A stretch of DNA of 64,000 bases from Candidatus Aegiribacteria sp. MLS_C (GCA_002030045.1 LQBI01000024.1:1-64000), one strand, 5' to 3'; positions 1-64,000 are shown, counted from the first letter of the stretch. The notes: generated by a model from the letters alone, not told the origin. Numbers and translations are program-made.

Positions 1-1709
1 ACGCTGTCTATCGAGACGCCGTCACCGGGTCTCCAGAGCACAGCGCCTATGGAGAGGGTGAGCTGGAAGGAATCGCTGCCTGTCCCGACTGTTATCTCCG
101 AGACCACCCTGCGCAGCCTCCTTATCACCAGGCTTGTGTCCCCCTCGGTTTCGGGGAGCACCACCAGGAACTCGTCACCGCAGTAGCGGATAATGGTGTC
201 GCTCTTCCTGAGAGCCCCGTTCAGAACCCCGGCGACGGCCTTCAGCACTTCGTCGCCCTTCTGGTGGCCGAACCTGTCGTTGACCTCCTTGAAGCGGTCG
301 ATGTCTATCATGACTATGCCTATGGAATGCTGGTAGCGGCTGGCCCTCTCCATTTCCTGCTGTATCACCTGGTCAAAGTAGTTCCTGTTGAAGAGACCCG
401 TCAGCGGGTCGTGTATCGCCTGGTCCCTCAGCTCCATCAGGAGCCGTATCCTTTTTACCGCCTCGGATGTGTAGCTGAGGAGCAGTTCGAGCAGGCTTGC
501 CTGTTCGTCGTCGAATATTCGCTCATCACAGTAGAAAGCCGTGAAGACACCGTACTGGCCGACCGGGGACGCAACCAGGAGGCTGTAGTCTCTGTCTCCG
601 GTCTCAAGTGCGAGTCCCTTTTCTCCCCTGCTGTCTGCCCTGATGGTACGACGTTCCATGTATGCCCTGCCGGGAAGGTCCCTTCCAGGTACGAAGCGGT
701 GGTTCTTCAGAGCCTGTTCGAGGCCGGGATCGGAGAAGGCAACTGGCTGCAGCCTGTCCTTGCGTACCATGGAGATGGAGGAGAGGGGTAGATCCAGTAT
801 GCTGCAGGCAGCTTCGAGAGTGATCCTGAAGGACTGATCCTCGGAAGAACAGGAATCCAGTTCCCTGGCAGTGATGTGGAGCTGCTCTATCCGCCATCTG
901 GAACGGGCCAGCTTCTCCAGGGCACGTTTCCTGTCCGATATGTCCCTGTATATGCCGTAGTAGCCTTCCCTGGAACCGTCCACCGATATCGGCGAGGCAA
1001 GGACGGATACGTCTACAAGGGTCCCGTCCTTCCTGCGCCGCTTCGTTTCCGTGAGCTGCTTCTTCCCCGAGACCACCAAGCGGGTGATTTCCCTTGCCTC
1101 GGCGTTGAAGTCGTCCGGAGCTATGAGATCGTCGATGTTCCTGCCGACAGCTTCCTCCGATGGGTAGCCGAACAGGTTCTCGAATTCCCTGTTGGCCTTT
1201 CTGATGATACCTTCGTTGTCCACCAGGACTATGGCCTCCTGGAGACTCTCGAACAGGTGTTCAAGGTGGGCCTTCTCGTGTCTCAGGAGGGCTTCAGCAC
1301 GCTTGCGCTCTGAGATGTCCCTGTAGATCCCGTAATGTCCTATCTGAGAGTCTTTCACCGAAACCGGGGCGGCCAGTACGGATACGTCTATCAGATTGCC
1401 GTCCCGGTGGCGTCTCCTTGTCTCGACTAGCGTCTTGCCTCCGGAGAGGACCGATCGGGTTATCTCCCTCGCCTCATCCTTCAGCTCCCCCGGAGCCACC
1501 AGCTCGTCGATGTTCCTTCCCAGTATCTCCTTCTCCCCGTATCCGAAGAGGTTCTCGAACTCCCTGTTGGCCCTACTTATCATCCCTTCGTTGTCGACGA
1601 GCACGATGGCTTCCTGTATTCCCTCGAAGAGGTTCTCCAGGTGAGCCTTCTCCTCCTCCAGCGCCCTGGCGAGGTCTTCGGGTCGCTTGTCGCGTTCCGC
1701 TGATACCAT
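1..1709 (-). CDS. PAS-PAS-GAF-GGDEF signalling protein, 3' end outside window
   Basis: Probable cytoplasmic diguanylate cyclase that would make cyclic-di-GMP in response to signals sensed by its N-terminal domains. Two PAS domains at about residues 27-140 and 153-265 are near copies of each other; both end in IYRDIS followed by RKRA. A GAF-like stretch lies at about 290-420 and a GGDEF domain from about 440 (DPLTGLFNR entry motif). The signature reads RYCGDEF (residues 508-514), so the first glycine is cysteine. An RKSD inhibitory I-site sits five residues before it at 501-504. No signal peptide or membrane segment was seen. The ATG at 1709 is preceded by GGAGGG. The C-terminal tail of GGDEF, and any EAL domain after it, would lie beyond base 1. 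Cyclase activity is inferred; C for G at that position is a tolerated-looking but uncommon change. Confidence 0.9.
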   Translation of the reverse strand, partial: MVSAERDKRPEDLARALEEEKAHLENLFEGIQEAIVLVDNEGMISRANREFENLFGYGEKEILGRNIDELVAPGELKDEAREITRSVLSGGKTLVETRRRHRDGNLIDVSVLAAPVSVKDSQIGHYGIYRDISERKRAEALLRHEKAHLEHLFESLQEAIVLVDNEGIIRKANREFENLFGYPSEEAVGRNIDDLIAPDDFNAEAREITRLVVSGKKQLTETKRRRKDGTLVDVSVLASPISVDGSREGYYGIYRDISDRKRALEKLARSRWRIEQLHITARELDSCSSEDQSFRITLEAACSILDLPLSSISMVRKDRLQPVAFSDPGLEQALKNHRFVPGRDLPGRAYMERRTIRADSRGEKGLALETGDRDYSLLVASPVGQYGVFTAFYCDERIFDDEQASLLELLLSYTSEAVKRIRLLMELRDQAIHDPLTGLFNRNYFDQVIQQEMERASRYQHSIGIVMIDIDRFKEVNDRFGHQKGDEVLKAVAGVLNGALRKSDTIIRYCGDEFLVVLPETEGDTSLVIRRLRRVVSEITVGTGSDSFQLTLSIGAVLWRPGDGVSIDS

Positions 1710-2012
1710 GCTTGCTCCCTCCGTAGGCCTGCGTCAGCAGATGAATGGTCAGGCGCCGTCGAAGAATGGTACGCGAATGAAAGGCAACGCCTGAACAGAA
1801 AGATGTGCAGGCGGTAGGTGCGTGTCAAAGCCGGAGACGGGTAATCCCTGCTGGTAATCGCAGAGTTTGGTCCCAAGGGTTTTCCATGCAGGGCCCACTG
1901 TGGGAATCATGGCTGTTTACGGGCAGGCATCGGTTGCTGAAGCAAATCCGTTCAAGCACCTAACTACGGGCGTGGTCACCTCAGGCGGGTCTGACCTCAG
2001 TATCCCTCGGGG
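1710..2012. other. Intergenic stretch of about 300 bp without a gene
   Basis: I see no coding sequence with a credible ribosome site here. It lies upstream of the PAS-GGDEF gene and downstream of the lipoprotein gene, both on the minus strand, so it should hold the former's promoter. On the minus strand a perfect TTGACA at 1828-1823 is followed after 17 bases by CATCTT (1805-1800), a weak -10. A short direct repeat, GGTAATC, occurs twice at about 1838-1860. No rho-independent terminator was recognised. Confidence 0.4.
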
Positions 2013-2648
2013 TCAGAGTTCCAGTTCGAAGACCGGCCATTCGTCTTCGTAGAAGTAGACGGAGTCACCGGGCTGTCCCCATATCAGGGTCAGGGTGCAG
2101 AAGAAGGTGGAATCGGTCACCAGTCTTAGGTCCCATGTGTCGCGGGTGTTCAGGGGCTTCCTGCAGACCATGGTGCTGTCGCCTTCGTGGATGCCCCAGA
2201 AGACAGCGTCCACGTTGTTGGTGCCTCCCAGGGAATCGTCTGGCTGAAGGGGTATGGACTGCTGAAGGGGTACATCCCCCTTGCCGTAGGGGTACCAGTA
2301 CTCGTACCAGTCATCGGTCTCCAGCTGGCCGGTGTACGTGATCATCCTGCTGGCGTCCAGCACATGGGATTCGGGGTGGTCGTTGTAGATAACGTCCAGG
2401 GAGACAACGTCGGGCATGTCCTCTGTCCACCTTCCGGGGAGTTCCCGGGGCTGGACCGCCATGAAGTAGATCGAATCCCCGCTCACCGCATAGCTTATCT
2501 CCAGAATACCGGCGAACCACTCGTCCACGAGGTTCCAGGAGAGATCCTCCCAGTAATGGTGTTCCGGCACAGGCCCGGTGCTGTCCCCGCATGCCGTCGC
2601 AAGACTGAGGATAGCTGCCGCTGCCGCTGCAGCTGGATTCCGTCTCAT
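2013..2648 (-). CDS. Putative lipoprotein of unknown function
   Basis: A 211-residue exported protein with no recognised domain. The start at 2648 is preceded by AAGGAG; an ATG 57 bases upstream lacks a ribosome site and adds residues before the signal peptide. The N-terminus is MRRNP, then an alanine-rich hydrophobic stretch ending in the lipobox LATAC, so the mature protein should begin at cysteine and be lipid-anchored. The rest is rich in Trp, Tyr and Asp, as in secreted beta-rich proteins. It is transcribed divergently from the flavodoxin-ferredoxin gene. Lipidation is well supported; function is unknown. Confidence 0.75.
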   Translation of the reverse strand: MRRNPAAAAAAAILSLATACGDSTGPVPEHHYWEDLSWNLVDEWFAGILEISYAVSGDSIYFMAVQPRELPGRWTEDMPDVVSLDVIYNDHPESHVLDASRMITYTGQLETDDWYEYWYPYGKGDVPLQQSIPLQPDDSLGGTNNVDAVFWGIHEGDSTMVCRKPLNTRDTWDLRLVTDSTFFCTLTLIWGQPGDSVYFYEDEWPVFELEL

Positions 2649-2800
2649 CAGTGACTCCTTCCGAAAACACCGGGCAGGCCGACTCCCCACCCGGCAAGCT
2701 TCCACAAGGCTCTAGCCGGAATTAGAGCCTCGAGTTCCTGAAGGTCGGGGATCGACCGGGTGTTGACAAGAAGACAGTTGTGAAGATGTTGTAGGGGATT

Positions 2801-2819
2801 TGCGAACATGTGCGAACAT
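2801..2819. repeat. Short direct repeat TGCGAACAT x2 in the leader
   Basis: TGCGAACAT occurs at 2801-2809 and 2811-2819, a period of 10 bases, ending just before the ribosome site of the flavodoxin-ferredoxin gene at 2834. The second copy continues into an imperfect palindrome CGAACATATTCG. The one-helical-turn spacing would suit a regulator site. This is a possible operator only; chance is not excluded. Confidence 0.3.
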
Positions 2820-2833
2820 ATTCGGAGGGACAA

Positions 2834-3625
2834 ATGAGCACCGAGGTATACTGGTTCTCGGGCACGGGCAACTCGCTTCACGCAGCAAGGAGGATCGCCG
2901 AAGGGCTGGGCGACTCGGAACTCGTACCGATCGCCGGGTCAGTGGGCGGTGTTGAAGCTCTGCCGGAGAGGCTCGGGCTGGTCTTCCCGGTCTACGCCTG
3001 GGGACCACCGTCAATAGTGGCGGATTTCATCGAGGAAATGCCTGCGGGAAGTCCCGAGTACGTCTTTGCCGTCGCCACATGCGGCGCATCCGCAGGTTCC
3101 GCCATGTCCATCACGAGGCGCCTGCTGAAGAAGCGGGGAATATCTCTTGATGCGGAGCTGACGGTGAAGATGGTGGGAAACTACCCGCCCATGGGAGGTG
3201 CTCCCGGACCCGAGAAGGCCGGGAAGCGGCTTGAAGAGGCCGAGAAGGATCTGGACGCCGTGGTCGGAAGACTGAAGGACGGTTTCAGGGGAAGGCAGGG
3301 GGGGACGAATCCCTTCTTCCGGGTCCTCGGCAGGGTGGTATACCCTCTCTTCAGGAAGCACGTATCGGACTCGGCTGGCAGGTTCGCGGCTGACGACAGG
3401 TGCACATCCTGCGGGATCTGCGTCAGGTTGTGTCCGGTGTCCAACATCGAACTTGGAGAGGACGGCCGCCCGGTATGGGGAGACCGCTGCCAGCAGTGCT
3501 ACGCCTGCTTCCACTGGTGCCCGGAGGAGGCCGTGCAGTACGGGAGGAAGACGGCGGACCAGAACAGGTACCATCATCCCGGGGTTTCCCAGGACGACAT
3601 GCTCGAGCAGGGGGGAGGCGCCTGA
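2834..3625 (+). CDS. EFR1-type flavodoxin / 2[4Fe-4S] ferredoxin protein
   Basis: Probable cytoplasmic electron carrier combining an FMN flavodoxin fold with a bacterial two-cluster ferredoxin. The N-terminus has the phosphate-binding loop FSGTGNS at about residues 8-14. Two cluster motifs follow near residues 195-235: CTSCGICVRLCP and CQQCYACFHWCP, each with the CxxCxxCxxxCP pattern of [4Fe-4S] sites. Length (263 residues) and order match the EFR1 family. The start at 2834 has GGAGGG upstream. Its stop codon overlaps the ATG of the following lipoprotein by one base, so the two are probably co-translated. The redox partner cannot be told from the sequence. Confidence 0.88.
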   Translation: MSTEVYWFSGTGNSLHAARRIAEGLGDSELVPIAGSVGGVEALPERLGLVFPVYAWGPPSIVADFIEEMPAGSPEYVFAVATCGASAGSAMSITRRLLKKRGISLDAELTVKMVGNYPPMGGAPGPEKAGKRLEEAEKDLDAVVGRLKDGFRGRQGGTNPFFRVLGRVVYPLFRKHVSDSAGRFAADDRCTSCGICVRLCPVSNIELGEDGRPVWGDRCQQCYACFHWCPEEAVQYGRKTADQNRYHHPGVSQDDMLEQGGGA

Positions 3626-4755
3626 TGGGAAGAGTGTCGGCGTTCCTGGGGGCGGCCCTGCTGACGGCGTGCGGTGGACCGGCGGAGGAGGCTTCGACAG
3701 CTCCTGTAATGGATCCTGACGATCCATACTACTGCCATCCCGACACCATCGCCGGGTGGACGGAATGGGCCGAGGCATCCGACCAGGGACTCTGGGAAGG
3801 CGATCCGTCCCACTCGCTCAGGTTCACCTGGCTGCAGTCCTACGGCGGCGACCGGGACATGGACCCGCCGTTCTACTCGATCTGGGAAGGGGCGGTCTCC
3901 GGGGACTCACTGTTCATAGCCGACTACGCGGGCTGCCGGGTGGTCTGCATGGACGTGGAAGGAAACGTTCTGTGGACCCGGGGCGAGCAGGGGGAGGGAC
4001 CGGGGCACTTCGGTTCGCTCTGCAACGTGGCGGTGTCGGACCGTTTCGTTCGTGCCGCCGACGGCATGCTGGACAAGGTGGAGGTCCTGGACAGGTCAGG
4101 GCAGCTGCTGCATCTGGTACCCGTTAGCAATCCCACCGACGTCGTGTTCATCGATGATTCGACCTTCGCGGTGCTATCCGCCATCGAGGCCGGGGGCGAG
4201 GTGCATTTGTACGACTGTTCCGGCGGGAAGCTCCGCTCCTTCGGGGAGGCGGAGTGGTTCTCGCAGCCCCGGGAGGTTCTCTTCAGGATGCAGGACTCTT
4301 ACAGCGCGCTGAAGGCGCCGGATTCGGTCCTGCTGGTATCCAGGTGGGACACGTACCACATCTATCCCTTCCACCTTGACGACGGTACCGTGGGCGATGA
4401 CCTGGCCAGGGTTTACCCGACCGATGTGAAGGAGCCTCAGTTCAGGGCGCAGGGCAACCAGGTCTCCGGAGCCTTCTTCCGCAACATGGGCAAGCTGTTC
4501 ACGGGCCCCGAGGGAATGCTCAACGTGGAACTCGGCAACTTCTCCGTCAACGGCAACGTGCTGGGCGGCCCCGATTCGGTCTCGGCTCCGGTGAGGCTCA
4601 TAGACAGGTACGACTGGGACTGGAACTACCTGGACACCTACTGTCTGCCGATGGACGGGGAGATCATCGCATACTCGCCCGAATACGGGATGTTCGCACA
4701 CGATTACGCCACGGGAGCGCTGGTCAGGTTCAGGGTGGAGACGGGAGAACCCTGA
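3625..4755 (+). CDS. Lipoprotein with a six-bladed beta-propeller-like fold
   Basis: A 376-residue exported protein. The signal peptide (MGRVSAFLGAALL) ends in lipobox LLTAC at about residue 15, so it should be lipid-anchored. The body has repeating units of the NHL/6-bladed propeller kind, for example GDSLFIADYAGCRVV followed by GEGPGHFGSLCNVAV, common in FCB-group lipoproteins. The start is fixed by the TGATG overlap with the upstream flavodoxin-ferredoxin gene; a longer reading frame upstream is only the shifted frame of that gene. Function is unknown; propellers of this kind usually bind ligands or proteins at the cell surface. Confidence 0.75.
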   Translation: MGRVSAFLGAALLTACGGPAEEASTAPVMDPDDPYYCHPDTIAGWTEWAEASDQGLWEGDPSHSLRFTWLQSYGGDRDMDPPFYSIWEGAVSGDSLFIADYAGCRVVCMDVEGNVLWTRGEQGEGPGHFGSLCNVAVSDRFVRAADGMLDKVEVLDRSGQLLHLVPVSNPTDVVFIDDSTFAVLSAIEAGGEVHLYDCSGGKLRSFGEAEWFSQPREVLFRMQDSYSALKAPDSVLLVSRWDTYHIYPFHLDDGTVGDDLARVYPTDVKEPQFRAQGNQVSGAFFRNMGKLFTGPEGMLNVELGNFSVNGNVLGGPDSVSAPVRLIDRYDWDWNYLDTYCLPMDGEIIAYSPEYGMFAHDYATGALVRFRVETGEP

Positions 4756-4872
4756 GAAAAGTGTCGGTTCCCGGCAGTTCCGGAGCTGTCATCCGGGCGA
4801 AAAACCCCACGCTTAACCCCTGCCGGGTTTCGTCACTGAGTACACCCCGGTTGACACCGTCCGTCGATCTAT

Positions 4873-4886
4873 TCGGCATATGCCGA
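4873..4886. promoter_or_regulatory. Perfect 14-bp palindrome TCGGCATATGCCGA
   Basis: A perfect inverted repeat in the 260-bp gap before the secreted-protein gene at 5016. It covers the place where a -35 box would lie for the -10-like TATGAT at 4903-4908, which suggests an activator or repressor site. Its core GGCATATGCC recurs at 38658-38667 in the leader of hpf. A TTGACA also occurs at 4851-4856 without a good partner. The rest of the gap holds no gene. Confidence 0.4.
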
Positions 4887-5015
4887 TATCCGATTCGAAA
4901 CGTATGATATGACAGACGAACCGGAGGCAACGTATCATCTGCGATGGGTGGTTTCCGGTGCGCCGGTTGATTATGCCGGAACATTTCAGTCCCGGCATCG
5001 GAACAGGAGAAGGAG

Positions 5016-6722
5016 ATGAACAAGTTCAGGTTCGTTAGAGGGGGCGTGCTGGTCATGCTCCTGACCGTACCTGCCGCCGGGCTGGGCCAGTGGAGCCCGG
5101 ATTCGCTCCAGAACCTCGCCATATGCGATCTGTCGGGAGAACAGAGCGTATCCAAGATAGCGGCGACTTCCGACGGAGGATGCTTCGTGTCCTGGTTCGA
5201 TTCCAGGAGCGGGAGCTACTGCATGTACATTCAGAGGCTGGACTCGTTGGGACAGGAGCTGCTGGGGGACGACGGACTCCTGGTAAGCGACCACCCGCAG
5301 GAAAGCTGGCTGGTGGACTACGACCTCGCCGTGGACGGTGAAGACAACGCGATCCTGGCCTTCTGCGACATAAGGTACACCGGGGTGTTCAACGTCACCG
5401 CATACAAGATAGCCGGCGACGGATCCTTCCTGTGGGGAGACGACGGGATATGCCTCTCGGACACCACGGGAAACTGGTTCGAGGCGGCTCCAAGGATCGC
5501 CGTGACCCCCGATGGTAACAGCGTGATATGCTGGGGAAGGTCCGACGCCGAGTTCCAGGTTGTCTTTCAGAAACTGTCGCCTTCGGGGGAGAGACTCTGG
5601 GGGGACTACGGCATGATATGGTCCGGCGGCGACGCCGACCTTTCGGCTCCGGTTGTTGTGCCGGCGGGTCAGGACAGCGTGGTGGCACTGTGGAAGAGTT
5701 CCACCGGAAGCTTCCCGTCCCAGGTGACCCACCTCTACACGCAGAAAATGGATGTGTCGGGGGACCTGGTGTGGGGAGACACCTACGTGCTGGTATACGA
5801 TGGCGGTGCCATCACTCCATGGAACTACCCGGAGATCATACCCGACGGGTCAGGAGGCGCGATCTACGCCTGGTACGATTCGCCGACACTGTCGGACTTC
5901 AACGTATGGGTCCAGAGGATGGACGAAGACGGCAACATGCTCTTCCCGATGAACGGGGCGCAGGCCTCCACCAACTCAGCTGACCGCCTGCACATGAACC
6001 CTTCCGTTGCCTACTACCCGTCGGATGATGCCACATTCGTACTCTGGGTGGAGACCAACGACAACCAGACGGATTTCGGCGTCTACGGACAGCGGCTTTC
6101 GTCGACCGGAGCAAGGGAGTGGGGCGATTCCGGCCTTCAGCTGGTTCCCCTGGGAGGGGACCAGGTCTCCTTCGTTCGTTCACTTTCCCTGGGAGGAGGC
6201 ATCTACGCCGCATACCTCTCGGGCAGCATGAGCACAGCTCTCAGAGTGGTCAGGCTCCAATACGACGGTAACGTGGAATGGGGGCCGGTCACCCTCTCCG
6301 CTTCGTCCCTGGGAGGCAAGGACGACCTGGTGCGATGCGCCGGATACGGCGAGAGCGCACTTTACGCATGGACCGACTACAGGAACGATTACGGGATCTA
6401 CGCGCAGAACGTGAACCCCAGCGGGACCCTGGGTCCCCAGACAGGGATATCCCTGGAGGTATCGACGACGGGAGCCGCCCTGAGCCTGCTCCCGAACCCT
6501 TGCAGCGGATGGGCGACTGTGACCATCGACATTCCGGTAACAAGCCACGTTACCGTTGAGGTCTTCGATCTCTCGGGAAGGATCGTGGAGAGGCTGGCGG
6601 ACGGCATGCTTGAACGCGGACGCCACAGCGTGAACTGGGACTCGGCGGAAACTCCCGGTGTGTATTTCGTACGTCTCGGAATAGGGAGCCAGGTCATCAC
6701 CAGGAGGCTGGCCGTACTTTAA
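5016..6722 (+). CDS. Secreted beta-rich protein with C-terminal sorting domain
   Basis: A 568-residue exported protein. A signal peptide occupies about residues 1-24 (hydrophobic VLVMLLTVPAAG). The central part has repeated units resembling bladed propellers (WGDDG, WGDYG and similar). The last 80 or so residues form a Por/type IX-like sorting module: LLPNPCSG, then VTVEVFDLSGRIV, then PGVYFVRL and a basic tail. In Bacteroidota such domains direct export by the type IX system and are cleaved. The start at 5016 has AGGAG upstream. The substrate or role is unknown. Export is well supported; whether a true type IX system exists here is not shown. Confidence 0.82.
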   Translation: MNKFRFVRGGVLVMLLTVPAAGLGQWSPDSLQNLAICDLSGEQSVSKIAATSDGGCFVSWFDSRSGSYCMYIQRLDSLGQELLGDDGLLVSDHPQESWLVDYDLAVDGEDNAILAFCDIRYTGVFNVTAYKIAGDGSFLWGDDGICLSDTTGNWFEAAPRIAVTPDGNSVICWGRSDAEFQVVFQKLSPSGERLWGDYGMIWSGGDADLSAPVVVPAGQDSVVALWKSSTGSFPSQVTHLYTQKMDVSGDLVWGDTYVLVYDGGAITPWNYPEIIPDGSGGAIYAWYDSPTLSDFNVWVQRMDEDGNMLFPMNGAQASTNSADRLHMNPSVAYYPSDDATFVLWVETNDNQTDFGVYGQRLSSTGAREWGDSGLQLVPLGGDQVSFVRSLSLGGGIYAAYLSGSMSTALRVVRLQYDGNVEWGPVTLSASSLGGKDDLVRCAGYGESALYAWTDYRNDYGIYAQNVNPSGTLGPQTGISLEVSTTGAALSLLPNPCSGWATVTIDIPVTSHVTVEVFDLSGRIVERLADGMLERGRHSVNWDSAETPGVYFVRLGIGSQVITRRLAVL

Positions 6723-6865
6723 CAGGGTTCTTACTGTACTGCAGCCAGGCTCGAGGACCCTGCCGCCCAGCCGGGAGGCCGAACCCGGGTAGGAATCCAC
6801 ACCGGCACGGCTTCTGTAGACGGTTCAGGAGTCGTAGAACTCGTAAATACTGTCCTAGTACCTAA

Positions 6866-6894
6866 TTGCAGAAGTTAATGCTATGTGATATATT
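6866..6894 (+). promoter_or_regulatory. Sigma70-type promoter
   Basis: TTGCAG at 6866-6871 and TATATT at 6889-6894 are separated by 17 bases. Transcription would start near 6901, inside the inverted repeat at 6896-6918, and would read the 30-codon ORF and then the RRM-protein gene. Confidence 0.6.
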
Positions 6895-6895
6895 T

Positions 6896-6918
6896 GATGG
6901 GTCTGTTATATACCCATC
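6896..6918 (+). promoter_or_regulatory. Inverted repeat next to a Shine-Dalgarno site
   Basis: GATGGGT (6896-6902) and ACCCATC (6912-6918) form a perfect 7-bp stem with a 9-base loop. The right arm ends three bases before AGGAGG (6920-6925) of the small ORF at 6930. It lies just downstream of the -10 box, so it could be an operator in DNA or a translation-control hairpin in RNA. Confidence 0.5.
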
Positions 6919-6929
6919 AAGGAGGAAGC

Positions 6930-7022
6930 ATGGCTTACACTTCTGCTCCATCGAGAGGTTTCCGACCCCTCTTTCGGGCATGCTTGACACGAATAGCCCT
7001 ATCTCTATATTACCCGCCGTGA
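6930..7022 (+). CDS. Small 30-codon ORF upstream of the RRM gene
   Basis: ATG at 6930 follows AGGAGG by 4 bases, the best ribosome site nearby, behind a good promoter. It encodes 30 residues beginning MAYTSAPSRG and ending in YYPP, with several arginines and a short hydrophobic patch. No family is recognised. It could be a small protein or a leader peptide affecting expression of the RRM gene about 200 bp downstream. Chance is possible because no homologue could be checked. Confidence 0.4.
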   Translation: MAYTSAPSRGFRPLFRACLTRIALSLYYPP

Positions 7023-7228
7023 TACAGCGTCTTTGAACTGGTCAGGTCCACACCTCTCTTTTTGAGACAGTGTTGCCCCTTTCAGGACAGTCTGATATCA
7101 GAAATGCGATTATTCGGGTCGCGGAAGCCGGCTGGTCAATGCCGGGAAAGAGAGCTTCGGCCAGTGCCGGAGCGCCGGGCCCAGCCCGGTCACGGAGGGT
7201 TTTCGGACCCTCGGGATAGGAGTTGTTC
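7023..7228 (+). other. Structured leader of the RRM-protein gene
   Basis: Together with 6723-6929 this makes a 500-bp region lacking a conventional gene. It contains a 12-bp palindrome TCTGATATCAGA (7091-7102), a stem CCGGGC/GCCCGG (7175-7180 with 7184-7189), and a stem GAGGGT/ACCCTC (7195-7200 with 7207-7212) that ends five bases before the TAGGAG ribosome site. A longer GC-rich pairing around 7126-7170 is also possible. Long structured leaders are typical of cold-shock-type RNA-binding genes. The bases 6723-6865 show nothing clear. Confidence 0.45.
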
Positions 7229-7480
7229 TTGAATAACAAACTGTTTGTTGGCGGTCTTTCGTGGAGTACCACGGACAAGGAGCTCCGGGAAGCCTTCGAG
7301 GCTTACGGCAGCGTTACCGAGGCAAAGGTCATCAAGGAGCGTGATTCCGGCAGGTCACGCGGATTTGGTTTCGTCACCTTCGAGAACGAGGACGATGCCA
7401 CAGCCGCAGTGGATGCCATGAATGACACGGAACTCGACGGCCGCAACATCAGAGTGGATTTCGCTCACGACAAGCGCTGA
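7229..7480 (+). CDS. Single-RRM RNA-binding protein
   Basis: An 83-residue cytoplasmic protein made of one RNA-recognition motif. RNP2 is KLFVGGLSW near residues 4-12 and RNP1 is RGFGFVTF near 44-51; both show the aromatic residues that stack on RNA. The tail is short and basic. Related bacterial proteins (Rbp family of cyanobacteria and others) bind RNA and are often cold-induced. The start is taken as TTG at 7229, six bases after TAGGAG; a TTG at 7223 would touch the ribosome site. It is preceded by a long structured leader and followed by a strong terminator, so it is probably transcribed alone or with the small upstream ORF. Confidence 0.92.
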   Translation: MNNKLFVGGLSWSTTDKELREAFEAYGSVTEAKVIKERDSGRSRGFGFVTFENEDDATAAVDAMNDTELDGRNIRVDFAHDKR

Positions 7481-7498
7481 ATAGCGCACTTTTCCGAC

Positions 7499-7530
7499 AG
7501 GGCAGCCCCTGTGGGGCTGCCCTTCTCTTT
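7499..7530 (+). terminator. Rho-independent terminator after the RRM gene
   Basis: An 11-bp GC-rich stem (7499-7509 with 7513-7523) around a TGT loop is followed by the T-rich tract CTTCTCTTT. It starts 19 bases after the RRM stop codon. Confidence 0.85.
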
Positions 7531-7608
7531 GAGTCAGCGGACGATACCTGACCGGTGTTCCTAACGGACAGAGTGCAGCGAGAAACAACCATCGAACTGG
7601 AGGGAAAG

Positions 7609-8022
7609 ATGAAGAAGACAGCAATGCTGATGCTCCTCACCGCCGCCGGCCTCATGGCCTTCGGCGTGCCGGACGTCCCCGACGTACCCGGCGTTGACAT
7701 TCCGGAGATCGAGATACCTGGGCTGGACATCCTCGAGGGTGTGCAGATCCAGCTCGACGAACTGATAACGGCCACGGATTCACTGCGATGGCTCATTCCA
7801 GAGCTGTCGGCACTTGACGATGTCTCAGCAAAGCTCGACGAACTGGCCGAGACCGATCCAGACGTGCTGGAGCTTCAGGCAAGGGTTGACGGACTGAGGG
7901 GTGAACTCGAATCCGCAAGGGCCGAGATCGAGACCCTGACAGGCGGCATCACAGAGGACGTGGAGACGGTACGCACAACTCTCGACACTTTCGTGCAGGG
8001 GCTTCCGATACCGTCCGAGTGA
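7609..8022 (+). CDS. Small secreted coiled-coil protein, unknown
   Basis: A 137-residue exported protein. Residues 1-19 form a signal peptide (MKKTAMLMLLTAAG). Then comes a Pro-Asp-Val/Ile-rich stretch of repeated VPDVPGVDIPEI-like units, about residues 20-42. The remainder is helical and heptad-like, rich in Leu, Glu and Asp, and probably forms a coiled coil. The start at 7609 has GGAGGG upstream; a longer frame upstream lacks one. It stands alone between two terminators, so it is likely a single-gene unit. No family is recognised; a structural envelope role is conceivable but unproven. Confidence 0.7.
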   Translation: MKKTAMLMLLTAAGLMAFGVPDVPDVPGVDIPEIEIPGLDILEGVQIQLDELITATDSLRWLIPELSALDDVSAKLDELAETDPDVLELQARVDGLRGELESARAEIETLTGGITEDVETVRTTLDTFVQGLPIPSE

Positions 8023-8058
8023 TCAGCTGACCCGGAACCGCTGGGCAGGCAAAGACCC

Positions 8059-8086
8059 GGGGGAGGCACGGCCTCCCCCTTTTTTT
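8059..8086 (+). terminator. Strong rho-independent terminator
   Basis: A perfect 9-bp stem (8059-8067 with 8071-8079) with loop ACG is followed by seven T residues. It lies 37 bases after the stop of the coiled-coil protein. Confidence 0.93.
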
Positions 8087-8107
8087 GTCCACTTCCGCAT
8101 ACGGGAA

Positions 8108-8136
8108 TCGACAGAGAGACATCCGGTGATTATCTA
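8108..8136 (+). promoter_or_regulatory. Sigma70-type promoter of the PurF-like gene
   Basis: TCGACA at 8108-8113 and TATCTA at 8131-8136 are spaced by 17 bases. The position after a strong terminator and before the PurF-like gene fits. Transcription would start near 8143, giving a leader of about 77 bases. Confidence 0.5.
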
Positions 8137-8155
8137 AGCCGAAGCGTACACGGGT

Positions 8156-8195
8156 CCCCGAAGGCATGCACCGGGTGGCGACATGGTCTTCGGGG
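8156..8195 (+). promoter_or_regulatory. Leader hairpin before the PurF-like gene
   Basis: CCCCGAAG (8156-8163) pairs perfectly with CTTCGGGG (8188-8195) across a 24-base loop that contains a smaller CACCGGGTG self-pairing. The stem ends 10-15 bases before the ribosome site. It resembles an attenuator or regulated leader; no known riboswitch class was recognised. Confidence 0.4.
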
Positions 8196-8219
8196 TGACT
8201 TACCGGAAGGCGGACCGTC

Positions 8220-9620
8220 ATGGGAGGGTTCTTCGGAGTAGTATCCGACAGGGACTGTACTCAGGAGGTTTTCTACGGAACCGACTATCATTCCCATCTG
8301 GGAACCATGCGGGGGGGCATGGCCATAAAAGGACGGAACGGGATACATAGAGTTATACATGATATCACCGGAGCCCAGTTCAGGTCGAAGTTCGAGGACG
8401 AACTGTCATCCATGGAGGGCAATACCGGGATCGGCGTCATAAGCGACTATGAGGACCAGCCTCTGATAATCGGATCCCATCTTGGACGCTACGCCATCGT
8501 CACCGTCGGTTTCATCAATAACATACAGGAGATTGTCAGGAGCGTGTTCAGCTCCAGGTCGGGACACTTTACCGAGATGACCGGAGGAGAGGTTAACCCT
8601 ACCGAGGTGGTGGCCATGCTCATTGACCAGGAGGACAGTTTCGCAGCCGGTATTGACAGGGCTCAGGATATGATCGAAGGGTCCTGTTCGGCTCTCCTGC
8701 TGACGGATGAAGGTATATACGCGGCCAGGGACAGGCTCGGAAGGACTCCAGTGGCGGTTGGCAGGAGGGAGGGGGCAATGGCGGTAACACTTGAGACGTG
8801 CGCCTTCCCGAACCTCGATTACGTTTTGGAGAGGGAGCTTGGTCCCGGAGAGGTAGTACTCCTGACGAGGGATGGAGCTAGTACGGTCAGGAAGCCAGGG
8901 GACAGGATGAGGATATGCTCATTCCTCTGGGTCTACTACGGTTTTCCCGCATCCAGCTACGAGGGGATCAACGTTGAGGATACAAGGAACAGGTGCGGAG
9001 CCTGCCTTGCCAGGCGCGATAATGTGGAAGTGGACATGATAGCCGGAGTACCTGATTCGGGTACCGGACATGCAGTGGGTTACGCAAATGAATCCGGGAT
9101 CCCTTTCCGGAGGCCTTTTGTGAAGTATACACCCACATGGCCGAGGAGCTTCATGCCCCGGGACCAGTCTACCAGGGACCTTGTCGCAAGGATGAAGCTC
9201 ATTCCGATAAGGGAAATGATTCAGGACCGGAGGCTCCTGTTCTGCGAGGATTCCATAGTCCGTGGGACTCAGCTCAAGGATACCGTCAGAAGACTGTTCG
9301 ACTCGGGAGCTTCGGAGATACACATGAGACCCGCCTGTCCTCCACTCGTATTCGGATGCAGGTATCTGAACTTCTCCAGGTCACGTTCAGAGATGGAACT
9401 TGCAGGAAGGAGAGCTATTGCCGAACTGGAAGGCGATGCCCGGGAGGTTCCGGCTCAGTACCTGGACCCGAATTCTCAGCAGTATTCCGATATGGTCGAT
9501 CGTATCCGGCAGAGACTGGGGCTGACAACTCTATCGTACCAGCGTCTCGACGACCTGGTGGAAGCAATAGGTCTGCCCGGTGACAGACTGTGCACCTACT
9601 GTTTTGACGGACGGGAATGA
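8220..9620 (+). CDS. PurF-like phosphoribosyltransferase without the N-terminal Cys
   Basis: Homologue of amidophosphoribosyltransferase, the enzyme that starts purine synthesis from PRPP and glutamine. The N-terminal Ntn-type glutaminase domain and the C-terminal PRPP-binding domain are both present; the PRPP loop reads FCEDSIVRGTQ near residue 340. True PurF starts, after processing, with a catalytic cysteine (MCGI), but this protein starts MGGFFG, so glutamine hydrolysis by that route is not possible. A matching cysteine-less subfamily exists in Bacteroidota-type genomes alongside normal PurF. Conserved features of that subfamily are seen (YHSHLGTMRGGMA, CSFLWVYYGFP, a CxxC near the C-terminus). 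It may use ammonia, another partner, or another amine. The start has GGAAGG upstream. Confidence 0.88.
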   Translation: MGGFFGVVSDRDCTQEVFYGTDYHSHLGTMRGGMAIKGRNGIHRVIHDITGAQFRSKFEDELSSMEGNTGIGVISDYEDQPLIIGSHLGRYAIVTVGFINNIQEIVRSVFSSRSGHFTEMTGGEVNPTEVVAMLIDQEDSFAAGIDRAQDMIEGSCSALLLTDEGIYAARDRLGRTPVAVGRREGAMAVTLETCAFPNLDYVLERELGPGEVVLLTRDGASTVRKPGDRMRICSFLWVYYGFPASSYEGINVEDTRNRCGACLARRDNVEVDMIAGVPDSGTGHAVGYANESGIPFRRPFVKYTPTWPRSFMPRDQSTRDLVARMKLIPIREMIQDRRLLFCEDSIVRGTQLKDTVRRLFDSGASEIHMRPACPPLVFGCRYLNFSRSRSEMELAGRRAIAELEGDAREVPAQYLDPNSQQYSDMVDRIRQRLGLTTLSYQRLDDLVEAIGLPGDRLCTYCFDGRE

Positions 9621-9643
9621 ACCCTGGATCGGAAGGAACCTGA

Positions 9644-10120
9644 ATGCAGGCTGAATTCTATGCTGTTCTGACGGCATTATGCTGGGCGGTCGGTTCACTG
9701 ATGGAAAAGACCGGAGTCAGACTGGGGAACCTGACCCCCGTAATGGGTACCGCGGTGAGGGCCTTCTTCAGCCTGTTGCTCCTGACAGTCCTCTCGAGAC
9801 CTTACTGGGGGGAACTCAGAGGTGCCGGACCCCGGTCCCTGGTTCTGATCGCCGCCGGCGGAGGTTTCCTGGCAGGTGGCCTCGGAATAGTCTTCCTCTA
9901 TACGGGACTGAAGCACGGCACTCTTTCATCCGTGATGACGATAGCATTCTGCCTCGCTCCGGTCATGGGAGTACTGCTCGGCGTCCTGGTGCTGAGGGAG
10001 AAGCTCAGCCCCCTGCAGATGGCGGGAATAGTACTCTGCATAGCCGGCGCGGTGATAACGGTCTTGTCGAGGGATACGGCCGCCTCGAAGGGCGCCGAGG
10101 CGTTTACATCGGTTCAGTAG
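9644..10120 (+). CDS. EamA-family half-size membrane transporter
   Basis: A 158-residue inner-membrane protein with about five hydrophobic helices and one EamA (drug/metabolite transporter) domain, whereas common family members have two in about 300 residues. The second half has the typical run of a helix, LVLREKLSPLQMAGI, and a last helix ending in LSRD. Half-size EamA proteins work as dimers. The substrate is unknown. The start at 9644 follows GGAAGGAACC. It lies 23 bases after the PurF-like gene and probably shares its transcript. It is convergent with, and overlaps by 7 bases, the dehydrogenase gene. Confidence 0.85.
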   Translation: MQAEFYAVLTALCWAVGSLMEKTGVRLGNLTPVMGTAVRAFFSLLLLTVLSRPYWGELRGAGPRSLVLIAAGGGFLAGGLGIVFLYTGLKHGTLSSVMTIAFCLAPVMGVLLGVLVLREKLSPLQMAGIVLCIAGAVITVLSRDTAASKGAEAFTSVQ

Positions 10121-11103
10121 CCCTTATCAAGGTCGACCCTGTCAGGCATGTAACCATGCCTGGCCAGCGAGTTCAGAGACGCGGCAAGGTGTCTGCATCT
10201 GCTGCGCTCCAGCGATGGGGACCCGAACCCGCCTCCGATATGGGGGGTCATGACGACGTTCTCCAGCAGCTGGAAATCGAAATCCGCAGGCGGTGTGGAA
10301 TTCCGCTCCTGCTGCGAGGAGGGGTAGCGGTACCATACGTCCAGTCCGGCGGCACCTATTCTACCCTCGGCCAGGCTCCTGTAGAGAGGTCCCTGCTGGA
10401 CCAGCTGACCCCTTCCAACGTTGACGAGAACTGATCTCGAGTGCATCATGGCCAGTTCCTCCTCCCCGATCACCCCACGGGTCCGCTGTGTCAGGGGAAG
10501 GGCCACCACCAGGAAATCGGTGTCCGGAAGCAGTTCATGGAGGGCTTCGGGAGGATGGACGGGAAGAGTCCCTTGATCCCCTTCACCGGAGGGATCGCGG
10601 CGGATTGCCTTTGTACAGGCCCCCATGGCCTTCGCGATCCTTCCCACCGCTCTGCCGACGTGCCCGTATCCCAGCAGGAGCACCCTGCTGCCATTCACGG
10701 ACATGGTATGCTGCTGCCTGTAGCGGTAGGACCAGTCGCCCATCCTGAGGGCCCTGTCCGAAGAGAGGATGAGCCTGCCGGCCGCTATCATCAGACCTAC
10801 CGCCAGCTCGGCGGCGAAGGCTGCGTTGTGGTGTATGTTGTGGACCGCGATCCCGGGGTATTCCATCATGAGTTCCCTCGTGGATTCCGGAAGACCGGCC
10901 CAGGGGATGAGAAGGTGCGAAAGCCCGGGCGCCGCCTCCAGGAGCTCCCTGCCGGGTCTGCCGCAGACAAGCACGCTGCAGTTCCCGGATATTGAACCGG
11001 TCGTGAGCGTCACGCCTTCGTCGAGGAGGGAACTCAGCAGATCCAGGCTCTGCTCTGGCCATTCTCCCTCGAGAAAGACCTCAAGGCTGCCTCTTCCGGC
11101 CAT
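10114..11103 (-). CDS. D-isomer-specific 2-hydroxyacid dehydrogenase
   Basis: Cytoplasmic NAD(P)-dependent oxidoreductase of 329 residues acting on a 2-hydroxy or 2-oxo acid. The Rossmann motif is LLLGYGHVGRAVG around residue 140. The catalytic arginine lies in VNVGRGQLV and the catalytic histidine in TPHIGGGFG. The segment LDVWYRYP replaces the more common LDVFExEP, a form seen in some hydroxyacid dehydrogenases. The start is set at 11103, where GGAGGCAAG precedes the ATG; the frame is open further upstream but without a start signal. The exact substrate (phosphoglycerate, glyoxylate or other) cannot be told. It runs against EamA with a 7-base overlap of the 3' ends. Confidence 0.88.
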   Translation of the reverse strand: MAGRGSLEVFLEGEWPEQSLDLLSSLLDEGVTLTTGSISGNCSVLVCGRPGRELLEAAPGLSHLLIPWAGLPESTRELMMEYPGIAVHNIHHNAAFAAELAVGLMIAAGRLILSSDRALRMGDWSYRYRQQHTMSVNGSRVLLLGYGHVGRAVGRIAKAMGACTKAIRRDPSGEGDQGTLPVHPPEALHELLPDTDFLVVALPLTQRTRGVIGEEELAMMHSRSVLVNVGRGQLVQQGPLYRSLAEGRIGAAGLDVWYRYPSSQQERNSTPPADFDFQLLENVVMTPHIGGGFGSPSLERSRCRHLAASLNSLARHGYMPDRVDLDKGY

Positions 11104-11260
11104 CTTGCCTCCATCCAACGAGCGGCGCGGTCCGGGGCAGGGTCCCGCGACATGACCACTGGAACATACCAAAGATAATGAATATGTTGATGTCTGATGG
11201 GCTGCTGCCGCAGAAGGGGGGCCCGTCGTACTGAGGCGCACGGGAAGGAGGCTGCTGCGA

Positions 11261-11674
11261 ATGGTACATGGAAGGAACCTCACGGTAAGCACGGAGGGTT
11301 TCTCCGACATCGTCAACATAAGCGGCGAGGTGCAGTCAACGGTCACCGACTCCGGTATCGAGGATGGCACGGTCACCGTTTCGGTGGTTGGTTCGACTGC
11401 ATCGGTCACTACCATCGAGTTCGAGCCGGCCCTTGTGGAAGACATGCGGGAACTGCTGGACAGGATAGTTCCAGGGAACGTAAGGTCGAGGCACTCGGAA
11501 ACCTGGGGCGACGACAACGGTTTCTCCCACATGAGGGCCTCGCTGCTGGGACCCGGGATCACCCTTCCGGTGGTGGAGGGAAGGGTGCTTACAGGCACCT
11601 GGCAGCAGATAGTGCTGGTGGACCATGACAACAGGCCAAGGAAAAGACAGGTTCGAATACAGGTAATGGGTTGA
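11261..11674 (+). CDS. YjbQ/UPF0047 family protein (secondary thiamine-phosphate synthase type)
   Basis: A 137-residue cytoplasmic protein covering the whole YjbQ domain. Family features: GIEDGTVTVSVVGSTASVT near residues 32-50, DNGFSHMRASLLG near 84-96, and GTWQQIVLVDHD near 112-123. The Escherichia coli member has weak thiamine-phosphate synthase activity, but the physiological role of the family is unclear. The start at 11261 has GGAGG upstream. It is divergent from the dehydrogenase gene across a 157-bp gap. Confidence 0.9.
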   Translation: MVHGRNLTVSTEGFSDIVNISGEVQSTVTDSGIEDGTVTVSVVGSTASVTTIEFEPALVEDMRELLDRIVPGNVRSRHSETWGDDNGFSHMRASLLGPGITLPVVEGRVLTGTWQQIVLVDHDNRPRKRQVRIQVMG

Positions 11675-11678
11675 GAGG

Positions 11679-11707
11679 TTGATGCTCGGGCACACGGTCC
11701 TTATTGT
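11679..11707 (+). promoter_or_regulatory. Possible sigma70-type promoter
   Basis: TTGATG (11679-11684) and TATTGT (11702-11707) are 17 bases apart, just after the yjbQ-like stop codon and 43 bases before the lipoprotein start. Both boxes deviate from consensus. Confidence 0.4.
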
Positions 11708-11749
11708 ACCTCGAGGATTTAAGATACGTGAGAGGAGCGGGCACAGGCA

Positions 11750-12718
11750 ATGTCTGCCCATTCAACGGACAGGTTGACCGTGATGGCAGGATTGATGGCG
11801 GTTCTGATCACATCGTCCTGCATTTTCGATTCCGAACCTGCCGAACCGGGCTTCCCCTCGGAGCTTGAGGCCTCGATCTCCTTCGAGGACGTAGGTGCTC
11901 CAGCTGCATGCAAGTGCATGCCAAATTCTGATGCTGCTCTGGTCATCGCTGATGACCACATCGGGGTCGTCCAGCTGCAGACCGGCCAGCTTGCCGCATC
12001 GTTCGACCTGGGAGTTGCGGTTGACGACATCGCGGACAGCCAGGCCGGGGGTTACGCCTGGGCGTTGGCCGATTCGCTTCTCTACCGCATAGACATTTCG
12101 GCTCCCTCGCTGCTCGATCCCGTTCGTCTCGATGGAAGGGGCCTGTACGTCACCGCATCATCCCAGGAGAATGCCGTAATGGTTGTCATGGAGGACGACA
12201 GCCTGTTCCGCATGGATGCCGATTCCATTCATGGCTGGACGGTGCCCGGAATTGCCATGAACGGCTGTCAGGGCCTCGAGTACGGTGGAGAGGGCATTCT
12301 GTACGCGGTGCTCGGTTCCGAGGGTGCAATAGCCGGTTTCGATACAGGGGACTGGGACGAGATAGGAAGGGTCTCGATTCCGGGAGATGCCATAGACATG
12401 TTCCCCGGACCTTCCGGCTACGTTTGCGCCATAGTTGATGGCAGCAACGAACTCTGGTTCATCAGGACAGTTGACTGCAAGCTGTACAGAATGATCACCT
12501 TCCCCGAGACGCCGGCCGCAGCCGCATCGATGCCGGATGGAAGCTACGGTTACGGCGCATGCGCCGGGTCAGGCCTGCTGATCGTGGCGGAAAGCGGTCA
12601 GGTGGATTTCCGCAGCATGCAGTACGGTGTACCCGCAGGAATTGACATCACACCCGACGGTGAAAGGGCCGTACTCTGCAACGCCGAAACAAGGATGGTC
12701 CATGTACTGGCCAGGTGA
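11750..12718 (+). CDS. Lipoprotein with WD40/YVTN-like propeller repeats
   Basis: A 322-residue exported protein. The N-terminal hydrophobic stretch ends in lipobox ITSSC at about residue 24, predicting a lipid anchor. The body is a series of short beta repeats with Gly-Asp turns, consistent with a propeller, ending in DITPDGERAVLCNAETRMV, a typical last blade. The start at 11750 has a GGAG about 15 bases upstream; ATG at 11783 is an alternative that keeps a shorter signal peptide. No enzyme motif is visible. It is convergent with the DegP-like gene. Confidence 0.72.
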   Translation: MSAHSTDRLTVMAGLMAVLITSSCIFDSEPAEPGFPSELEASISFEDVGAPAACKCMPNSDAALVIADDHIGVVQLQTGQLAASFDLGVAVDDIADSQAGGYAWALADSLLYRIDISAPSLLDPVRLDGRGLYVTASSQENAVMVVMEDDSLFRMDADSIHGWTVPGIAMNGCQGLEYGGEGILYAVLGSEGAIAGFDTGDWDEIGRVSIPGDAIDMFPGPSGYVCAIVDGSNELWFIRTVDCKLYRMITFPETPAAAASMPDGSYGYGACAGSGLLIVAESGQVDFRSMQYGVPAGIDITPDGERAVLCNAETRMVHVLAR

Positions 12719-12747
12719 GCCCGGGATGCCCCGGTGCACAGGGGATG

Positions 12748-13623
12748 TCAGTCGCTGGGGGGGGGCAGGGACAGCTCCCTGTAGAAGTTCTCCCTCATCA
12801 CCAGTGCCTTCAGGGTGTCCTCGGAGAGGACGAGAAGGCCCCTTAGGGTCTCCGGGTGGTATACCGGAGTCCCGTCTATATGGGTGATGAGATCACCGGG
12901 GCGGAGACCGCAGATCCACGCCCTGCTTCCCGAAACCACGGAGATTATCTGAATGCCCGAAGCCCTTTCACGGGTAAGGGAGATGCTCGAGAGGGCGGTG
13001 ACTCCGAAGGTGTACTCGGAGAAGTCCCGTTCGAGCATCACGAGCTTCGCCCACATGTACCAGATCTGGCTCGGGTAAAGGACCAGGTAGTCCCTTCCGT
13101 CCTCGCCGGGATACTGCCTGGAAGGCCTGATCAGACCCGTTATCAGGCCGAGGTATTCACCTCCCGTGTTGAAGACGGCAGCACCCATGAGGCCCTCCCT
13201 GAGTTCCGCCGAAACGAGGAATGAACCGTCGGGGTAGCGCTCAATCGCCCTTCCCCCGACCTCGACCGTACCGCTGAGACCCTGACCTATAATGATAACC
13301 GCGTCCCCCGGTTCGGGTACTACTGTGGACGGTTCCCGGTAGCTCACGAATACATCACGGTCGAAGCGCATAATGACTATTCCCAGGTCGGGGGAGAAAA
13401 CCAGTGAATCGGGTACGATGATACCTTCCGCCGTCTCCAGGGCGATGCTGTCGTCCGGGGAGAAGATGCCGAGGGAGACCGCATGCCTCGGGGAGATCGA
13501 TACAGCGGTGCAGAGTTCTATGGCGCCGCCGTAGGTCCCTATCCTTACCGTGTGGACATCGGATATTGCCGGAACCGGCTCAGCTGCCCCGAGTGCGGTA
13601 AGGATCAGGAGGACAAGGGTCAT
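12748..13623 (-). CDS. DegP/trypsin-like PDZ protein lacking the catalytic serine
   Basis: A 291-residue exported protein with a signal peptide (residues 1-19), a chymotrypsin-fold domain and a PDZ domain at about 215-285. Aligned by motif, His47 (SPRHAVS) and Asp79 (SPDLGIVIMR) stand where the HtrA/DegP His and Asp lie. The serine loop, normally GNSGGP, reads GLMGAA with Met146 in place of serine, so it should not be a serine protease. It is the third gene after an ECF sigma and a zinc-finger anti-sigma, 7 bases from the latter. That order recalls algU-mucA-mucB-mucD, where MucD is an active DegP. A non-catalytic sensor or chaperone role is inferred. Confidence 0.82.
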   Translation of the reverse strand: MTLVLLILTALGAAEPVPAISDVHTVRIGTYGGAIELCTAVSISPRHAVSLGIFSPDDSIALETAEGIIVPDSLVFSPDLGIVIMRFDRDVFVSYREPSTVVPEPGDAVIIIGQGLSGTVEVGGRAIERYPDGSFLVSAELREGLMGAAVFNTGGEYLGLITGLIRPSRQYPGEDGRDYLVLYPSQIWYMWAKLVMLERDFSEYTFGVTALSSISLTRERASGIQIISVVSGSRAWICGLRPGDLITHIDGTPVYHPETLRGLLVLSEDTLKALVMRENFYRELSLPPPSD

Positions 13624-13629
13624 TTTCCC

Positions 13630-14100
13630 TCAGAAGGATATCAGGCTCGCCTGCCTGGTGTACTCCGACAGAGGTGCGGTCCTGATACCCGATTTCGAGG
13701 AGAGATGCAGTCCTCCCGACTTGGGCTGATAGTCCGCAAGTGTACTGACGGTGGTCTCCACCAGGGATTCACCCGGTGAGGACAGCGGCAGGAGCGTCAG
13801 GGCTATCATCAGTATCGCCGCCGCTGCCGGTATCGTCAGGACGGCGCTTCTTCTCCCGAGGCCCGGAGAGCGCCTGTCGGAACCCTCTGCGATCATTCGG
13901 CGGACACGGTCCTCAAGGTCCTCCGGAGGTGCAGGAGCCTGAAGCTTCCTGGTCACCCTCGAAATGTCCCGGGACATCTCCAGGGACCTTCTGCAAACAC
14001 TGCATCCCATGAGATGGAAATCGAGGAGTCTCTTCTGCTCAGGAGTGGCCTCGCCATCCAGAAGGAGGCTTATGTACTTCTGTGCCCTGGAGCAGTTCAT
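13630..14100 (-). CDS. Zinc-finger anti-sigma factor, single-pass membrane protein
   Basis: A 156-residue protein that likely binds the ECF sigma factor encoded just upstream and holds it inactive. The N-terminal ZAS motif is HLMGCSVC with an earlier Cys near residue 3 (MNCSRAQ), the pattern of zinc-associated anti-sigmas. A single hydrophobic segment at about residues 85-102 (IPAAAAILMIALTLL) would span the inner membrane, leaving a short C-terminal tail outside. The start at 14100 gives an ATGA overlap with the sigma stop; ATG at 14115 is possible. Release by proteolysis of the tail is the usual mechanism in the family but is not shown here. Confidence 0.85.
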   Translation of the reverse strand: MNCSRAQKYISLLLDGEATPEQKRLLDFHLMGCSVCRRSLEMSRDISRVTRKLQAPAPPEDLEDRVRRMIAEGSDRRSPGLGRRSAVLTIPAAAAILMIALTLLPLSSPGESLVETTVSTLADYQPKSGGLHLSSKSGIRTAPLSEYTRQASLISF

Positions 14101-14726
14101 CTCCACTCTTCCCATACGTCCCCCAGGAGTTCCCTGAGACGGGCCCTGGCCCTGTTGATCCTCGATTTGACCGTACCGAGCCGAACTCCGAGTATCTCGG
14201 ATATGTCCTCGTAGGACATCTGTTCAAGTTCGCGGAGTATGAAAGGCTCCCTGTAGTGGGCCGGCAGCTTGTCCACGGCCTCCTCTATGGAAGCCCTCAG
14301 TTCCACACGTCCGGCGCTGTAGTGAGGGGCTGTCTTGCTGGAACTGGTCAGGTGGACGTGTTCAAGCGGAACGTTTATCCACCTGGAACGCCTTCGCCAC
14401 TCCTTCTTCGCAAGGTTGCTGGCTATGGTGAATATCCAGTTTACCAGCTTCCTCCCGGGGTCGAACTTGTCACGGTACCTGTATACCCTGCAGAAGGTCA
14501 GCTGGAGCATTTCCTGGGCGTCCTCCTCGTTGCCCAGCATCCTTATGAGCAGGGAGTAGATGGGAGCCTGGAATCGCCTTATCACCTCGGTGAAGGCGTC
14601 CTCGTCACCGTTGCAGAGGTCCACCATCAGTTCCGAGTCGGTCCTGGTGTCCTTCTGCGTCCGTCTGGTGGTCACTATTCTGCCGGTCAAGTCATCACGC
14701 CCTTCGTTTTCGTCGTCCAGAATCAT
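14097..14726 (-). CDS. ECF-type RNA polymerase sigma factor (RpoE-like)
   Basis: A 209-residue regulator. Region 2 is visible at about residues 45-110 (EDAFTEVIRRFQAPIY, then EDAQEMLQLTFCRVYRY and NWIFTIASNLAKKEWRR). Region 4 follows at about 150-200, with the helix-turn-helix MSYEDISEILGVRLGTVKSR. An N-terminal extension of about 35 residues precedes region 2. It heads an operon with the anti-sigma and a DegP-like protein and is divergent from an MsbA-like exporter. A possible self-recognised promoter lies upstream. An envelope-stress role is inferred from the operon. Confidence 0.93.
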   Translation of the reverse strand: MILDDENEGRDDLTGRIVTTRRTQKDTRTDSELMVDLCNGDEDAFTEVIRRFQAPIYSLLIRMLGNEEDAQEMLQLTFCRVYRYRDKFDPGRKLVNWIFTIASNLAKKEWRRRSRWINVPLEHVHLTSSSKTAPHYSAGRVELRASIEEAVDKLPAHYREPFILRELEQMSYEDISEILGVRLGTVKSRINRARARLRELLGDVWEEWR

Positions 14727-14757
14727 GACAACCGAACACCATTCTATTCTAGAGGTA

Positions 14758-14785
14758 CTATACCCCGGGGACCCATGTTTGTTCC
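14758..14785 (-). promoter_or_regulatory. Candidate ECF-type promoter for the sigma operon
   Basis: On the minus strand GGAAC (14785-14781) is followed after 17 bases by GTATAG (14763-14758). The GGAAC -35 element is typical of ECF sigma promoters, and such operons usually activate themselves. A single site is weak evidence. Confidence 0.35.
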
Positions 14786-14835
14786 AGCCGGATTACTTGA
14801 CCCGGTGGACCTGTGTGACAAAGATAGTGTCTACC

Positions 14836-16755
14836 ATGAAAAAGAAGAAGGCCCCTGCCCGCAGGAGTACGGTCATGCGCATACTGGCCCTGGTGAGGCC
14901 ATACTGGAAGTGGATGGCCGGGGCCATGCTGTGCATGGTCCTGTTCGCGCTCTTCAGCGGTGCTTCACTCGGCATGATCCTGCCGCTGTTCGACGACGTG
15001 CTGACCGTGGACCGCCAGCCCGGGGAGGGGGGCGACCTCCTCCCCCTGCTCCGCGAGAATGCCGGACCCGCATGGGAGACCCTGGGCTCCTCGCTTGTCT
15101 CCCTGGACCCCGCCGGGACAGTGGAAGCCGCCACCGGTGTCTTCGAGGGGATACGTGCCACATTCCGCCGGTCGGATCCCTACCAGGTGCTCCTGGCGGT
15201 CATCCTCGGCCTCATCCTGCTGGTGGTCCTCAAGAACGTCCTCGGATTCATGCAGATCTTCTTCCTCTCGAGAGCGGAGCAGGGAGTTGTTACCGACGTC
15301 CGCAGGAAGCTCTACGACCATCTCCTGGAACTGGACATGGGCTTCTACTCCTCGGCCAGGGCCGGAGACATAATGGCACGCTTCACATCGGACGTCGGCA
15401 ACATGAACTGGGCCATGACGGAGATGCTCATGAGCGTGCCGCGTCAGGCTGTCCTGCTCCTCGTATACCTGGCCCTGGCGCTCTGGGCCTCATGGAGGCT
15501 TGCCCTTATCACGCTCCTGGTGTTCCCTCCTGCGATGCTCTTCATACTGGTACTCAGCAGACGCCTGAGGAGGAAGACCCATGTTTCACAGGAGAGGCTC
15601 GCTGATTTCTCATCCATACTTCAGGAGACCCTGTTCGGCATAAGGATAGTGAAGGCATTCTCCATGGAGAGCTTCGAATCCCGCAGGTTCGCCGGAATGC
15701 TGGAAGTGCACAGGAAGACCGAGACCTCGCTGCAGAGGGAGAGGGCCTTCGCCAGCCCGGTCACGGAGGTGATGGGCGCCGTGGCCAGCGCCTTCATCAT
15801 GTGGTACGGAGGAAGGGCCATTCTCTCCGGCGGAGACCTGACCACCGGCAGGTTCCTCGTCTTCCTCGCGGCTGCGCTGTCGATGATGAGCCCGATCAAG
15901 ATCATCAGCCATGCCAACAGCAGGATTCAGAGCGGTCTGGCCTCCGCCCAGAGGGTCTTCAGACTGATGGACACGGAGCCTTCAGTGGTCGGACCCGAGG
16001 TACCGGCCCCGTGGGACGGTTTCTCGGAAGCCATTGAGTTCAGGGACGTGTGCTTCAGCTACGACGGGGTTACAAGGGTCCTGGACAGTGTATCCTTCAC
16101 CATCCGCAAGGGGGAGATTGTTGCCCTTGTAGGCCCCAGCGGAGGAGGCAAAAGCACCATAGCCGACCTGATACCGAGGTTCTACGATCCGGATTCGGGA
16201 TCCGTCACCGTCGACGGTCACGATCTCAGGACCGTCGACCTGCAGGCACTCAGGAGGAGCATGGGAATCGTCACGCAGGAGACGGTGCTCTTCAACGACA
16301 CGGTGAGGAACAATATCGCCTACGGTGCCGAGGATATCCCGGAGGAGAGGATACTGCTTGCCGCCGAGGTGGCAAACGCCATGGAGTTCATAGAGGAGAT
16401 GCCCCGGGGTCTCGACACGGTCCTGGGCGAGAGGGGCGCGAGGCTGTCCGGAGGACAGAGGCAGAGGATAGCAATAGCCAGGGCTGTACTCAAGGACCCG
16501 GACATACTGATATTCGACGAAGCCACATCCGCTCTGGACACCCATTCGGAGAGGATGGTGCAGAAGGCTATAGACGGTCTGGTAAGCGGCAGGACCTCAC
16601 TTGTGATAGCCCACCGGCTCAGCACCGTAACCAAGGCTACCAGGGTGCTCTACGTGGAGGACGGCAGGATAGTGGAGACCGGCACTCACGAGGAACTCCT
16701 GGCCAGGGACGGCAGGTACAGGAAGCTCTATGACCTCCAGTTCAGCACGGGATAG
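14836..16755 (+). CDS. MsbA-like ABC exporter (permease-ATPase fusion)
   Basis: A 639-residue inner-membrane half-transporter that would work as a homodimer, flipping lipids or exporting hydrophobic substrates. Six membrane helices lie in the first 320 residues, interrupted by a longer than usual external loop between helices 1 and 2 (about residues 55-115). The ATPase domain has Walker A GPSGGGKST (from residue 433), signature LSGGQRQR (from 538), Walker B ILIFDEATS and the switch AHRLS. The ATG at 14836 has no clear ribosome site; ATG at 14875, with AGGAG 8 bases upstream, may be the real start. The next gene is a GT9 transferase, which favours a role in lipopolysaccharide assembly, as for msbA neighbours elsewhere. 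Confidence 0.9.
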   Translation: MKKKKAPARRSTVMRILALVRPYWKWMAGAMLCMVLFALFSGASLGMILPLFDDVLTVDRQPGEGGDLLPLLRENAGPAWETLGSSLVSLDPAGTVEAATGVFEGIRATFRRSDPYQVLLAVILGLILLVVLKNVLGFMQIFFLSRAEQGVVTDVRRKLYDHLLELDMGFYSSARAGDIMARFTSDVGNMNWAMTEMLMSVPRQAVLLLVYLALALWASWRLALITLLVFPPAMLFILVLSRRLRRKTHVSQERLADFSSILQETLFGIRIVKAFSMESFESRRFAGMLEVHRKTETSLQRERAFASPVTEVMGAVASAFIMWYGGRAILSGGDLTTGRFLVFLAAALSMMSPIKIISHANSRIQSGLASAQRVFRLMDTEPSVVGPEVPAPWDGFSEAIEFRDVCFSYDGVTRVLDSVSFTIRKGEIVALVGPSGGGKSTIADLIPRFYDPDSGSVTVDGHDLRTVDLQALRRSMGIVTQETVLFNDTVRNNIAYGAEDIPEERILLAAEVANAMEFIEEMPRGLDTVLGERGARLSGGQRQRIAIARAVLKDPDILIFDEATSALDTHSERMVQKAIDGLVSGRTSLVIAHRLSTVTKATRVLYVEDGRIVETGTHEELLARDGRYRKLYDLQFSTG

Positions 16756-17689
16756 AGGAATAACGGCGGTCCTCCGCCTGCATTCGCTGGGAGACGTCGT
16801 CCTGGCACAGCCGGCAGCGGAGGAGCTGGCCGGGAGCGGTCGCGTAAGTTTTGTGACTTCCTCTGAATACTTGCCAGTGGTCCGGCGGATGGAGGGTGTG
16901 GAACCTGTGCCGCACAGGCGGAATTCGGGGGCCGCGGGCCTGAGAAGCCTGCTCGGGGAGCTGGCTCCGGAACGGATAGTCGATCTGCAGAACAACCTGA
17001 CGACGAGGATCGCCACGCTGGGCATGACGGTCAGAGGACGCTTCTCGCTGCAAAGGGGTCTTCGAAAAAAGATACTTGCCGGAGGCGGGGGAACCATGCC
17101 TTCCAGGAGGCTGGAGTACCTGAGGGCGGCGGGATTCAGTTCAGGAGATATGCCGGTTCTTTCGAGGAACGGTCCCGGACCGGACAGGCTGACAGTGGGA
17201 ATAGCCGCCGGCAGCCGCTGGCGTCTCAAGTCGATTCCCGAGGGGGTGATCGCCGAGGCAGCCAGGCTCTTCATCGACCTGCACGGAGCGGAGGTGGTGA
17301 TAACCGGGGGGCCGGGGGAGGAGGGTACAGTTGCCGGTGTCGCCGCTTCGGTGATGAGGGGCGGAGTCTCCACCTACTGCGGTGAGGACGGTATCGAGGG
17401 TCTGATGCGGGTTATCGAGGGTCTCAGTCTGCTGGTTTCGCCGGATTCGGGACCGGCCCACCTCGCCGCCGCCCTCGGAGTTCCGGTCATGGTTGTCTTC
17501 ACCTCCACTTCGCCGGCACTTGGATTCTGGGAAGACGGTTACGCCTCGTTCTTTTCCTCGGGCAGCCTGGAATGCCGTCCGTGCCACAGGCACGGCGGCC
17601 AGGTGTGCAGGAGGGGGGACGAGGAATGCAGGAGAAGCATCGTGCCGCTGGAACTGGTTGATTCAGCCATGGGGATAATGGACCGATGA
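16730..17689 (+). CDS. GT9 (heptosyltransferase-type) glycosyltransferase
   Basis: A 319-residue enzyme of the ADP-heptose transferase family, which adds core sugars to lipid A at the inner face of the inner membrane. The hallmark N-terminal motif HSLGDVVLAQPA is near residues 18-29. The C-terminal half contains PDSGPAHLAAALGVPV near 243-258, the typical nucleotide-sugar pocket. A cysteine cluster near the C-terminus (CRPCHRHGGQVC) is also common in GT9 proteins. The ATG at 16730 overlaps the exporter gene by 26 bases; no other usual start lies before the first motif. The acceptor and sugar are not determinable. Confidence 0.88.
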   Translation: MTSSSARDRGITAVLRLHSLGDVVLAQPAAEELAGSGRVSFVTSSEYLPVVRRMEGVEPVPHRRNSGAAGLRSLLGELAPERIVDLQNNLTTRIATLGMTVRGRFSLQRGLRKKILAGGGGTMPSRRLEYLRAAGFSSGDMPVLSRNGPGPDRLTVGIAAGSRWRLKSIPEGVIAEAARLFIDLHGAEVVITGGPGEEGTVAGVAASVMRGGVSTYCGEDGIEGLMRVIEGLSLLVSPDSGPAHLAAALGVPVMVVFTSTSPALGFWEDGYASFFSSGSLECRPCHRHGGQVCRRGDEECRRSIVPLELVDSAMGIMDR

Positions 17690-20241
17690 GCACTCCGATG
17701 ATGGATCAGTTCCTCGAGATAAAGGCCCTGCATCCCGGCGAGATACTGCTCTTCCGCATGGGCGACTTCTACGAGACCTTCTTCGACGACGCCAGGACGG
17801 TATCCAGGGCTCTGGGCATAACCCTCACATCCAGGAGCAGGAGCAGGGAGGACGGTGAGGAGATACCGCTGGCCGGTTTCCCCTACCATGCGCTGGACGG
17901 TTACCTTTCCAGACTGATAAGGGCCGGGTACAGGGTCGCAATATGCGAACAGACCGAGGATCCCTCGAAGGCTACCGGGCTGGTCAGGCGGGAGGTCATC
18001 GAGGTCATCACCCCCGGTACCCTGGTCAGCGGCTCGGCCCTGGACGAGCGAAGGACCATCCTGCTCTCGTCGGCATTCGTGCTGGAGGGCAGAGGAGGGC
18101 TGGCGTTCTGCGACATATCCACCGGTGAGATCGACGCCACCGAGACGGCGGCCGAGCTCCTTACATCCGAGCTGGCCAGGCGGGAACCTTCCGAACTGCT
18201 TCTGGCAGAAGGGTCCGGGATCCAGCCCCCCGCCGGATGCGAGGCCACGTTCCTGGAAAAGTGGAAATTCGACGGTGCTGCAGCGGTGTCCGCCGCGGAA
18301 TCGGTCCTCGGTGTCAGCACGCCGGAGGGTCTGGGAGCATCTTCCGACAGTCCGGCCCTGTCGGCGATGGGGGCACTGCTGGCATACGTAAGGGATACCA
18401 AGAGAATGGATGTCTCCCACCTCTGTTTCACCGGGATGTACAGGCGCGAGGACTCGATGATCATCGACAGGGGGAGCGCCAGGGCGCTTGCGATAACCGA
18501 CGCCCCCGATGGAGAGGAGAGCGCCGTACTGGCCTCGGCCACTGACTGCACCGTCACGGCTGCCGGCTCCAGGGAGTGGAGGAAGTGGCTCGCCGCTCCT
18601 TCAAGGAGGATGGAGACCATATTCGGAAGGTACGAAGCCGTCTCCTGGCTGATGGAGGAGCGGGACGTCCTGAAGAGGCTGCGGCGGATGCTCGAGGGAG
18701 TGGCCGACCTGCAGAGGCAGGCGGGCAAGCTCGGAACACTGCGGTCCGGACCCAGGGACCTCAGGGCGGTTGCGGACACCCTTTCCACGCTGCCCGGGTT
18801 CAGGGCCATCATGGGAGGCTCGAAGAGCGACCTGCTCAGGGAGATGGCGGAGGTTGACACCATGCAGGGAACCGCTTCCAGGATAGACTCGGTACTGTCA
18901 GAGGAACCTCCGGTGAAACTGGGCGAAGGCGCATCGATAAGGAAGGGCGTATCCCCGGAACTGGACGAGTACAGGGAGATCAGGTCAGGGGGGCATGACT
19001 GGATAAGGTCCAGAAGGGACGAGGAAAGGGAGAGGACCGGCATCCCCAACCTCTCCATAGGGAGCAACAAGGTGTTCGGTTACTACATAGAGGTGTCGAA
19101 GAGCCACCTGGACAGGGTCCCGGAGGATTACATACGCAAGCAGACCCTGGTCAACGCAGAGCGGTTCATCACTCCCCAGCTGAAGGAGATGGAGTCGCGT
19201 ATCTTCAGGGCGGGGGACGAGATCGAGAGACTGGAGAGGGAGATATTCGAGGAACTGAGGTCCGAAGTGGCGGAGGAACTTGCGGGGATAAGGGATGCCG
19301 GCAGGATGCTGGCCCGGCTGGACGTCCTCGTATCGCTGGCCGGAATGGCCCTGGACAGGGGTTACGTGAGACCGGCACTGTCGGACCTTCCGGGAATCGA
19401 GATAAATGAGGGAAGGCACCCGGTGCTTGAACGGTTACTGCCCCAGGGGGAATGCGTACCCAACAGCATCAGGCTGGACCAGGGAAGGCGGATCCTGATC
19501 GTTACCGGACCCAACATGGCTGGCAAGTCGACCTATCTCAGGCAGGCGGCCCTGCTGGTCGTCATGGCCCAGGCGGGTTCCTTCGTTCCGGCCGCATGCA
19601 TGAGGTTCTCGCCGGTGGACAGGATATTCACCAGGATAGGCTCCTCAGACAGGCTTACCAGAGGACAGTCCACCTTTCTGGTGGAGATGGCGGAAGCCGC
19701 CGCCCTCCTCAACTCCAGCACCCCGGAAAGCCTGGCCATACTGGACGAGGTGGGAAGGGGCACAAGTACATACGATGGACTGTCCCTGGCCTGGGCGATG
19801 CTGGAGTACCTTCACGACAGCGCCGAGCACAGGCCTCTGGTACTCTTCGCCACGCATTACCACGAGCTGACGGCCCTGGGCAACCTGCTGCCGGCTGCGG
19901 CCAACGTTAACGTGAAGGTGATGGACACCGGCGGCAAGGTGGTATTCCTGTACAGGATCGAGGAGGGGAGCACCGACGAGTCATACGGGATCCACGTGGC
20001 TTCAATGGCCGGAGTGCCTCCCAGGGTGGTCAGAAGGGCCAGGAAGGTGCTGGCGGACCTGGAGGCGGGCAGGCACCTCATGCCGGGAGGGGGCGGCGAG
20101 GACCAGCTGGAACTGGCGCTGGAGCCGGAGAAGCCCGGGGACGATCCGATAGTGGAGAAGCTCAGGGGAATAGATCCGGACGAACTGACTCCCAGAAGGG
20201 CCCTGGAGATACTCTACGAACTCCGCGACGGCCTGGAGTAG
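17686..20241 (+). CDS. mutS: DNA mismatch repair protein MutS
   Basis: An 851-residue ATPase that recognises base mismatches and small loops and recruits MutL. The mismatch wedge Phe-x-Glu is F28/E30 in GDFYETF. The connector, lever and clamp regions follow, then the ATPase with Walker A GPNMAGKST at 608-616, Walker B LAILDEVGRGTST and the FATHYHEL switch. Length and order are those of MutS1. The start overlaps the GT9 stop (ATGA). It ends two bases from the convergent stop of the secreted-protein gene; both stops lie in the palindrome GAGTAGACTACTC. Confidence 0.98.
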   Translation: MSTPMMDQFLEIKALHPGEILLFRMGDFYETFFDDARTVSRALGITLTSRSRSREDGEEIPLAGFPYHALDGYLSRLIRAGYRVAICEQTEDPSKATGLVRREVIEVITPGTLVSGSALDERRTILLSSAFVLEGRGGLAFCDISTGEIDATETAAELLTSELARREPSELLLAEGSGIQPPAGCEATFLEKWKFDGAAAVSAAESVLGVSTPEGLGASSDSPALSAMGALLAYVRDTKRMDVSHLCFTGMYRREDSMIIDRGSARALAITDAPDGEESAVLASATDCTVTAAGSREWRKWLAAPSRRMETIFGRYEAVSWLMEERDVLKRLRRMLEGVADLQRQAGKLGTLRSGPRDLRAVADTLSTLPGFRAIMGGSKSDLLREMAEVDTMQGTASRIDSVLSEEPPVKLGEGASIRKGVSPELDEYREIRSGGHDWIRSRRDEERERTGIPNLSIGSNKVFGYYIEVSKSHLDRVPEDYIRKQTLVNAERFITPQLKEMESRIFRAGDEIERLEREIFEELRSEVAEELAGIRDAGRMLARLDVLVSLAGMALDRGYVRPALSDLPGIEINEGRHPVLERLLPQGECVPNSIRLDQGRRILIVTGPNMAGKSTYLRQAALLVVMAQAGSFVPAACMRFSPVDRIFTRIGSSDRLTRGQSTFLVEMAEAAALLNSSTPESLAILDEVGRGTSTYDGLSLAWAMLEYLHDSAEHRPLVLFATHYHELTALGNLLPAAANVNVKVMDTGGKVVFLYRIEEGSTDESYGIHVASMAGVPPRVVRRARKVLADLEAGRHLMPGGGGEDQLELALEPEKPGDDPIVEKLRGIDPDELTPRRALEILYELRDGLE

Positions 20242-20242
20242 A

Positions 20243-21313
20243 CTACTCGGTCAACACGAACCGGTGTTCCCAGGAACCCGACGGTGTCCCCAGCACCGCA
20301 GCGTAGACCCCCGGAGGGGCAGAGAAGGTGAATACCGTCTCACCTTCCTCGAGGAACCCGCCGTGCAGTTCCTCCAGCAGCCTCCCGGAGATGTCGTAGA
20401 CCTGAAGGGAGGCATTTCCGCCCTTCGTCATTGAAACCGAGATAGAGGCGCTTCCCGCCGCGGGGTTGCACAGAGTGCCCATCGGTGAGCCGGGTCCGGT
20501 GCCTGTACCCTCCCCGATGCCTCCGAAGACCGGTATCATCAGCCTGCTTATGTAGTATTCGCCGTCGGTCCCCAGCCAGCTCCAGTAGACGCGGAAGTCC
20601 GGGCTCCAGGTCAGCCCCAGGGATTCCTCGACGGCGAGAGGGCACGGTTCCTGGCCGTACATCACGTAGTCCGAGTCGCCGTAGATCCAGAGGAAGTAGA
20701 AATCCCGGCCGTACCTGGTGGTCAGAATTATCCCTGAGGGCTGCGGTCCGAGGGTGGCGAACTCGTTACCCATGAAACCGCTGACCTCTCCCGAGACACC
20801 GGGGACGGAGTAGACGGAATGGTCGGTGCCGTCGGTCTTCATTCCGTGAAGCTCGTGGGGCTCCCCGCCGCTGATCTCGTAGATGTACCCGGGATACCAT
20901 CCCGAGTCCATCCCCATGCCTGCGCTTCCCGCAGGGTCCGGGAAGGAGGCCCAGGAGTCCGAGCCGTCGGAGTGGAATATCTGCCCGGATATCTGGTCGT
21001 TTATGTAGTACTCCCCCGTTCCCCAGGAATCGTGGGCCACGCCGAAACCCAGCACTCCCTGGGGCAGGTCGATGCTGTCCTGGCAGGAACAGTCAGCCGG
21101 GTCCGCCAGGAACAGCTTCCCGTCCAGGTCGCTCCTGAAGATCAGCAGTTGCTGTGACCAGTCGAAGCACATGCCGTTAACCTCGGCGGCGTAGTCTATC
21201 AGCCAGGTATCCTCCACGGTGATGTCTATGTCCGGCAAGGACTCCGCCCCGGCGCACTCCGCAGGCGGAGGAACGGAACAGAGAATGGACAACAGGGTCA
21301 GACTCATGGTCAT
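20243..21313 (-). CDS. Secreted protein with C-terminal sorting domain
   Basis: A 356-residue exported protein. A signal peptide occupies about residues 1-20. The middle is beta-rich, with propeller-like repeats and many Trp, Tyr and Asp residues. The last 80 residues match the FlgD/type IX-like C-terminal module: LCNPAAGSASISVSM, then ASLQVYDISGRLLEE, then PPGVYAAVL. GGTAGGAAG precedes the ATG at 21313; ATG at 21307 is an alternative. It may be attached to the surface or released. Function unknown. It is divergent from the gene at 21449 across a promoter region with palindromes. Confidence 0.8.
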   Translation of the reverse strand: MTMSLTLLSILCSVPPPAECAGAESLPDIDITVEDTWLIDYAAEVNGMCFDWSQQLLIFRSDLDGKLFLADPADCSCQDSIDLPQGVLGFGVAHDSWGTGEYYINDQISGQIFHSDGSDSWASFPDPAGSAGMGMDSGWYPGYIYEISGGEPHELHGMKTDGTDHSVYSVPGVSGEVSGFMGNEFATLGPQPSGIILTTRYGRDFYFLWIYGDSDYVMYGQEPCPLAVEESLGLTWSPDFRVYWSWLGTDGEYYISRLMIPVFGGIGEGTGTGPGSPMGTLCNPAAGSASISVSMTKGGNASLQVYDISGRLLEELHGGFLEEGETVFTFSAPPGVYAAVLGTPSGSWEHRFVLTE

Positions 21314-21378
21314 CTTCCTACCCCTTTACCAGATCGATAATTCATCGAGTGAATAAGCATTCCCCGATACCGCGAAAA

Positions 21379-21418
21379 GTAAACAGGTGTTTACATCCAT
21401 CATACCATCCTGTATGAT
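21379..21418 (+). promoter_or_regulatory. Promoter overlapped by two inverted repeats
   Basis: TTTACA (21390-21395) and TATGAT (21413-21418), 17 bases apart and with a TG before the -10, form a good sigma70 promoter for the gene at 21449. GTAAACA/TGTTTAC (21379-21385 with 21388-21394) is a palindrome on the -35 box. ATCATAC/GTATGAT (21399-21405 with 21412-21418) is a second one on the -10 box. This is the classic layout of a repressed promoter. Confidence 0.65.
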
Positions 21419-21448
21419 ATGACAGGAAAAATCCATGAGGAGGTTCAA

Positions 21449-21799
21449 ATGCAGATTTCGGGAAGGTATTCCACGGTGCCGTCGCTCGCCGAGATGATGA
21501 CCATGCACCGGCTGGCTGCTGGCAGAGGCAGATGGGAGGCCACTCCGGAGAGCGGGCTGGAAACGGCTTCTCTGAGCGTCTTCGGGGCCAGGGGCAACAG
21601 GTATTCTGTAGTGGTGGTCAAAAAGGGAGCAGTGACCGACAGGCTTGCCGGAAGGAAAGGTGGATGGACCCTGACGGACAGGTGGGAGACAGGCAGCAGG
21701 ATCAGGTTCCGTCTACTGTGGGCCGCCGATACCGGCGATGACTGCTGCCTGGCACTCTGCGGAAGGGAGGTCCTGGAGGAGTTCAGTACCTCTGCATAG
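21449..21799 (+). CDS. Small basic protein of unknown function
   Basis: A 116-residue protein, not recognised. The start at 21449 has an excellent AGGAGG ribosome site. It has no signal peptide or membrane segment. The C-terminal half looks like a small beta barrel (YSVVVVKKGAV, then RIRFRLLWAAD, then CCLALCG). It is the first gene of the surface-glycan cluster, behind a promoter with two palindromes, and is followed within about 50 bases by a GT2 gene. A regulatory or accessory role is conceivable from its position only. Confidence 0.7.
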   Translation: MQISGRYSTVPSLAEMMTMHRLAAGRGRWEATPESGLETASLSVFGARGNRYSVVVVKKGAVTDRLAGRKGGWTLTDRWETGSRIRFRLLWAADTGDDCCLALCGREVLEEFSTSA

Positions 21800-21848
21800 G
21801 CGGAGAGTAGACTTCAAGAGCGTCTTGGGCTATCTTCCATCCCGAACG

Positions 21849-22637
21849 GTGAAGGTTAACCTGCAACCCGGAGGGCTTCCAATAGCAGAGCATCTCGGAG
21901 AGGGCCTTTCGGTCATCTTCCCGGCGTACGACGAGGAGGAGAATGTCAGCTTCATGGTCGATACGGTCATGGAGGTCCTTCGAGGGCTTGGCGTACCCGG
22001 AGAGGTGATAGTGGTGGATGACGGGTCAAGTGACGATACGGCTGCGGTGACCCGGGAGATATGCGGAAGGGACCCCCGGGTGAAGCTGGTGTCCCACTCA
22101 TCCAATCTGGGTATCGGAAGGGCCGTTTGGAGCGGTATTCGAGCCTCAACGATGCCCTGGATCTTCTACACCGACTGCGACGGGCAGTTCGACCTGCGCG
22201 AGCTGTCCATGCTATGGGACCTCAGGCACGGGGCCGATGTGGTTTCGGGTTTCAGACGGAACAGACAGGACCCGCTGATGCGCCTCCTGTACTCCTTCGC
22301 CTACAACTCGCTGGCCTACCTGCTGTTCTGGGGCGGATTCCGCGACGTGGACGCCTCGTTCAAACTGTTCAGGCGCGACATCTTCGGCAGTTTCGATGTC
22401 AGGTCCAACTCCAGCGTCGCGGACCTGGAACTGCTGCTGCTTCCCAGAAAGCTGGGAATGAGGGTGGTCCAGGTCCCGGTCTCCCATTTCCCCAGGAGGG
22501 CCGGCACCGTATCCTGCGAGAGCTTCCGCAACGGGTTGTTCGCCTGGGTCAGGATAGGCCCGATCGTCGAGATGTTCGTGCAGCTTCTGAAACTCCGTGC
22601 AAGGGTGTGGAGGGGAGATGTCAGGAAGAAGGACTGA
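21849..22637 (+). CDS. GT2 glycosyltransferase (dolichyl-phosphate-mannose synthase type)
   Basis: An enzyme of about 262 residues that transfers a sugar from a nucleotide sugar, probably to a polyprenyl phosphate. The GT-A fold is clear: SVIFPAYDEEENV at the nucleotide pocket, VIVVDDGSSDDT, then the metal-binding DCDGQFD, and DVDASFKLF further on. It lacks the C-terminal membrane helices of larger members. The start is uncertain: GTG at 21849 is the nearest usual codon before the domain, without a ribosome site; TTG at 21825 and ATG at 21738 (inside the previous gene) are alternatives. The next gene starts 20 bases before its end. Confidence 0.88.
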   Translation: MKVNLQPGGLPIAEHLGEGLSVIFPAYDEEENVSFMVDTVMEVLRGLGVPGEVIVVDDGSSDDTAAVTREICGRDPRVKLVSHSSNLGIGRAVWSGIRASTMPWIFYTDCDGQFDLRELSMLWDLRHGADVVSGFRRNRQDPLMRLLYSFAYNSLAYLLFWGGFRDVDASFKLFRRDIFGSFDVRSNSSVADLELLLLPRKLGMRVVQVPVSHFPRRAGTVSCESFRNGLFAWVRIGPIVEMFVQLLKLRARVWRGDVRKKD

Positions 22638-24045
22638 GGCCCTTCTGGTAACGCCGCTGCCCCCTCTGGAGACGGGACTGGCCACCTACGCCGAAAGGGT
22701 ACTGAGGAATACCGCAGGGATCATAGACTGGAAAGTGGCCCATACCGGGACGGCTGACACGGCTGTCCTGCCCGAAGGCCCCGAGTATCTTTCCCTGGAG
22801 GACCTGCAGGAGGACGGGCTGCCGGCGATAAGGGTATTCCAGGTCGGCAACTCTCCCCACTGCTTCCCTGTGGTAAGGGCTCTGTACAGACTGGGAGGGA
22901 CTGCGCTGTTCCACGAGACGGTGCTCCATCACATGTTGAGGCACTGCTACCTGGAGGCGGGAATGCTCGAGGAGTACAGGAGGGAACTCCGGTTCTGCTA
23001 CGGTCCCGCTTCTACAGGGATCGAGAAGGAGCTTTCGAAGTGGCTTCCGGAGCCCGAGTACGATGCGCTGCTGAAGAGCCGTCCGCTTTGCGGAAGGACT
23101 GTGGCTGCGTCATCCTCCGCGGTCTGCCTCAACGAGTACGCCGCGGCGGGACTGAGACCGGCGTATCCGCCGGGAGCTGTGATCACCATAGGTCATCCCC
23201 TCAGCCCGCTTCCAGGATTGGTACAGATGGACAGACCCTTCTCGCCCTGCATCGGAATGGTGGGAGGCTTCCACCACGGCAGGAACCTGGAAAAGGTCAT
23301 CGAGGCCATTACGGTTTTCAGGGAGGCCGAAAAAGGGGCGGGTCTCCTTCTGATAGGCGGCGGTTACCCTCCGGGACTACCCGAATGGGTCATGGCTACG
23401 GGAAGACTGCCGGAGGCCGATTACCAGAGCAGGATACGGACACTGGACGTCGTGCTGGACATGAGGCACCCGACATGCGGAGAGACATCCGGCAGCCTGC
23501 TGGAGGCGATGAGAGCAGGCATACCCTCCATAGTAACCGCTTCCGGATCTTTTCTCAACCTCCCATCCGATGGGGTGATAAGACTGCCACCTGAGAACAT
23601 TGTCCAGGCACTCCCCGCGGCGCTGGAGATGGTCCTCGGGGACTCCCGGCTGCGGAAGAGGATGTCCCGCGCGTCCATGGAGTACGCAGAGGATACAGGT
23701 TCAGCAGAGAGACTCGTACGGGACTGGGAGGGGGTTATCACCGTAGCCGGCCGGTTCGCTCCGGGAAGTTTCGAAGGAGTGAACACCCATTCCCTGGCAC
23801 CGGCCTGGTCCGAGCCTCCGGAGGGTTTCACCCGTGTAACGGGGACGGGTCCGGTGACATGGGGTTTCGAGGGCAGAGTCTTCATCAGAGGTCCCTCCAC
23901 GGCATCCCGGGGATACCTCACCGCCTGCGGCAACGGAAATGTGAACGGGACCGCTCTTCCCGGGGAGTTCGAGGTGATGGAATTCGAGGGTAATGACCTG
24001 GAGTTCGAAGGGAGCGGGCTTGTCTCCCATGTACTCTGGCGGTGA
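22618..24045 (+). CDS. GT4-like glycosyltransferase with C-terminal beta domain
   Basis: A 475-residue protein. The region at about residues 195-385 resembles the second half of GT-B enzymes: PCIGMVGGFHHGRNLEKV, LLLIGGGYPPG, then RHPTCGETSGSLLEAMRAGIP, the usual acidic sugar-phosphate motif region. The first 190 residues would be the acceptor half. The last 80 residues form a distinct beta-rich tail similar in style to tails of three neighbouring proteins. The start at 22618 has GGAGGGG upstream and overlaps the GT2 gene by 20 bases. The donor and acceptor are unknown. Confidence 0.8.
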   Translation: MSGRRTEALLVTPLPPLETGLATYAERVLRNTAGIIDWKVAHTGTADTAVLPEGPEYLSLEDLQEDGLPAIRVFQVGNSPHCFPVVRALYRLGGTALFHETVLHHMLRHCYLEAGMLEEYRRELRFCYGPASTGIEKELSKWLPEPEYDALLKSRPLCGRTVAASSSAVCLNEYAAAGLRPAYPPGAVITIGHPLSPLPGLVQMDRPFSPCIGMVGGFHHGRNLEKVIEAITVFREAEKGAGLLLIGGGYPPGLPEWVMATGRLPEADYQSRIRTLDVVLDMRHPTCGETSGSLLEAMRAGIPSIVTASGSFLNLPSDGVIRLPPENIVQALPAALEMVLGDSRLRKRMSRASMEYAEDTGSAERLVRDWEGVITVAGRFAPGSFEGVNTHSLAPAWSEPPEGFTRVTGTGPVTWGFEGRVFIRGPSTASRGYLTACGNGNVNGTALPGEFEVMEFEGNDLEFEGSGLVSHVLWR

Positions 24046-25606
24046 TGCACGCGGGACATTTGCAGCCGTCGCCGGCACCGGTCTGCTCCTGGTCCTGCTG
24101 CCCTACGTCATCCTTCTGGCTTCCGACCATACAGGGCTCGTGGGCCTCACTCCCGGCGATCCGGCTGTCAGGTGCGATGCCGACCCATACGAGAACGCAT
24201 GGCAGTTCTGGTGGGTGGGCAGGGCGCTGGGTGACGGACATGATCCCAGGTGGTGCCCTCTGATCTACTGGCCCGGAGGCGCTTCACTTGCCTACGATCA
24301 CGTTGGATGGTTCGACACCCTGCTGCTGGGGGCGACCGGCGCCGGCGAAAGGTCTCCCGGGCTTGCGCATACGGTCTCGCTCATGATCGGAACTGTCCTC
24401 ACCGCCCTCTTCGGCTGGCTGCTGGCCCGTTCCTGGGGCGCCGGAAGGTACGGGGCCCTGTTCACCGCGCTGGCTCTGGCCTGGCTGCCATCCAGGACCG
24501 CGCATCTGCTCCAGCACTACCAGGTGGCTAACCTCTGGGCGCTGCCGGCGTCTCTTTGGGCGGCTTCCAGGTTCGTATCGGGAGGAAGGCGCCGATTCGC
24601 CTCCGTCTTCCTGCTGGCCGCCCTGGCCGGGGCCCTGGAGAGCCCCTTTATAGTTCTCTTCGTAATCCTGTGCCTTCCAGCCGCGACCTGGCACCTTGGC
24701 GGCAGCTGGAGGAGGACCGGGATACTGGCGGCATTCTGGGTCCTGTCCGCTTCTGCGGCAGCACTGTTCCTGCTGTCGGCACCCGGGGAGACCGGTCAGC
24801 TGGCGCGCCACTGGAGGGAGGCTGTAATCTGGGCGGCGGAACCTCAGTCATTCCTTCTCCCTTCACCCTTCGGCCCGGCAGGGAGGATACTGGGCATGCC
24901 TCTCAGAATGTCCTGGATGACCAACGTCTTCGAGGGAGTGGTGACCCCCGGACTTGTGGTCCTTGTGCTGTTCCTGGTATTTCTCCGAAAGGAGCGCAGA
25001 TGGGGCACGGCGGCCGTGGTGGCGGCCTTCTGGCTCCTGGCCCTCGGCCCGGAACTGAGGATGCTGGGCAGGCCCCTGGGAATCCCGCTCCCGTTCAGAA
25101 TCCTGCAGGCCATGCCGCTTGCCGGGGGTATCAGGGCGCCTTCCAGGCTCGCAATTCCCGGATCGGTCATCGCCGCCCTGGGGGCCGGCGTCGCCGTATC
25201 CCGGCTGGGCTCTAAATGGAGGTACCCGGCCTTCTTCCTTCTTCTCCTCGAGAATGCACTGCCGTCACTGCCGCTGCTGGACGGCTCGATCCCCGGCGAG
25301 TGCGCCGGTCTCCCGGAAGGTTCCGTGGTTCTCGAGGTGCCGGTAGACGCGGGTGTCAGGAGATACTCCTGGTTCCAGACGGAAGCCGGTTACCGCAGGA
25401 GGTACGCCTTCATGGCCAGGATGCCGGACATGCCCTGTGAGCAGGAACTCCTGGACAGGGCACTGGATGAAGGGGACGTGATAGTCTACCACCGATGGCT
25501 TTACGAGGGGGAGGAACGCGATTCCCTGGACCTTGAGCTGCGGAGGCTCTTCCCATCGGCAATTGATGCCGACAGTGTCTGGATCGGGATGGAGGCAGCC
25601 CCTTGA
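24029..25606 (+). CDS. Polytopic membrane protein, GT-C-like
   Basis: A 525-residue inner-membrane protein with around ten hydrophobic helices. After the first helix comes an external loop with acidic residues (CDADPYENAWQFWW) and then YWPGGASLAYDHVGW, as in GT-C enzymes, which take sugars from polyprenyl-phosphate carriers on the outer face. A soluble C-terminal part of about 110 residues follows. It overlaps the previous gene by 17 bases. A role in surface-glycan assembly is inferred from the cluster. Sugar specificity unknown. Confidence 0.68.
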   Translation: MYSGGDARGTFAAVAGTGLLLVLLPYVILLASDHTGLVGLTPGDPAVRCDADPYENAWQFWWVGRALGDGHDPRWCPLIYWPGGASLAYDHVGWFDTLLLGATGAGERSPGLAHTVSLMIGTVLTALFGWLLARSWGAGRYGALFTALALAWLPSRTAHLLQHYQVANLWALPASLWAASRFVSGGRRRFASVFLLAALAGALESPFIVLFVILCLPAATWHLGGSWRRTGILAAFWVLSASAAALFLLSAPGETGQLARHWREAVIWAAEPQSFLLPSPFGPAGRILGMPLRMSWMTNVFEGVVTPGLVVLVLFLVFLRKERRWGTAAVVAAFWLLALGPELRMLGRPLGIPLPFRILQAMPLAGGIRAPSRLAIPGSVIAALGAGVAVSRLGSKWRYPAFFLLLLENALPSLPLLDGSIPGECAGLPEGSVVLEVPVDAGVRRYSWFQTEAGYRRRYAFMARMPDMPCEQELLDRALDEGDVIVYHRWLYEGEERDSLDLELRRLFPSAIDADSVWIGMEAAP

Positions 25607-26727
25607 GCTTCAGGGCAGCCTTCGACCTTAGCACCGTGCCGCACGCCCTTGGAGGTGTTTCGGGTTACCTCATGTCACTGGCCGCGGCGCTGCAGGAATC
25701 GGCTGGTGAAGCAGGATGCGAACTGGTAACGGTTGACGTACCGGCGGTCCATCCCGGAATACCCGGTCCGGAATTGGCCGCTGTGAGCGTGCCTACGCCT
25801 GCTTATCTTAAAGTGCCGTTTATCAGGAGGATACCTCTGAGAAGGGGATGGGAGGAGGAGTCCAGGGCGCGAAGGATAGCCGCCGCTACAGGATATCCCT
25901 CGGTCTACCATCACGGCGGGGTTCAGCCAGGTTGTCCTCCGGGAGCCGTCTCGGTGGTCACGGTCTACGACCTCTCTGCCAGGGAACACCCCGAGTGGCA
26001 CACACCGGAGACCGTGGAGTACTTCCGCATGGAGGAGGGACTCCTGAGGTCCGGGTCCTTCGCATGCGCGATCTCCGCGTGGACGGCGCGAAGGGTTCAT
26101 GATGCCCTGGAGGTGCCATGGGAGAGGATACTGGCGGCGGGAGGCGCCGCGGCGGACCGTTTCTCACCCGGCTCCCCGTCTTCAGAGGTCATGGAGACCT
26201 GCGGCCTCGTTCCGGGACATTACATGCTCCACGTCGGTAATTTCGTGCCCAGGAAGAACATTCCCTTCCTCTGTGATTCTTACATGCGCAGCAGGGAGAG
26301 AGGCCTGGAGCTTCCGCTGGTGTTCGTGGGCGCCGGCGGATGGGGCGAGGAGGGACCGGCCGATGGCGAAGGTATACGCATTCTCAGGAACATGCCCGAC
26401 AGCCACATGCCGGACCTGTACAGGGGTGCCGTTGCATTACTTCTCCCCAGCGAGTGCGAGGGACTGGGGCTTCCGGTCCTCGAGGCGCTTGCCTGCGGGA
26501 CTCCGGTGATATGCAGCGACGCCGCCGCGCTTCCGGAAACTCTGGACGGATGCGGCCGGCTTCTTCCGGCCGGTGATACGGAAGCCTGGACATCGGCCAT
26601 GCTGACGCTTGGCGACCCGGCGGAGGTGGAACAGCTCAGGAACATGGCCGCAAAGCACAGGAGGGTCCGCTGGGAATCCGTTGCGAAGACAGTTCTGGAC
26701 TTCTACCGGAGGATATCCCGGTCATGA
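25603..26727 (+). CDS. GT4 glycosyltransferase
   Basis: A 374-residue cytoplasmic GT-B enzyme. The acceptor half begins AFDLSTVPHALGGVSGY with the glycine-rich loop. The donor half has LHVGNFVPRKNIPFL near residues 206-220 and the ExxxxxE region SECEGLGLPVLEALACGTPV near 285-304, both typical of GT4. The start is TTG at 25603, overlapping the previous stop (TTGA). The next gene overlaps by 4 bases, so the cluster is translationally coupled. Donor and acceptor unknown. Confidence 0.9.
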   Translation: MSFRAAFDLSTVPHALGGVSGYLMSLAAALQESAGEAGCELVTVDVPAVHPGIPGPELAAVSVPTPAYLKVPFIRRIPLRRGWEEESRARRIAAATGYPSVYHHGGVQPGCPPGAVSVVTVYDLSAREHPEWHTPETVEYFRMEEGLLRSGSFACAISAWTARRVHDALEVPWERILAAGGAAADRFSPGSPSSEVMETCGLVPGHYMLHVGNFVPRKNIPFLCDSYMRSRERGLELPLVFVGAGGWGEEGPADGEGIRILRNMPDSHMPDLYRGAVALLLPSECEGLGLPVLEALACGTPVICSDAAALPETLDGCGRLLPAGDTEAWTSAMLTLGDPAEVEQLRNMAAKHRRVRWESVAKTVLDFYRRISRS

Positions 26728-27968
26728 GGATACTTCATCTGGTGCACAGGGCATGGCCCTACCACGGAGGAGCCGAGAGGTACGTGATGGAGCACGCCCT
26801 GGCCGGGGAGCGGTGGGGGCACAGTTCCGTGGTCTGCACCACGGATGCATGGGACATGTCATGGTTCACCGGAAAGGTCGGCGGTCATATCGAGAGGAGG
26901 GAGGACACTCACGAAGGAGTGAGGATAATACGTTTCCCGGTTCGCCATCCTCCCTTCCAGGACATCCTGAGGGGACTGCTGAGGAGGACCGTCAGATGCG
27001 GGGAGGACCGGTTCTTCTATCCCAACCCCTTCGTTCCGTCCATGGGCCGATGGCTTGCGGGGGAAAGTGGCTTCGACACCGTTCATACGAACGCGATGCC
27101 CTTCATTCTCCACGCGGGGTGGGAACACGCTGTGAAAAGAGGCTGCAGACTGGTCTCCGTCCCCCATGCCAACGTCGGGGAGAAATACAGGAGGACGGAT
27201 GCTCTGAGGTACTTCGACGGCTGCCAGGCCAGGATTCTGAGGGAAAGCTGTTTCACCGTGGCACAGAGCCGTTTCGAGAGGGACCTCTACCTCGACCTCG
27301 GTGTGCCGCCGGAGAGGATACACCTGTCTGGAAGCGGCATCGATCCGAGTGAGTTCACCGGAGCGGACGGGAATAGGGCGAGGAACGGCATGGGACTCGA
27401 AGGCCCCATTGTCCTCAGCCTCACCGCGCACTGCTCTGACAGGGGCACCAGGCACATTCTGGAAGCATTCAGGGCAGCGGTGGAAGGCGGGCTTCAGGCG
27501 ACGCTGGTGCTGGCCGGTCCGGTACTCCCCGACGCCAGGAGGATACTTGAGGAGATGGTCCCCGGGGACGAGGTCCTTGAGAGGAGGGTGGTTGTCACCG
27601 GTTATGTAAGGCAGGACAGGAGGATAGATCTCATCAAGGCGGCGGACCTCGTGGTGCTGCCTTCAAGGCTGGACTGCTTCGGAATAGTCCTGCTCGAGGC
27701 CTGGATGCTTGAGAGGCCGGTGATAGGCTGCTGGTCGGGTGCCATGCCCGACCTGGTCGAGGAGGGTTCCGACGGGTTCCTGGTCCCCTTCGGCGACCCC
27801 GTCACACTGGCCCACAGGATCCGTATTCTGATGGAGAACAGGGAACTGGCGTCCTCCATGGGCGAAAGGGGCAGGAGAAAGGTCGAAGCCTGCTGGACAT
27901 GGGACAGGATAACCGATGATTTCTACAGGAGGCTGTCCTGCTGCTACGCAGGGGAGGCCGAATCGTGA
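26724..27968 (+). CDS. GT4 glycosyltransferase
   Basis: A 414-residue GT-B enzyme. The N-terminus reads ILHLVHRAWPYHGGAERY, the usual GT4 loop with GGxE. The donor half has VLSLTAHCSDRGTRHILEAF near residue 230, then VVLPSRLDCFGIVLLEAWM near 310-328. It overlaps both neighbours by 4 bases (ATGA and GTGA types). Probably builds the same surface glycan as the flanking transferases. Specificity cannot be read from the sequence. Confidence 0.9.
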   Translation: MRILHLVHRAWPYHGGAERYVMEHALAGERWGHSSVVCTTDAWDMSWFTGKVGGHIERREDTHEGVRIIRFPVRHPPFQDILRGLLRRTVRCGEDRFFYPNPFVPSMGRWLAGESGFDTVHTNAMPFILHAGWEHAVKRGCRLVSVPHANVGEKYRRTDALRYFDGCQARILRESCFTVAQSRFERDLYLDLGVPPERIHLSGSGIDPSEFTGADGNRARNGMGLEGPIVLSLTAHCSDRGTRHILEAFRAAVEGGLQATLVLAGPVLPDARRILEEMVPGDEVLERRVVVTGYVRQDRRIDLIKAADLVVLPSRLDCFGIVLLEAWMLERPVIGCWSGAMPDLVEEGSDGFLVPFGDPVTLAHRIRILMENRELASSMGERGRRKVEACWTWDRITDDFYRRLSCCYAGEAES

Positions 27969-29206
27969 GATCGGGTATCACCGCGGCCGTTGTCACGTGG
28001 AACGCCGCGGGGATCGCAGATGACCTGGTGTCGACCCTGGGACCGCTCATGGACCGATGCCGTGTAGTGGTCTCGGACAACGACTCGACGGACGGTACGC
28101 CGGAGATTCTGAGAAACCGGCTTCCCGGGCTTGAGGTACTGCGCAACCGCGCAAACGGCGGGTTCGGTTACGGATGCAACAGGGTCCTCGAATCCTGCGG
28201 GACCGAGTACCTTCTTCTTCTCAATGCCGACGCCCGAATAACGCCCTCAGGAGTCGATTCACTGGCCGGTCACCTGGGACGTTTCGGTGGGGCAGGCGGC
28301 GTGCAGCCCCTGGTAAGGCTCTGGGGATGGCCGCTCATAACCCTCAGCGCCGGATGCTCGATGACCGGTCACGGGTACGGCTACGACATGGATTTCATGC
28401 ACTTCGACCCGGCGCCGTCCCGACTGGTGGATGAGGTTCCCTGCATAACTGCGGCACTCTCGCTGTGGAGGACATCGGTCCTGCGGGAGATCGGCGGGTT
28501 CGACGAGAGGATGTTCATGTACTTCGAGGACGTGGACCTCGGCCTGAGGGTGAGGGGAACCGGGAGGAGCCTGCTGCTTGCCGGAGACGTGGAGGCGGAG
28601 CACGTATCCGGCGCTTCCAGCGGGAGGTCGTCGGCGGAGAGGTGGGAACTGCGGTCCGCCGCATACCTTACGATGAAGTACCTCGGCTCCGGGAAGCTCC
28701 CCGCCTACTGGAGGAGGTCCGAGGGCCGCGCCGTTCTGGGACGCTTCCTCAGGTGCAGGCCATGGATGTGGAGACTGAGGGAGGTCATGTCCGCGAGAAA
28801 GGCAGGAGGACTGCCGGTAGAACTGCCGGAGGGTGTCATATCCTCGGTCCTGGAACCGAGGCCCCTTCGCATGCCGAACCCCCGTCCGCCAGCGCCATCG
28901 TTCAATGAAGGCTTCAATGGCCCGATAAGTGCCGGACCGGGATGGGACGGGGGCAGGACCGGCCCGTGGGGCTTCGGGTGTATCGGCACTGACAAATGCG
29001 GAGGAACCCTGGAACTGAAGGTATGCTCTCCCGTGTCGGGAGGGACGGTTGCCCTCTGGTCCGACTCCGCCGTGCTTGACAGGACCTATATCGGCGCAGG
29101 AAGAAGGGCGGTCCTGAGGGGGGAACTTCCCGCCGGAGGCCGCAGGGCGTATCTTGTGCCGGACAATGGAGGGCAGACGGTAGAACTGGAGGAAGCGCAT
29201 ATCTAG
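27965..29206 (+). CDS. GT2 glycosyltransferase (rhamnosyltransferase-like) with beta tail
   Basis: A 413-residue protein. The GT2 domain covers about residues 1-260: AAVVTWNAAG, then VVVSDNDSTDGTPEIL, then LLLLNADARI, the metal-binding motif, and GGFDERMFMYFEDVDLGLR, the catalytic region typical of rhamnosyltransferase-type GT2 enzymes. A linker rich in Pro precedes a beta-rich C-terminal part (about 320-413) not usual in the family. Three other products of this cluster end in a similar tail. Start is GTG at 27965, overlapping the previous stop. Confidence 0.87.
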   Translation: MRSGITAAVVTWNAAGIADDLVSTLGPLMDRCRVVVSDNDSTDGTPEILRNRLPGLEVLRNRANGGFGYGCNRVLESCGTEYLLLLNADARITPSGVDSLAGHLGRFGGAGGVQPLVRLWGWPLITLSAGCSMTGHGYGYDMDFMHFDPAPSRLVDEVPCITAALSLWRTSVLREIGGFDERMFMYFEDVDLGLRVRGTGRSLLLAGDVEAEHVSGASSGRSSAERWELRSAAYLTMKYLGSGKLPAYWRRSEGRAVLGRFLRCRPWMWRLREVMSARKAGGLPVELPEGVISSVLEPRPLRMPNPRPPAPSFNEGFNGPISAGPGWDGGRTGPWGFGCIGTDKCGGTLELKVCSPVSGGTVALWSDSAVLDRTYIGAGRRAVLRGELPAGGRRAYLVPDNGGQTVELEEAHI

Positions 29207-29222
29207 GACAGCGAAGGTTTGG

Positions 29223-29981
29223 GTGCCGGTATGCACGGCCGCTGCCGTGCTGCTGTTCATCGGTGCAGGGTGGTACTGCCTGTCCCTCTGTCTTCTGGCC
29301 GCCGGCGCAGCGTTCCACAGGGGTGATCCGCAGGTCCGGACGGCGCTGCTGGCACTGGGAGGGTTATCCCTTGTCTCCGGCGGTAACGGCGGTTCCGTGG
29401 CATTGGTGACGGCGGCTTCCCTGTCCGGTCTATGGGTATCTGACTCACCGGTTAGCAGGACGGCTTTCGCCGCGTGCGTCATGACCGCTCTTCCGGAGGG
29501 TTCCGTGGAAAACCTGGTTCCCCTGCTTCCCTCGGCGGCTCTGGCCATCCCTCTGAGGCGCACATGGCAGAGGGGAGGCCTGATCATGGCCGGAATGGCG
29601 TCAGTGATGCTTCTGGGAGGAATACCCGGGGCATCCTCTCCGAATGAGGCCAGAGCCGTTGAGAACGCAGGTACTGCGGCAACCTCCTGGTATCATTCAG
29701 TCCCCCTCGACCTGTCTTCGCCGGTGCTGCTGCTGGAAAGGGGCGAGGACGGCGCCGGCATTCTGAGGATCAGGTGCTCTGCGGGAGGGGTCAGGGATGC
29801 CGGAACGGTAGCCGCTGTCCTCTCAGGCGGTGAAGAGGTCCTCATCGATATGGGGACGGACACCCTGGAGCTGGCTGCTCCGGAATTCCCGGTAAGGATA
29901 GAGATAGTCAGGGACTGGAGACCCTTCAACCACCCGGTGGTCCATTTCCTCGGTGCGGAGGTGCTGAATGCGGATGATTGA
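29223..29981 (+). CDS. Membrane protein with C-terminal beta domain, unknown
   Basis: A 252-residue protein. Roughly the first 140 residues are very hydrophobic with four or five helices. The remaining 110 are a beta-rich soluble part (VLLLERGEDGAGILRIRC, ending in VVHFLGAEVLNA) that should face the periplasm. No family is recognised. The GTG start at 29223 is the best choice but is not certain. It lies between a GT2 and a GT-C gene and overlaps the next by 14 bases, so it probably serves the same glycan pathway. Confidence 0.65.
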   Translation: MPVCTAAAVLLFIGAGWYCLSLCLLAAGAAFHRGDPQVRTALLALGGLSLVSGGNGGSVALVTAASLSGLWVSDSPVSRTAFAACVMTALPEGSVENLVPLLPSAALAIPLRRTWQRGGLIMAGMASVMLLGGIPGASSPNEARAVENAGTAATSWYHSVPLDLSSPVLLLERGEDGAGILRIRCSAGGVRDAGTVAAVLSGGEEVLIDMGTDTLELAAPEFPVRIEIVRDWRPFNHPVVHFLGAEVLNADD

Positions 29982-32016
29982 CGGATTGCCGGACATTCGC
30001 CGGGGAAAGGTCTTCCATCTGCTGGGAGCGGCTACCGTGTTCGCCGCATGGAGGTTGACGGGAATGCCCGCCCCTGGCACACTGGGACGCCTGCTCCCAC
30101 TGGCATGGGCGGTTACGGCCGTGGTGCACGACGGGAGCCGCGAGTCCGCCGCATCCAGGTATCTGCTTGGGCTTTTCCTCCTCCTTTCGTTTGTGTGGAC
30201 GGTGTCCCCGGTCATTCCGATGCTCGCGGCCGCAATTGCGCTGACGGCTCTCGTGCCATCCCTCCTCAGTGTCTCAGGGAGGCGTTACGGAATTATCATG
30301 GCGGTCCTTCCTCTCCTGCCCCTCGTACTGGTCCTGGTTCCGTTCACCGGAGACGAGCCCCACTACGCGAGGATCACCGAATCGCTGTTCCCCGGTAGCG
30401 GGGGGGAATTCGCCGCTTTCGCCGCGCAGAGCGGCGACCCGGTGGAGGGCATAAGCCATCATCAGATGCTGTACCCGGTGCTCCTGCTCCCGGGATACCC
30501 CCTGGGCATTCAGGGACTCAGGGTCGTGAACCTGGCCTTTGCGGTGGCGGCTGCCTGGATACTATCGCTGCTGCTGCGCGATTCCGGATGCGTTCGATGG
30601 GAACGGCTGGCGGTCCTGGGATTGTTCCTTATGCCCGGCGGTGGTGTTCTCGGTCTGGTCTATCCGGGATGGCTGGCTCTGCTGCTCCTCCTCCTCGGAG
30701 TCCTCCTTCACAGGAGGCACGGAGGATGGCTGGCGGTATCCGTCGCGGCCCTGCTGCTCGTGCTGCTGAAGATCAGGTTCATCGGCATATCTGCAGGGCT
30801 TTTCCTGGCCCTGACGCTTGAATACAGGGGCAGGAGGAGATGGCTGATGCCGCTGGCGTTGTCAGCCGCGGTGGCGGCCGGTCTGCTCTTCGACCTGATA
30901 ATCCTCGGAGGCAGGGTGTTCTGGGTCCGCTACGGCAACCCGGCCTTCCTGATGACACTTCTGGTACAGCCCCTGTACAGGATGCCGGAGCTGCTGCTCT
31001 CGCTCATCGGGACACTGGTCGACATCGAGAGCGGTCTGCTGTGGCGTGCTCCGTGGGTCCTGGCGGCGATGGCGGGGATACCGGTGCTGCGAAGGGAGGA
31101 TCGAAGTCTCTTCAGATGGCTCGGGCTCCCGGCGATCTGCTACCTCCTGTTCCTGGTATACTGGGCCGGCTACAACTGGAGCGGTTCACCGACCCCCTCC
31201 GGAAGAATGCTCCTGCCCGTGCTCCCGCTTCTCATAGCATCGCTGGGAAGGGTCTGGAGTAACCGGGGGACCAGGCTGCTGGTCTGGATATCCGCCGGTA
31301 TCGCCGCCGCGCACTTCTGCTCCCCCGAACTGAGGTTCAACCATGCTGACGGCATGGACGCGATGGTGAGCCTCCTCGCGGGGCCATCATCCGGTATACA
31401 CCCGTGGCTTCCGGCCACGGTCAGGGCATCGGTGCCGGTATTCTCCCTCTGGACTGCCGTCGCGGTGTCGATGTCCCTGCTCATATACAGGAACAGCAGG
31501 TATTCGGAGACGTTCGCGGCGATTGTCCTCGCTCTGCTGTGCTTCCTGGGGTCGACGACGCGGAGGGTATGGCAGGCCGAGGACCTGCCCCCTTCCATGG
31601 TCCACGGATGCAGACCGTATCCCGGGGAGGATGACCCCGAATCCAGGAAGTACTGGATGTTTTCCAGGCAGAGGATGCTTGAGATGGACGAAGAGGGCGA
31701 CCTGGTCTCGCTTCCGCTTCCCAGTGGCGCGGATACGGTCAGTGTGCGAATAGGCTGCAGGATACCGCCAGGTGCACATCCGGGAGGCATCAGGGCCGCC
31801 TGCGGACCCTGGAGCGACACACTGTACGGATCCTCGATACTTCTGGAGCCTCCGAAATGGGCGACTCTCATAAGGGAAGTCAGGCTGGAGCCCAGGCCCG
31901 AGAACCTCAGCGGAATGACATGGGAACTCGAAGTTCCCGCAGCCTGCGGAAGCCTTCTGGTTGGAACTGTGGAGGGAAGCGCCGTATACCTCGACTACGT
32001 TTCGGTGGGACACTGA
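29968..32016 (+). CDS. Large GT-C (PMT-like) membrane glycosyltransferase
   Basis: A 682-residue inner-membrane protein with a dozen or so helices. The first long external loop has FTGDEPHYARITESLF, the acidic motif of PMT/ArnT-type GT-C enzymes, followed by HHQMLYPVLLLPGYPLG, which fits the same loop. The last 130 residues are a beta-rich periplasmic part ending in VYLDYVSVGH. ATG at 29968 or 29974; the latter gives a shorter overlap with the previous gene. Likely adds a polyprenyl-linked sugar to a surface glycan or lipid. It is the last gene of this cluster. Confidence 0.8.
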   Translation: MRMIDGLPDIRRGKVFHLLGAATVFAAWRLTGMPAPGTLGRLLPLAWAVTAVVHDGSRESAASRYLLGLFLLLSFVWTVSPVIPMLAAAIALTALVPSLLSVSGRRYGIIMAVLPLLPLVLVLVPFTGDEPHYARITESLFPGSGGEFAAFAAQSGDPVEGISHHQMLYPVLLLPGYPLGIQGLRVVNLAFAVAAAWILSLLLRDSGCVRWERLAVLGLFLMPGGGVLGLVYPGWLALLLLLLGVLLHRRHGGWLAVSVAALLLVLLKIRFIGISAGLFLALTLEYRGRRRWLMPLALSAAVAAGLLFDLIILGGRVFWVRYGNPAFLMTLLVQPLYRMPELLLSLIGTLVDIESGLLWRAPWVLAAMAGIPVLRREDRSLFRWLGLPAICYLLFLVYWAGYNWSGSPTPSGRMLLPVLPLLIASLGRVWSNRGTRLLVWISAGIAAAHFCSPELRFNHADGMDAMVSLLAGPSSGIHPWLPATVRASVPVFSLWTAVAVSMSLLIYRNSRYSETFAAIVLALLCFLGSTTRRVWQAEDLPPSMVHGCRPYPGEDDPESRKYWMFSRQRMLEMDEEGDLVSLPLPSGADTVSVRIGCRIPPGAHPGGIRAACGPWSDTLYGSSILLEPPKWATLIREVRLEPRPENLSGMTWELEVPAACGSLLVGTVEGSAVYLDYVSVGH

Positions 32017-32100
32017 TACGGTCGGCGCTGCTTGCCTCCCGGCCCCGGCGTCTGCAGTATTGGGAAGGCCTCGAAAAAGAGCGGGAAGGAAAGGGAGAGG

Positions 32101-33789
32101 GTGTCCAGGAGGTACATAATCGGCGTGGAGCTTCTCACCGGTCTGTCCATCGGGGCGGCGGCGGCCGCCGCCGCAGTAGCCTTCATGACCGCATTCCTGG
32201 TGAACCGTGACCTGGACGCTCAGTCGGGACATATGGCGACGGCCACCGCCTTCGCCCTGGCCAGGTCCGTAGAGGGTTCACCGGGGCGAACACTGGAGAC
32301 GGTGGCGGGACCCCTGGTGGCAAGCGGAAGCATAGACGCGGCGGTGATTGTTGATTCAGCCGGTGTCCTCATGGCGGAATCAGGTCTCGAGGGCGCTGCA
32401 CTGCCTGTGCCGGGAGAGACGGAGGGATGGTATTTCGTACAGCTCCCCGAAGACGGCGCCATGGTAGGTGTGATGCCCGGCGTATCATCCGTTTCGCCGG
32501 TATACAGGGGTCTGATAACGGGGCTGGCCGCACTTACGGCAGCCCTTGCGGTACTGGCGTTCTTCACTCCAAGGTACCTTTCCCGGACCGTGATCACCCC
32601 TCTCAGGGAGATACTGGTGGAGGCGGACCGATTCACTACAGGTGGAGGAGTGGACCCGGAAACTGCGGGTGCGTCATTCCACAGGCTGGTGGAGCTGCTC
32701 CACGACCGCGAAATGCAGCTGAACGAGATGAGGGAGAAGGCAGAGGAGAGGGCGGACAGGATGGAGATGAGGTCGGCGGCCATTCTATCGGTCCTCGGAA
32801 GTGCAGTAACGGCCCTGGACTCGTCGGGAAGGCTGCTCCTCTTCAACCGTCAGTCGGAGGAGATATTCGAACTAGACACCGGGGACGTGGGGAAGCCTTT
32901 TCCCTGGGAAAGGACAGAGGCCGGACGGAAACTCCGTCCATTGACCGTGAAGGGCAGCGATGAAGGCTCCTGTTCCGGGGAATTCCAGCTCCCTGCCGGC
33001 CCTGCCAGGTCCGAAAGGATCTACAGCGTAGAGATATCAAGGTCCAGCGGAGCCGAGATAGCCGTCCTCGTATCAGACGTGACCCGCATAGGGGAACTGG
33101 AGAGACGTATCGCGGACCAGACGGCGATGGCCGACCTTGGAGCTGCTTCGGCCGGAATATCCCACGAGATGGGCAATACCCTCTGCGCGCTCTCGGGATT
33201 CGTGGACCTTCTGGCCAGGGGACACTCCGACAGCAGGACCAGGGACATTCTCACCGAGGTGAGACGCGAGGTCGATTCGGCCCAGGCGCTGATCAGCTCC
33301 TTCGGCAGCTTCGCCCGGTCCCCCCAGCCCGAGACGGCAATCCTCACCTCCGCCGACCTCTCCGCGGTCATCAGCGAGGCGACGGCTTCATACGTTGACA
33401 GGTGCAGGATCGAACCGCCCCCGGAGGGGATCGTCTTCAGCGCCGACGCCAAACTGCTTGCCGCCTGCATAAGGAACCTGGTCCGGAACGCAGTGGAGGC
33501 GGGTCCTTCCTTCGGCATCGGGATCGCGGTGATGAGGAACGGTGGTGAACTGGTGATACAGGTGGCCGATGAAGGTCCCGGGCTGTCCGTGGACGCGAAC
33601 GAACTCTTCAGGCCTTTCCGTTCCACCAAGGACAGGAGCGGAGGGAACATGGGGCTGGGTCTCACCGTCAGCCGCAGAATAATCAGGTCCATGGGGGGTG
33701 AGCTCCTGGGCAGGAACATGCCCGGCGGAGGAGCTGTCTTCGAGATAGTGCTTCCTCTTGGAGCATCCGGTGAGGAGGAGGATGGATAG
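32101..33789 (+). CDS. Sensor histidine kinase, NtrB/AtoS-like
   Basis: A 562-residue inner-membrane kinase. Two membrane helices (about residues 6-28 and 137-156) flank a periplasmic sensor of about 110 residues. A HAMP-like segment, a PAS domain (about 225-330, LGSAVTALDSSGRLLLFN) and the kinase core follow. The phospho-acceptor is His355 in SHEMGNTL; the ATP-binding domain has NLVRNAVEA, DEGPGL and GLGLTVSRR. The start GTG at 32101 has GGAAAGGGAG upstream and is preferred over a longer TTG start. The response regulator gene overlaps by 8 bases and is its obvious partner. The signal is unknown. Confidence 0.92.
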   Translation: MSRRYIIGVELLTGLSIGAAAAAAAVAFMTAFLVNRDLDAQSGHMATATAFALARSVEGSPGRTLETVAGPLVASGSIDAAVIVDSAGVLMAESGLEGAALPVPGETEGWYFVQLPEDGAMVGVMPGVSSVSPVYRGLITGLAALTAALAVLAFFTPRYLSRTVITPLREILVEADRFTTGGGVDPETAGASFHRLVELLHDREMQLNEMREKAEERADRMEMRSAAILSVLGSAVTALDSSGRLLLFNRQSEEIFELDTGDVGKPFPWERTEAGRKLRPLTVKGSDEGSCSGEFQLPAGPARSERIYSVEISRSSGAEIAVLVSDVTRIGELERRIADQTAMADLGAASAGISHEMGNTLCALSGFVDLLARGHSDSRTRDILTEVRREVDSAQALISSFGSFARSPQPETAILTSADLSAVISEATASYVDRCRIEPPPEGIVFSADAKLLAACIRNLVRNAVEAGPSFGIGIAVMRNGGELVIQVADEGPGLSVDANELFRPFRSTKDRSGGNMGLGLTVSRRIIRSMGGELLGRNMPGGGAVFEIVLPLGASGEEEDG

Positions 33790-35053
33790 CATACTGCTGG
33801 TGGAGGACAAGAGAGCGATGCGCAACATGCTTACCACCGCCCTTCGGGAGGACGGCTGGGAGGTCATACCGGTATCCACGGGAACGGATGCCCTCAGGAA
33901 GCTGGAAAATGCTTCGCCATCCGTCGTGCTGAGCGACATATGCCTTCCCGGCGAGGTGAGTGGAATGGACGTCCTGAGGGAATCAAGAAGACTCGACTAC
34001 GCAGTTCCCGTCATACTGATGACCGCCTTCGGCACGGTGGACCTGGCTGTGGAGGCGATGAAGGATGGGGCCAGGGACTTCATCACGAAACCATTCGACC
34101 TGGACGAACTGCTTTCCATGGTGAGAAGGTACTCCCAGTCATCGGGTACGGAGATGGTGGGTTCGTCCGAATCCCTGAAGGCCACCATCAGACGCGCATG
34201 CAAGGGGGCTGAAACGGAGATGAACATCCTCCTTCTCGGGGAGAGCGGAACGGGCAAGGAACTCCTCGCGAGGCTGATACACAGGGAGAGCGCGAGACAT
34301 GACGGCCCCTTCGTTCCCGTGAACTGCGCCGCCATTCCTCCCAACCTCCTCGAGAGTGAACTCTTCGGCGCGGAGAAGGGTGCATACACCGGTGCCGACC
34401 AGACACGGCCCGGAAGGTTCGAGCACGCCCAGGGAGGAACGATCTTCCTGGACGAGGTCGGTGACCTCGAGCGGTCGCTGCAGGGGAAGCTGCTGAGGGT
34501 CCTTCAGGAGAGGGAATACACGCGGGTTGGAGGTGGCGAGATCCTTCACACCAGCGCCAGGGTCATCTCCGCCAGCAACAGGGACCTGGGGTTCGAGACA
34601 GAGGAGGGCAGGTTCAGAGACGATCTCTATTTCAGGATAGGAGAATTCCCGGTAACCATATCCCCGCTGAGGGACAGGGCCGAGGACATACCGGAACTTG
34701 CCAGGCATTTCCTTGACACCTCGGGACATGAACGCGTGCAGATCACCGAGAAGGCGATGGAGAAGCTCCTTTCTTACAGATGGCCCGGTAACGTGCGCCA
34801 GCTCCGCAGCATACTGCTCAGGGCCGCCGCCCTGGCGGAAGGTGACGTCCTGGATGCCGACGCCCTTGAGATCGAGGACGGCGAAGGAAGCAGGGGGCTC
34901 CTGGCGGAGTCTGCAAGGGCAGCCAGGGACAGGGAGATCCAGCTTATTCGAAGGGCGCTTAGGGATACCGGAGGCAACAGGAAGAAGGCGGCGGAGATGC
35001 TGAGGGTGAGCTACAGGACCCTGCTCTCGCGCCTGAAGGAACTGGAGATCTGA
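33782..35053 (+). CDS. Sigma54-dependent response regulator, NtrC family
   Basis: A 423-residue activator. The receiver domain (residues 1-120) has the phospho-acceptor Asp52 (SDICLPG) and a conserved Lys in ITKPFD. The AAA+ domain has Walker A GESGTGKE near 155, the sigma54-contact loop GAYTGA near 200, and the arginine-rich VRQLRS. A Fis-type helix-turn-helix ends the protein (GNRKKAAEMLRVSYRTLLSRL). It implies that the organism has sigma54. It pairs with the upstream kinase. Targets unknown. Confidence 0.95.
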   Translation: MDSILLVEDKRAMRNMLTTALREDGWEVIPVSTGTDALRKLENASPSVVLSDICLPGEVSGMDVLRESRRLDYAVPVILMTAFGTVDLAVEAMKDGARDFITKPFDLDELLSMVRRYSQSSGTEMVGSSESLKATIRRACKGAETEMNILLLGESGTGKELLARLIHRESARHDGPFVPVNCAAIPPNLLESELFGAEKGAYTGADQTRPGRFEHAQGGTIFLDEVGDLERSLQGKLLRVLQEREYTRVGGGEILHTSARVISASNRDLGFETEEGRFRDDLYFRIGEFPVTISPLRDRAEDIPELARHFLDTSGHERVQITEKAMEKLLSYRWPGNVRQLRSILLRAAALAEGDVLDADALEIEDGEGSRGLLAESARAARDREIQLIRRALRDTGGNRKKAAEMLRVSYRTLLSRLKELEI

Positions 35054-35101
35054 ACTCTCCTGAACTACCGTCGAACCTCTCGACCGCAGTCACCCGAACC
35101 G

Positions 35102-35130
35102 TTGTTTCGCACATCCGCCTGGCGTATAAT
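35102..35130 (+). promoter_or_regulatory. Sigma70 promoter of the gatED operon
   Basis: TTGTTT (35102-35107) and a perfect TATAAT (35125-35130) are 17 bases apart. Transcription would begin near 35137, giving a leader of about 90 bases to gatE. Confidence 0.75.
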
Positions 35131-35223
35131 TGAGCGCCGTTCGCGGTTCGTTCCCCCGTATCCTGGGCCCGAGGGATTTCCCTAGTCCAGTACCGGCCAA
35201 TTCCGAAAGGAGCCCGTTCCATA

Positions 35224-37155
35224 GTGATCAGGAGCATGGAGGAGACCTCTCCCGAGGATTACAGAGATATCGGTCTGAAAAGCGGACTGGAGATCCATCA
35301 GCAGCTGGACACCGAAAGGAAGCTGTTCTGCCGGTGTCCCGTACTCCCGTACACGGACAGCTTCGATGCGCAGGTTCTCAGGCACATGAGGCCGACCCTT
35401 TCTGAGCTGGGCGAGTACGACGGTACGGCCCTGATGGAGTTTAAGACCAGAAAGGACATCGTCTATCAGATAAACAAGAACACGATATGCACCTACGAGA
35501 TAGACGACACTCCTCCCTTCGAACTCAACAGGCAGGCGCTGGAAATCGGCCTCGAGATTACTATGCTTCTCAACTGCAAGTTGGTAAGCGAGATACATGT
35601 CCAGAGGAAGCAGTACCTCGATGGATCGATTCCAGCCGGTTTCCAGAGGACCACGATACTCGGGGTCGACGGCTGGGTCCCCTTCCGCGGCAGGAGGATC
35701 GACATAGTCCAGCTGGGACTGGAGGAGGATGCCTGCAGGGAGGTAAGCGACATGGCCCACAGGCGGGTATACCTGACGGACAGACTGGGCATACCCCTCA
35801 TAGAGACGGTGACCGCACCGCAGATGCGGACCCCGGAGGAGGTGGCCGCCGTTGCCAGGGTCCTCAGCAGACTTGCCAGGTCGTCGGGAAAGGTCAGAAG
35901 GGGGATCGGTGCGGCCAGGCAGGATGTCAACGTGTCCGTAAACGGCGGCATGAGGGTGGAGATAAAGGGTGTCGCAAGGATACCCGAGATACCTCTGCTT
36001 GTCCACAACGAAGCATTCAGACAGGTTTCGCTGCTTGAGATACGCGAGGAGCTGCTGCGCAGGGGCATTCGGGCGGGAGGTCTGTCCAATGCGGTTCATG
36101 ACGTTTCTTCCGTACTTCGGGGGACTGCCTACGGTCCGGCAGCCGAAGCGTTGCAGCTTGGTCTAGGCGTTACGGCGGTACTTCTCAGGGGCTTCGCGGG
36201 AATACTCTCCACTCCGACCCAGCCGGGCCGGACCTTTGCCGACGAGATATCCGACAGGGTTAGGGTCATCGCATGCCTGGACCGTCTTCCGAACATCCTG
36301 CACGACGGTTTTCAGGGCGAGAGCCTGTCGGCATCCGAATGGGACAGGCTGAGAGGGCACGCCGGGGCGGGTCCGAAGGACGCGCTGGTGGTCGTATGGG
36401 GCGGTGAGGATGACCTGAGGACCGCAGTCAGCGAGATAGCGATACGTGCAGGTGAAGCGCTCGAGGGAGTCGTCAACGAGACCAGACAGTCCTTTTCCGA
36501 CGGCACCAACGGTTTTGAGAGGATACTGCCCGGACCGAACAGGATGTACCCCGACACCGACCTGGCTCCCATGGCTATAGGTCACGATCTCATCGAGAGA
36601 GTGCGCTCTTCCCTGCCGGAGAGACCCTGGGAGAGAGAGGAAAGGTACGTGACGGCGGGGGTTCCCGGGGAATCCGCACGACAGATGAGCCTCTCCCCCT
36701 TAAGGCACGAGTACGACCGCTCGCTGCAGGAGTCATGCTACGGACCCGCTGAACTCATGCACTTCTTCCTGAGCACACTGAACCACATACTGGACGAGGC
36801 CGGGCTGGAGGAGATACCCGATGAGGACCTTGTCCAGGTCCTCGCCCTGTCCGGAGAGGCGGGACTTCCCATCGAGGGTGCAGAGGCGGTCCTGCGCAGG
36901 CTGTTGAACGAAGGCGGCACCATACGTGAAACAGTCGCCCGAACCGAGGTGCCGGGAAGGCAGACGGTGAAGACCGCGGTCCGGAAGGCGATGGAGACCC
37001 TGAGTACCTGGAGCATGGATCAGGAACGGGTGGAACGATACCTGACCGGGAGGGTCAGGCGGGACCTCGAAGGACTGCCCGGAGGAGCCGAGGTGCTCAC
37101 CGTGGTGAGGGAAGAACTGAAGTATGCCGCCCCGAGGAGTACGGAAGGTGGGTGA
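35224..37155 (+). CDS. gatE: Glu-tRNA(Gln) amidotransferase subunit E (archaeal type)
   Basis: A 643-residue kinase/amidotransferase subunit that activates Glu on tRNA(Gln) and amidates it with ammonia supplied by GatD. The N-terminal cradle starts GLKSGLEIHQQLDT, the GatB/GatE family signature, with the conserved FCRCP soon after. GatE, not GatB, is indicated by the AspRS-like GAD insertion (about residues 320-440, starting GFAGILSTPTQPGRTFADE) and by the length. The C-terminal helical and tail domains follow (GPAELMHFFLSTLNHI onward). GTG at 35224 has AAGGAG 11 bases upstream; ATG at 35236 is possible. It overlaps gatD by 4 bases. GatDE is regarded as an archaeal system, so it is unusual here. 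Confidence 0.95.
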   Translation: MIRSMEETSPEDYRDIGLKSGLEIHQQLDTERKLFCRCPVLPYTDSFDAQVLRHMRPTLSELGEYDGTALMEFKTRKDIVYQINKNTICTYEIDDTPPFELNRQALEIGLEITMLLNCKLVSEIHVQRKQYLDGSIPAGFQRTTILGVDGWVPFRGRRIDIVQLGLEEDACREVSDMAHRRVYLTDRLGIPLIETVTAPQMRTPEEVAAVARVLSRLARSSGKVRRGIGAARQDVNVSVNGGMRVEIKGVARIPEIPLLVHNEAFRQVSLLEIREELLRRGIRAGGLSNAVHDVSSVLRGTAYGPAAEALQLGLGVTAVLLRGFAGILSTPTQPGRTFADEISDRVRVIACLDRLPNILHDGFQGESLSASEWDRLRGHAGAGPKDALVVVWGGEDDLRTAVSEIAIRAGEALEGVVNETRQSFSDGTNGFERILPGPNRMYPDTDLAPMAIGHDLIERVRSSLPERPWEREERYVTAGVPGESARQMSLSPLRHEYDRSLQESCYGPAELMHFFLSTLNHILDEAGLEEIPDEDLVQVLALSGEAGLPIEGAEAVLRRLLNEGGTIRETVARTEVPGRQTVKTAVRKAMETLSTWSMDQERVERYLTGRVRRDLEGLPGGAEVLTVVREELKYAAPRSTEGG

Positions 37156-38546
37156 TCGCCCTGTATGAGGATAGGTTCAAGGGTTACCGCGGGAGGAGCC
37201 TTGAATGCCTGCGGAAGTTCGATGTCGGCGTCTGGTCGGATGTGGAGGTCAGATCCACCGGTGGAGATTTCAGGGGAGTGGTTCTGCCCAGGTCGGAGAC
37301 AGCCGACGATGCTCATATAGTACTGAAGATTCACAACGGGTACAATGTAGGCATAGAGGTGGACACCATCGAGTCAATGATCGAGAGGGGGAGGATCGAG
37401 GCCCACTACAAGATACCGGAGAAGGAATTCCCCTTCGATCCTGACAAGCCCGACGTGAAACTGTTCGGTACCGGAGGCACGATAGCCTCGAGACTGGACT
37501 ACAGGACGGGAGCCGTGATACCGGCGTTCTCGCCGGGGGAACTGTACGGATCGGTGCCCGAACTCGCGGACATCTGCAACCTGAAGACGGAAAAGCTGTA
37601 CGGGGTCTTCAGCGAGAACATGGGTCCCGAACAGTGGAAGGGGACCGCCGAGGCGATAGGCAGGGAGATCGAGAACGGAGTCGACGGGATCGTAATAGGG
37701 CACGGCACCGATACGATGCACCACACCGCAGCGGTACTCTCCTTCATGGTACAGGATTCTCCCGTCCCGATAGTAATGGTAGGCTCCCAGAGGTCAAGCG
37801 ACAGACCGTCCAGCGATGCGGCGCTGAATCTCATGAACGCCACGTACGCCGCCGCACGCAGCGACATAGCCGAGGTCATGGTCTGCATGTTCGGTCCCAC
37901 AAGCGACCAGTACGGACTTCTACACAGGGGCACCAGGGTAAGGAAGATGCATTCCTCATACAGGTCAACCTTCAGGACCATAGGGGATATCCCCCTGGCC
38001 ATGGTGACAAGGGACGGCATCAGGATCCTGAACGAGGACCACCGGAAACGGAGAGGGGACAGGAAGGTCCGGATTAACACAGCCTTCGACCCGAGGGTCT
38101 CCATTGTCTACTACTACCCGAACATGCAGCCGGACATAATCAACTCCCTGGTGGACAACGGATACAAGGGCATTGTGATAGCCGGTACAGGGCTGGGCCA
38201 CGTTAACAAGCCTCTGTATCCGGCCCTCAGGAGGGCCTGCGAGGAGGGGGTACACGTATACATGACCGTGCAGACCCTGTGGGGGTACGTGCAGATGTTC
38301 GTTTACGATACGGGCAGGGATATAATGGAACTTGGTGTCGTTCCTTCCGCCAACATGCTGCCCGAGGTGGCATACGTTAAACTCTGCTGGGCGCTGGGAC
38401 AGAGCCATGACAGGGACGAGGTCAGGAGGATAATGTGTACACCGATAGCCGGTGAGATAACCGAAAGGGAGCCCTATAACGGCTATATCATCCTTCAGGG
38501 AGGCATTCCCGAAGTGGAGGAGTTCCTGGGCAGGTACAACCGCTGA
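37152..38546 (+). CDS. gatD: Glu-tRNA(Gln) amidotransferase subunit D (asparaginase type)
   Basis: A 464-residue subunit that frees ammonia from Gln or Asn for GatE. An N-terminal beta domain of about 90 residues, the mark of GatD against plain L-asparaginase, precedes the type I asparaginase fold. Catalytic features: Thr110 in GTGGTIAS, Thr186-Asp187 in GHGTDT, and Lys265 in RKMHSSYRS, matching the T-T-D-K set. Start is GTG at 37152, overlapping the gatE stop (GTGA). The order gatE-gatD and the coupling suggest an intact complex. A plain asparaginase is unlikely because of the N-terminal domain and the neighbour. Confidence 0.95.
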   Translation: MIALYEDRFKGYRGRSLECLRKFDVGVWSDVEVRSTGGDFRGVVLPRSETADDAHIVLKIHNGYNVGIEVDTIESMIERGRIEAHYKIPEKEFPFDPDKPDVKLFGTGGTIASRLDYRTGAVIPAFSPGELYGSVPELADICNLKTEKLYGVFSENMGPEQWKGTAEAIGREIENGVDGIVIGHGTDTMHHTAAVLSFMVQDSPVPIVMVGSQRSSDRPSSDAALNLMNATYAAARSDIAEVMVCMFGPTSDQYGLLHRGTRVRKMHSSYRSTFRTIGDIPLAMVTRDGIRILNEDHRKRRGDRKVRINTAFDPRVSIVYYYPNMQPDIINSLVDNGYKGIVIAGTGLGHVNKPLYPALRRACEEGVHVYMTVQTLWGYVQMFVYDTGRDIMELGVVPSANMLPEVAYVKLCWALGQSHDRDEVRRIMCTPIAGEITEREPYNGYIILQGGIPEVEEFLGRYNR

Positions 38547-38574
38547 AATCGCGGAAAGCGAAGGATGAAGGTTG

Positions 38575-38603
38575 TTGACCGGAGTAGGGGGGAACTGTAT
38601 TAT
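38575..38603 (+). promoter_or_regulatory. Sigma70 promoter before hpf
   Basis: TTGACC (38575-38580) and TATTAT (38598-38603) are 17 bases apart. The leader to hpf would be about 125 bases. It contains the palindrome GGCATATGCC (38658-38667), shared with 4875-4884, and a run of seven T residues soon after. Confidence 0.7.
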
Positions 38604-38735
38604 TCATTCGTGATAAATACATCAGTGTATGCTAGGCTGCTCAGGATGTGCATAACAGGCATATGCCGGGCAGTATTTTTTTACGGATGTTCATTTCAAC
38701 GGACCCCCTGGTAATCATCCTGGAAGGAGCAGTAG

Positions 38736-39278
38736 ATGAACATAGAGATCAGCGCCAGGCATTTCGATCTTACGGATGCCCTGAAGCAGCACGTGGAAAG
38801 GAAACTGGATACCATAGACAGGTTCTACGATGGTATCCTCAACATACATGTCATACTGGAAGTAACCTCGGGCACCAATCATGTTCACCTGCAGGTCCGG
38901 GGAAACCATATCAAGCTCGATTCAAAGGCCAAGTCCCACGACATATACTCGGCCTTCGATGAAGCTTTCGAAACACTGGAGCATCAGGTCCGCAAGTTCA
39001 AGGACAGGATGCACAACCACAGAAAGAACCATGATCCCAACGTAGATACCCTGAGCTACTACGTGGCGGCGGAGGAATCCGAACTCCGGGACGGGATCCT
39101 CATTGACGACACCCAGGTGGTCCCGAGGCTCGATACCGAGGAAGCCATCATGAGCTTCGAGATAGAGCCCGGGGAGCGCTTCATCTTCCAGAACAACGAG
39201 ACCGGAAGGCTCAGTGTGGTCTACTCGACCTCCAAGGGCAAGACCCAGGTGGTGGAGCTGGTCAGGGAACAGAAGTAA
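38736..39278 (+). CDS. hpf: Ribosome hibernation promoting factor, long form
   Basis: A 180-residue cytoplasmic protein that inactivates ribosomes in slow growth, with the long form joining 70S ribosomes into 100S dimers. The N-terminal domain (residues 1-100) has the S30AE/RaiA pattern, beginning MNIEISARHFDLTDALKQHV. The C-terminal domain (about 120-180), reading MSFEIEPGERFIFQNNETG, is the dimerisation domain of long HPF. GGAAGGAG precedes the ATG. It heads a run with hprK, ptsH and ptsI, as hpf does near PTS genes in other bacteria. Confidence 0.95.
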   Translation: MNIEISARHFDLTDALKQHVERKLDTIDRFYDGILNIHVILEVTSGTNHVHLQVRGNHIKLDSKAKSHDIYSAFDEAFETLEHQVRKFKDRMHNHRKNHDPNVDTLSYYVAAEESELRDGILIDDTQVVPRLDTEEAIMSFEIEPGERFIFQNNETGRLSVVYSTSKGKTQVVELVREQK

Positions 39279-39290
39279 CGGCGGATTCCC

Positions 39291-40292
39291 ATGAGAGACA
39301 TTCCCGACAGAAAAGAACTGACTGTCGGCAGGCTCTTCGAACTGCTGGGAGACAAGCTGGACCTGGAGCCGGTCAGCGGAACCACCGGATACGGAAGACA
39401 GGTGGCATCCCCGGACATAAGCCGTCCCGGAATGGCACTCACGGGATATCTCCACAAATTCCTGCACGAGAGGATACAGATATTCGGCGAGACCGAGAAG
39501 TCGTTCCTCGACTCACTCTCGGAGGAGGAGAGAAGGTCCTCGCTCAGGTCCATCTTCGATTTCCCCGTATACTGCAGCATAGTCACAAAGGGCATGGAAC
39601 CGCCCCCGGAGCTGGTTGAGATGTCCGCCGCGCACTCCGCCGCGCTTTTCAGGTCCAAGAGGGACACCACTCCCCTCATACATGACCTCACCAGCTTCCT
39701 CGATCTGGTCTTCGCGCCTCGAACAGATGTCTACGGTACTCTGGTGGAGGTATTCGGAGCCGGACTGCTATGCACGGGCAGGAGCGCCATCGGAAAGAGC
39801 GAGACGGTCCTGGGTCTGATCGAGAGGGGGCACCGCCTGATCGCCGACGACAGGGTGCACGTTCGCCGAATAGGGAACGCCCTGTTCGGCAACGGCGACA
39901 CCAGAATGGCCCATCATATGGAGATAAGGGGACTCGGTCTCGTGGACGTGTCCGCCTTCTACGGGATAAGGTCAGTCAAGGAGAGGCAGCAGATTCACCT
40001 TGAGGTCAAGCTGGAGGAATGGTCCAGGGAGAACCAGGATTTCGACAGGACCGGACTGGTCCAGCAGATCAACACGATACTCGATATACCCATCCCCAGG
40101 ACCGTGATCCCGGTCCTTCCGGGAAGGAACCTGACACTGCTCCTGGAGGTGGCTGTGATGAACTACCTTCTCCTGCAGAAGGGAAGGAACGTCCCGGAGG
40201 AGGTTGAAAGGGACCTGATCGAACGCATCATAAGGAAAGAGACCGAATCCAGGAGTGACCAGCCAGGACCGGAGGGGCCCGTTGAAGACTGA
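39291..40292 (+). CDS. hprK: HPr kinase/phosphorylase
   Basis: A 333-residue cytoplasmic enzyme that phosphorylates HPr on Ser46 and removes that phosphate. The N-terminal domain is followed by the kinase core with P-loop GRSAIGKS (residues 163-170), one variant residue from the common GxSGIGKS, then ERGHRLIADDRV with the catalytic Asp pair, and a MEIRGLGLVDV stretch that is the HprK signature. It lies 12 bases after hpf and its end overlaps ptsH. Its substrate Ser46 is present in the neighbouring HPr, so the pair should be functional. Confidence 0.96.
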   Translation: MRDIPDRKELTVGRLFELLGDKLDLEPVSGTTGYGRQVASPDISRPGMALTGYLHKFLHERIQIFGETEKSFLDSLSEEERRSSLRSIFDFPVYCSIVTKGMEPPPELVEMSAAHSAALFRSKRDTTPLIHDLTSFLDLVFAPRTDVYGTLVEVFGAGLLCTGRSAIGKSETVLGLIERGHRLIADDRVHVRRIGNALFGNGDTRMAHHMEIRGLGLVDVSAFYGIRSVKERQQIHLEVKLEEWSRENQDFDRTGLVQQINTILDIPIPRTVIPVLPGRNLTLLLEVAVMNYLLLQKGRNVPEEVERDLIERIIRKETESRSDQPGPEGPVED

Positions 40293-40548
40293 CAGCACCG
40301 AAGTGGTGAACAAGCTGGGGATCCATGCCAGGCCTGCGGCTCAGATCGTTAAGACTGCATCGAACTATGACAGCACTGTTAACCTTACCGTGGAGGGGAT
40401 CACGGTCAACGCCAAGAGCATCATGGGCGTCATGACGCTGGCTGCCTGCAGGGGCACCACCATCCTCGTCCATGCCGAGGGGGAGGACGAGGAACGTGCG
40501 GTAGGCGCTTTGATAGAACTGATCAGGAACGGTTTCGGAGAGGAATAG
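40282..40548 (+). CDS. ptsH: Phosphocarrier protein HPr
   Basis: An 88-residue cytoplasmic phosphocarrier. The active His15 lies in LGIHARPAA and the regulatory Ser46 in NAKSIMGVM, so both EI-dependent and HprK-dependent phosphorylation are possible. The start is TTG at 40282, with GGAGGGG just upstream, inside the end of hprK (11-base overlap). A longer frame upstream has no ribosome site. ptsI follows after 6 bases. Confidence 0.95.
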   Translation: MKTDSTEVVNKLGIHARPAAQIVKTASNYDSTVNLTVEGITVNAKSIMGVMTLAACRGTTILVHAEGEDEERAVGALIELIRNGFGEE

Positions 40549-40554
40549 AAAACC

Positions 40555-42330
40555 TTGTGCATTAGACTGAACGGTACTCCGGCGTCACCGGGAGTTGCTA
40601 TCGGGCCCGCCTTTATTCTCAACGTCGAGGAGATTAGGGTCAGAAGAAAGGAACTGTCCGGCGATGATGAGGTGGACAGGGAGGTCGGCCGGTTCCGCGA
40701 GGCTCTGGAGGAAACAAGGGGGGAACTCGAGAGGATCTCCGAAAGCGTCAACGACATAATAGAGGGCCAGCAGCTCATAGAGGTGCACATGCTCCTCCTC
40801 AACGACCCATCGATGATCTCCGATGTCGAGAATAGGATAAGGAACGAGAGGGTAAGCGCGGAATACGCCGTAAGCAGGGTCCTCCACGATGTGCTGGAGC
40901 GGTTCGGCGGCATGAGGGACCCCTATCTCAGGAACAGGGCGGCTGACGTGAGGGATGTGGGCCGAAGGGTGATGGCCAACCTTCTGGGCACCGAGAGGGA
41001 AGCTCTCATGAGCATTCAGAGCCCGGTCGTACTGGTCTCACGGGACCTGGACCCGTCCCAGACCGCCGGGCTCTCGAGACGGCAGCTTCTGGGCATAGCC
41101 ACGGACCTGGGCGGTTCCACTTCTCATACTTCCATTCTGGCCCGGAGCATGGGCATACCCGCGGTTGTGGGCCTGGGGGAAGCTGCCGGATCCACCGTCC
41201 CCGGACAGACGGTCATAATCGACGGCATACACGGTGATGTGATACTCGATCCAGACCAGGACCAGCTTGAGTACTACTCCGAACTGAAGAAGAGATACAA
41301 CGCGGCAGAGGCCGAGATGGCACTGAACGCTGAGAATCCGGCGGTAACCGCCGACGGCGCGCCCGTGGAGCTGTCGGCGAACATCGAGTTCTCCCAGGAG
41401 GCCGACCAGGTCAGGAGGTTCGGAGGGAGGGGGATCGGGCTCTTCAGAACGGAATTCCTGCGGCTTCTCGCCCCGGAGATGGAGGATGACGAGAAGGTCC
41501 ACTTCAACGCCTACAAGCACGTCCTGGAGACACTTGATCCCGAGCCGGTGATAATAAGGACGCTGGACCTGGGTGGAGACAAGTTCAACGATTCGATACC
41601 AACAGAGAGGAACCCCTTCCTTGGATGGAGGGCCATCAGGATCTGCCTGGACAGGCCCGAGAAGTTCTCAGTACAGCTGAGGGCTCTTCTGAGAGCGTCC
41701 AGGTTCGGCAACGCCCGGATCATGATCCCCATGATAACCGACCGTGACCAGGTTATCCGCGTGAGGGAGATGCTGGAAAGGATAGCGGGGGAACTGGACA
41801 GGAGGGGAGTGGAGAGAGGGGAGGTGCCTCCCCTGGGGATCATGGTCGAGACTCCGGCTGCGGTCCTTGCGCTGGACATACTGCTGCCCCATACGGATTT
41901 CGTCTCCATAGGCACCAACGACCTTACTCAGTATACTCTGGCCGTGGACCGCGGAAGTCCCTACGTCTCCGACCTCTTCGACTCCTTCCATCCCGCGGTG
42001 ATAAGACAGATAGAAATGGTCATAAGGAAATGCCGTGAGGCGGGCAAATGGGTCGGCACATGCGGACAGATGGCCAGCGAACCACTTGCCATTCCGCTTC
42101 TTCTGGGTTTCGGGGTGAATGAGTTCAGCGTGCCCATAACACTGATCCCGGATGTCAAGGAGATGATAAGATCGGTGAACCTGGCGGAGGCGCGACGGAT
42201 CGCAGAGAGATCCCTCCTGCTGGGTTCGGGTGACGAGATAAGGAACCTTGTGCTGGATTACGTACAGTCGAGATACCCCGACATAATACTGGACGAGATC
42301 CACAGGGACAGGGAGGACGGTGGCGCCTGA
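40555..42330 (+). CDS. ptsI: PTS enzyme I (PEP-protein phosphotransferase)
   Basis: A 591-residue cytoplasmic enzyme that moves phosphate from PEP to HPr. The HPr-binding and phospho-His domain has His191 in GGSTSHTSILARSMGIPAVV. The C-terminal PEP-binding barrel contains GIGLFRTEFL, GTNDLTQYTLAVDRG and the active Cys503 in GTCGQMAS. Start is TTG at 40555 with a weak ribosome site; length is standard. No sugar-specific EII component is present nearby, so the set may act in regulation. The sugar nucleotidyltransferase gene follows at once. Confidence 0.97.
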   Translation: MCIRLNGTPASPGVAIGPAFILNVEEIRVRRKELSGDDEVDREVGRFREALEETRGELERISESVNDIIEGQQLIEVHMLLLNDPSMISDVENRIRNERVSAEYAVSRVLHDVLERFGGMRDPYLRNRAADVRDVGRRVMANLLGTEREALMSIQSPVVLVSRDLDPSQTAGLSRRQLLGIATDLGGSTSHTSILARSMGIPAVVGLGEAAGSTVPGQTVIIDGIHGDVILDPDQDQLEYYSELKKRYNAAEAEMALNAENPAVTADGAPVELSANIEFSQEADQVRRFGGRGIGLFRTEFLRLLAPEMEDDEKVHFNAYKHVLETLDPEPVIIRTLDLGGDKFNDSIPTERNPFLGWRAIRICLDRPEKFSVQLRALLRASRFGNARIMIPMITDRDQVIRVREMLERIAGELDRRGVERGEVPPLGIMVETPAAVLALDILLPHTDFVSIGTNDLTQYTLAVDRGSPYVSDLFDSFHPAVIRQIEMVIRKCREAGKWVGTCGQMASEPLAIPLLLGFGVNEFSVPITLIPDVKEMIRSVNLAEARRIAERSLLLGSGDEIRNLVLDYVQSRYPDIILDEIHRDREDGGA

Positions 42331-42331
42331 A

Positions 42332-43312
42332 ATGCACGCGATAATACCGGTGGCGGGAAAGGGAACCAGGATGAGGCCCCTCACATGGTCAACGCCGAAG
42401 GTCCTTATTCGACTGGCGGGGAACACTATGCTGGGCCACATACTGGACGAGCTGATCGCGGCCGGTGTCGATCACGTGACACTCATCGTCGGTTATCTCG
42501 GTGAGGAGGTCGTCCGCTGGACCAGGGAGAACTATTCGGGTCTGAAGCTGGACCACATGGTGCAGGAGAGGATGGACGGGCTTGCATCGGCCATATCCCT
42601 GGCAGACCCGGTTACAGACGACTCTCCTACACTGGTCGTACTCGGGGACACTCTCTTCTCCGCCGACCTGTCCTCTGCCGTATCAAGCGGCAGGAACATG
42701 ATAGCTGTCAGGAAGGTGGAGGACCCCCGAAGGTTCGGGGTGGTGCTTATGGACGGGGACAGGGTATCGAGGCTGGTCGAGAAACCCCAGGAGTTCCTCA
42801 GCGATCTGGCGATAGTAGGCATTTACGTCTTCAGGTCAGGAAGGAAGCTCATGCGTGCAGCCACCAGGCTCATAGGGACCGGAAGGAAGACCCGGGGGGA
42901 GTTCCAGCTAACCGACGCCATGCAGATAATGCTGGACGAAGGAGAGGATTTCGGCGTTTTCCAGGTGGAGGGCTGGTACGACTGCGGGAAGCCTGAGACC
43001 ATACTCAGCACGAACCGCATCCTTCTGGAAATGGGACGCGGCCGAACCAGCGCCAGAATGAGGGATTCGGTAATGATCCCTCCGGTGAGCATACACCCGG
43101 AAGCAGAGATCGTATCGTCGGTGATAGGACCTCACACTTCTATAGCGTCCGGCTGCAGGATCGAGGGCAGCGTGATATCCGATTCAATAATCGGCCGGGG
43201 TACCACTGTGAACGGGGCCGTGCTGGAAGGTTCGATACTCGGTGACGATGTCTCCGTCACGGGAAGGCCTGCACGGCTCAACGCGGGCAGTTCATGCGAA
43301 ATTGAGATCTGA
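42332..43312 (+). CDS. Sugar-1-phosphate nucleotidyltransferase
   Basis: A 326-residue cytoplasmic enzyme that makes an NDP-sugar from a sugar 1-phosphate and NTP. The N-terminal GT-A-like domain starts HAIIPVAGKGTRMRPLT, the family signature, with PKVLIRLAGNTMLGH next and VEKPQEF later. The last 90 residues are a left-handed beta-helix (hexapeptide repeats: VISDSIIGRGTTVNGAVLEG). The best guess is a glucose-1-phosphate thymidylyl- or uridylyltransferase or mannose-1-phosphate guanylyltransferase; the sequence does not decide. ATG at 42332 is preferred; GTG at 42320, inside ptsI, is closer to GGAGG. Two GT4 genes follow, likely users of the product. Confidence 0.9.
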   Translation: MHAIIPVAGKGTRMRPLTWSTPKVLIRLAGNTMLGHILDELIAAGVDHVTLIVGYLGEEVVRWTRENYSGLKLDHMVQERMDGLASAISLADPVTDDSPTLVVLGDTLFSADLSSAVSSGRNMIAVRKVEDPRRFGVVLMDGDRVSRLVEKPQEFLSDLAIVGIYVFRSGRKLMRAATRLIGTGRKTRGEFQLTDAMQIMLDEGEDFGVFQVEGWYDCGKPETILSTNRILLEMGRGRTSARMRDSVMIPPVSIHPEAEIVSSVIGPHTSIASGCRIEGSVISDSIIGRGTTVNGAVLEGSILGDDVSVTGRPARLNAGSSCEIEI

Positions 43313-44375
43313 GGTCCGCGGTTCATCACCGCTGATATACGCCGACTCCCTGGGCAACAGGGGCGGCACCGGCGTCTATACGAGGAGACTCCTCCTTGGA
43401 ATTTCCCGTCTCGACCGGCGAGTGCTGGCAGCGGTGGGGGGCAGAATAATGGATACGGAGACCGCCCTGGCATCGAGCCCTGCTACCGGTCTTCGAAAGG
43501 TACTACTGGAGAATCTCATCCTTCCCGGCATAGCCTCGGGCCTCATGCCCTCCATAGTTCACATGCCGGCATTCTCAGGCAGGGGACCGCGGAGGACACC
43601 TGTGGCGGTTACCCTCCACGACCTGGCCTTCTACAGGAATCCGAAGTGGTTTCCGCCTGTCAGGTCCGTCTACTACAGGCTCAGGTTCAGAAAGGCGGCG
43701 TCCAACGCTTCGGTGGTCATAACGGACAGTGAGTTCACGTCCACCGAGGCCGTTTCCCTCCTGCGAATACCTAAGGAAAGGTCCAGGGTCGTCTACCTCT
43801 CCACCGAAGGTTTCGAGGGAGCGGACCCGAAGATGTTCAGGGAAGCATTCGGAATGGAGGGCAGGTACTGCGTGTGCGCCTGCACGGTTGAACCCCGGAA
43901 GAACATGGATGCACTCCTGGAAAGCTGGCGCGAGGTCAGGCGCCGGCATCCATCCATGACGCTGGTCTCGGCGGGAAGATGGGGATGGGGCAAAAGATCG
44001 CTGCTTCGAAGGCTCAATGGCACACCCGGCGTCCTCTTCACCGGGGGATTGTCTTCTGGAATGCTGGCCTCCTGCGTGTCCGGGGCGGAACTCATGATAT
44101 ACCCGTCGTACTACGAGGGCTTCGGACTGCCTCCGCTCGAGGCGGCTTCGGCAGGGGTACCCTCCGTAGTATCTCCCGCAGGGGCGCTCAAGGAGGTCTA
44201 CGGGAAGGTGGCTACCGTAGCGTCAGGTTTCGATGCCGGATCAATTGCAGGGGCGGTCCTTGATGCACTGGAGAAAGAGAGGGATTCCGGCCTGCTCAGG
44301 GATTTTGCGTCGGGCTTCTCGGTGGAGAGGATGGCCTCCGACGTCCTTGATGTATACAGGGAGTTCCAGCGGTGA
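43302..44375 (+). CDS. GT4 glycosyltransferase
   Basis: A protein of about 357 residues of the mannosyl/rhamnosyl GT4 type. Visible motifs: NRGGTGVYTRRLL near the N-terminus, VTLHDLAFYRNPKWF, then CACTVEPRKNMDALLESW in the donor half and YPSYYEGFGLPPLEAASAGV, the ExxxxxxE motif. The start is uncertain: TTG at 43302 overlaps the previous gene by 11 bases and has no ribosome site; an ATG further upstream lies inside that gene. It overlaps the next GT4 gene by 4 bases. Confidence 0.87.
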   Translation: MRSEVRGSSPLIYADSLGNRGGTGVYTRRLLLGISRLDRRVLAAVGGRIMDTETALASSPATGLRKVLLENLILPGIASGLMPSIVHMPAFSGRGPRRTPVAVTLHDLAFYRNPKWFPPVRSVYYRLRFRKAASNASVVITDSEFTSTEAVSLLRIPKERSRVVYLSTEGFEGADPKMFREAFGMEGRYCVCACTVEPRKNMDALLESWREVRRRHPSMTLVSAGRWGWGKRSLLRRLNGTPGVLFTGGLSSGMLASCVSGAELMIYPSYYEGFGLPPLEAASAGVPSVVSPAGALKEVYGKVATVASGFDAGSIAGAVLDALEKERDSGLLRDFASGFSVERMASDVLDVYREFQR

Positions 44376-45457
44376 GGATAGTCCAGGTCTACAAGGATGT
44401 ACATCCCTTCGTAAGGGGCGGCATCGAGAGGTACGTACACGATCTCTCGGCCTTCCTGGCCGGCAGGGGCCACGATGTCACCGTGCTCGTGGCCGGCAGG
44501 GGGGGGAGACGCAGGGAGTTGTCCGGGTTCACCGTCCTCGAGTATCCCTGCCTCTGCCGGGTCCTTTCGAATCCCGTATCCCCCGGTCTGGGCGCGGTAC
44601 TCGGTTCGACGGCGGCCGATGTGTTCCATTTCCATCTGCCGCTGCCCTCGGCGGTCATGGCCTGGTCGATGTCGGGATACCGGGAACCATATGCGGCGAC
44701 CTATCACAGCGACATAGTCAGGCAGGCTTTTCTGATGCCATTCTACGGTCCATTCCTGAGACGTTTCCTGAGGAGAGCGGGGAGGGTCCTCGCTACCTCA
44801 CCGGCCTACCGGGACACCTCGATATATCTGTCGGGGCTGGACAATGTGAGCGTTGTCCCCATCGGCGTCGATCTCGCGCATTTCCGTCCTTCCGGACGTC
44901 CTTCCGAGGGCTATGCCCTTTTTGTGGGAAGGTTCAGGGGATACAAGGGGATCGAGGTCCTGATGGAAGCCTGGAGAAACCTTCCTGGACGGAGACTGGT
45001 CATGGTGGGTGGAGGTCCGCTGGAAGGCAGGATAAGGAGTATCACCGAGGATTCCGGTATGAAGATCGAACTGAGGGGTGAACTGGAGGATGACCAGCTC
45101 CTGGAAACGTACAGAGGAGCTTCGTTCCTGGTACTTCCCTCGACGATGCGAAGCGAGGCATTCGGCATGGTCCAGGTCGAGGCCATGGCCTGCGGCGTAC
45201 CCGTGATAAGCACAGGCATTCCTACGGGTGTGCCGTGGGTGAACATGCATGGAGTGAGTGGACTTGTGGTCCCCCCGGGAGATCCCGAGGCGCTTGCGGA
45301 CGCCGTGCGGTCTATGGAGGACCCCGCGACCCGCGACAGTCTGTCCGCGGGCGCCCTTGAGAGGGCCAGGGGAACGTTCGACTCACGAAGCCTGTTCGCG
45401 GAAGTGGAGGAACTGCTCATTGAGGTGGCTGATGAGGTCCGGGGCGGAAGGGGATAG
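44372..45457 (+). CDS. GT4 glycosyltransferase
   Basis: A 361-residue GT-B enzyme. N-terminal VYKDVHPFVRGGIERYVHDL is the GT4 acceptor loop. The donor half has ALFVGRFRGYKGIEVLMEAW near residues 184-203 and LPSTMRSEAFGMVQVEAMAC near 257-276. GTG start at 44372 overlaps the previous stop. It forms a coupled set with the nucleotidyltransferase and the previous GT4, probably making one glycolipid or polysaccharide. Confidence 0.9.
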   Translation: MRIVQVYKDVHPFVRGGIERYVHDLSAFLAGRGHDVTVLVAGRGGRRRELSGFTVLEYPCLCRVLSNPVSPGLGAVLGSTAADVFHFHLPLPSAVMAWSMSGYREPYAATYHSDIVRQAFLMPFYGPFLRRFLRRAGRVLATSPAYRDTSIYLSGLDNVSVVPIGVDLAHFRPSGRPSEGYALFVGRFRGYKGIEVLMEAWRNLPGRRLVMVGGGPLEGRIRSITEDSGMKIELRGELEDDQLLETYRGASFLVLPSTMRSEAFGMVQVEAMACGVPVISTGIPTGVPWVNMHGVSGLVVPPGDPEALADAVRSMEDPATRDSLSAGALERARGTFDSRSLFAEVEELLIEVADEVRGGRG

Positions 45458-45971
45458 ACCCGGGACCAGGGCGGAAGTACTCATGGTGGTCCTCGCTACG
45501 GGTGCCGGGGTCATAGAGAGCCTTTTTCCGAGGCCGGTGCCTTTCATGAAACCGGGCCTTGCCAACATCGTGACGGTGGCAGCCGTGGCGAGATTCGGCA
45601 TGCTGACCGGTCTCAGAGTGAACCTGCTCAGGACCGCAGGTGCCGCTCTCGTCACAGGTTCTCTTGCCACGCCAACCTATCTGCTGTCGCTTTTCGGAGG
45701 AATAGTCTCCGCCCTTGTCATGGGCGCCTTCAGAAGGGTCTTATCGGTGACGGGGATGTCTGTATGCGGCAGCATCTCCAGCCTTTGGACGCAGCTGCTG
45801 GCAGCTTCCATGCTCATTCCGGGACTACCCGCCGGGGCCCTTCTGATCCCGGTTTCCTTCTGGGGTTTCCTGTCCGGAGTCCTTACAGGTATTATTGCAT
45901 TTGCCATGCTGGTCCGGGGATTTCCCTGGACGGGCGGGAAAGGGGTTGATTCGCAGGGTTGGGCGGAATAG
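45432..45971 (+). CDS. Gx transporter family membrane protein
   Basis: A 179-residue inner-membrane protein with about five helices. The segment ESLFPRPVPFMKPGLANIVT near residues 28-47 is the signature of Pfam Hpre_diP_synt_I, once named heptaprenyl diphosphate synthase component I and now grouped with small Gx/ECF-like transporters. The real substrate is unknown. ATG at 45432 overlaps the GT4 gene by 26 bases. The DUF4321 gene follows after 21 bases. Confidence 0.8.
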   Translation: MRSGAEGDRPGTRAEVLMVVLATGAGVIESLFPRPVPFMKPGLANIVTVAAVARFGMLTGLRVNLLRTAGAALVTGSLATPTYLLSLFGGIVSALVMGAFRRVLSVTGMSVCGSISSLWTQLLAASMLIPGLPAGALLIPVSFWGFLSGVLTGIIAFAMLVRGFPWTGGKGVDSQGWAE

Positions 45972-45992
45972 ATTACGATCGATGGAGGTAAC

Positions 45993-46265
45993 TTGCTTCA
46001 CAATCGCTCTACCGGTTTCTGGCTTGCCATATCGTTCTTCGGTATGATGACGGGAACCGTAATGGGCGAGGCGATAGCCGCCGTGCTCCCCGAATCCTCC
46101 ACAGCGCTGCGCTCTTTCTTCGGCGGCGCCCTTGAGTTTTCCGTAGGACCCTTCGGGTTCGACCTTGTTGTGTTCAGGTTCGCCCTGGAGGAGATAGCCT
46201 TCAGACTGAACCTGATGAGCTTTGCAGGACTCATGTTCGTAGGTTATCTTTACCGCTGGTTCTGA
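45993..46265 (+). CDS. DUF4321-type small membrane protein
   Basis: A 90-residue protein with two or three hydrophobic helices (WLAISFFGMMTGTVMGEAI, and a final LMSFAGLMFVGYLYRWF). The pattern of a Gly-rich first helix and a C-terminal tyrosine-rich helix fits DUF4321, whose function is unknown. TTG at 45993 is preceded by GGAGGTAAC. It lies between the Gx protein and tatA, and is probably in the same transcript. Confidence 0.7.
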   Translation: MLHNRSTGFWLAISFFGMMTGTVMGEAIAAVLPESSTALRSFFGGALEFSVGPFGFDLVVFRFALEEIAFRLNLMSFAGLMFVGYLYRWF

Positions 46266-46293
46266 GTGACACTACTGAATCGGGGGAAGAAAG

Positions 46294-46497
46294 ATGTTTC
46301 GTCCAGGCACCGGTGAGATAATACTCATTATAGTCGCTCTGCTGCTCCTTTTCGGGGCCAAGAGGATCCCGGACCTCGCTCGTTCCGTAGGTCAGGCGCT
46401 CCATATGTTCAGAAAGGGAATGAAGGAGGGAATACCCGATTCGTCAGATGGGGAAGAGGGTCAAGGAAACGGGGAAGATTCGAATGGCCACAGTTAG
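46294..46497 (+). CDS. tatA: Twin-arginine translocase subunit TatA/E
   Basis: A 67-residue membrane protein of the Tat pathway, which exports folded proteins. The N-terminal helix GEIILIIVALLLLFGAKRIP, with FG then the hinge KRIPDLARSVG, is the TatA signature, followed by an amphipathic helix and an acidic Gly-rich tail. TatC is not in the window. Its end overlaps mglA by 14 bases. Confidence 0.93.
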   Translation: MFRPGTGEIILIIVALLLLFGAKRIPDLARSVGQALHMFRKGMKEGIPDSSDGEEGQGNGEDSNGHS

Positions 46498-47092
46498 CTA
46501 CAGCTCCAGGGAGATAGACTGCAAACTGGTCTACGCGGGACCGGGACTGTCCGGCAAGACCACAAACGTCAAGTTCATACACAGCCAGATACCATCCAGC
46601 GACAGAGGCAAGCTGATATCGCTGGCGACCGGGAACGAGCGTACCCTCTTTTTCGATTTCCTTCCCATCAACACCGGTACGATCTACGGTTTCAAGGTCA
46701 GGCTGCATCTCTACAGCGTTCCCGGCCAGGCCATGTACACCGACAGCAGGCAGCTGATACTGCAGGGAGTGGACGGGATCATATTCGTGGCAGATTCGCA
46801 GAGGGCCAGGATGGATGCCAACATAGCCAGTCTCAGGGATCTCAAGGATAACCTCAGGGATACCAAGCGCAAGGGGCTGAGCCTGGTTCTTCAGGCAAAC
46901 AAGAGAGACCTTCCGGACATTCTTCCCACTGACACTATAAGGAAGAGGCTGGGACTGGAAAGAGTGCCCTGCATAGAGGCGGTGGCCGTTGACGGTACCG
47001 GTGTCTTCGAAACTCTCAGGAAGGCCAGCAGAATAGTGATGAGAAGGCTTCACAGACAGTTCTCACTTGCTCTGAACGAAAAGCGAGGCTGA
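46484..47092 (+). CDS. mglA: MglA-like small GTPase, copy 1
   Basis: A 202-residue cytoplasmic Ras-like GTPase. P-loop is GPGLSGKTTN, the MglA form. Switch-II reads LYSVPGQ instead of DxxG, and the base-specificity motif is NKRD (QANKRDLPD). In Myxococcus, MglA sets cell polarity and directs motility proteins. The start ATG at 46484 is chosen because the homologous N-terminus begins soon after; it overlaps tatA. The following gene, one base after its stop, is a zinc-finger membrane protein that may be its partner. No MglB (roadblock) gene is adjacent. A second copy lies at 56750-57331. Confidence 0.92.
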   Translation: MATVSYSSREIDCKLVYAGPGLSGKTTNVKFIHSQIPSSDRGKLISLATGNERTLFFDFLPINTGTIYGFKVRLHLYSVPGQAMYTDSRQLILQGVDGIIFVADSQRARMDANIASLRDLKDNLRDTKRKGLSLVLQANKRDLPDILPTDTIRKRLGLERVPCIEAVAVDGTGVFETLRKASRIVMRRLHRQFSLALNEKRG

Positions 47093-47093
47093 T

Positions 47094-48608
47094 TTGGACG
47101 AGGGAAGACTGGTTGACCTCCTTCTGGTAAGACTGAGCAGGGACGACGAGAAACAGAAGGTCGTCGACCTGCTGGTCAGTGAACTGGGTATGACCCCGGA
47201 GGAAGCCGCCGACAAGGTGGCCAATTCTCCCAGCATCCTCAGGGAGGACGTGGAGATGGAGCAGGGAAGGATACTGCAGGACAGGATGTACCCCTTCGTC
47301 GACCTGCTTCCGAAGTACTACAAGAGCGCGGAACAGAAGAGCGAGGCAACAACTCCCCCCGGGGAGGACGACACGATACTGCACGGCATCTATTCCGAAC
47401 CCGAGCCGCCCTCAGGGGACGATGCAGGACGGGAATCCGTACAGGAGGCCGAGGCAGAGGAAGACGGGTTCGGAGACATAGTGCTCGGTGCCGGTGCCAC
47501 TATTGACGACGATTTCATGCCCGGGGAGAAGACCCTGCAGGGGCATGAAGAGGAGCCCATGGTGGTCACTTCCGCATCGGAGGAAATGATCACCGTCCAG
47601 AGGTGCCACATCTGCGGCAGGACGCCGACAAATGGAGAGAAGCTCGTCCCCTGCTCGTCCTGCGGTGAGCTGACCTGCGTCGACTGCTACAACAGGAGGG
47701 AGCATGTCTGCGAGAAGTGCGCCTCGGAGGGGAAAACGGTGGACAGGCCCCTGGATGCTCCACCCGAGAGCAGACCGGCCCCGGCTCCCGCAGCACCGCG
47801 ACGGAATACGGCATCGGCTCCCGTCAGGAAATCCTACGGCGGAGGAGGCCGCCGCCTGTCATTCTCACCTGCGGTGATTGCAGCAGCCGCGCTTGCGGTC
47901 CTGGCGGCTGCTTTCTTCATCATCGACCCGATGGATATCTTCTCCGGCGGCGATGAACCGGATCCGGGCAACTTGTCGGCGCTCACGGACACCGCAACGA
48001 TCGAACCCGCGGATACCCTTGCGGCGGATACAGCAGTCGTGGCACCGCCTGATACGACACCGGCGGGCCCCGATTCCCCGGGTCGGGACTCCACGCTCTA
48101 CACCGCGCCGGTCCTGGCGCTCAGCAGTATCAGGGTTCCGGATTCCCTGGGCGGAGGCGGGGATTTCCGGCTTCCACCGGCGAAGACCAGAACCGGCCTG
48201 GCCGGTTTTGAGATAATGGCCGATTCCATGCAGCTGCTTTCAGCCCCCCTCGGACAATTGCTGGCATTCCATTCAGTCGAACTGGACGGCTTCGCCCTGC
48301 TTCGTACGGAGAACGGATACGACATCCTTGTTATGTCCATACTCCACCCGGAACCTGCCGAAAGGAGAGCAGCACTGCTGGGGAACATAGGTTCCCTGCT
48401 GGATTCGACCATGGTCGACCAGATGGTCCTATACTACCGCGAGAACCAGTACTACGAGCCGAACATGTTCTCCTTCACAGCGGACAGTTTCGAAGTGCTC
48501 TCGCTTTCACCCAGTCCCTACTTCCTTCAGAGACGCCAGGCCCTGATACCTGCTACCACCGATCTTGTCACGGGTCCCGTCTTCGAATGGATGACATCGC
48601 CGGACTGA
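47094..48608 (+). CDS. Zinc-finger single-pass membrane protein, novel architecture
   Basis: A 504-residue protein not assigned to a known family. Residues 1-75 form a helical module in which GMTPEEAADKVANSP followed by ILREDVEMEQG resembles the style of ribosomal L7/L12 C-terminal folds. An acidic linker (about 80-165) follows. Residues 170-210 hold a cysteine-rich double zinc finger: CHICG, then CSSCG, CVDC and CEKC. A Pro/Ala linker, one membrane helix (about 262-283, SPAVIAAAALAVLAAAFFII), an Asp/Thr/Pro stretch and a C-terminal globular part of about 170 residues complete it. TTG start at 47094, one base after mglA. The layout would link a cytoplasmic GTPase to the envelope; that is inference. 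Confidence 0.75.
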   Translation: MDEGRLVDLLLVRLSRDDEKQKVVDLLVSELGMTPEEAADKVANSPSILREDVEMEQGRILQDRMYPFVDLLPKYYKSAEQKSEATTPPGEDDTILHGIYSEPEPPSGDDAGRESVQEAEAEEDGFGDIVLGAGATIDDDFMPGEKTLQGHEEEPMVVTSASEEMITVQRCHICGRTPTNGEKLVPCSSCGELTCVDCYNRREHVCEKCASEGKTVDRPLDAPPESRPAPAPAAPRRNTASAPVRKSYGGGGRRLSFSPAVIAAAALAVLAAAFFIIDPMDIFSGGDEPDPGNLSALTDTATIEPADTLAADTAVVAPPDTTPAGPDSPGRDSTLYTAPVLALSSIRVPDSLGGGGDFRLPPAKTRTGLAGFEIMADSMQLLSAPLGQLLAFHSVELDGFALLRTENGYDILVMSILHPEPAERRAALLGNIGSLLDSTMVDQMVLYYRENQYYEPNMFSFTADSFEVLSLSPSPYFLQRRQALIPATTDLVTGPVFEWMTSPD

Positions 48609-48690
48609 GCCCGGCAACCAATGGTCCGCTGCGGTCCGGGAGCGCACTGGAGGCTGGAGTTTCACCATATCATTCCTGCATGAGAGAGAC

Positions 48691-50889
48691 ATGAGCAAGA
48701 AGGAATACCTGGTAATCATCGAATCCCCGGCGAAAGCACGCAGCCTGAGGGGCTACCTGGGGGAGGAGTACGAGATCGTGGCCTCCAACGGCCATGTGAG
48801 GGACCTTCCCAGGAACCATCTGGGAGTCGACGAGGAGAAGGGTTTCAGACCTTCCTACACGATACTCCCTGAAAAGAGGAAGACCGTGGCCCAGCTGAAG
48901 AGCAGGGCCGCCGGTTACGAAAAGATATTCCTTGCCGCCGACCCGGACAGGGAGGGAGAGGCTATCTGCTGGCATCTCTCGCAGATACTGGACCGCAGGG
49001 GAGTGGTGTTCAAAAGGCTTCGCTTCAACGCAATAACCAGGGACACCGTGCTCGCCTCGCTGAAGAGACCTGTATCCATAGACATGCAGCTTGTTGATGC
49101 CCAGCAGGCCAGGAGGGTGATGGACAGACTTGTCGGTTACAAGGTGTCCTCATGGCTGCAGAGGCTCATGGGAAAGGGAAGGAGCGCCGGAAGGGTGCAG
49201 TCCGTGGCCCTCAGGATTATACAGGAAAGGGAGGACCTGATCAGCGGTTTCGTGCCGGTGGAGTACTGGGTCCTCGAGGCGGATTTCCGTCAGGGCGGCA
49301 GGACCTTCACCGCGGTACTGCAGAAGATGGACGGCATTCCCTGCTGCAACCCCGGGAAGGACCCCTCCGACAGGGAGGGGGCGGAGGCCGTGGAAGCCAG
49401 GATGAAGGGCGCAGGGGGGTGGAAGATATCCTCGATCGTAGAGAAGAGCAGGATTGTCAAGCCGTCGCCCCCATTCATCACGAGCACGCTTCAGCAGTCG
49501 GCCTCCAGCAGGCTGTCCCTGCCTCCCGCCAGGACCATGTCCATAGCACAGCAGCTTTACGAGGGCATTTCCATCGACGGAGAAACGCAGGGACTTATAA
49601 CCTACATGAGAACCGATTCGGTCCGGGTCAGTCCGGAGAGCATCAAGGAATGCAGGGACTTCATCGGGAGGAGGTTCGGAGACCTTCTGCTCACGCAGAA
49701 GCCAAGGCGCTTCAGGAGTTCCAGCGGGTCCCAGGATGCCCACGAGGCCATAAGACCCGTAAGCGTGGAACTGACGCCGGATGACATGAAACCGTACCTG
49801 ACTCCCCAGCAGCTCTCCATATACAGGATGGTATGGAACAGGTTCCTGGCCACCCAGATGATCGACGCGAGGGTAGTTACGACGACGGTCACGGTGATCG
49901 GTGATGGGATGGAGTTCCAGGCTTCGGGAGAGAGAGTACTGGAGGCCGGTTTCTCGAGGCTGGACGGCAGTTTCCTCAAGGTCTCCGAGAACCTTCCGGA
50001 TCTCTCAGAGGGGCAGGTGCAACTCAATGGCTCTTCGCTCGAGCAGAAGTTCACATCGCCCCCTCCGAGGTTCAACGAGGCAAGACTCGTCGCTGAGATG
50101 AAGAAGGTTGGCATAGGAAGGCCCTCGACTTACGTAAACACCATAGAAACCCTCAAGAAGAGGAACTACGTTGAGAAGGAAGGAAGGAACCTCAGGCCCA
50201 CCGAACTCGGCACCACCACCGTAAGAATACTGACCAGGACCTTTCCCCACATCTTCCAGGTGGATTTCACTGCAAGGATGGAGGGCCTGCTGGATTCCGT
50301 GGCGAAGGGGGAGGAGACCTACGAGGGGGTCATGGCACAGCTCAGCGTGCCCCTTGAATCCTCCCTCAGGGAGGCCGACAGGAAGACAGACCTCTTCAGG
50401 GACGAGCTGGAGGAGGACACGGGAGAGAGCTGTCCCGAGTGCGGGTCTCCCCTTGTGATAAAATGGGGCAAGTACGGGAAATTCAAGGCGTGCAGTGCAT
50501 TCCCGAAATGCAGGTACTCGACTCCCATCGAGGAGGAGAGTGAGGAGGCCTTTTCCGGGAGGGAGTGCCCCCTCTGCGGAGGCAGGCTGATGGTGAGGTC
50601 CGGTCGGTACGGCAGGTATCTGGGGTGCGAGAACCATCCCCGGTGCAGGCACACGGAACCGGTGCCCACGGGTGTAGGTTGTCCCGAGGCCGGATGTGAC
50701 GGGGAACTCGTCGAGAAACGGTCAAGGAAGGGCAGGGTCTTCTACGGCTGCAACCGTTATCCCGCCTGCAGGTACGCCATCTGGAACAGGCCCGTGGACA
50801 GGAGATGTCCGAGATGCGGTTTCCCCATACTCGAACAGAGAAAGAAAGGCGTATGGTGTCCGTCCTGCAAGAAGAAGATAATGGACTGA
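48691..50889 (+). CDS. topA: DNA topoisomerase I (type IA)
   Basis: A 732-residue enzyme that relaxes negative supercoils by nicking one strand. TOPRIM domain at the start (VIIESPAKARSLRGYL; AADPDREGEAICWH). The catalytic tyrosine is Tyr305 in TYMRTDSVRV. Three four-cysteine zinc-ribbon units follow from about residue 580 (CPECGSP, CPLCGGRL, CPEAGC), with a last CPRCG/CPSC pair. Length is normal for bacteria with several zinc units. It starts a conserved gene run with xerC, hslV and hslU, and its end overlaps xerC by 37 bases. Confidence 0.98.
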   Translation: MSKKEYLVIIESPAKARSLRGYLGEEYEIVASNGHVRDLPRNHLGVDEEKGFRPSYTILPEKRKTVAQLKSRAAGYEKIFLAADPDREGEAICWHLSQILDRRGVVFKRLRFNAITRDTVLASLKRPVSIDMQLVDAQQARRVMDRLVGYKVSSWLQRLMGKGRSAGRVQSVALRIIQEREDLISGFVPVEYWVLEADFRQGGRTFTAVLQKMDGIPCCNPGKDPSDREGAEAVEARMKGAGGWKISSIVEKSRIVKPSPPFITSTLQQSASSRLSLPPARTMSIAQQLYEGISIDGETQGLITYMRTDSVRVSPESIKECRDFIGRRFGDLLLTQKPRRFRSSSGSQDAHEAIRPVSVELTPDDMKPYLTPQQLSIYRMVWNRFLATQMIDARVVTTTVTVIGDGMEFQASGERVLEAGFSRLDGSFLKVSENLPDLSEGQVQLNGSSLEQKFTSPPPRFNEARLVAEMKKVGIGRPSTYVNTIETLKKRNYVEKEGRNLRPTELGTTTVRILTRTFPHIFQVDFTARMEGLLDSVAKGEETYEGVMAQLSVPLESSLREADRKTDLFRDELEEDTGESCPECGSPLVIKWGKYGKFKACSAFPKCRYSTPIEEESEEAFSGRECPLCGGRLMVRSGRYGRYLGCENHPRCRHTEPVPTGVGCPEAGCDGELVEKRSRKGRVFYGCNRYPACRYAIWNRPVDRRCPRCGFPILEQRKKGVWCPSCKKKIMD

Positions 50890-51767
50890 TCCGGGACTTC
50901 TGCATGGACCTGAGATACGGACGGGGGCTGTCCGAAAACACGGTCAGGGCGTACAGGGCCGATCTCATGAGGTTCTTCGAGTACCATTCCGCGGAAGACC
51001 CGCTCGCGGGATTCACCGTCAGCGGCATAAGGGGTTTCCTCAGGCACGAGACCGCGAGGGGGGTAGAGTCCAGGTCCCTCTCAAGGGAACTCTCCACCCT
51101 GAGGACTTTCGGCAACTGGCTGATGGAGACCGGCAGGCATGACGCCAACCCGGCCAGGCTGGTGGCCATGCCCAGGACGTCCCCCGGACTCCCTGGCTTC
51201 CTCAGCATTGCGGAGGTCAAACAGGTACTCGAGACCTATGACCTTTCCACCATTCTGGGGGTGAGGAACAGAGCGATAGTCGAGATCCTGTACGGTGCGG
51301 GGCTCAGGGCTGCGGAAGCGGCCTCTCTCAGCGTCTCCGGTCTTGATATCGGAGCAAGACAGGTAACGGTTACCGGGAAGGGCAACAGGGAAAGGATCGT
51401 GCCCCTGCCGGAACCAACCTGCCGTTACATCGATAGATGGCTTTCGAGGAGGAGCGAACTGGTGGGCGACGGAGCCGAGGATCCCGGCACTCTCTTCGTC
51501 AGCGTGAGGGGAAGGAAGCTTGACCCGAGGGATATCCGGCGTATTGTTGCCTTCGGAGTGGGAAGGGCCGCAAGGGCAGCGGGGGCGACTCCCCATACCT
51601 TCAGGCACAGTTTCGCCACCCATCTGCTGGACAACGGCGCCGACCTGAGGGCGGTCCAGGACATGCTGGGACATGCGAGCCTCTCCACTACTCAGATGTA
51701 CACGCACCTTACGATGGAGAGACTCAGACAGGCGTACAGGAAAGCACACCCCAGAGGGAAAGAGTGA
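50853..51767 (+). CDS. xerC: Tyrosine recombinase XerC/XerD
   Basis: A 304-residue site-specific recombinase that resolves chromosome dimers at dif. The N-terminal SAM-like domain precedes the catalytic domain with the six active residues in GAGLRAAE (Arg), GKGNRER (Lys), HTFRHSF (His, Arg), GHASLSTTQMYTH (His, Tyr). XerC is preferred over XerD from its place after topA, as in Firmicutes. ATG at 50853 is inside the end of topA. Confidence 0.94.
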   Translation: MVSVLQEEDNGLIRDFCMDLRYGRGLSENTVRAYRADLMRFFEYHSAEDPLAGFTVSGIRGFLRHETARGVESRSLSRELSTLRTFGNWLMETGRHDANPARLVAMPRTSPGLPGFLSIAEVKQVLETYDLSTILGVRNRAIVEILYGAGLRAAEAASLSVSGLDIGARQVTVTGKGNRERIVPLPEPTCRYIDRWLSRRSELVGDGAEDPGTLFVSVRGRKLDPRDIRRIVAFGVGRAARAAGATPHTFRHSFATHLLDNGADLRAVQDMLGHASLSTTQMYTHLTMERLRQAYRKAHPRGKE

Positions 51768-51778
51768 CAGGGGAGATC

Positions 51779-54700
51779 ATGGAAGCCAGAAGGACGAGGA
51801 CAGACAGGACCATCGCCGTTTTGACGGGACTCGCGGCCCTTGTCACCTACATGGTGACGCTGGCGCCCAGCGTCAGTTTCTGGGACAGCGGGGAGTACAT
51901 AACTTCGTCCTGGATAGCCGGTGTTCCGCATCCCCCGGGTGTCCCCCTCTTCGTACTCCTCGGCAGGTTCAGCACCATACTGTTCTCATTCCTGCCTTCC
52001 GTAGCCGTCCGGGTGAACCTTCTCTGCGCCCTGGCAGGGGCTTTCACGGTGGCCCTCCTGACGAGGCTCGTTCAGAGGTGGGGCGGCAGGATGGGCTTCG
52101 AAGCGTCATGGTACAGGCCCATGTCCGTTCTTTCTGGACTGATAGCCGCCTTCAGCTACTCGATATGGCGGAACAGCAACGCTACCGAGACATACGCGAC
52201 GGCGCTGTTACTGACCTTCGTGATACTCTGGTCCTTCGATTCCTGGATAGAGAAGTACGCCGAGAAGGAGCACAGGAAGGGAATGAAGGACCACGGCGGA
52301 TGGGGTGAGGCAAGGTACCTCCTGCTGATCTCCTACCTGATCATCCTTGCCGTGGCCAACCACGGAAGCGTACCCTTCGTGACCGGACCGCCGATCCTGA
52401 TGATCTACCTCATCTACGCTTTCAGGGGCAGGACGGACATATGGAAGCGATCATGGTTCATACTGACCATACTGGGCCTGGTGGTGCTGGCCTTCAGCAT
52501 CCACCTGTACATGCCCATCAGGGCGGTCCAGGGACCGGAGATAAACGAGACTGACTCCAGGCACTGGGAGGACTTCGAGAAGGCGTTCACCAGGGAGCAG
52601 TACGGAAGGACCTCGATACTTGAACGGAAGGGACCGTTCCTCGACCAGATGAAGCTCTACCTCGAGTACCTTTCATGGCAGTCCGGCAGGGTCGAGGACG
52701 GCTGGGACCGCTTACTCGGCGAGACCGGGGGATCGGCCGCGGCGATGATCATGAGGATACTGCTCATATTCGGGGCCATATATGGAATAGTGGTCATGGG
52801 AATGAAGAGACCCAGGCTCCTTCTCTACCTGGGAGCACTTTTCCTGATGTCCTCCATACTCTTCATCTTCTTCATACTCAACTTCAAGACCGGACCGGAG
52901 GGGACCCCCGCGGGCGAGGTAAGGGAAAGGGACTACTTCTTCGGGGCATCCTTCGCTCTCTTCGCCATCTTCTCAGGAACCGGGCTGGTCTCGGTGTTCC
53001 GTGACTTCCTTTCGGAGAGGTCGAAGCTGGCCTGGGTGACCCTGGCCATCCCCCTTGTCATGTTCACGGTGAACCACCACCGTTGTGACAGGTCGAACTC
53101 CTACTTTGCCAGGGATTATGGCGTTAACCTTCTGGAGAGCTGTCCGGAGAACGCGGTTCTCATAACCAATGGCGACAACGACACCTTCCCGCTCTGGTTC
53201 GCCCAGGGGGTACTCGGTGTAAGGAGGGATGTGATAGTCAGCAACCTCAGTCTGATGAACACCAACTGGTACGTACAACAGCTGGTGAACAGGGACCCGC
53301 TGCTGCTGGACTACGACGATCACGGCCTTGTGGATTCGCTGCGACCGATCTACGTATGGGGTCCCCATCAGTTCCATGTGGAGAGGGGAGGTCTTCCGGC
53401 ATCCTCACCTGTGGACGGAGAGATACTGAGGACAACCTTCGACCAGCCTTGGCCGTGGGCCATAACTGACGGCACGATGTCGGTCACCATGCCGATGGAG
53501 GGTATCAGCGGCCAGGGAGTGCTGAGCATGCAGGACCTGGTGCTCCTCAACATGATAAAGAACAGGCCGGTCCACGGCAGGGACATCTACTTCGCCGGCA
53601 CCGTTGCAGCCGAGAGCAGGCAGTTCCTGGACGCATACCATCAGATGGAGGGTATAGCCTTCAGAATAACCGACAGCCCCGTGGTGGATGCGGTGGACGG
53701 GAGCAGGGGCTGGAGCCTTATGGAGAGCTACTCGTTCCATGGGGTCCAGGACCCCTCGGTGTACAAATGCGACCAGGCTGTACAGCTTCTCAAGAACTAC
53801 GTATCGGCATACCACCGTCTTGCCTACTACTACCTTGACAGGGGTCTTCCGGACAGCGTCCAGATGGCACTGGACCGATCGGAGGAACTCTTCACTGACC
53901 TTCCGGACGAGTGGGCCGAGGTGCTCCCCTCCAGGGCCATGATCGTAGGAAAGCTGGTGGACGGGCTCCAGGGTCCCGCGGCTGCAGCAGATACTCTGCA
54001 GGCCCTTGCCGACCAGGCACTGGAAGCCGCGAGAAGACTGGGCGACCAGAACCTTGCGGGTCTGGCCATGACCCTCTCCAACATGGCCTCTGGTACCGAC
54101 GGCACGCTGGGCTACAGACAGGAGCTTGAATACAGGCAGCTATTCGAAGCCCTGGATGACGGATCGGTCCCCTTCTACTGGCTGAGGGTCGAGCTGGCCC
54201 TCCTTTTCTCCGACTGCATCGGAGCGTGGAGGATCAGCGACGAGATGGCCGCGGAAGCCTCCGACACTGTGGACGTCATGCTGGCCGGTCTGGGCGGGGA
54301 GACCCTTCGAAGAACTCTCGATAACTCTCCGATAGGCTTCAGGATAGATATACGGGAGACCGGGCTGTCGCTGCTGTTTGAGTCCCTGGACCCATCGAGC
54401 GCAGGGGGGATCGTCCTGGAAGAGGGTGTTGAAGCAGGCAGGATAATGAGGGAGATGATAAGGCTGGCATCCGGGGACCACATCATGTCGGCCGTGTCGG
54501 CGGGATTGGTACTCTCCGCGCACATGGAAGATGCGGGACAGGCCGCCGCGGTGGAGGGGCTGGCACTGGCAATGCTGGACGAGCCGGCCGGGGAGACCCT
54601 GGAATGGTGTCGATGGTTCATAACGGAACGAAACAGGGTGAGTCCGGAGACACTGGCCTTGATGTGCGCTCGAGGAGGGAGGAGCGGCATGATGTACGCA

Positions 54701-54844
54701 GCGCTGCAGGAAGGCACCGAAGCCTCCGAAGCCCAACTCCGTGCAGCCCTGGACGATCTCGAGGGCTACGCTGCCCGGGTACCGGAGCCGGGGCGCGGCA
54801 CCGTGACCTACGGCTGGGTCAATTCCATAGTAGAGGGAACATGA
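51779..54844 (+). CDS. DUF2723 protein O-glycosyltransferase-like membrane protein
   Basis: A 1021-residue protein. The first 400 residues have about ten membrane helices; the external motif FWDSGEYITSSWIAGVPHPP with the acidic pair is the DUF2723 signature. A middle soluble region contains NGDNDTFPLWFAQ and VIVSNLSLMNTNWYVQQL, both also typical of DUF2723. The last 350 residues are helical and TPR-like. The family includes putative protein O-mannosyltransferases in Bacteroidota. ATG at 51779 is preceded by AGGGGAG; GTG at 51764 overlaps the xerC stop. It interrupts the common xerC-hslV order. Confidence 0.9.
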   Translation: MEARRTRTDRTIAVLTGLAALVTYMVTLAPSVSFWDSGEYITSSWIAGVPHPPGVPLFVLLGRFSTILFSFLPSVAVRVNLLCALAGAFTVALLTRLVQRWGGRMGFEASWYRPMSVLSGLIAAFSYSIWRNSNATETYATALLLTFVILWSFDSWIEKYAEKEHRKGMKDHGGWGEARYLLLISYLIILAVANHGSVPFVTGPPILMIYLIYAFRGRTDIWKRSWFILTILGLVVLAFSIHLYMPIRAVQGPEINETDSRHWEDFEKAFTREQYGRTSILERKGPFLDQMKLYLEYLSWQSGRVEDGWDRLLGETGGSAAAMIMRILLIFGAIYGIVVMGMKRPRLLLYLGALFLMSSILFIFFILNFKTGPEGTPAGEVRERDYFFGASFALFAIFSGTGLVSVFRDFLSERSKLAWVTLAIPLVMFTVNHHRCDRSNSYFARDYGVNLLESCPENAVLITNGDNDTFPLWFAQGVLGVRRDVIVSNLSLMNTNWYVQQLVNRDPLLLDYDDHGLVDSLRPIYVWGPHQFHVERGGLPASSPVDGEILRTTFDQPWPWAITDGTMSVTMPMEGISGQGVLSMQDLVLLNMIKNRPVHGRDIYFAGTVAAESRQFLDAYHQMEGIAFRITDSPVVDAVDGSRGWSLMESYSFHGVQDPSVYKCDQAVQLLKNYVSAYHRLAYYYLDRGLPDSVQMALDRSEELFTDLPDEWAEVLPSRAMIVGKLVDGLQGPAAAADTLQALADQALEAARRLGDQNLAGLAMTLSNMASGTDGTLGYRQELEYRQLFEALDDGSVPFYWLRVELALLFSDCIGAWRISDEMAAEASDTVDVMLAGLGGETLRRTLDNSPIGFRIDIRETGLSLLFESLDPSSAGGIVLEEGVEAGRIMREMIRLASGDHIMSAVSAGLVLSAHMEDAGQAAAVEGLALAMLDEPAGETLEWCRWFITERNRVSPETLALMCARGGRSGMMYAALQEGTEASEAQLRAALDDLEGYAARVPEPGRGTVTYGWVNSIVEGT

Positions 54845-55395
54845 CGGACCTCCTGGACGGCATGCTGCTCCGCTCCACCACAGTGGTAGGAATAGTCAGG
54901 GACGGGAAGGCCGCCATGGCCGCCGACGGACAGGTGACGCTGGGCGAGACGGTGCTGAAGAGCACCGCAAGGAAGATCAGGAAGCTGTACTCGGACACCG
55001 TTCTGGTGGGCTTCTCCGGGACCGGAGCGGATGCTTTCGCACTTGTGGAGAGACTGGAGGAGAAGCTTGAGACCGCAAGGGGCAACCTGCCCAGGGCGGC
55101 GGTGGACCTGGCCAGGGAATGGAGGACCGACAAGTACCTCAGGGAACTCCAGGCCCTGCTTGCGGCGGTGGACAGGGAACATGCGCTGCTGATAGGAGGA
55201 TCCGGAGAGATCGTGGAGTCCGAGGACGGCATAGTTGCGGTGGGCTCCGGGCATCCTTACGCGCTTGCCGCAGCGAGGGCACTTGACGCACATACCCGCA
55301 TGGGACCTTCGAGAATAGCTCTGGAGAGCATCAGGATAGCTTCCGGCATATGCATCTACACTGGTGGCGAGATACAGCTGGAGGAACTTGACTGA
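54841..55395 (+). CDS. hslV: ATP-dependent protease peptidase subunit HslV
   Basis: A 184-residue Ntn-hydrolase that forms the chamber of the HslUV protease. The mature N-terminus would be Thr at residue 13 or 14 in RSTTVVGIVRDG, so a propeptide of about 12 residues is removed. The motif AADGQVTLG and a conserved KIRKLY follow, as does the C-terminal SGICIYTGG. The start ATG overlaps the DUF2723 stop. hslU follows with a one-base overlap. Confidence 0.97.
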   Translation: MTDLLDGMLLRSTTVVGIVRDGKAAMAADGQVTLGETVLKSTARKIRKLYSDTVLVGFSGTGADAFALVERLEEKLETARGNLPRAAVDLAREWRTDKYLRELQALLAAVDREHALLIGGSGEIVESEDGIVAVGSGHPYALAAARALDAHTRMGPSRIALESIRIASGICIYTGGEIQLEELD

Positions 55396-56708
55396 TGGAC
55401 ACGGAAATGACGCCCGCGCAGATAGTCAGCTGGCTCGACAGGCACGTAGTGGGCCAGAGCGACGCCAAGAGAGCCGTGGCGATCGCCCTGAGGAACCGTT
55501 ACAGGAGACGGAGAACACCGGACGACATAAGGTCCGAGATATATCCAAGCAATCTGATCATGATGGGGCCCACGGGAATAGGCAAGACAGAGATAGCGAA
55601 GAGACTCGCATTCCTCACCGGTTCTCCCTTCGTCAAGGTGGAAGCCACGAAGTACACCGAGACCGGTTACGTCGGCCGTGACGTCGAGTCGATGGTCAGG
55701 TCGCTGGTTCGGCAGGCGGTCAACATGGAGGCCGAAAGGGAGAGGATGGACAGAGGGTCACAGGTTGACGATATGGTGAACGGCCGCCTCGTGGACGCAC
55801 TCAGGAATTCAGGTTACGATTCCATAGCCGAGAGCGAGCTGCGAAGGATGCTGGAGAACGGCTCTCTGGAGGACACTCCGGTGGAAATGGTGCTTCCGGA
55901 GGAGGTCCCTCAGCTGGAGGTGATGCCTCTGGTGCCCGGACAGGGTTTCGACAATCCGGCCGGTGAGAACATAAAGAAACTCATGCAGAAGATGATGGGC
56001 GGCAGGAGAAAAAGGAAAAGGCTTCCTGTCTCCGAGGCGAGGGACAGGCTCCGTGAGGAGGAGATGGGCCGGCTGCTGGAGGGCAGCGACTACGTTTCCA
56101 GGGGGCTGACGCTTGCCCAGGAGGAGGGAATAATCTTCATAGACGAGATCGACAAGATAATAGGTGGCAGCGAGAGCAAGGGACCCGAGGTATCCAGGTC
56201 CGGGGTCCAGAGGGATCTCCTGCCCATAGTCGAGGGCTGTACCGTTCCTACGAGGTACGGACCGGTGATCACCGACCACATCCTGTTCATTGCGGCCGGC
56301 GCATTCCACGGCACCAGTCCCTCCGACCTGATACCGGAACTCCAGGGCAGGTTCCCCATGAGAGTGGAACTCTCCCCGCTTTCGGAGGAAGATCTCTTCC
56401 GCGTTCTCACAGAGCCCGAGAATTCCCTTCTCAAGCAGTACAGGGAGCTGCTCAGGGCTGACGGCGTGGAACTGAGACTGAGCATGAAGGCTGCGCGGGA
56501 AGTGGCCAGGGTGGCCAGCTACCTGAACGATGAGACGGAGGACATCGGTGCGAGACGGCTGAGTCCGGTACTCAGCTATCTCCTGGACGCCCAGCTATTC
56601 GGAGCACCGGATCTGGTCAGCGGCACGGTGAGCATATCCGGCGAGACCGCGTCCGGTATTCTTCTTGACCTTGCTGACCGAAGAGAAGATGGTAATTATA
56701 TACTCTAA
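55395..56708 (+). CDS. hslU: ATP-dependent protease ATPase subunit HslU
   Basis: A 437-residue AAA+ unfoldase that feeds proteins to HslV. Walker A is GPTGIGKT (58-65), with ATKYTETGYVGRDV just after, and Walker B is IIFIDEIDKI. An I-domain of about 130 residues separates the two. The C-terminus YIL is the tail that inserts between HslV subunits. Together with hslV it is complete. The next gene is an mglA paralogue, 41 bases on. Confidence 0.98.
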   Translation: MDTEMTPAQIVSWLDRHVVGQSDAKRAVAIALRNRYRRRRTPDDIRSEIYPSNLIMMGPTGIGKTEIAKRLAFLTGSPFVKVEATKYTETGYVGRDVESMVRSLVRQAVNMEAERERMDRGSQVDDMVNGRLVDALRNSGYDSIAESELRRMLENGSLEDTPVEMVLPEEVPQLEVMPLVPGQGFDNPAGENIKKLMQKMMGGRRKRKRLPVSEARDRLREEEMGRLLEGSDYVSRGLTLAQEEGIIFIDEIDKIIGGSESKGPEVSRSGVQRDLLPIVEGCTVPTRYGPVITDHILFIAAGAFHGTSPSDLIPELQGRFPMRVELSPLSEEDLFRVLTEPENSLLKQYRELLRADGVELRLSMKAAREVARVASYLNDETEDIGARRLSPVLSYLLDAQLFGAPDLVSGTVSISGETASGILLDLADRREDGNYIL

Positions 56709-56749
56709 GTCTGAGAGGAACCGTTTCCGAAAGCCTGAAGAGGGGACAA

Positions 56750-57331
56750 ATGCACAGATCCGTTAACGAGGTGGCATACAAGATCGTATACTACGGACCC
56801 GGACTGTCGGGCAAGACGACGAATCTCAGAAGGGTGAGGGACATCATCGCACCGGAGCACAGGGGAAGGCTGGTTACCCTGTGCACCAGGGGTGAACGCA
56901 CCGTGTTTTTCGATTTCCTGCCGATCAACTTCGCCTCGATAGGCAACGACAGGGTGAGGCTGCACCTCTACTCCGTTCCCGGACAGGCCTACTACTCGCT
57001 GAGCAGGAAGGTCATTCTTGACGGGGTCGACGGCATCATCTTCGTGGCCGACAGTCAGACGGAGAGGATAGACGCCAACGTAGACAGCCTGGAAGACCTC
57101 GAGAACAACCTGGGATCCTACGGTCTCAAGCTGTCGGACATTCCCACCGTCCTGCAGTTCAACAAGCGCGACCTGCCCTCCATAGCACCCGCGGAACAGA
57201 TGGAGGAACTCCTGAACAGGTACGGATGGCCCTCCATACAGTCAGTGGCCATAGGCGGGACAGGTCCCATAGAGACCCTCAAGACGATGTCGGGAATAAT
57301 AGCCAGGCAGCACGCGGGACTTCTGTCCTGA
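56750..57331 (+). CDS. mglA: MglA-like small GTPase, copy 2
   Basis: A 193-residue Ras-like GTPase, close paralogue of the one at 46484. P-loop GPGLSGKTTN, then FFDFLPINFASI, switch-II LYSVPGQAYY, and base motif NKRDLPS. GAGGGG precedes the ATG at 56750. It follows hslU, where codY stands in Firmicutes. No adjacent roadblock/MglB partner was seen. Which copy does which task cannot be told. Confidence 0.92.
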   Translation: MHRSVNEVAYKIVYYGPGLSGKTTNLRRVRDIIAPEHRGRLVTLCTRGERTVFFDFLPINFASIGNDRVRLHLYSVPGQAYYSLSRKVILDGVDGIIFVADSQTERIDANVDSLEDLENNLGSYGLKLSDIPTVLQFNKRDLPSIAPAEQMEELLNRYGWPSIQSVAIGGTGPIETLKTMSGIIARQHAGLLS

Positions 57332-57368
57332 GAGCCGGTCCCCGGTCCTTCATAGAGCCGGAGAAGAC

Positions 57369-59582
57369 GTGAAGGAGATAAAGAGCAGACTGCCGGTGGT
57401 GCTGTTCCTTGCCGCTGCTCTAGCCACCGGGTTCCTCTTCAGGTCATGGTTCGCCTCATCGGTGCTCCCTCCCCCATCCAGGATGCAGGCGGAGACCACC
57501 CAATCGTACCGCTATGCAAAGCTCTTCTCGGAGACCGGCAGCATACCCTCCCTCGACACACTCGTAATGCATCCGGAAGGATGGCCGACTTCCCAGAACT
57601 CCATTTTCGAGGAGTACATTGCGGGAGGTATCCACAGGGTCACCGGAGGTGATTTCGACAGCTTCATGCGCAGCTTTTCCCTCCTCTTCCCGCTGTTTTC
57701 GGTGATCTTCCTGTACCTCTGGATGAGGACCGCCGGTTACGATACATGGATCGCCGCATTCGGCGCGTCCCTCTATTCCTTCCTTCTTCCGGCGATACTC
57801 AGGGCAAGGGGAGGTTCTCTGTACAGGGAGACCGTGGCGCTTCCGATGCTCACCGCTCTCGGCTGGCTCACGGAGTCGTCCCTGAGGGACGAAGGTGACC
57901 GAAGCGGCAGGGTATCGGCCGCCGCGGCCGGGGTGGTTCTCTTCGCATGTCTCGCCGCGTGGAAGGTCACCGCCTTCATCGCTTTCTTCCTCTTCCTTTA
58001 CCTGCTCTGGAGGAACTGGAGAAGGGGGGATGTGGGCTATCATGTAAGGCTTTCCCTCGGAGCGGCCCAGATAGCCGCTTCGCTTCTTCTTCCGCACATG
58101 AGGCACGACGGGGCGTTTTTCAGCCCCGCCACAGTTTCGGCCGTCTTCGTCCTGCTTCCCTCGGGGAGGTCGATCTGGTTCCCCGTCACCGCCACTATTC
58201 TCTCGGTACTGGCGGCCTTCGCCGGAGGGACTTCCGGCAGCCATGTATCCGAGGTCATCCTTGCCAAGCTCCGATTCCTGTTCAGTCATCCGGAGGATCC
58301 AGGACTGCTTTCGGACGATGCCAGGATATTCTGGGTACCAGGGTACACAAGCCCGTCGCCGGCCCAGTTCCTGTTCCTGTTCGGAGTACCTCTCCTGGCT
58401 TCCCTGCCGGGGATGGCGGACATGTGGCGGAATTCCAGGAACAGACTGCTCCTCTGGTTCCTGCCTCTTTCCATGGCAGGTTACCTCTTCTTCGACCGTC
58501 TCATGGTCCTGCTGGCCCTCGCACTGATCCCGCCGATAGCGATGAGCCTGAGGAGGAAGTGGTTCGCGGTAACATCGGTCTTCCTGATCCTCCTCCAGTC
58601 GGTGTTCCCGGGGGATCTCGCCTCGATGGTGAGTTCCGCGGGACTGGATTTCGAGGATTCCTCCTCGCTTCTCGGCGACAGCGAGCTGGACGTTTTCCTG
58701 GCATGGACCCGGGACCGTACGGATCGCGACGATGCCGTTCTCAGCTTCTGGCACATCTCCGGACTCGTCTCCGCCTACGCCGATCGTCCGGTCGTCACAC
58801 ACACGTTCTTCGAGAACAGCGAGAACCGCAGGACAATAATGCGGTTCGCCAGGACTCTGTTCCTTCCCGAGGACAGCCTTGTGACCTTCATGAGGGAGAA
58901 GGAATGCCGTCTGCTGGTATACCAGGCGGATTTCCTCCTGGACCGGAGCCACAGCGGATTGATCTACCTGGCGGGTCTGCGCGACGTGCCCCGGGATGCG
59001 GCCGCCCTGATGCTTCATTACAGCCCCGATTCCCTGGATTCGCTCGAGCCGGTCTTCCAGGGTCCGTCCCTCAGGGTGTTCTCCCTTGACTGCCCCGAAC
59101 CGACGGAGCTTCAGCGCAGCTTCCTCTTCCAGGAGAGGTACCGACACTGCTGCAGCGGTTACGACGAGGCGCGGTCGCAGCTTGCATATCCCCTCGACTG
59201 GTCGGAACACCTGGCCAACAGGGCTGTGGAGATGAGGGACCTGGACATGCTTTCAGGCGCGCTTCTACTGGGGCTGCAGGGCGGTCTTCCGGAGGAGGAT
59301 GCCCTTACGATACTGAACGACCTCATACAGTTGTATATTCATGGCAGCTACGGTCTGGACGGACTGGCCGAAGACGTGCACAGCTTCATCTGGTACAACG
59401 GACCGGATCCGGGCCTGAGTCTTCTACTCGCGAGGTTCTACGCTTCCGAGGGACTTCTGCCCGAGGCGATGGAGGAGTACTCCGAGGTCCTCCGCCTGGA
59501 CCCCTCGAACATGGAGGCCGCCGAAGAATTCCATATGATCGAGGTGGAGTTGAGGAGTCTAATGGACGGTGCACCGGAGTGA
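57369..59582 (+). CDS. STT3/AglB-like GT-C membrane protein with TPR tail
   Basis: A 737-residue protein resembling oligosaccharyltransferase catalytic subunits. The first external loop carries an acidic/aromatic stretch (QAETTQSYRYAKLF) and HPEGWP, and a later loop has RARGGSLYRE. About a dozen helices reach to residue 430. The soluble part starts at DDAVLSFWHISGL: the WWDxG motif of STT3 reads FWHISG (460-465). It is followed by ADRPVVTHTFFENSENRR, which fits the next conserved STT3 block. The last 100 residues form a TPR-like tail. GTG at 57369 has CCGGAG upstream. Function as an active OST is uncertain given the changed motif. Confidence 0.72.
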   Translation: MKEIKSRLPVVLFLAAALATGFLFRSWFASSVLPPPSRMQAETTQSYRYAKLFSETGSIPSLDTLVMHPEGWPTSQNSIFEEYIAGGIHRVTGGDFDSFMRSFSLLFPLFSVIFLYLWMRTAGYDTWIAAFGASLYSFLLPAILRARGGSLYRETVALPMLTALGWLTESSLRDEGDRSGRVSAAAAGVVLFACLAAWKVTAFIAFFLFLYLLWRNWRRGDVGYHVRLSLGAAQIAASLLLPHMRHDGAFFSPATVSAVFVLLPSGRSIWFPVTATILSVLAAFAGGTSGSHVSEVILAKLRFLFSHPEDPGLLSDDARIFWVPGYTSPSPAQFLFLFGVPLLASLPGMADMWRNSRNRLLLWFLPLSMAGYLFFDRLMVLLALALIPPIAMSLRRKWFAVTSVFLILLQSVFPGDLASMVSSAGLDFEDSSSLLGDSELDVFLAWTRDRTDRDDAVLSFWHISGLVSAYADRPVVTHTFFENSENRRTIMRFARTLFLPEDSLVTFMREKECRLLVYQADFLLDRSHSGLIYLAGLRDVPRDAAALMLHYSPDSLDSLEPVFQGPSLRVFSLDCPEPTELQRSFLFQERYRHCCSGYDEARSQLAYPLDWSEHLANRAVEMRDLDMLSGALLLGLQGGLPEEDALTILNDLIQLYIHGSYGLDGLAEDVHSFIWYNGPDPGLSLLLARFYASEGLLPEAMEEYSEVLRLDPSNMEAAEEFHMIEVELRSLMDGAPE

Positions 59583-60409
59583 GACTTGAATTCGTTAAGA
59601 TGAGCGGTGCCGGGAACGATTTCATAGTCGTGGACAACAGGGACGGCAGCCTGGAAGGGATACTGTCGGCACCCTTCATAGCCTCAATCTGCAAGAGGGG
59701 CATCGCGGTCGGGGCCGACGGTCTGCTGGAGCTGAGGGAGGACCATGCCACGGCCTTCAGGATGAAGTATTACAACAGTGACGGATCTGCCGCCGAGATG
59801 TGCGGGAACGGAGGCAGGTGCATCGTTGTGTACGCTTGCTCCAAGGGTCTCGTCGAACCGGGGGCGGCCTTCGAATTCATGAGCGACGCGGGCGTCCACA
59901 GGGGCATGGTCACAGGAATGGAGGAGTCCAGGATCTGGATGACGCCTCCCGTGGTCCACTTCCTCGACAGGGAGATGGAAGTTGGGAACACAACCGTAAG
60001 GGTCTCGCTGGTGGATACCGGCGTTCCCCACGCGGTGGTAATCACCGAGGGTCCGGATTCACCGCCTTTCCTTAGTGTCGCGCCGGCCCTTAGGAACCAT
60101 CCCTCCCTCGGCGAGTCCGGAGCCAACGCGGACTACCTCTGGACCGGGGACGGAGGGTTTTCCATGAGGACCTGGGAGAGGGGCGTCGAGGGAGAGACCC
60201 TGGCCTGCGGGACCGGGGCTGTAGCTTGCGCCCTCTGTGCCGGGAAGCTCCTGGGGGCTCGCATGCCGGTCGGTATTGAGGTGAAGAGCGGTCGCACCCT
60301 TACCGTAGGGAATGACGATCACGGATGGTGGCTGCAGGGGGAGGCCAGGGAAGTGTACAGAGGCATCCTTGAGCATCCTTCACCGAAGAGCTTGACGGAG
60401 GAGGGATGA
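59579..60409 (+). CDS. dapF: Diaminopimelate epimerase
   Basis: A 276-residue cytoplasmic enzyme that converts LL- to meso-diaminopimelate for lysine and peptidoglycan. The two catalytic cysteines are Cys75 in EMCGNGGR and Cys210 in LACGTGAVA. SGAGNDFIVVDN near the N-terminus is the family start. GTG at 59579 overlaps the previous stop (GTGA). A complete, standard-length gene, 26 bases ahead of a tRNA. Confidence 0.96.
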   Translation: MRLEFVKMSGAGNDFIVVDNRDGSLEGILSAPFIASICKRGIAVGADGLLELREDHATAFRMKYYNSDGSAAEMCGNGGRCIVVYACSKGLVEPGAAFEFMSDAGVHRGMVTGMEESRIWMTPPVVHFLDREMEVGNTTVRVSLVDTGVPHAVVITEGPDSPPFLSVAPALRNHPSLGESGANADYLWTGDGGFSMRTWERGVEGETLACGTGAVACALCAGKLLGARMPVGIEVKSGRTLTVGNDDHGWWLQGEAREVYRGILEHPSPKSLTEEG

Positions 60410-60435
60410 GCACCTATTCATTGCCAGTCAACGGA

Positions 60436-60511
60436 GCGGGTATAACTCAGTTGGCAGAGTGTCAGCTTCCCAAGCTGAATGTCGCGGGTTCGATCCCCGT
60501 TACCCGCTCCA
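60436..60511 (+). tRNA. tRNA-Gly, anticodon CCC
   Basis: A complete 76-base cloverleaf. Acceptor arms are GCGGGTA (60436-60442) and TACCCGC (60501-60507), with discriminator T and encoded CCA. The anticodon stem TCAGC/GCTGA encloses loop TTCCCAA, so the anticodon is CCC (60469-60471). The T arm is CGGGTTCGATCCCCG. It sits in the same direction between dapF and a small secreted-protein gene. Confidence 0.97.
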
Positions 60512-60525
60512 TCCTCCTCCTTTCG

Positions 60526-61104
60526 ATGGTCGTGTCCATCTTCTCCGCTGCTCTTTCCGCACAGGCGCCGGACATCCTCCAGGATTTCTGGTGGGAAGCT
60601 TCAGGCGCCAGGCTCGATACAGCTCCCTTCAGCTTGTCCTCGCTGAACGAGCGCTCGCTGAAGAGCCAGCTTGGCAACGGCAACAGGAATGCTCTCATGC
60701 CTCTTGTGATGCTCCTGGTGACCGAAGGCCGAATGGACGAGGCGGAAGCCTGGATGGAGGGCAGGGGCAGGCTCGTCCCGGTTACGCGCCGCGACCTGGG
60801 TATCGCTCTCTCATGGTACGGGAGGTACGAGCTGCACTCGGTCCTCAGTACGCAGCTGGAGGTTCCCTCGGACCTGGATGAGGACGACTACGGAAGGACA
60901 CTTGCCGCCATCGTCGACGCGGGATGGATGCACTGCGCCTACGGAGACCTGTTCATGCCGGACCTCCTGGCGGGACCGTCGGACCTGATACTGCTTCAGG
61001 GTGTCTTCTTTCCCGATCCGGTTTCCTGGGACCGTGAATGGATAGGAATGGCATCCCTGGACAGTCTCTTCGCTGCAGGGATAGAGCAGGGTGTATCGAG
61101 GTGA
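60526..61104 (+). CDS. Small secreted protein, unknown
   Basis: A 192-residue protein, not recognised. The N-terminus MVVSIFSAALSAQA is a short signal peptide. The frame is open further 5', but that part is the tRNA gene, so the ATG at 60526 is chosen. It lies 14 bases after the tRNA and no Shine-Dalgarno is visible. The body is helical with TPR-like spacing (LVTEGRMDEAEAWM). It overlaps the phosphatidyltransferase gene by 4 bases. Expression probably relies on a transcript running through the tRNA or on a promoter within it. Confidence 0.6.
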   Translation: MVVSIFSAALSAQAPDILQDFWWEASGARLDTAPFSLSSLNERSLKSQLGNGNRNALMPLVMLLVTEGRMDEAEAWMEGRGRLVPVTRRDLGIALSWYGRYELHSVLSTQLEVPSDLDEDDYGRTLAAIVDAGWMHCAYGDLFMPDLLAGPSDLILLQGVFFPDPVSWDREWIGMASLDSLFAAGIEQGVSR

Positions 61105-61742
61105 GTTCCGAAGCGTCAGACGTCCGCCATATCCTGAAACAGATCAGGCACGACATACAGCATAAGGCCGCGCAGATAGCCGGCAGCTTCTCCCCGGTGC
61201 CGGCCCTCATAACCTGGAGCAGGTTCCTGGCAGCCGGGCTTCTTGTATTCATTGTCTACGGTTCGGCGGATCCGAAGGCCGTTTTCTGGATCATCCTTGC
61301 CGGAGCGTTCTCCGACTACCTCGACGGATGGCTGGCACGCAGGATCAGGGGCAACACCTACCCCGGAAAGGTGATGGACTTCACGGCGGACAAGCTCTTT
61401 CTCTCAGTTGCCCTCATAACGGTAGCTTTCAGGCTTGGAGGTCTGGATACACTGGTGGCCAGCCTGCTGACGGCGTACCACCTTCTGCTCCTCTTCACCC
61501 TCTCCGTCATCTCCTGGAGCGTCCATGTTCCTGTTGTCACCATCACGACCGGTGAGAGGCTGGCGGTCCTCTTCAGCTTCCTGCTCCTCATAACGGCAAC
61601 CGGGAGGATAGCATTCCCTCACAAGCAGATATTCGACTCCCTCTACACCCCGCTCATGATGATCGCGCTTCTCTCGGCGCTGACAGGACTCCTCAGCTAC
61701 CTCAGACTGCTGAGGAGGATACTGGCTAGAATACTGGAGTGA
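61101..61742 (+). CDS. CDP-alcohol phosphatidyltransferase
   Basis: A 213-residue inner-membrane enzyme that joins a phosphatidyl group to an alcohol. The full signature is present: DYLDGWLAR, then eight residues to a Gly, then DFTAD (D-x2-DG-x2-AR-x8-G-x3-D-x3-D). Five or six helices are visible. Phosphatidylglycerophosphate synthase (PgsA) is the best guess; phosphatidylserine or phosphatidylinositol synthases share the motif. GTG at 61101 overlaps the previous stop. Confidence 0.9.
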   Translation: MSSEASDVRHILKQIRHDIQHKAAQIAGSFSPVPALITWSRFLAAGLLVFIVYGSADPKAVFWIILAGAFSDYLDGWLARRIRGNTYPGKVMDFTADKLFLSVALITVAFRLGGLDTLVASLLTAYHLLLLFTLSVISWSVHVPVVTITTGERLAVLFSFLLLITATGRIAFPHKQIFDSLYTPLMMIALLSALTGLLSYLRLLRRILARILE

Positions 61743-61744
61743 CG

Positions 61745-62422
61745 ATGCACTTTTTCATGATGATAGCCGTGATCGTACTCTCGGAAGGTTCGAGGCTTGA
61801 ATCGGAAGGGGATTTCACGGCGGCCGGAAGGGCGTACTACGGGGAGGGGGACATAGCCGGCGAGGTCAGGATACTCTGCAGGTACGTCGAGGAATCCCTC
61901 TATTCGGGGAACACGCTCCACGCCTTCGATCTCGTATCCCAGCTGGAAAACATGCCGCTGGAGCGCGGATGCATCGATTTCTGGTACGCAAGGATCGCCT
62001 GGAGCTGCGGGCTCTCGGAGTACGCCATCGAATCATTGTCCTCTCTGAATGCCGGTCCATGGCTGAAAGCCAGGGCCTCAGGCCTGTCGGCCCAGTTCCG
62101 CGGGGATGCGGAGGAAGCAGTCCTTCTGCTTTCCGGTTCCATGGACCTGGCATCCTCGAGGCGGCAGAAGTTCTACTCGGCCCTGGACCTCAGTTTCGCT
62201 CTTGTGTCCGCCGGGCGGTTCGAGGAAGCCTCTGAGATCGCGGCCCTGCTTGCGGACGGTTTTCCGGGAGAGGGTCTTCCCCTGGTGGCCCTTGCCCTCA
62301 GCATGCATGCACAGGGGGACTACGGCAGGGCGATGTCGGTTCTGCAGAACCTCTACTCGTCTGCCGGCTACTCCTTCATCACCAGGCACTACGCAAGATC
62401 CATGATGGAAGACATGGAATGA
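61745..62422 (+). CDS. Secreted TPR-like protein, unknown
   Basis: A 225-residue protein. Residues 1-13 (MHFFMMIAVIVLS) are a short signal peptide. The rest is helical and resembles tetratricopeptide repeats (SRLESEGDFTAAGRAYYGEG; SAGRFEEASEIAALLADG; HAQGDYGRAMSVLQNL). ATG at 61745 has GGAG 5 bases upstream; GTG at 61739 overlaps the preceding stop. TPR units suggest protein binding in the envelope. Nothing specific can be said of its partner. Confidence 0.72.
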   Translation: MHFFMMIAVIVLSEGSRLESEGDFTAAGRAYYGEGDIAGEVRILCRYVEESLYSGNTLHAFDLVSQLENMPLERGCIDFWYARIAWSCGLSEYAIESLSSLNAGPWLKARASGLSAQFRGDAEEAVLLLSGSMDLASSRRQKFYSALDLSFALVSAGRFEEASEIAALLADGFPGEGLPLVALALSMHAQGDYGRAMSVLQNLYSSAGYSFITRHYARSMMEDME

Positions 62423-63360
62423 CCGGATGGATCGGAAGGCTCCTGAGAATGGCGGGTCTCCGCCGTTCCGGCCGTGGAGGCCCCGCCGGTGGAAGGCTCA
62501 TGCGTCTTCCCGGTGATATGAGGGAACCCGGTGGGATCGTTGTCTACTCAGGGCCCATGGTGTCCGACGTATGGCCGGCGCTCTACACGGCAAACTCACT
62601 TCAGAAGGCCTTCAGGGAAAGGGAACTGATCGTCATAGCCCCGAAGCGGGACGACAAACTGTACAACATGATGGGCCGCAGGCCTAAGGTCCACTGCTAC
62701 TCCGAAAGACCTGAGCTGCCAGGCGATCTGGACAGGGAGAAGCTCGCCAAAGGCTTCCTGTTCTTCTATCCGTACTCGAAGGTGATCGAATCAGACCGCA
62801 AGCTCCTGGAGAGGATACCATGCGGTATACGCATAGCACCTCTCGACGATCCTTCCCCGCTGATAAACCTGACCGTCAGGACAGAAAGCCCGCATTTCCC
62901 GGAAAAACTTCAACAGATGTTCCATGTACTGGGAATCGACTACGACGAAGAATGGAGACCATCTGTCCGGAAGCACGCGGAACAGGCCGCCAAGCAGCGC
63001 CTTGCCCCCGTTACTGGAAGGATGATGCCCTATATCGTGGTGACGGATTCCGCACAGGCGATCCTCGAGAGGAGCAGGGCCGAGATTCCGCTGCGCACGG
63101 TCTCGTTCTCGGGGAAGAAGAGCGAGCTGGCTGACCTGGACAGGGAGATAAGGACGGCGGTGGTGGCAGGAGCCAGTGCCGTGGCAACAGACAGCGACGA
63201 TCTCTGGGGAGATGCCTGCGCCTTCGATGTGCCCGTGGCGGGCCTCGACAACAGCGGCGACTTCATCAAATGGCATGGCATGGAGTCCGCGCAGAGCCGG
63301 GAGGGTTTCGTTCAGGCATGGGTGGAAATCCTGAAGAGGGGAGTGCTGGTATCCGGCTGA
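62419..63360 (+). CDS. GT9-like protein of uncertain activity
   Basis: A 313-residue cytoplasmic protein. The overall layout (GGIVVYSGPMVSDVWPALYT near residue 38, later PYIVVTDSAQAIL and AVATDSDDLWGDACAFDVPV near 260-280) recalls GT9 transferases, in which the N-terminal GDxxxxxP loop and the C-terminal D-S-G-PxH motif are found. Here the loop is SDVWPA and the C-terminal motif is TDSDDLWGDAC, so key residues are changed. It may be a divergent or non-catalytic relative. It overlaps the preceding gene by 4 bases and the following WaaF-like gene by 4. Confidence 0.55.
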   Translation: MTGWIGRLLRMAGLRRSGRGGPAGGRLMRLPGDMREPGGIVVYSGPMVSDVWPALYTANSLQKAFRERELIVIAPKRDDKLYNMMGRRPKVHCYSERPELPGDLDREKLAKGFLFFYPYSKVIESDRKLLERIPCGIRIAPLDDPSPLINLTVRTESPHFPEKLQQMFHVLGIDYDEEWRPSVRKHAEQAAKQRLAPVTGRMMPYIVVTDSAQAILERSRAEIPLRTVSFSGKKSELADLDREIRTAVVAGASAVATDSDDLWGDACAFDVPVAGLDNSGDFIKWHGMESAQSREGFVQAWVEILKRGVLVSG

Positions 63361-64000
63361 CCGTAAGGACCCCGAACTGGCTCGGAGATGCAGTCATGGC
63401 GCTGCCGGCGCTTTCCGCCGCCGCAGGGGCGGACCTGAGGATATGGTCGCATCCCAGGGTAGCCGGGCTGTTTCCAGTGTTCTTCCCCGGCATCCCTGTC
63501 GTGACGGGACGGAGGGTGGACCCATCGAACGGGGGAAGGCTCCTCCTCATGACCGGGTCCTTCCGTTCTGCCCTGCAGGGCCTGCTTTCGGGCTTCAGGG
63601 ACAGGATCGGGTATTCGACTGATATGAGGGGCCTTTTCCTTACAAGGGCTCCTGACCCCCCTTCGGGAAGGGACCACCACCACTCGGAGGACTACCTGAA
63701 GCTGGTCTCGGAGGCCGGTCTGAACTGTGAACCTCATGTTCCCCCGCCGTCGGTGGAGCCGTCCGGTCGTCCGCACGTTGCTTTCTTCCCGGGGGCCAGG
63801 TTCGGTCCCGCGAAGAGATGGCCGGGATTCGGTCCTCTTGCGGGGGAACTGGCCTCGAGGACAGGTCTTCCCGTGGTACTCTACGGCTCCCACGAGGAGG
63901 AGGATGAAATGCGGCGGATGTCAGGCGGGAGCGGCGACCCGGAGGTCATGGCGGGGCTTCCGCTTGCCGAGCTTGTATCGAGGCTCCTGTCCGCCGTCCT
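63357..64000 (+). CDS. waaF: WaaF-like heptosyltransferase, 3' end outside window
   Basis: The first 214 residues of an LPS heptosyltransferase. The N-terminus LTVRTPNWLGDAVMALPAL is the WaaF/GT9 signature, which in Escherichia coli reads RxPNWLGDxVM. HVAFFPGARFGPAKRWPG near residue 140 opens the donor half, also typical. No ATG, GTG or TTG lies in frame before the motif; CTG at 63357, overlapping the previous stop as CTGA, is the probable start. The donor half is cut by the window end. Confidence 0.85.
   Translation, partial: MTVRTPNWLGDAVMALPALSAAAGADLRIWSHPRVAGLFPVFFPGIPVVTGRRVDPSNGGRLLLMTGSFRSALQGLLSGFRDRIGYSTDMRGLFLTRAPDPPSGRDHHHSEDYLKLVSEAGLNCEPHVPPPSVEPSGRPHVAFFPGARFGPAKRWPGFGPLAGELASRTGLPVVLYGSHEEEDEMRRMSGGSGDPEVMAGLPLAELVSRLLSAV

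Follow-up and report, generated by a model that had tools for sequence, protein, structure and literature searches.

We describe here a gatE-gatD gene pair from Candidatus Aegiribacteria sp. MLS_C, located in a 64,000-nucleotide stretch of DNA that is referred to as the window. The pair almost certainly encodes GatDE and, judged from sequence, very probably works as an amidotransferase, with the two subunits presumably forming a complex. The best explanation, which we hold with moderate confidence, is that the enzyme belongs to a bacterial GatDE subfamily that would mainly amidate Asp-tRNA(Asn), perhaps with Glu-tRNA(Gln) as a second substrate. Reviews call GatDE exclusively archaeal, and by the account of one of them the presence of GlnRS beside GatDE in this host is a combination that no archaeon has (PMC9499178). 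The portions of the literature that were accessible yielded no bacterial case and several statements that none exists. An earlier note on this DNA had seen in the pair a contradiction of the published archaeal-only view, and this has been borne out, since GatDE occurs in a bacterium and in a clade extending over a dozen or more phyla. NCBI models probably already name such bacterial genes, so the novelty is relative to the literature and not to the databases.

Within the window, gatE (35224..37155, plus strand) has a GTG start and encodes a transamidase/kinase subunit of 643 amino acids, and the adjacent, co-directional gatD (37161..38546, plus strand, most likely with a CTG start) encodes a glutaminase subunit resembling type I asparaginases. 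Both proteins exceed the cut-offs of NCBI equivalog models, GatE with 493 bits to NF003107 (cut-off 456) and 438 to TIGR00134 (cut-off 320), and GatD with 515 bits to NF003217 (cut-off 310) and 514 to TIGR02153 (cut-off 324), in agreement with the identity claimed in the earlier note. GatB models score the window GatE below their own cut-offs, and asparaginase models score GatD far lower than the GatD equivalogs do, which argues against a plain asparaginase. Type I bacterial asparaginases share the catalytic domain of GatD and its T-T-D-K set, whereas GatD has an N-terminal GatD domain and adjoins gatE. That domain had been reported together with intact T-T-D-K residues; PF18195 (GatD_N) was indeed detected at the N-terminus by Pfam search, and T110, T186, D187 and K265, numbered from GTG 37152 (the ORF caller's start), are invariant across 104 bacterial homologues. 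A second, distant asparaginase homologue is present in the host genome (G000:C2, 101 bits against the GatD model). Purifying selection acts on gatD strongly (pN 0.06-0.13 vs. pS 0.67-0.85) and is also seen in gatE (pN 0.21-0.27 vs. pS 0.63-0.79).

The solved structures closest to the window proteins are archaeal GatE and archaeal GatD (1zq1, 2d6f), with which the pair agrees in its two subunits, the order of domains, the catalytic residues and the predicted fold, and window GatE is 34-37% identical to the solved chains, including 1zq1_C and 2d6f_C. The window protein retains the cradle residues E23, H25, K129, E167, E168, D169, E194, R232, D234 and N236, which by alignment bacterial and archaeal GatE have in common with GatB. 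An AlphaFold2 model of GatE (mean pLDDT 87.7, built from a 30-sequence alignment) found its top fit in 1zq1_C by Foldseek (TM 0.82 by target length), with 1zq1_C and 2d6f ranked above every GatB chain and a weak resemblance to bacterial AspRS; this comparison of predicted folds speaks for a GatE with the usual architecture. The GAD insertion previously ascribed to gatE may be present. The region at the GAD position (approximately residues 290-411; 36091..36456, plus strand), whose bounds were estimated from the secondary structure of the AlphaFold2 model and from Foldseek, misses the Pfam GAD threshold, but the GatE model is best matched by archaeal GatE and weakly by bacterial AspRS. Bacterial AspRSs are carriers of GAD. 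Bacterial GatD departs from the archaeal subunit at many residues specific to its clade and in having a C-terminal extension, and the catalytic loop of bacterial GatE differs in having Y131, I136 and P137.

The two genes had been described as coupled by a 4-base overlap, which is probably incorrect. In the majority of close relatives, an in-frame TGA stands where the window has GTG 37152 (AGGAGGTGA-TC-NNN-CTG), and this closing TGA falls within a ribosome-binding site, AGGAGGTGATC, that has the same spacing as the gatD ribosome-binding site of the window. The next possible gatD start in relatives lies at equal spacing and is mostly CTG, with TTG, GTG or ATG in some, and the window codon aligned to it is CTG 37161, 5 nt past the gatE stop. 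Because the relatives close the frame of GTG 37152 with TGA, gatD would most likely start at CTG 37161. Its extended ribosome-binding site, AAGGTGGGTGATC (37145..37157, plus strand), recognized from the sequence and the relatives, overlaps the end of gatE; that of gatE itself is GAAAGGAG (35205..35212, plus strand). A non-standard CTG start of gatD conserved behind a strong ribosome-binding site was observed in many Fermentibacterota and Krumholzibacteria records (L042, L070, L071, L131-L134 and L136; window 37145-37163). The sigma70 promoter proposed upstream of gatE is a possible one, TTGTTT-17-TATAAT (35102..35130, plus strand), that was read by eye: its -10 element is perfect (TATAAT, 35125-35130), but its -35 element is poor (TTGTTT, 35102-35107) and a scan for consensus promoters did not report it.

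The host, a candidate member of the Fermentibacterota, has a 2.98-Mb genome (97.65% complete, 0.07% contaminated), and the named relatives are Candidatus Fermentibacteria and Aegiribacteria MAGs. As stated beforehand, the genes around gatED are bacterial in type: a histidine kinase and a sigma-54 regulator, which lie upstream in the window instead of glnA, together with hpf, hprK and HPr. The order hpf, hprK, ptsI downstream of gatED is kept in approximately 10 related loci, and GC3 of gatE (0.73) and gatD (0.75) equals that of the neighbours (0.71-0.76). Together, these observations exclude a chimeric contig.

When GTDB species were scanned, each represented by one genome, at least 562 stretches were found to encode relatives. 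The best 80 of these are 73-85% identical to the window GatD, have gatE directly upstream of gatD in nearly all cases and, according to MAG record titles, span a dozen or more bacterial phyla: Fermentibacteria, Krumholzibacteria, Latescibacteria, Zixibacteria, KSB1, Ignavibacteria/Kapabacteria, Bacteroidota, Calditrichota, Aminicenantes, Acidobacteria, Neomarinimicrobiota, Planctomycetota and Cloacimonetes, plus a single title that is archaeal. Individual MAGs may have been misbinned, but a spread drawn from so many independent studies is unlikely to result from errors in binning. When GatB serves as the root of the GatE tree, the bacterial sequences fall into a single clade (97/89) that faces the archaeal sequences (99/96), and GatE splits from GatB with full support and does not group with it. 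The GatD tree agrees, with a bacterial clade apart from the archaeal sequences, and the bacterial GatDE clade stands on a long stem that parts it from the archaeal enzymes. Trees holding three or four archaeal rows (two PDB entries, one haloarchaeal plasmid GatE and a possibly archaeal-type pair from G047) are compatible with both ancient transfer and vertical descent. The G047 pair, a gatD-gatE pair on a 7.5-kb contig of a bacterial bin (G047:C207, L039), groups with archaeal GatDE and reflects either an independent transfer or contamination by a contig from an archaeon. Conversely, a MAG labelled as a Thermoplasmatota archaeon (L207) encodes, on opposite strands, a GatD and a GatE that belong to the bacterial clade, by transfer or misbinning. 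No bacterial GatDE was found among the plasmids searched, so plasmid carriage was discarded.

The idea that the genes arrived recently from an archaeon, or that the assembly includes an archaeal contig, has nothing in its favor other than the family name and the distribution given in the literature, and it is already contradicted by synteny conserved within the genus, matching GC3, contamination of 0.07% and a position among bacterial sequences from a dozen or more phyla, which stand away from the archaeal rows. It is thus hardly credible, and the lone transfer from archaea suggested in the earlier note gives way to membership in this clade.

Most genomes of the host's order, in all three families, carry GatE and GatD, the exceptions being mainly incomplete drafts. 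One member of the host's family (G020, 95% complete) gave no GatE or GatD match; it seems to have lost both genes, and the system would accordingly be dispensable in this order. In f3, g4 and g5 of the order, gatE (L046-L048, L050-L055) and gatD (L056-L063) are at separate loci, and GatE is ~60-70 residues shorter at the C-terminus; the missing stretch is what we take to be the site of the tail domain that contacts tRNA. Elsewhere, glnA (glutamine synthetase) is found directly upstream of gatE-gatD (L038, L134, L135, L139 and L197), in loci of Krumholzibacteriota, UBP1, Latescibacteria and Phycisphaerae and in one genome of Fermentibacterota (G016), and this neighbourhood fits an enzyme that uses glutamine as ammonia donor. 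The glnA neighbours in several phyla, the unlinked genes and shorter GatE of f3, g4 and g5, and the direct routes for both tRNAs in the host genome could also be explained if the pair acted outside translation, with GatD as a glutaminase or asparaginase and GatE employed elsewhere, e.g., in nitrogen metabolism. Such a role is improbable, since no cradle residue and no member of the GatD catalytic set has been lost, gatE adjoins gatD at nearly all loci of other phyla, and some genomes without GlnRS or AsnRS have GatE as their only amidotransferase.

The earlier note had assigned the pair to the archaeal route to Gln-tRNA(Gln), and this is not sustained for the host. A full-length GlnRS is encoded (750 bits to TIGR00440, cut-off 426; 743 bits to E. 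coli GlnRS), as in nearly all genomes of the order with good coverage, so the lack of GlnRS that belongs to that pathway is not seen. The one GluRS is bacterial and has Arg at the position of T. thermophilus R358. Arg358 is a mark of discriminating GluRS, and the sole host enzyme is therefore probably of the discriminating type rather than a non-discriminating GltX. Both tRNA-Gln genes have U1-A72, the bacterial pattern, which goes against the idea of an archaeal-like tRNA-Gln; tRNA-Asn(GTT) has G1-C72. A1-U72 in tRNA-Gln is a feature of the archaeal indirect pathway to Gln-tRNA(Gln), and U1-A72 is required by bacterial GatCAB. The host thus differs from archaeal GatDE systems in having GlnRS and a U1-A72 tRNA-Gln. 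A selenocysteine tRNA gene (TCA) is also present in its genome (G000:C32:210587-210678, L120). GatCAB, judged by GatA and GatB, is absent: no amidase-family protein, and hence no GatA, was found in the host genome, and the sole GatB_N match is the window GatE. Glutamine synthetase is encoded as well, and tRNA-dependent synthesis as the sole source of glutamine was rejected on that basis.

A sample of 385 bacterial genomes contained about 18 outside the host's order with a GatE-type gene and without GatB, a call that rests on the score range of a shared Pfam domain, with the sequence inspected for G044 only; three genomes with hits in the GatE range and neither AsnRS nor GlnRS (G098, G220 and G306) were left out as probable GatB fragments. 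Eight of the 18 GatE-only genomes lack AsnRS or GlnRS, vs. 6 of the 38 devoid of both GatB and GatE (Fisher p = 0.026), a weak test given incomplete drafts, related genomes and a cut-off set after the tables were seen. The comparison speaks for either substrate, in that GlnRS is missing from five of the GatE-only genomes and AsnRS from three (G067, G118 and G254), and draft gaps or GatB fragments could lie behind some of these absences. False absences do occur, as indicated by a 100% complete genome (G161) that has GlnRS but was unmatched for AsnRS, GatB and GatE.

These data bear on the classical specificity, under which bacterial GatDE would amidate Glu-tRNA(Gln) alone, either as an alternative to GlnRS or to clear mischarged tRNA, its substrate being the little Glu-tRNA(Gln) that GluRS produces. 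Four genomes (G072, G340, G186 and G289) appear to have GatE and AsnRS without GlnRS or GatB, which favors this reading, and it also draws on U1-A72 in tRNA-Gln vs. G1-C72 in tRNA-Asn and on the archaeal precedent (PMC9499178). Nevertheless, most GatE-only genomes contain GlnRS, and with a complete GlnRS and a GluRS bearing the discriminating Arg, little Glu-tRNA(Gln) is expected in the host. We therefore consider it unlikely that Glu-tRNA(Gln) is the only substrate.

Asp-tRNA(Asn), in contrast, is the misacylated tRNA most expected in the host, since its only AspRS appears, by model and motif, to be of the non-discriminating type. This AspRS scores 382 bits to TIGR00458 aspS_nondisc (cut-off 368), a model that may also take in discriminating archaeal enzymes; it passes NF003483 aspartate--tRNA(Asn) ligase, and its best solved match is the non-discriminating AspRS2 of T. 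thermophilus. AspRS specificity is marked by W26/K85 vs. H/P, and the host enzyme has Pro at the K85 position and Gln, neither Trp nor His, at the W26 position. To our knowledge, tRNA-Gln is the only substrate tRNA of archaeal GatDE. In Bdellovibrio, Thermus and Deinococcus, GatCAB serves tRNA-dependent asparagine synthesis beside GlnRS and AsnRS, and in Bdellovibrio, with the same synthetase set as our host, it makes asparagine (PMC4206432). The host resembles these bacteria in having GlnRS, AsnRS, a non-discriminating-type AspRS and one amidotransferase, but its amidotransferase is GatDE, its tRNA-Asn is without U1-A72, and it has an AsnB-type asparagine synthase. The AspRS models, Pro at the K85 position, the GluRS Arg and the Bdellovibrio precedent argue for Asp-tRNA(Asn), whereas the acceptor stems, which would favor tRNA-Gln, and Gln at the W26 position of AspRS argue against it. 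On balance, the case for Asp-tRNA(Asn) among the main substrates is evenly poised, and we propose only tentatively that a non-discriminating AspRS is the partner of bacterial GatDE, which would be an amidotransferase for Asp-tRNA(Asn) or one of dual specificity. Y131 and P137 in the catalytic loop are as in GatB and unlike archaeal GatE, a likeness that would suit a widened specificity but proves nothing.

In the mechanism we envisage, the lone non-discriminating-type AspRS would supply Asp-tRNA(Asn), GatD would free ammonia from glutamine, and GatE would phosphorylate the side-chain carboxylate of the misloaded amino acid and then swap that phosphate for the GatD-derived ammonia. The main job of GatDE would most likely be to amidate Asp-tRNA(Asn), correcting the mischarged tRNA and making asparagine on it; Glu-tRNA(Gln) may be a second substrate. 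GatDE would thus add an indirect route to the direct ones of GlnRS and AsnRS. The host genome encodes AsnRS and an AsnB-type asparagine synthase (TIGR01536, 352 bits, cut-off 267), and neither product of the GatDE route should therefore be needed. Asn_synthase matches are weak or missing in six well-covered relatives (G004, G005, G017, G024, G037 and G039), which may also speak for Asp-tRNA(Asn) as a substrate. In genera g4/g5, the AsnB-type synthase lies near glnS, as in G022 (G022:C63, L212), where a gene weakly like glutamate-cysteine ligase sits between the two, and by coordinates it also adjoins glnS in G021, G025, G026, G028, G030, G032 and G033.

We know of no organism in which a tRNA-dependent asparagine pathway built on GatDE has been described. 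The clade includes records titled Caldithrix abyssi, Ignavibacterium and Melioribacteraceae, so that cultured relatives may permit bench work. The main puzzle, missed in the earlier note, is why GatDE is kept beside GlnRS and AsnRS, direct enzymes that should make it unnecessary. If our explanation is true, a GatDE-based asparagine pathway would be widespread in uncultured bacterial phyla, and the bacterial clade bears on whether GatDE was present in the last universal common ancestor or the bacterial stem.
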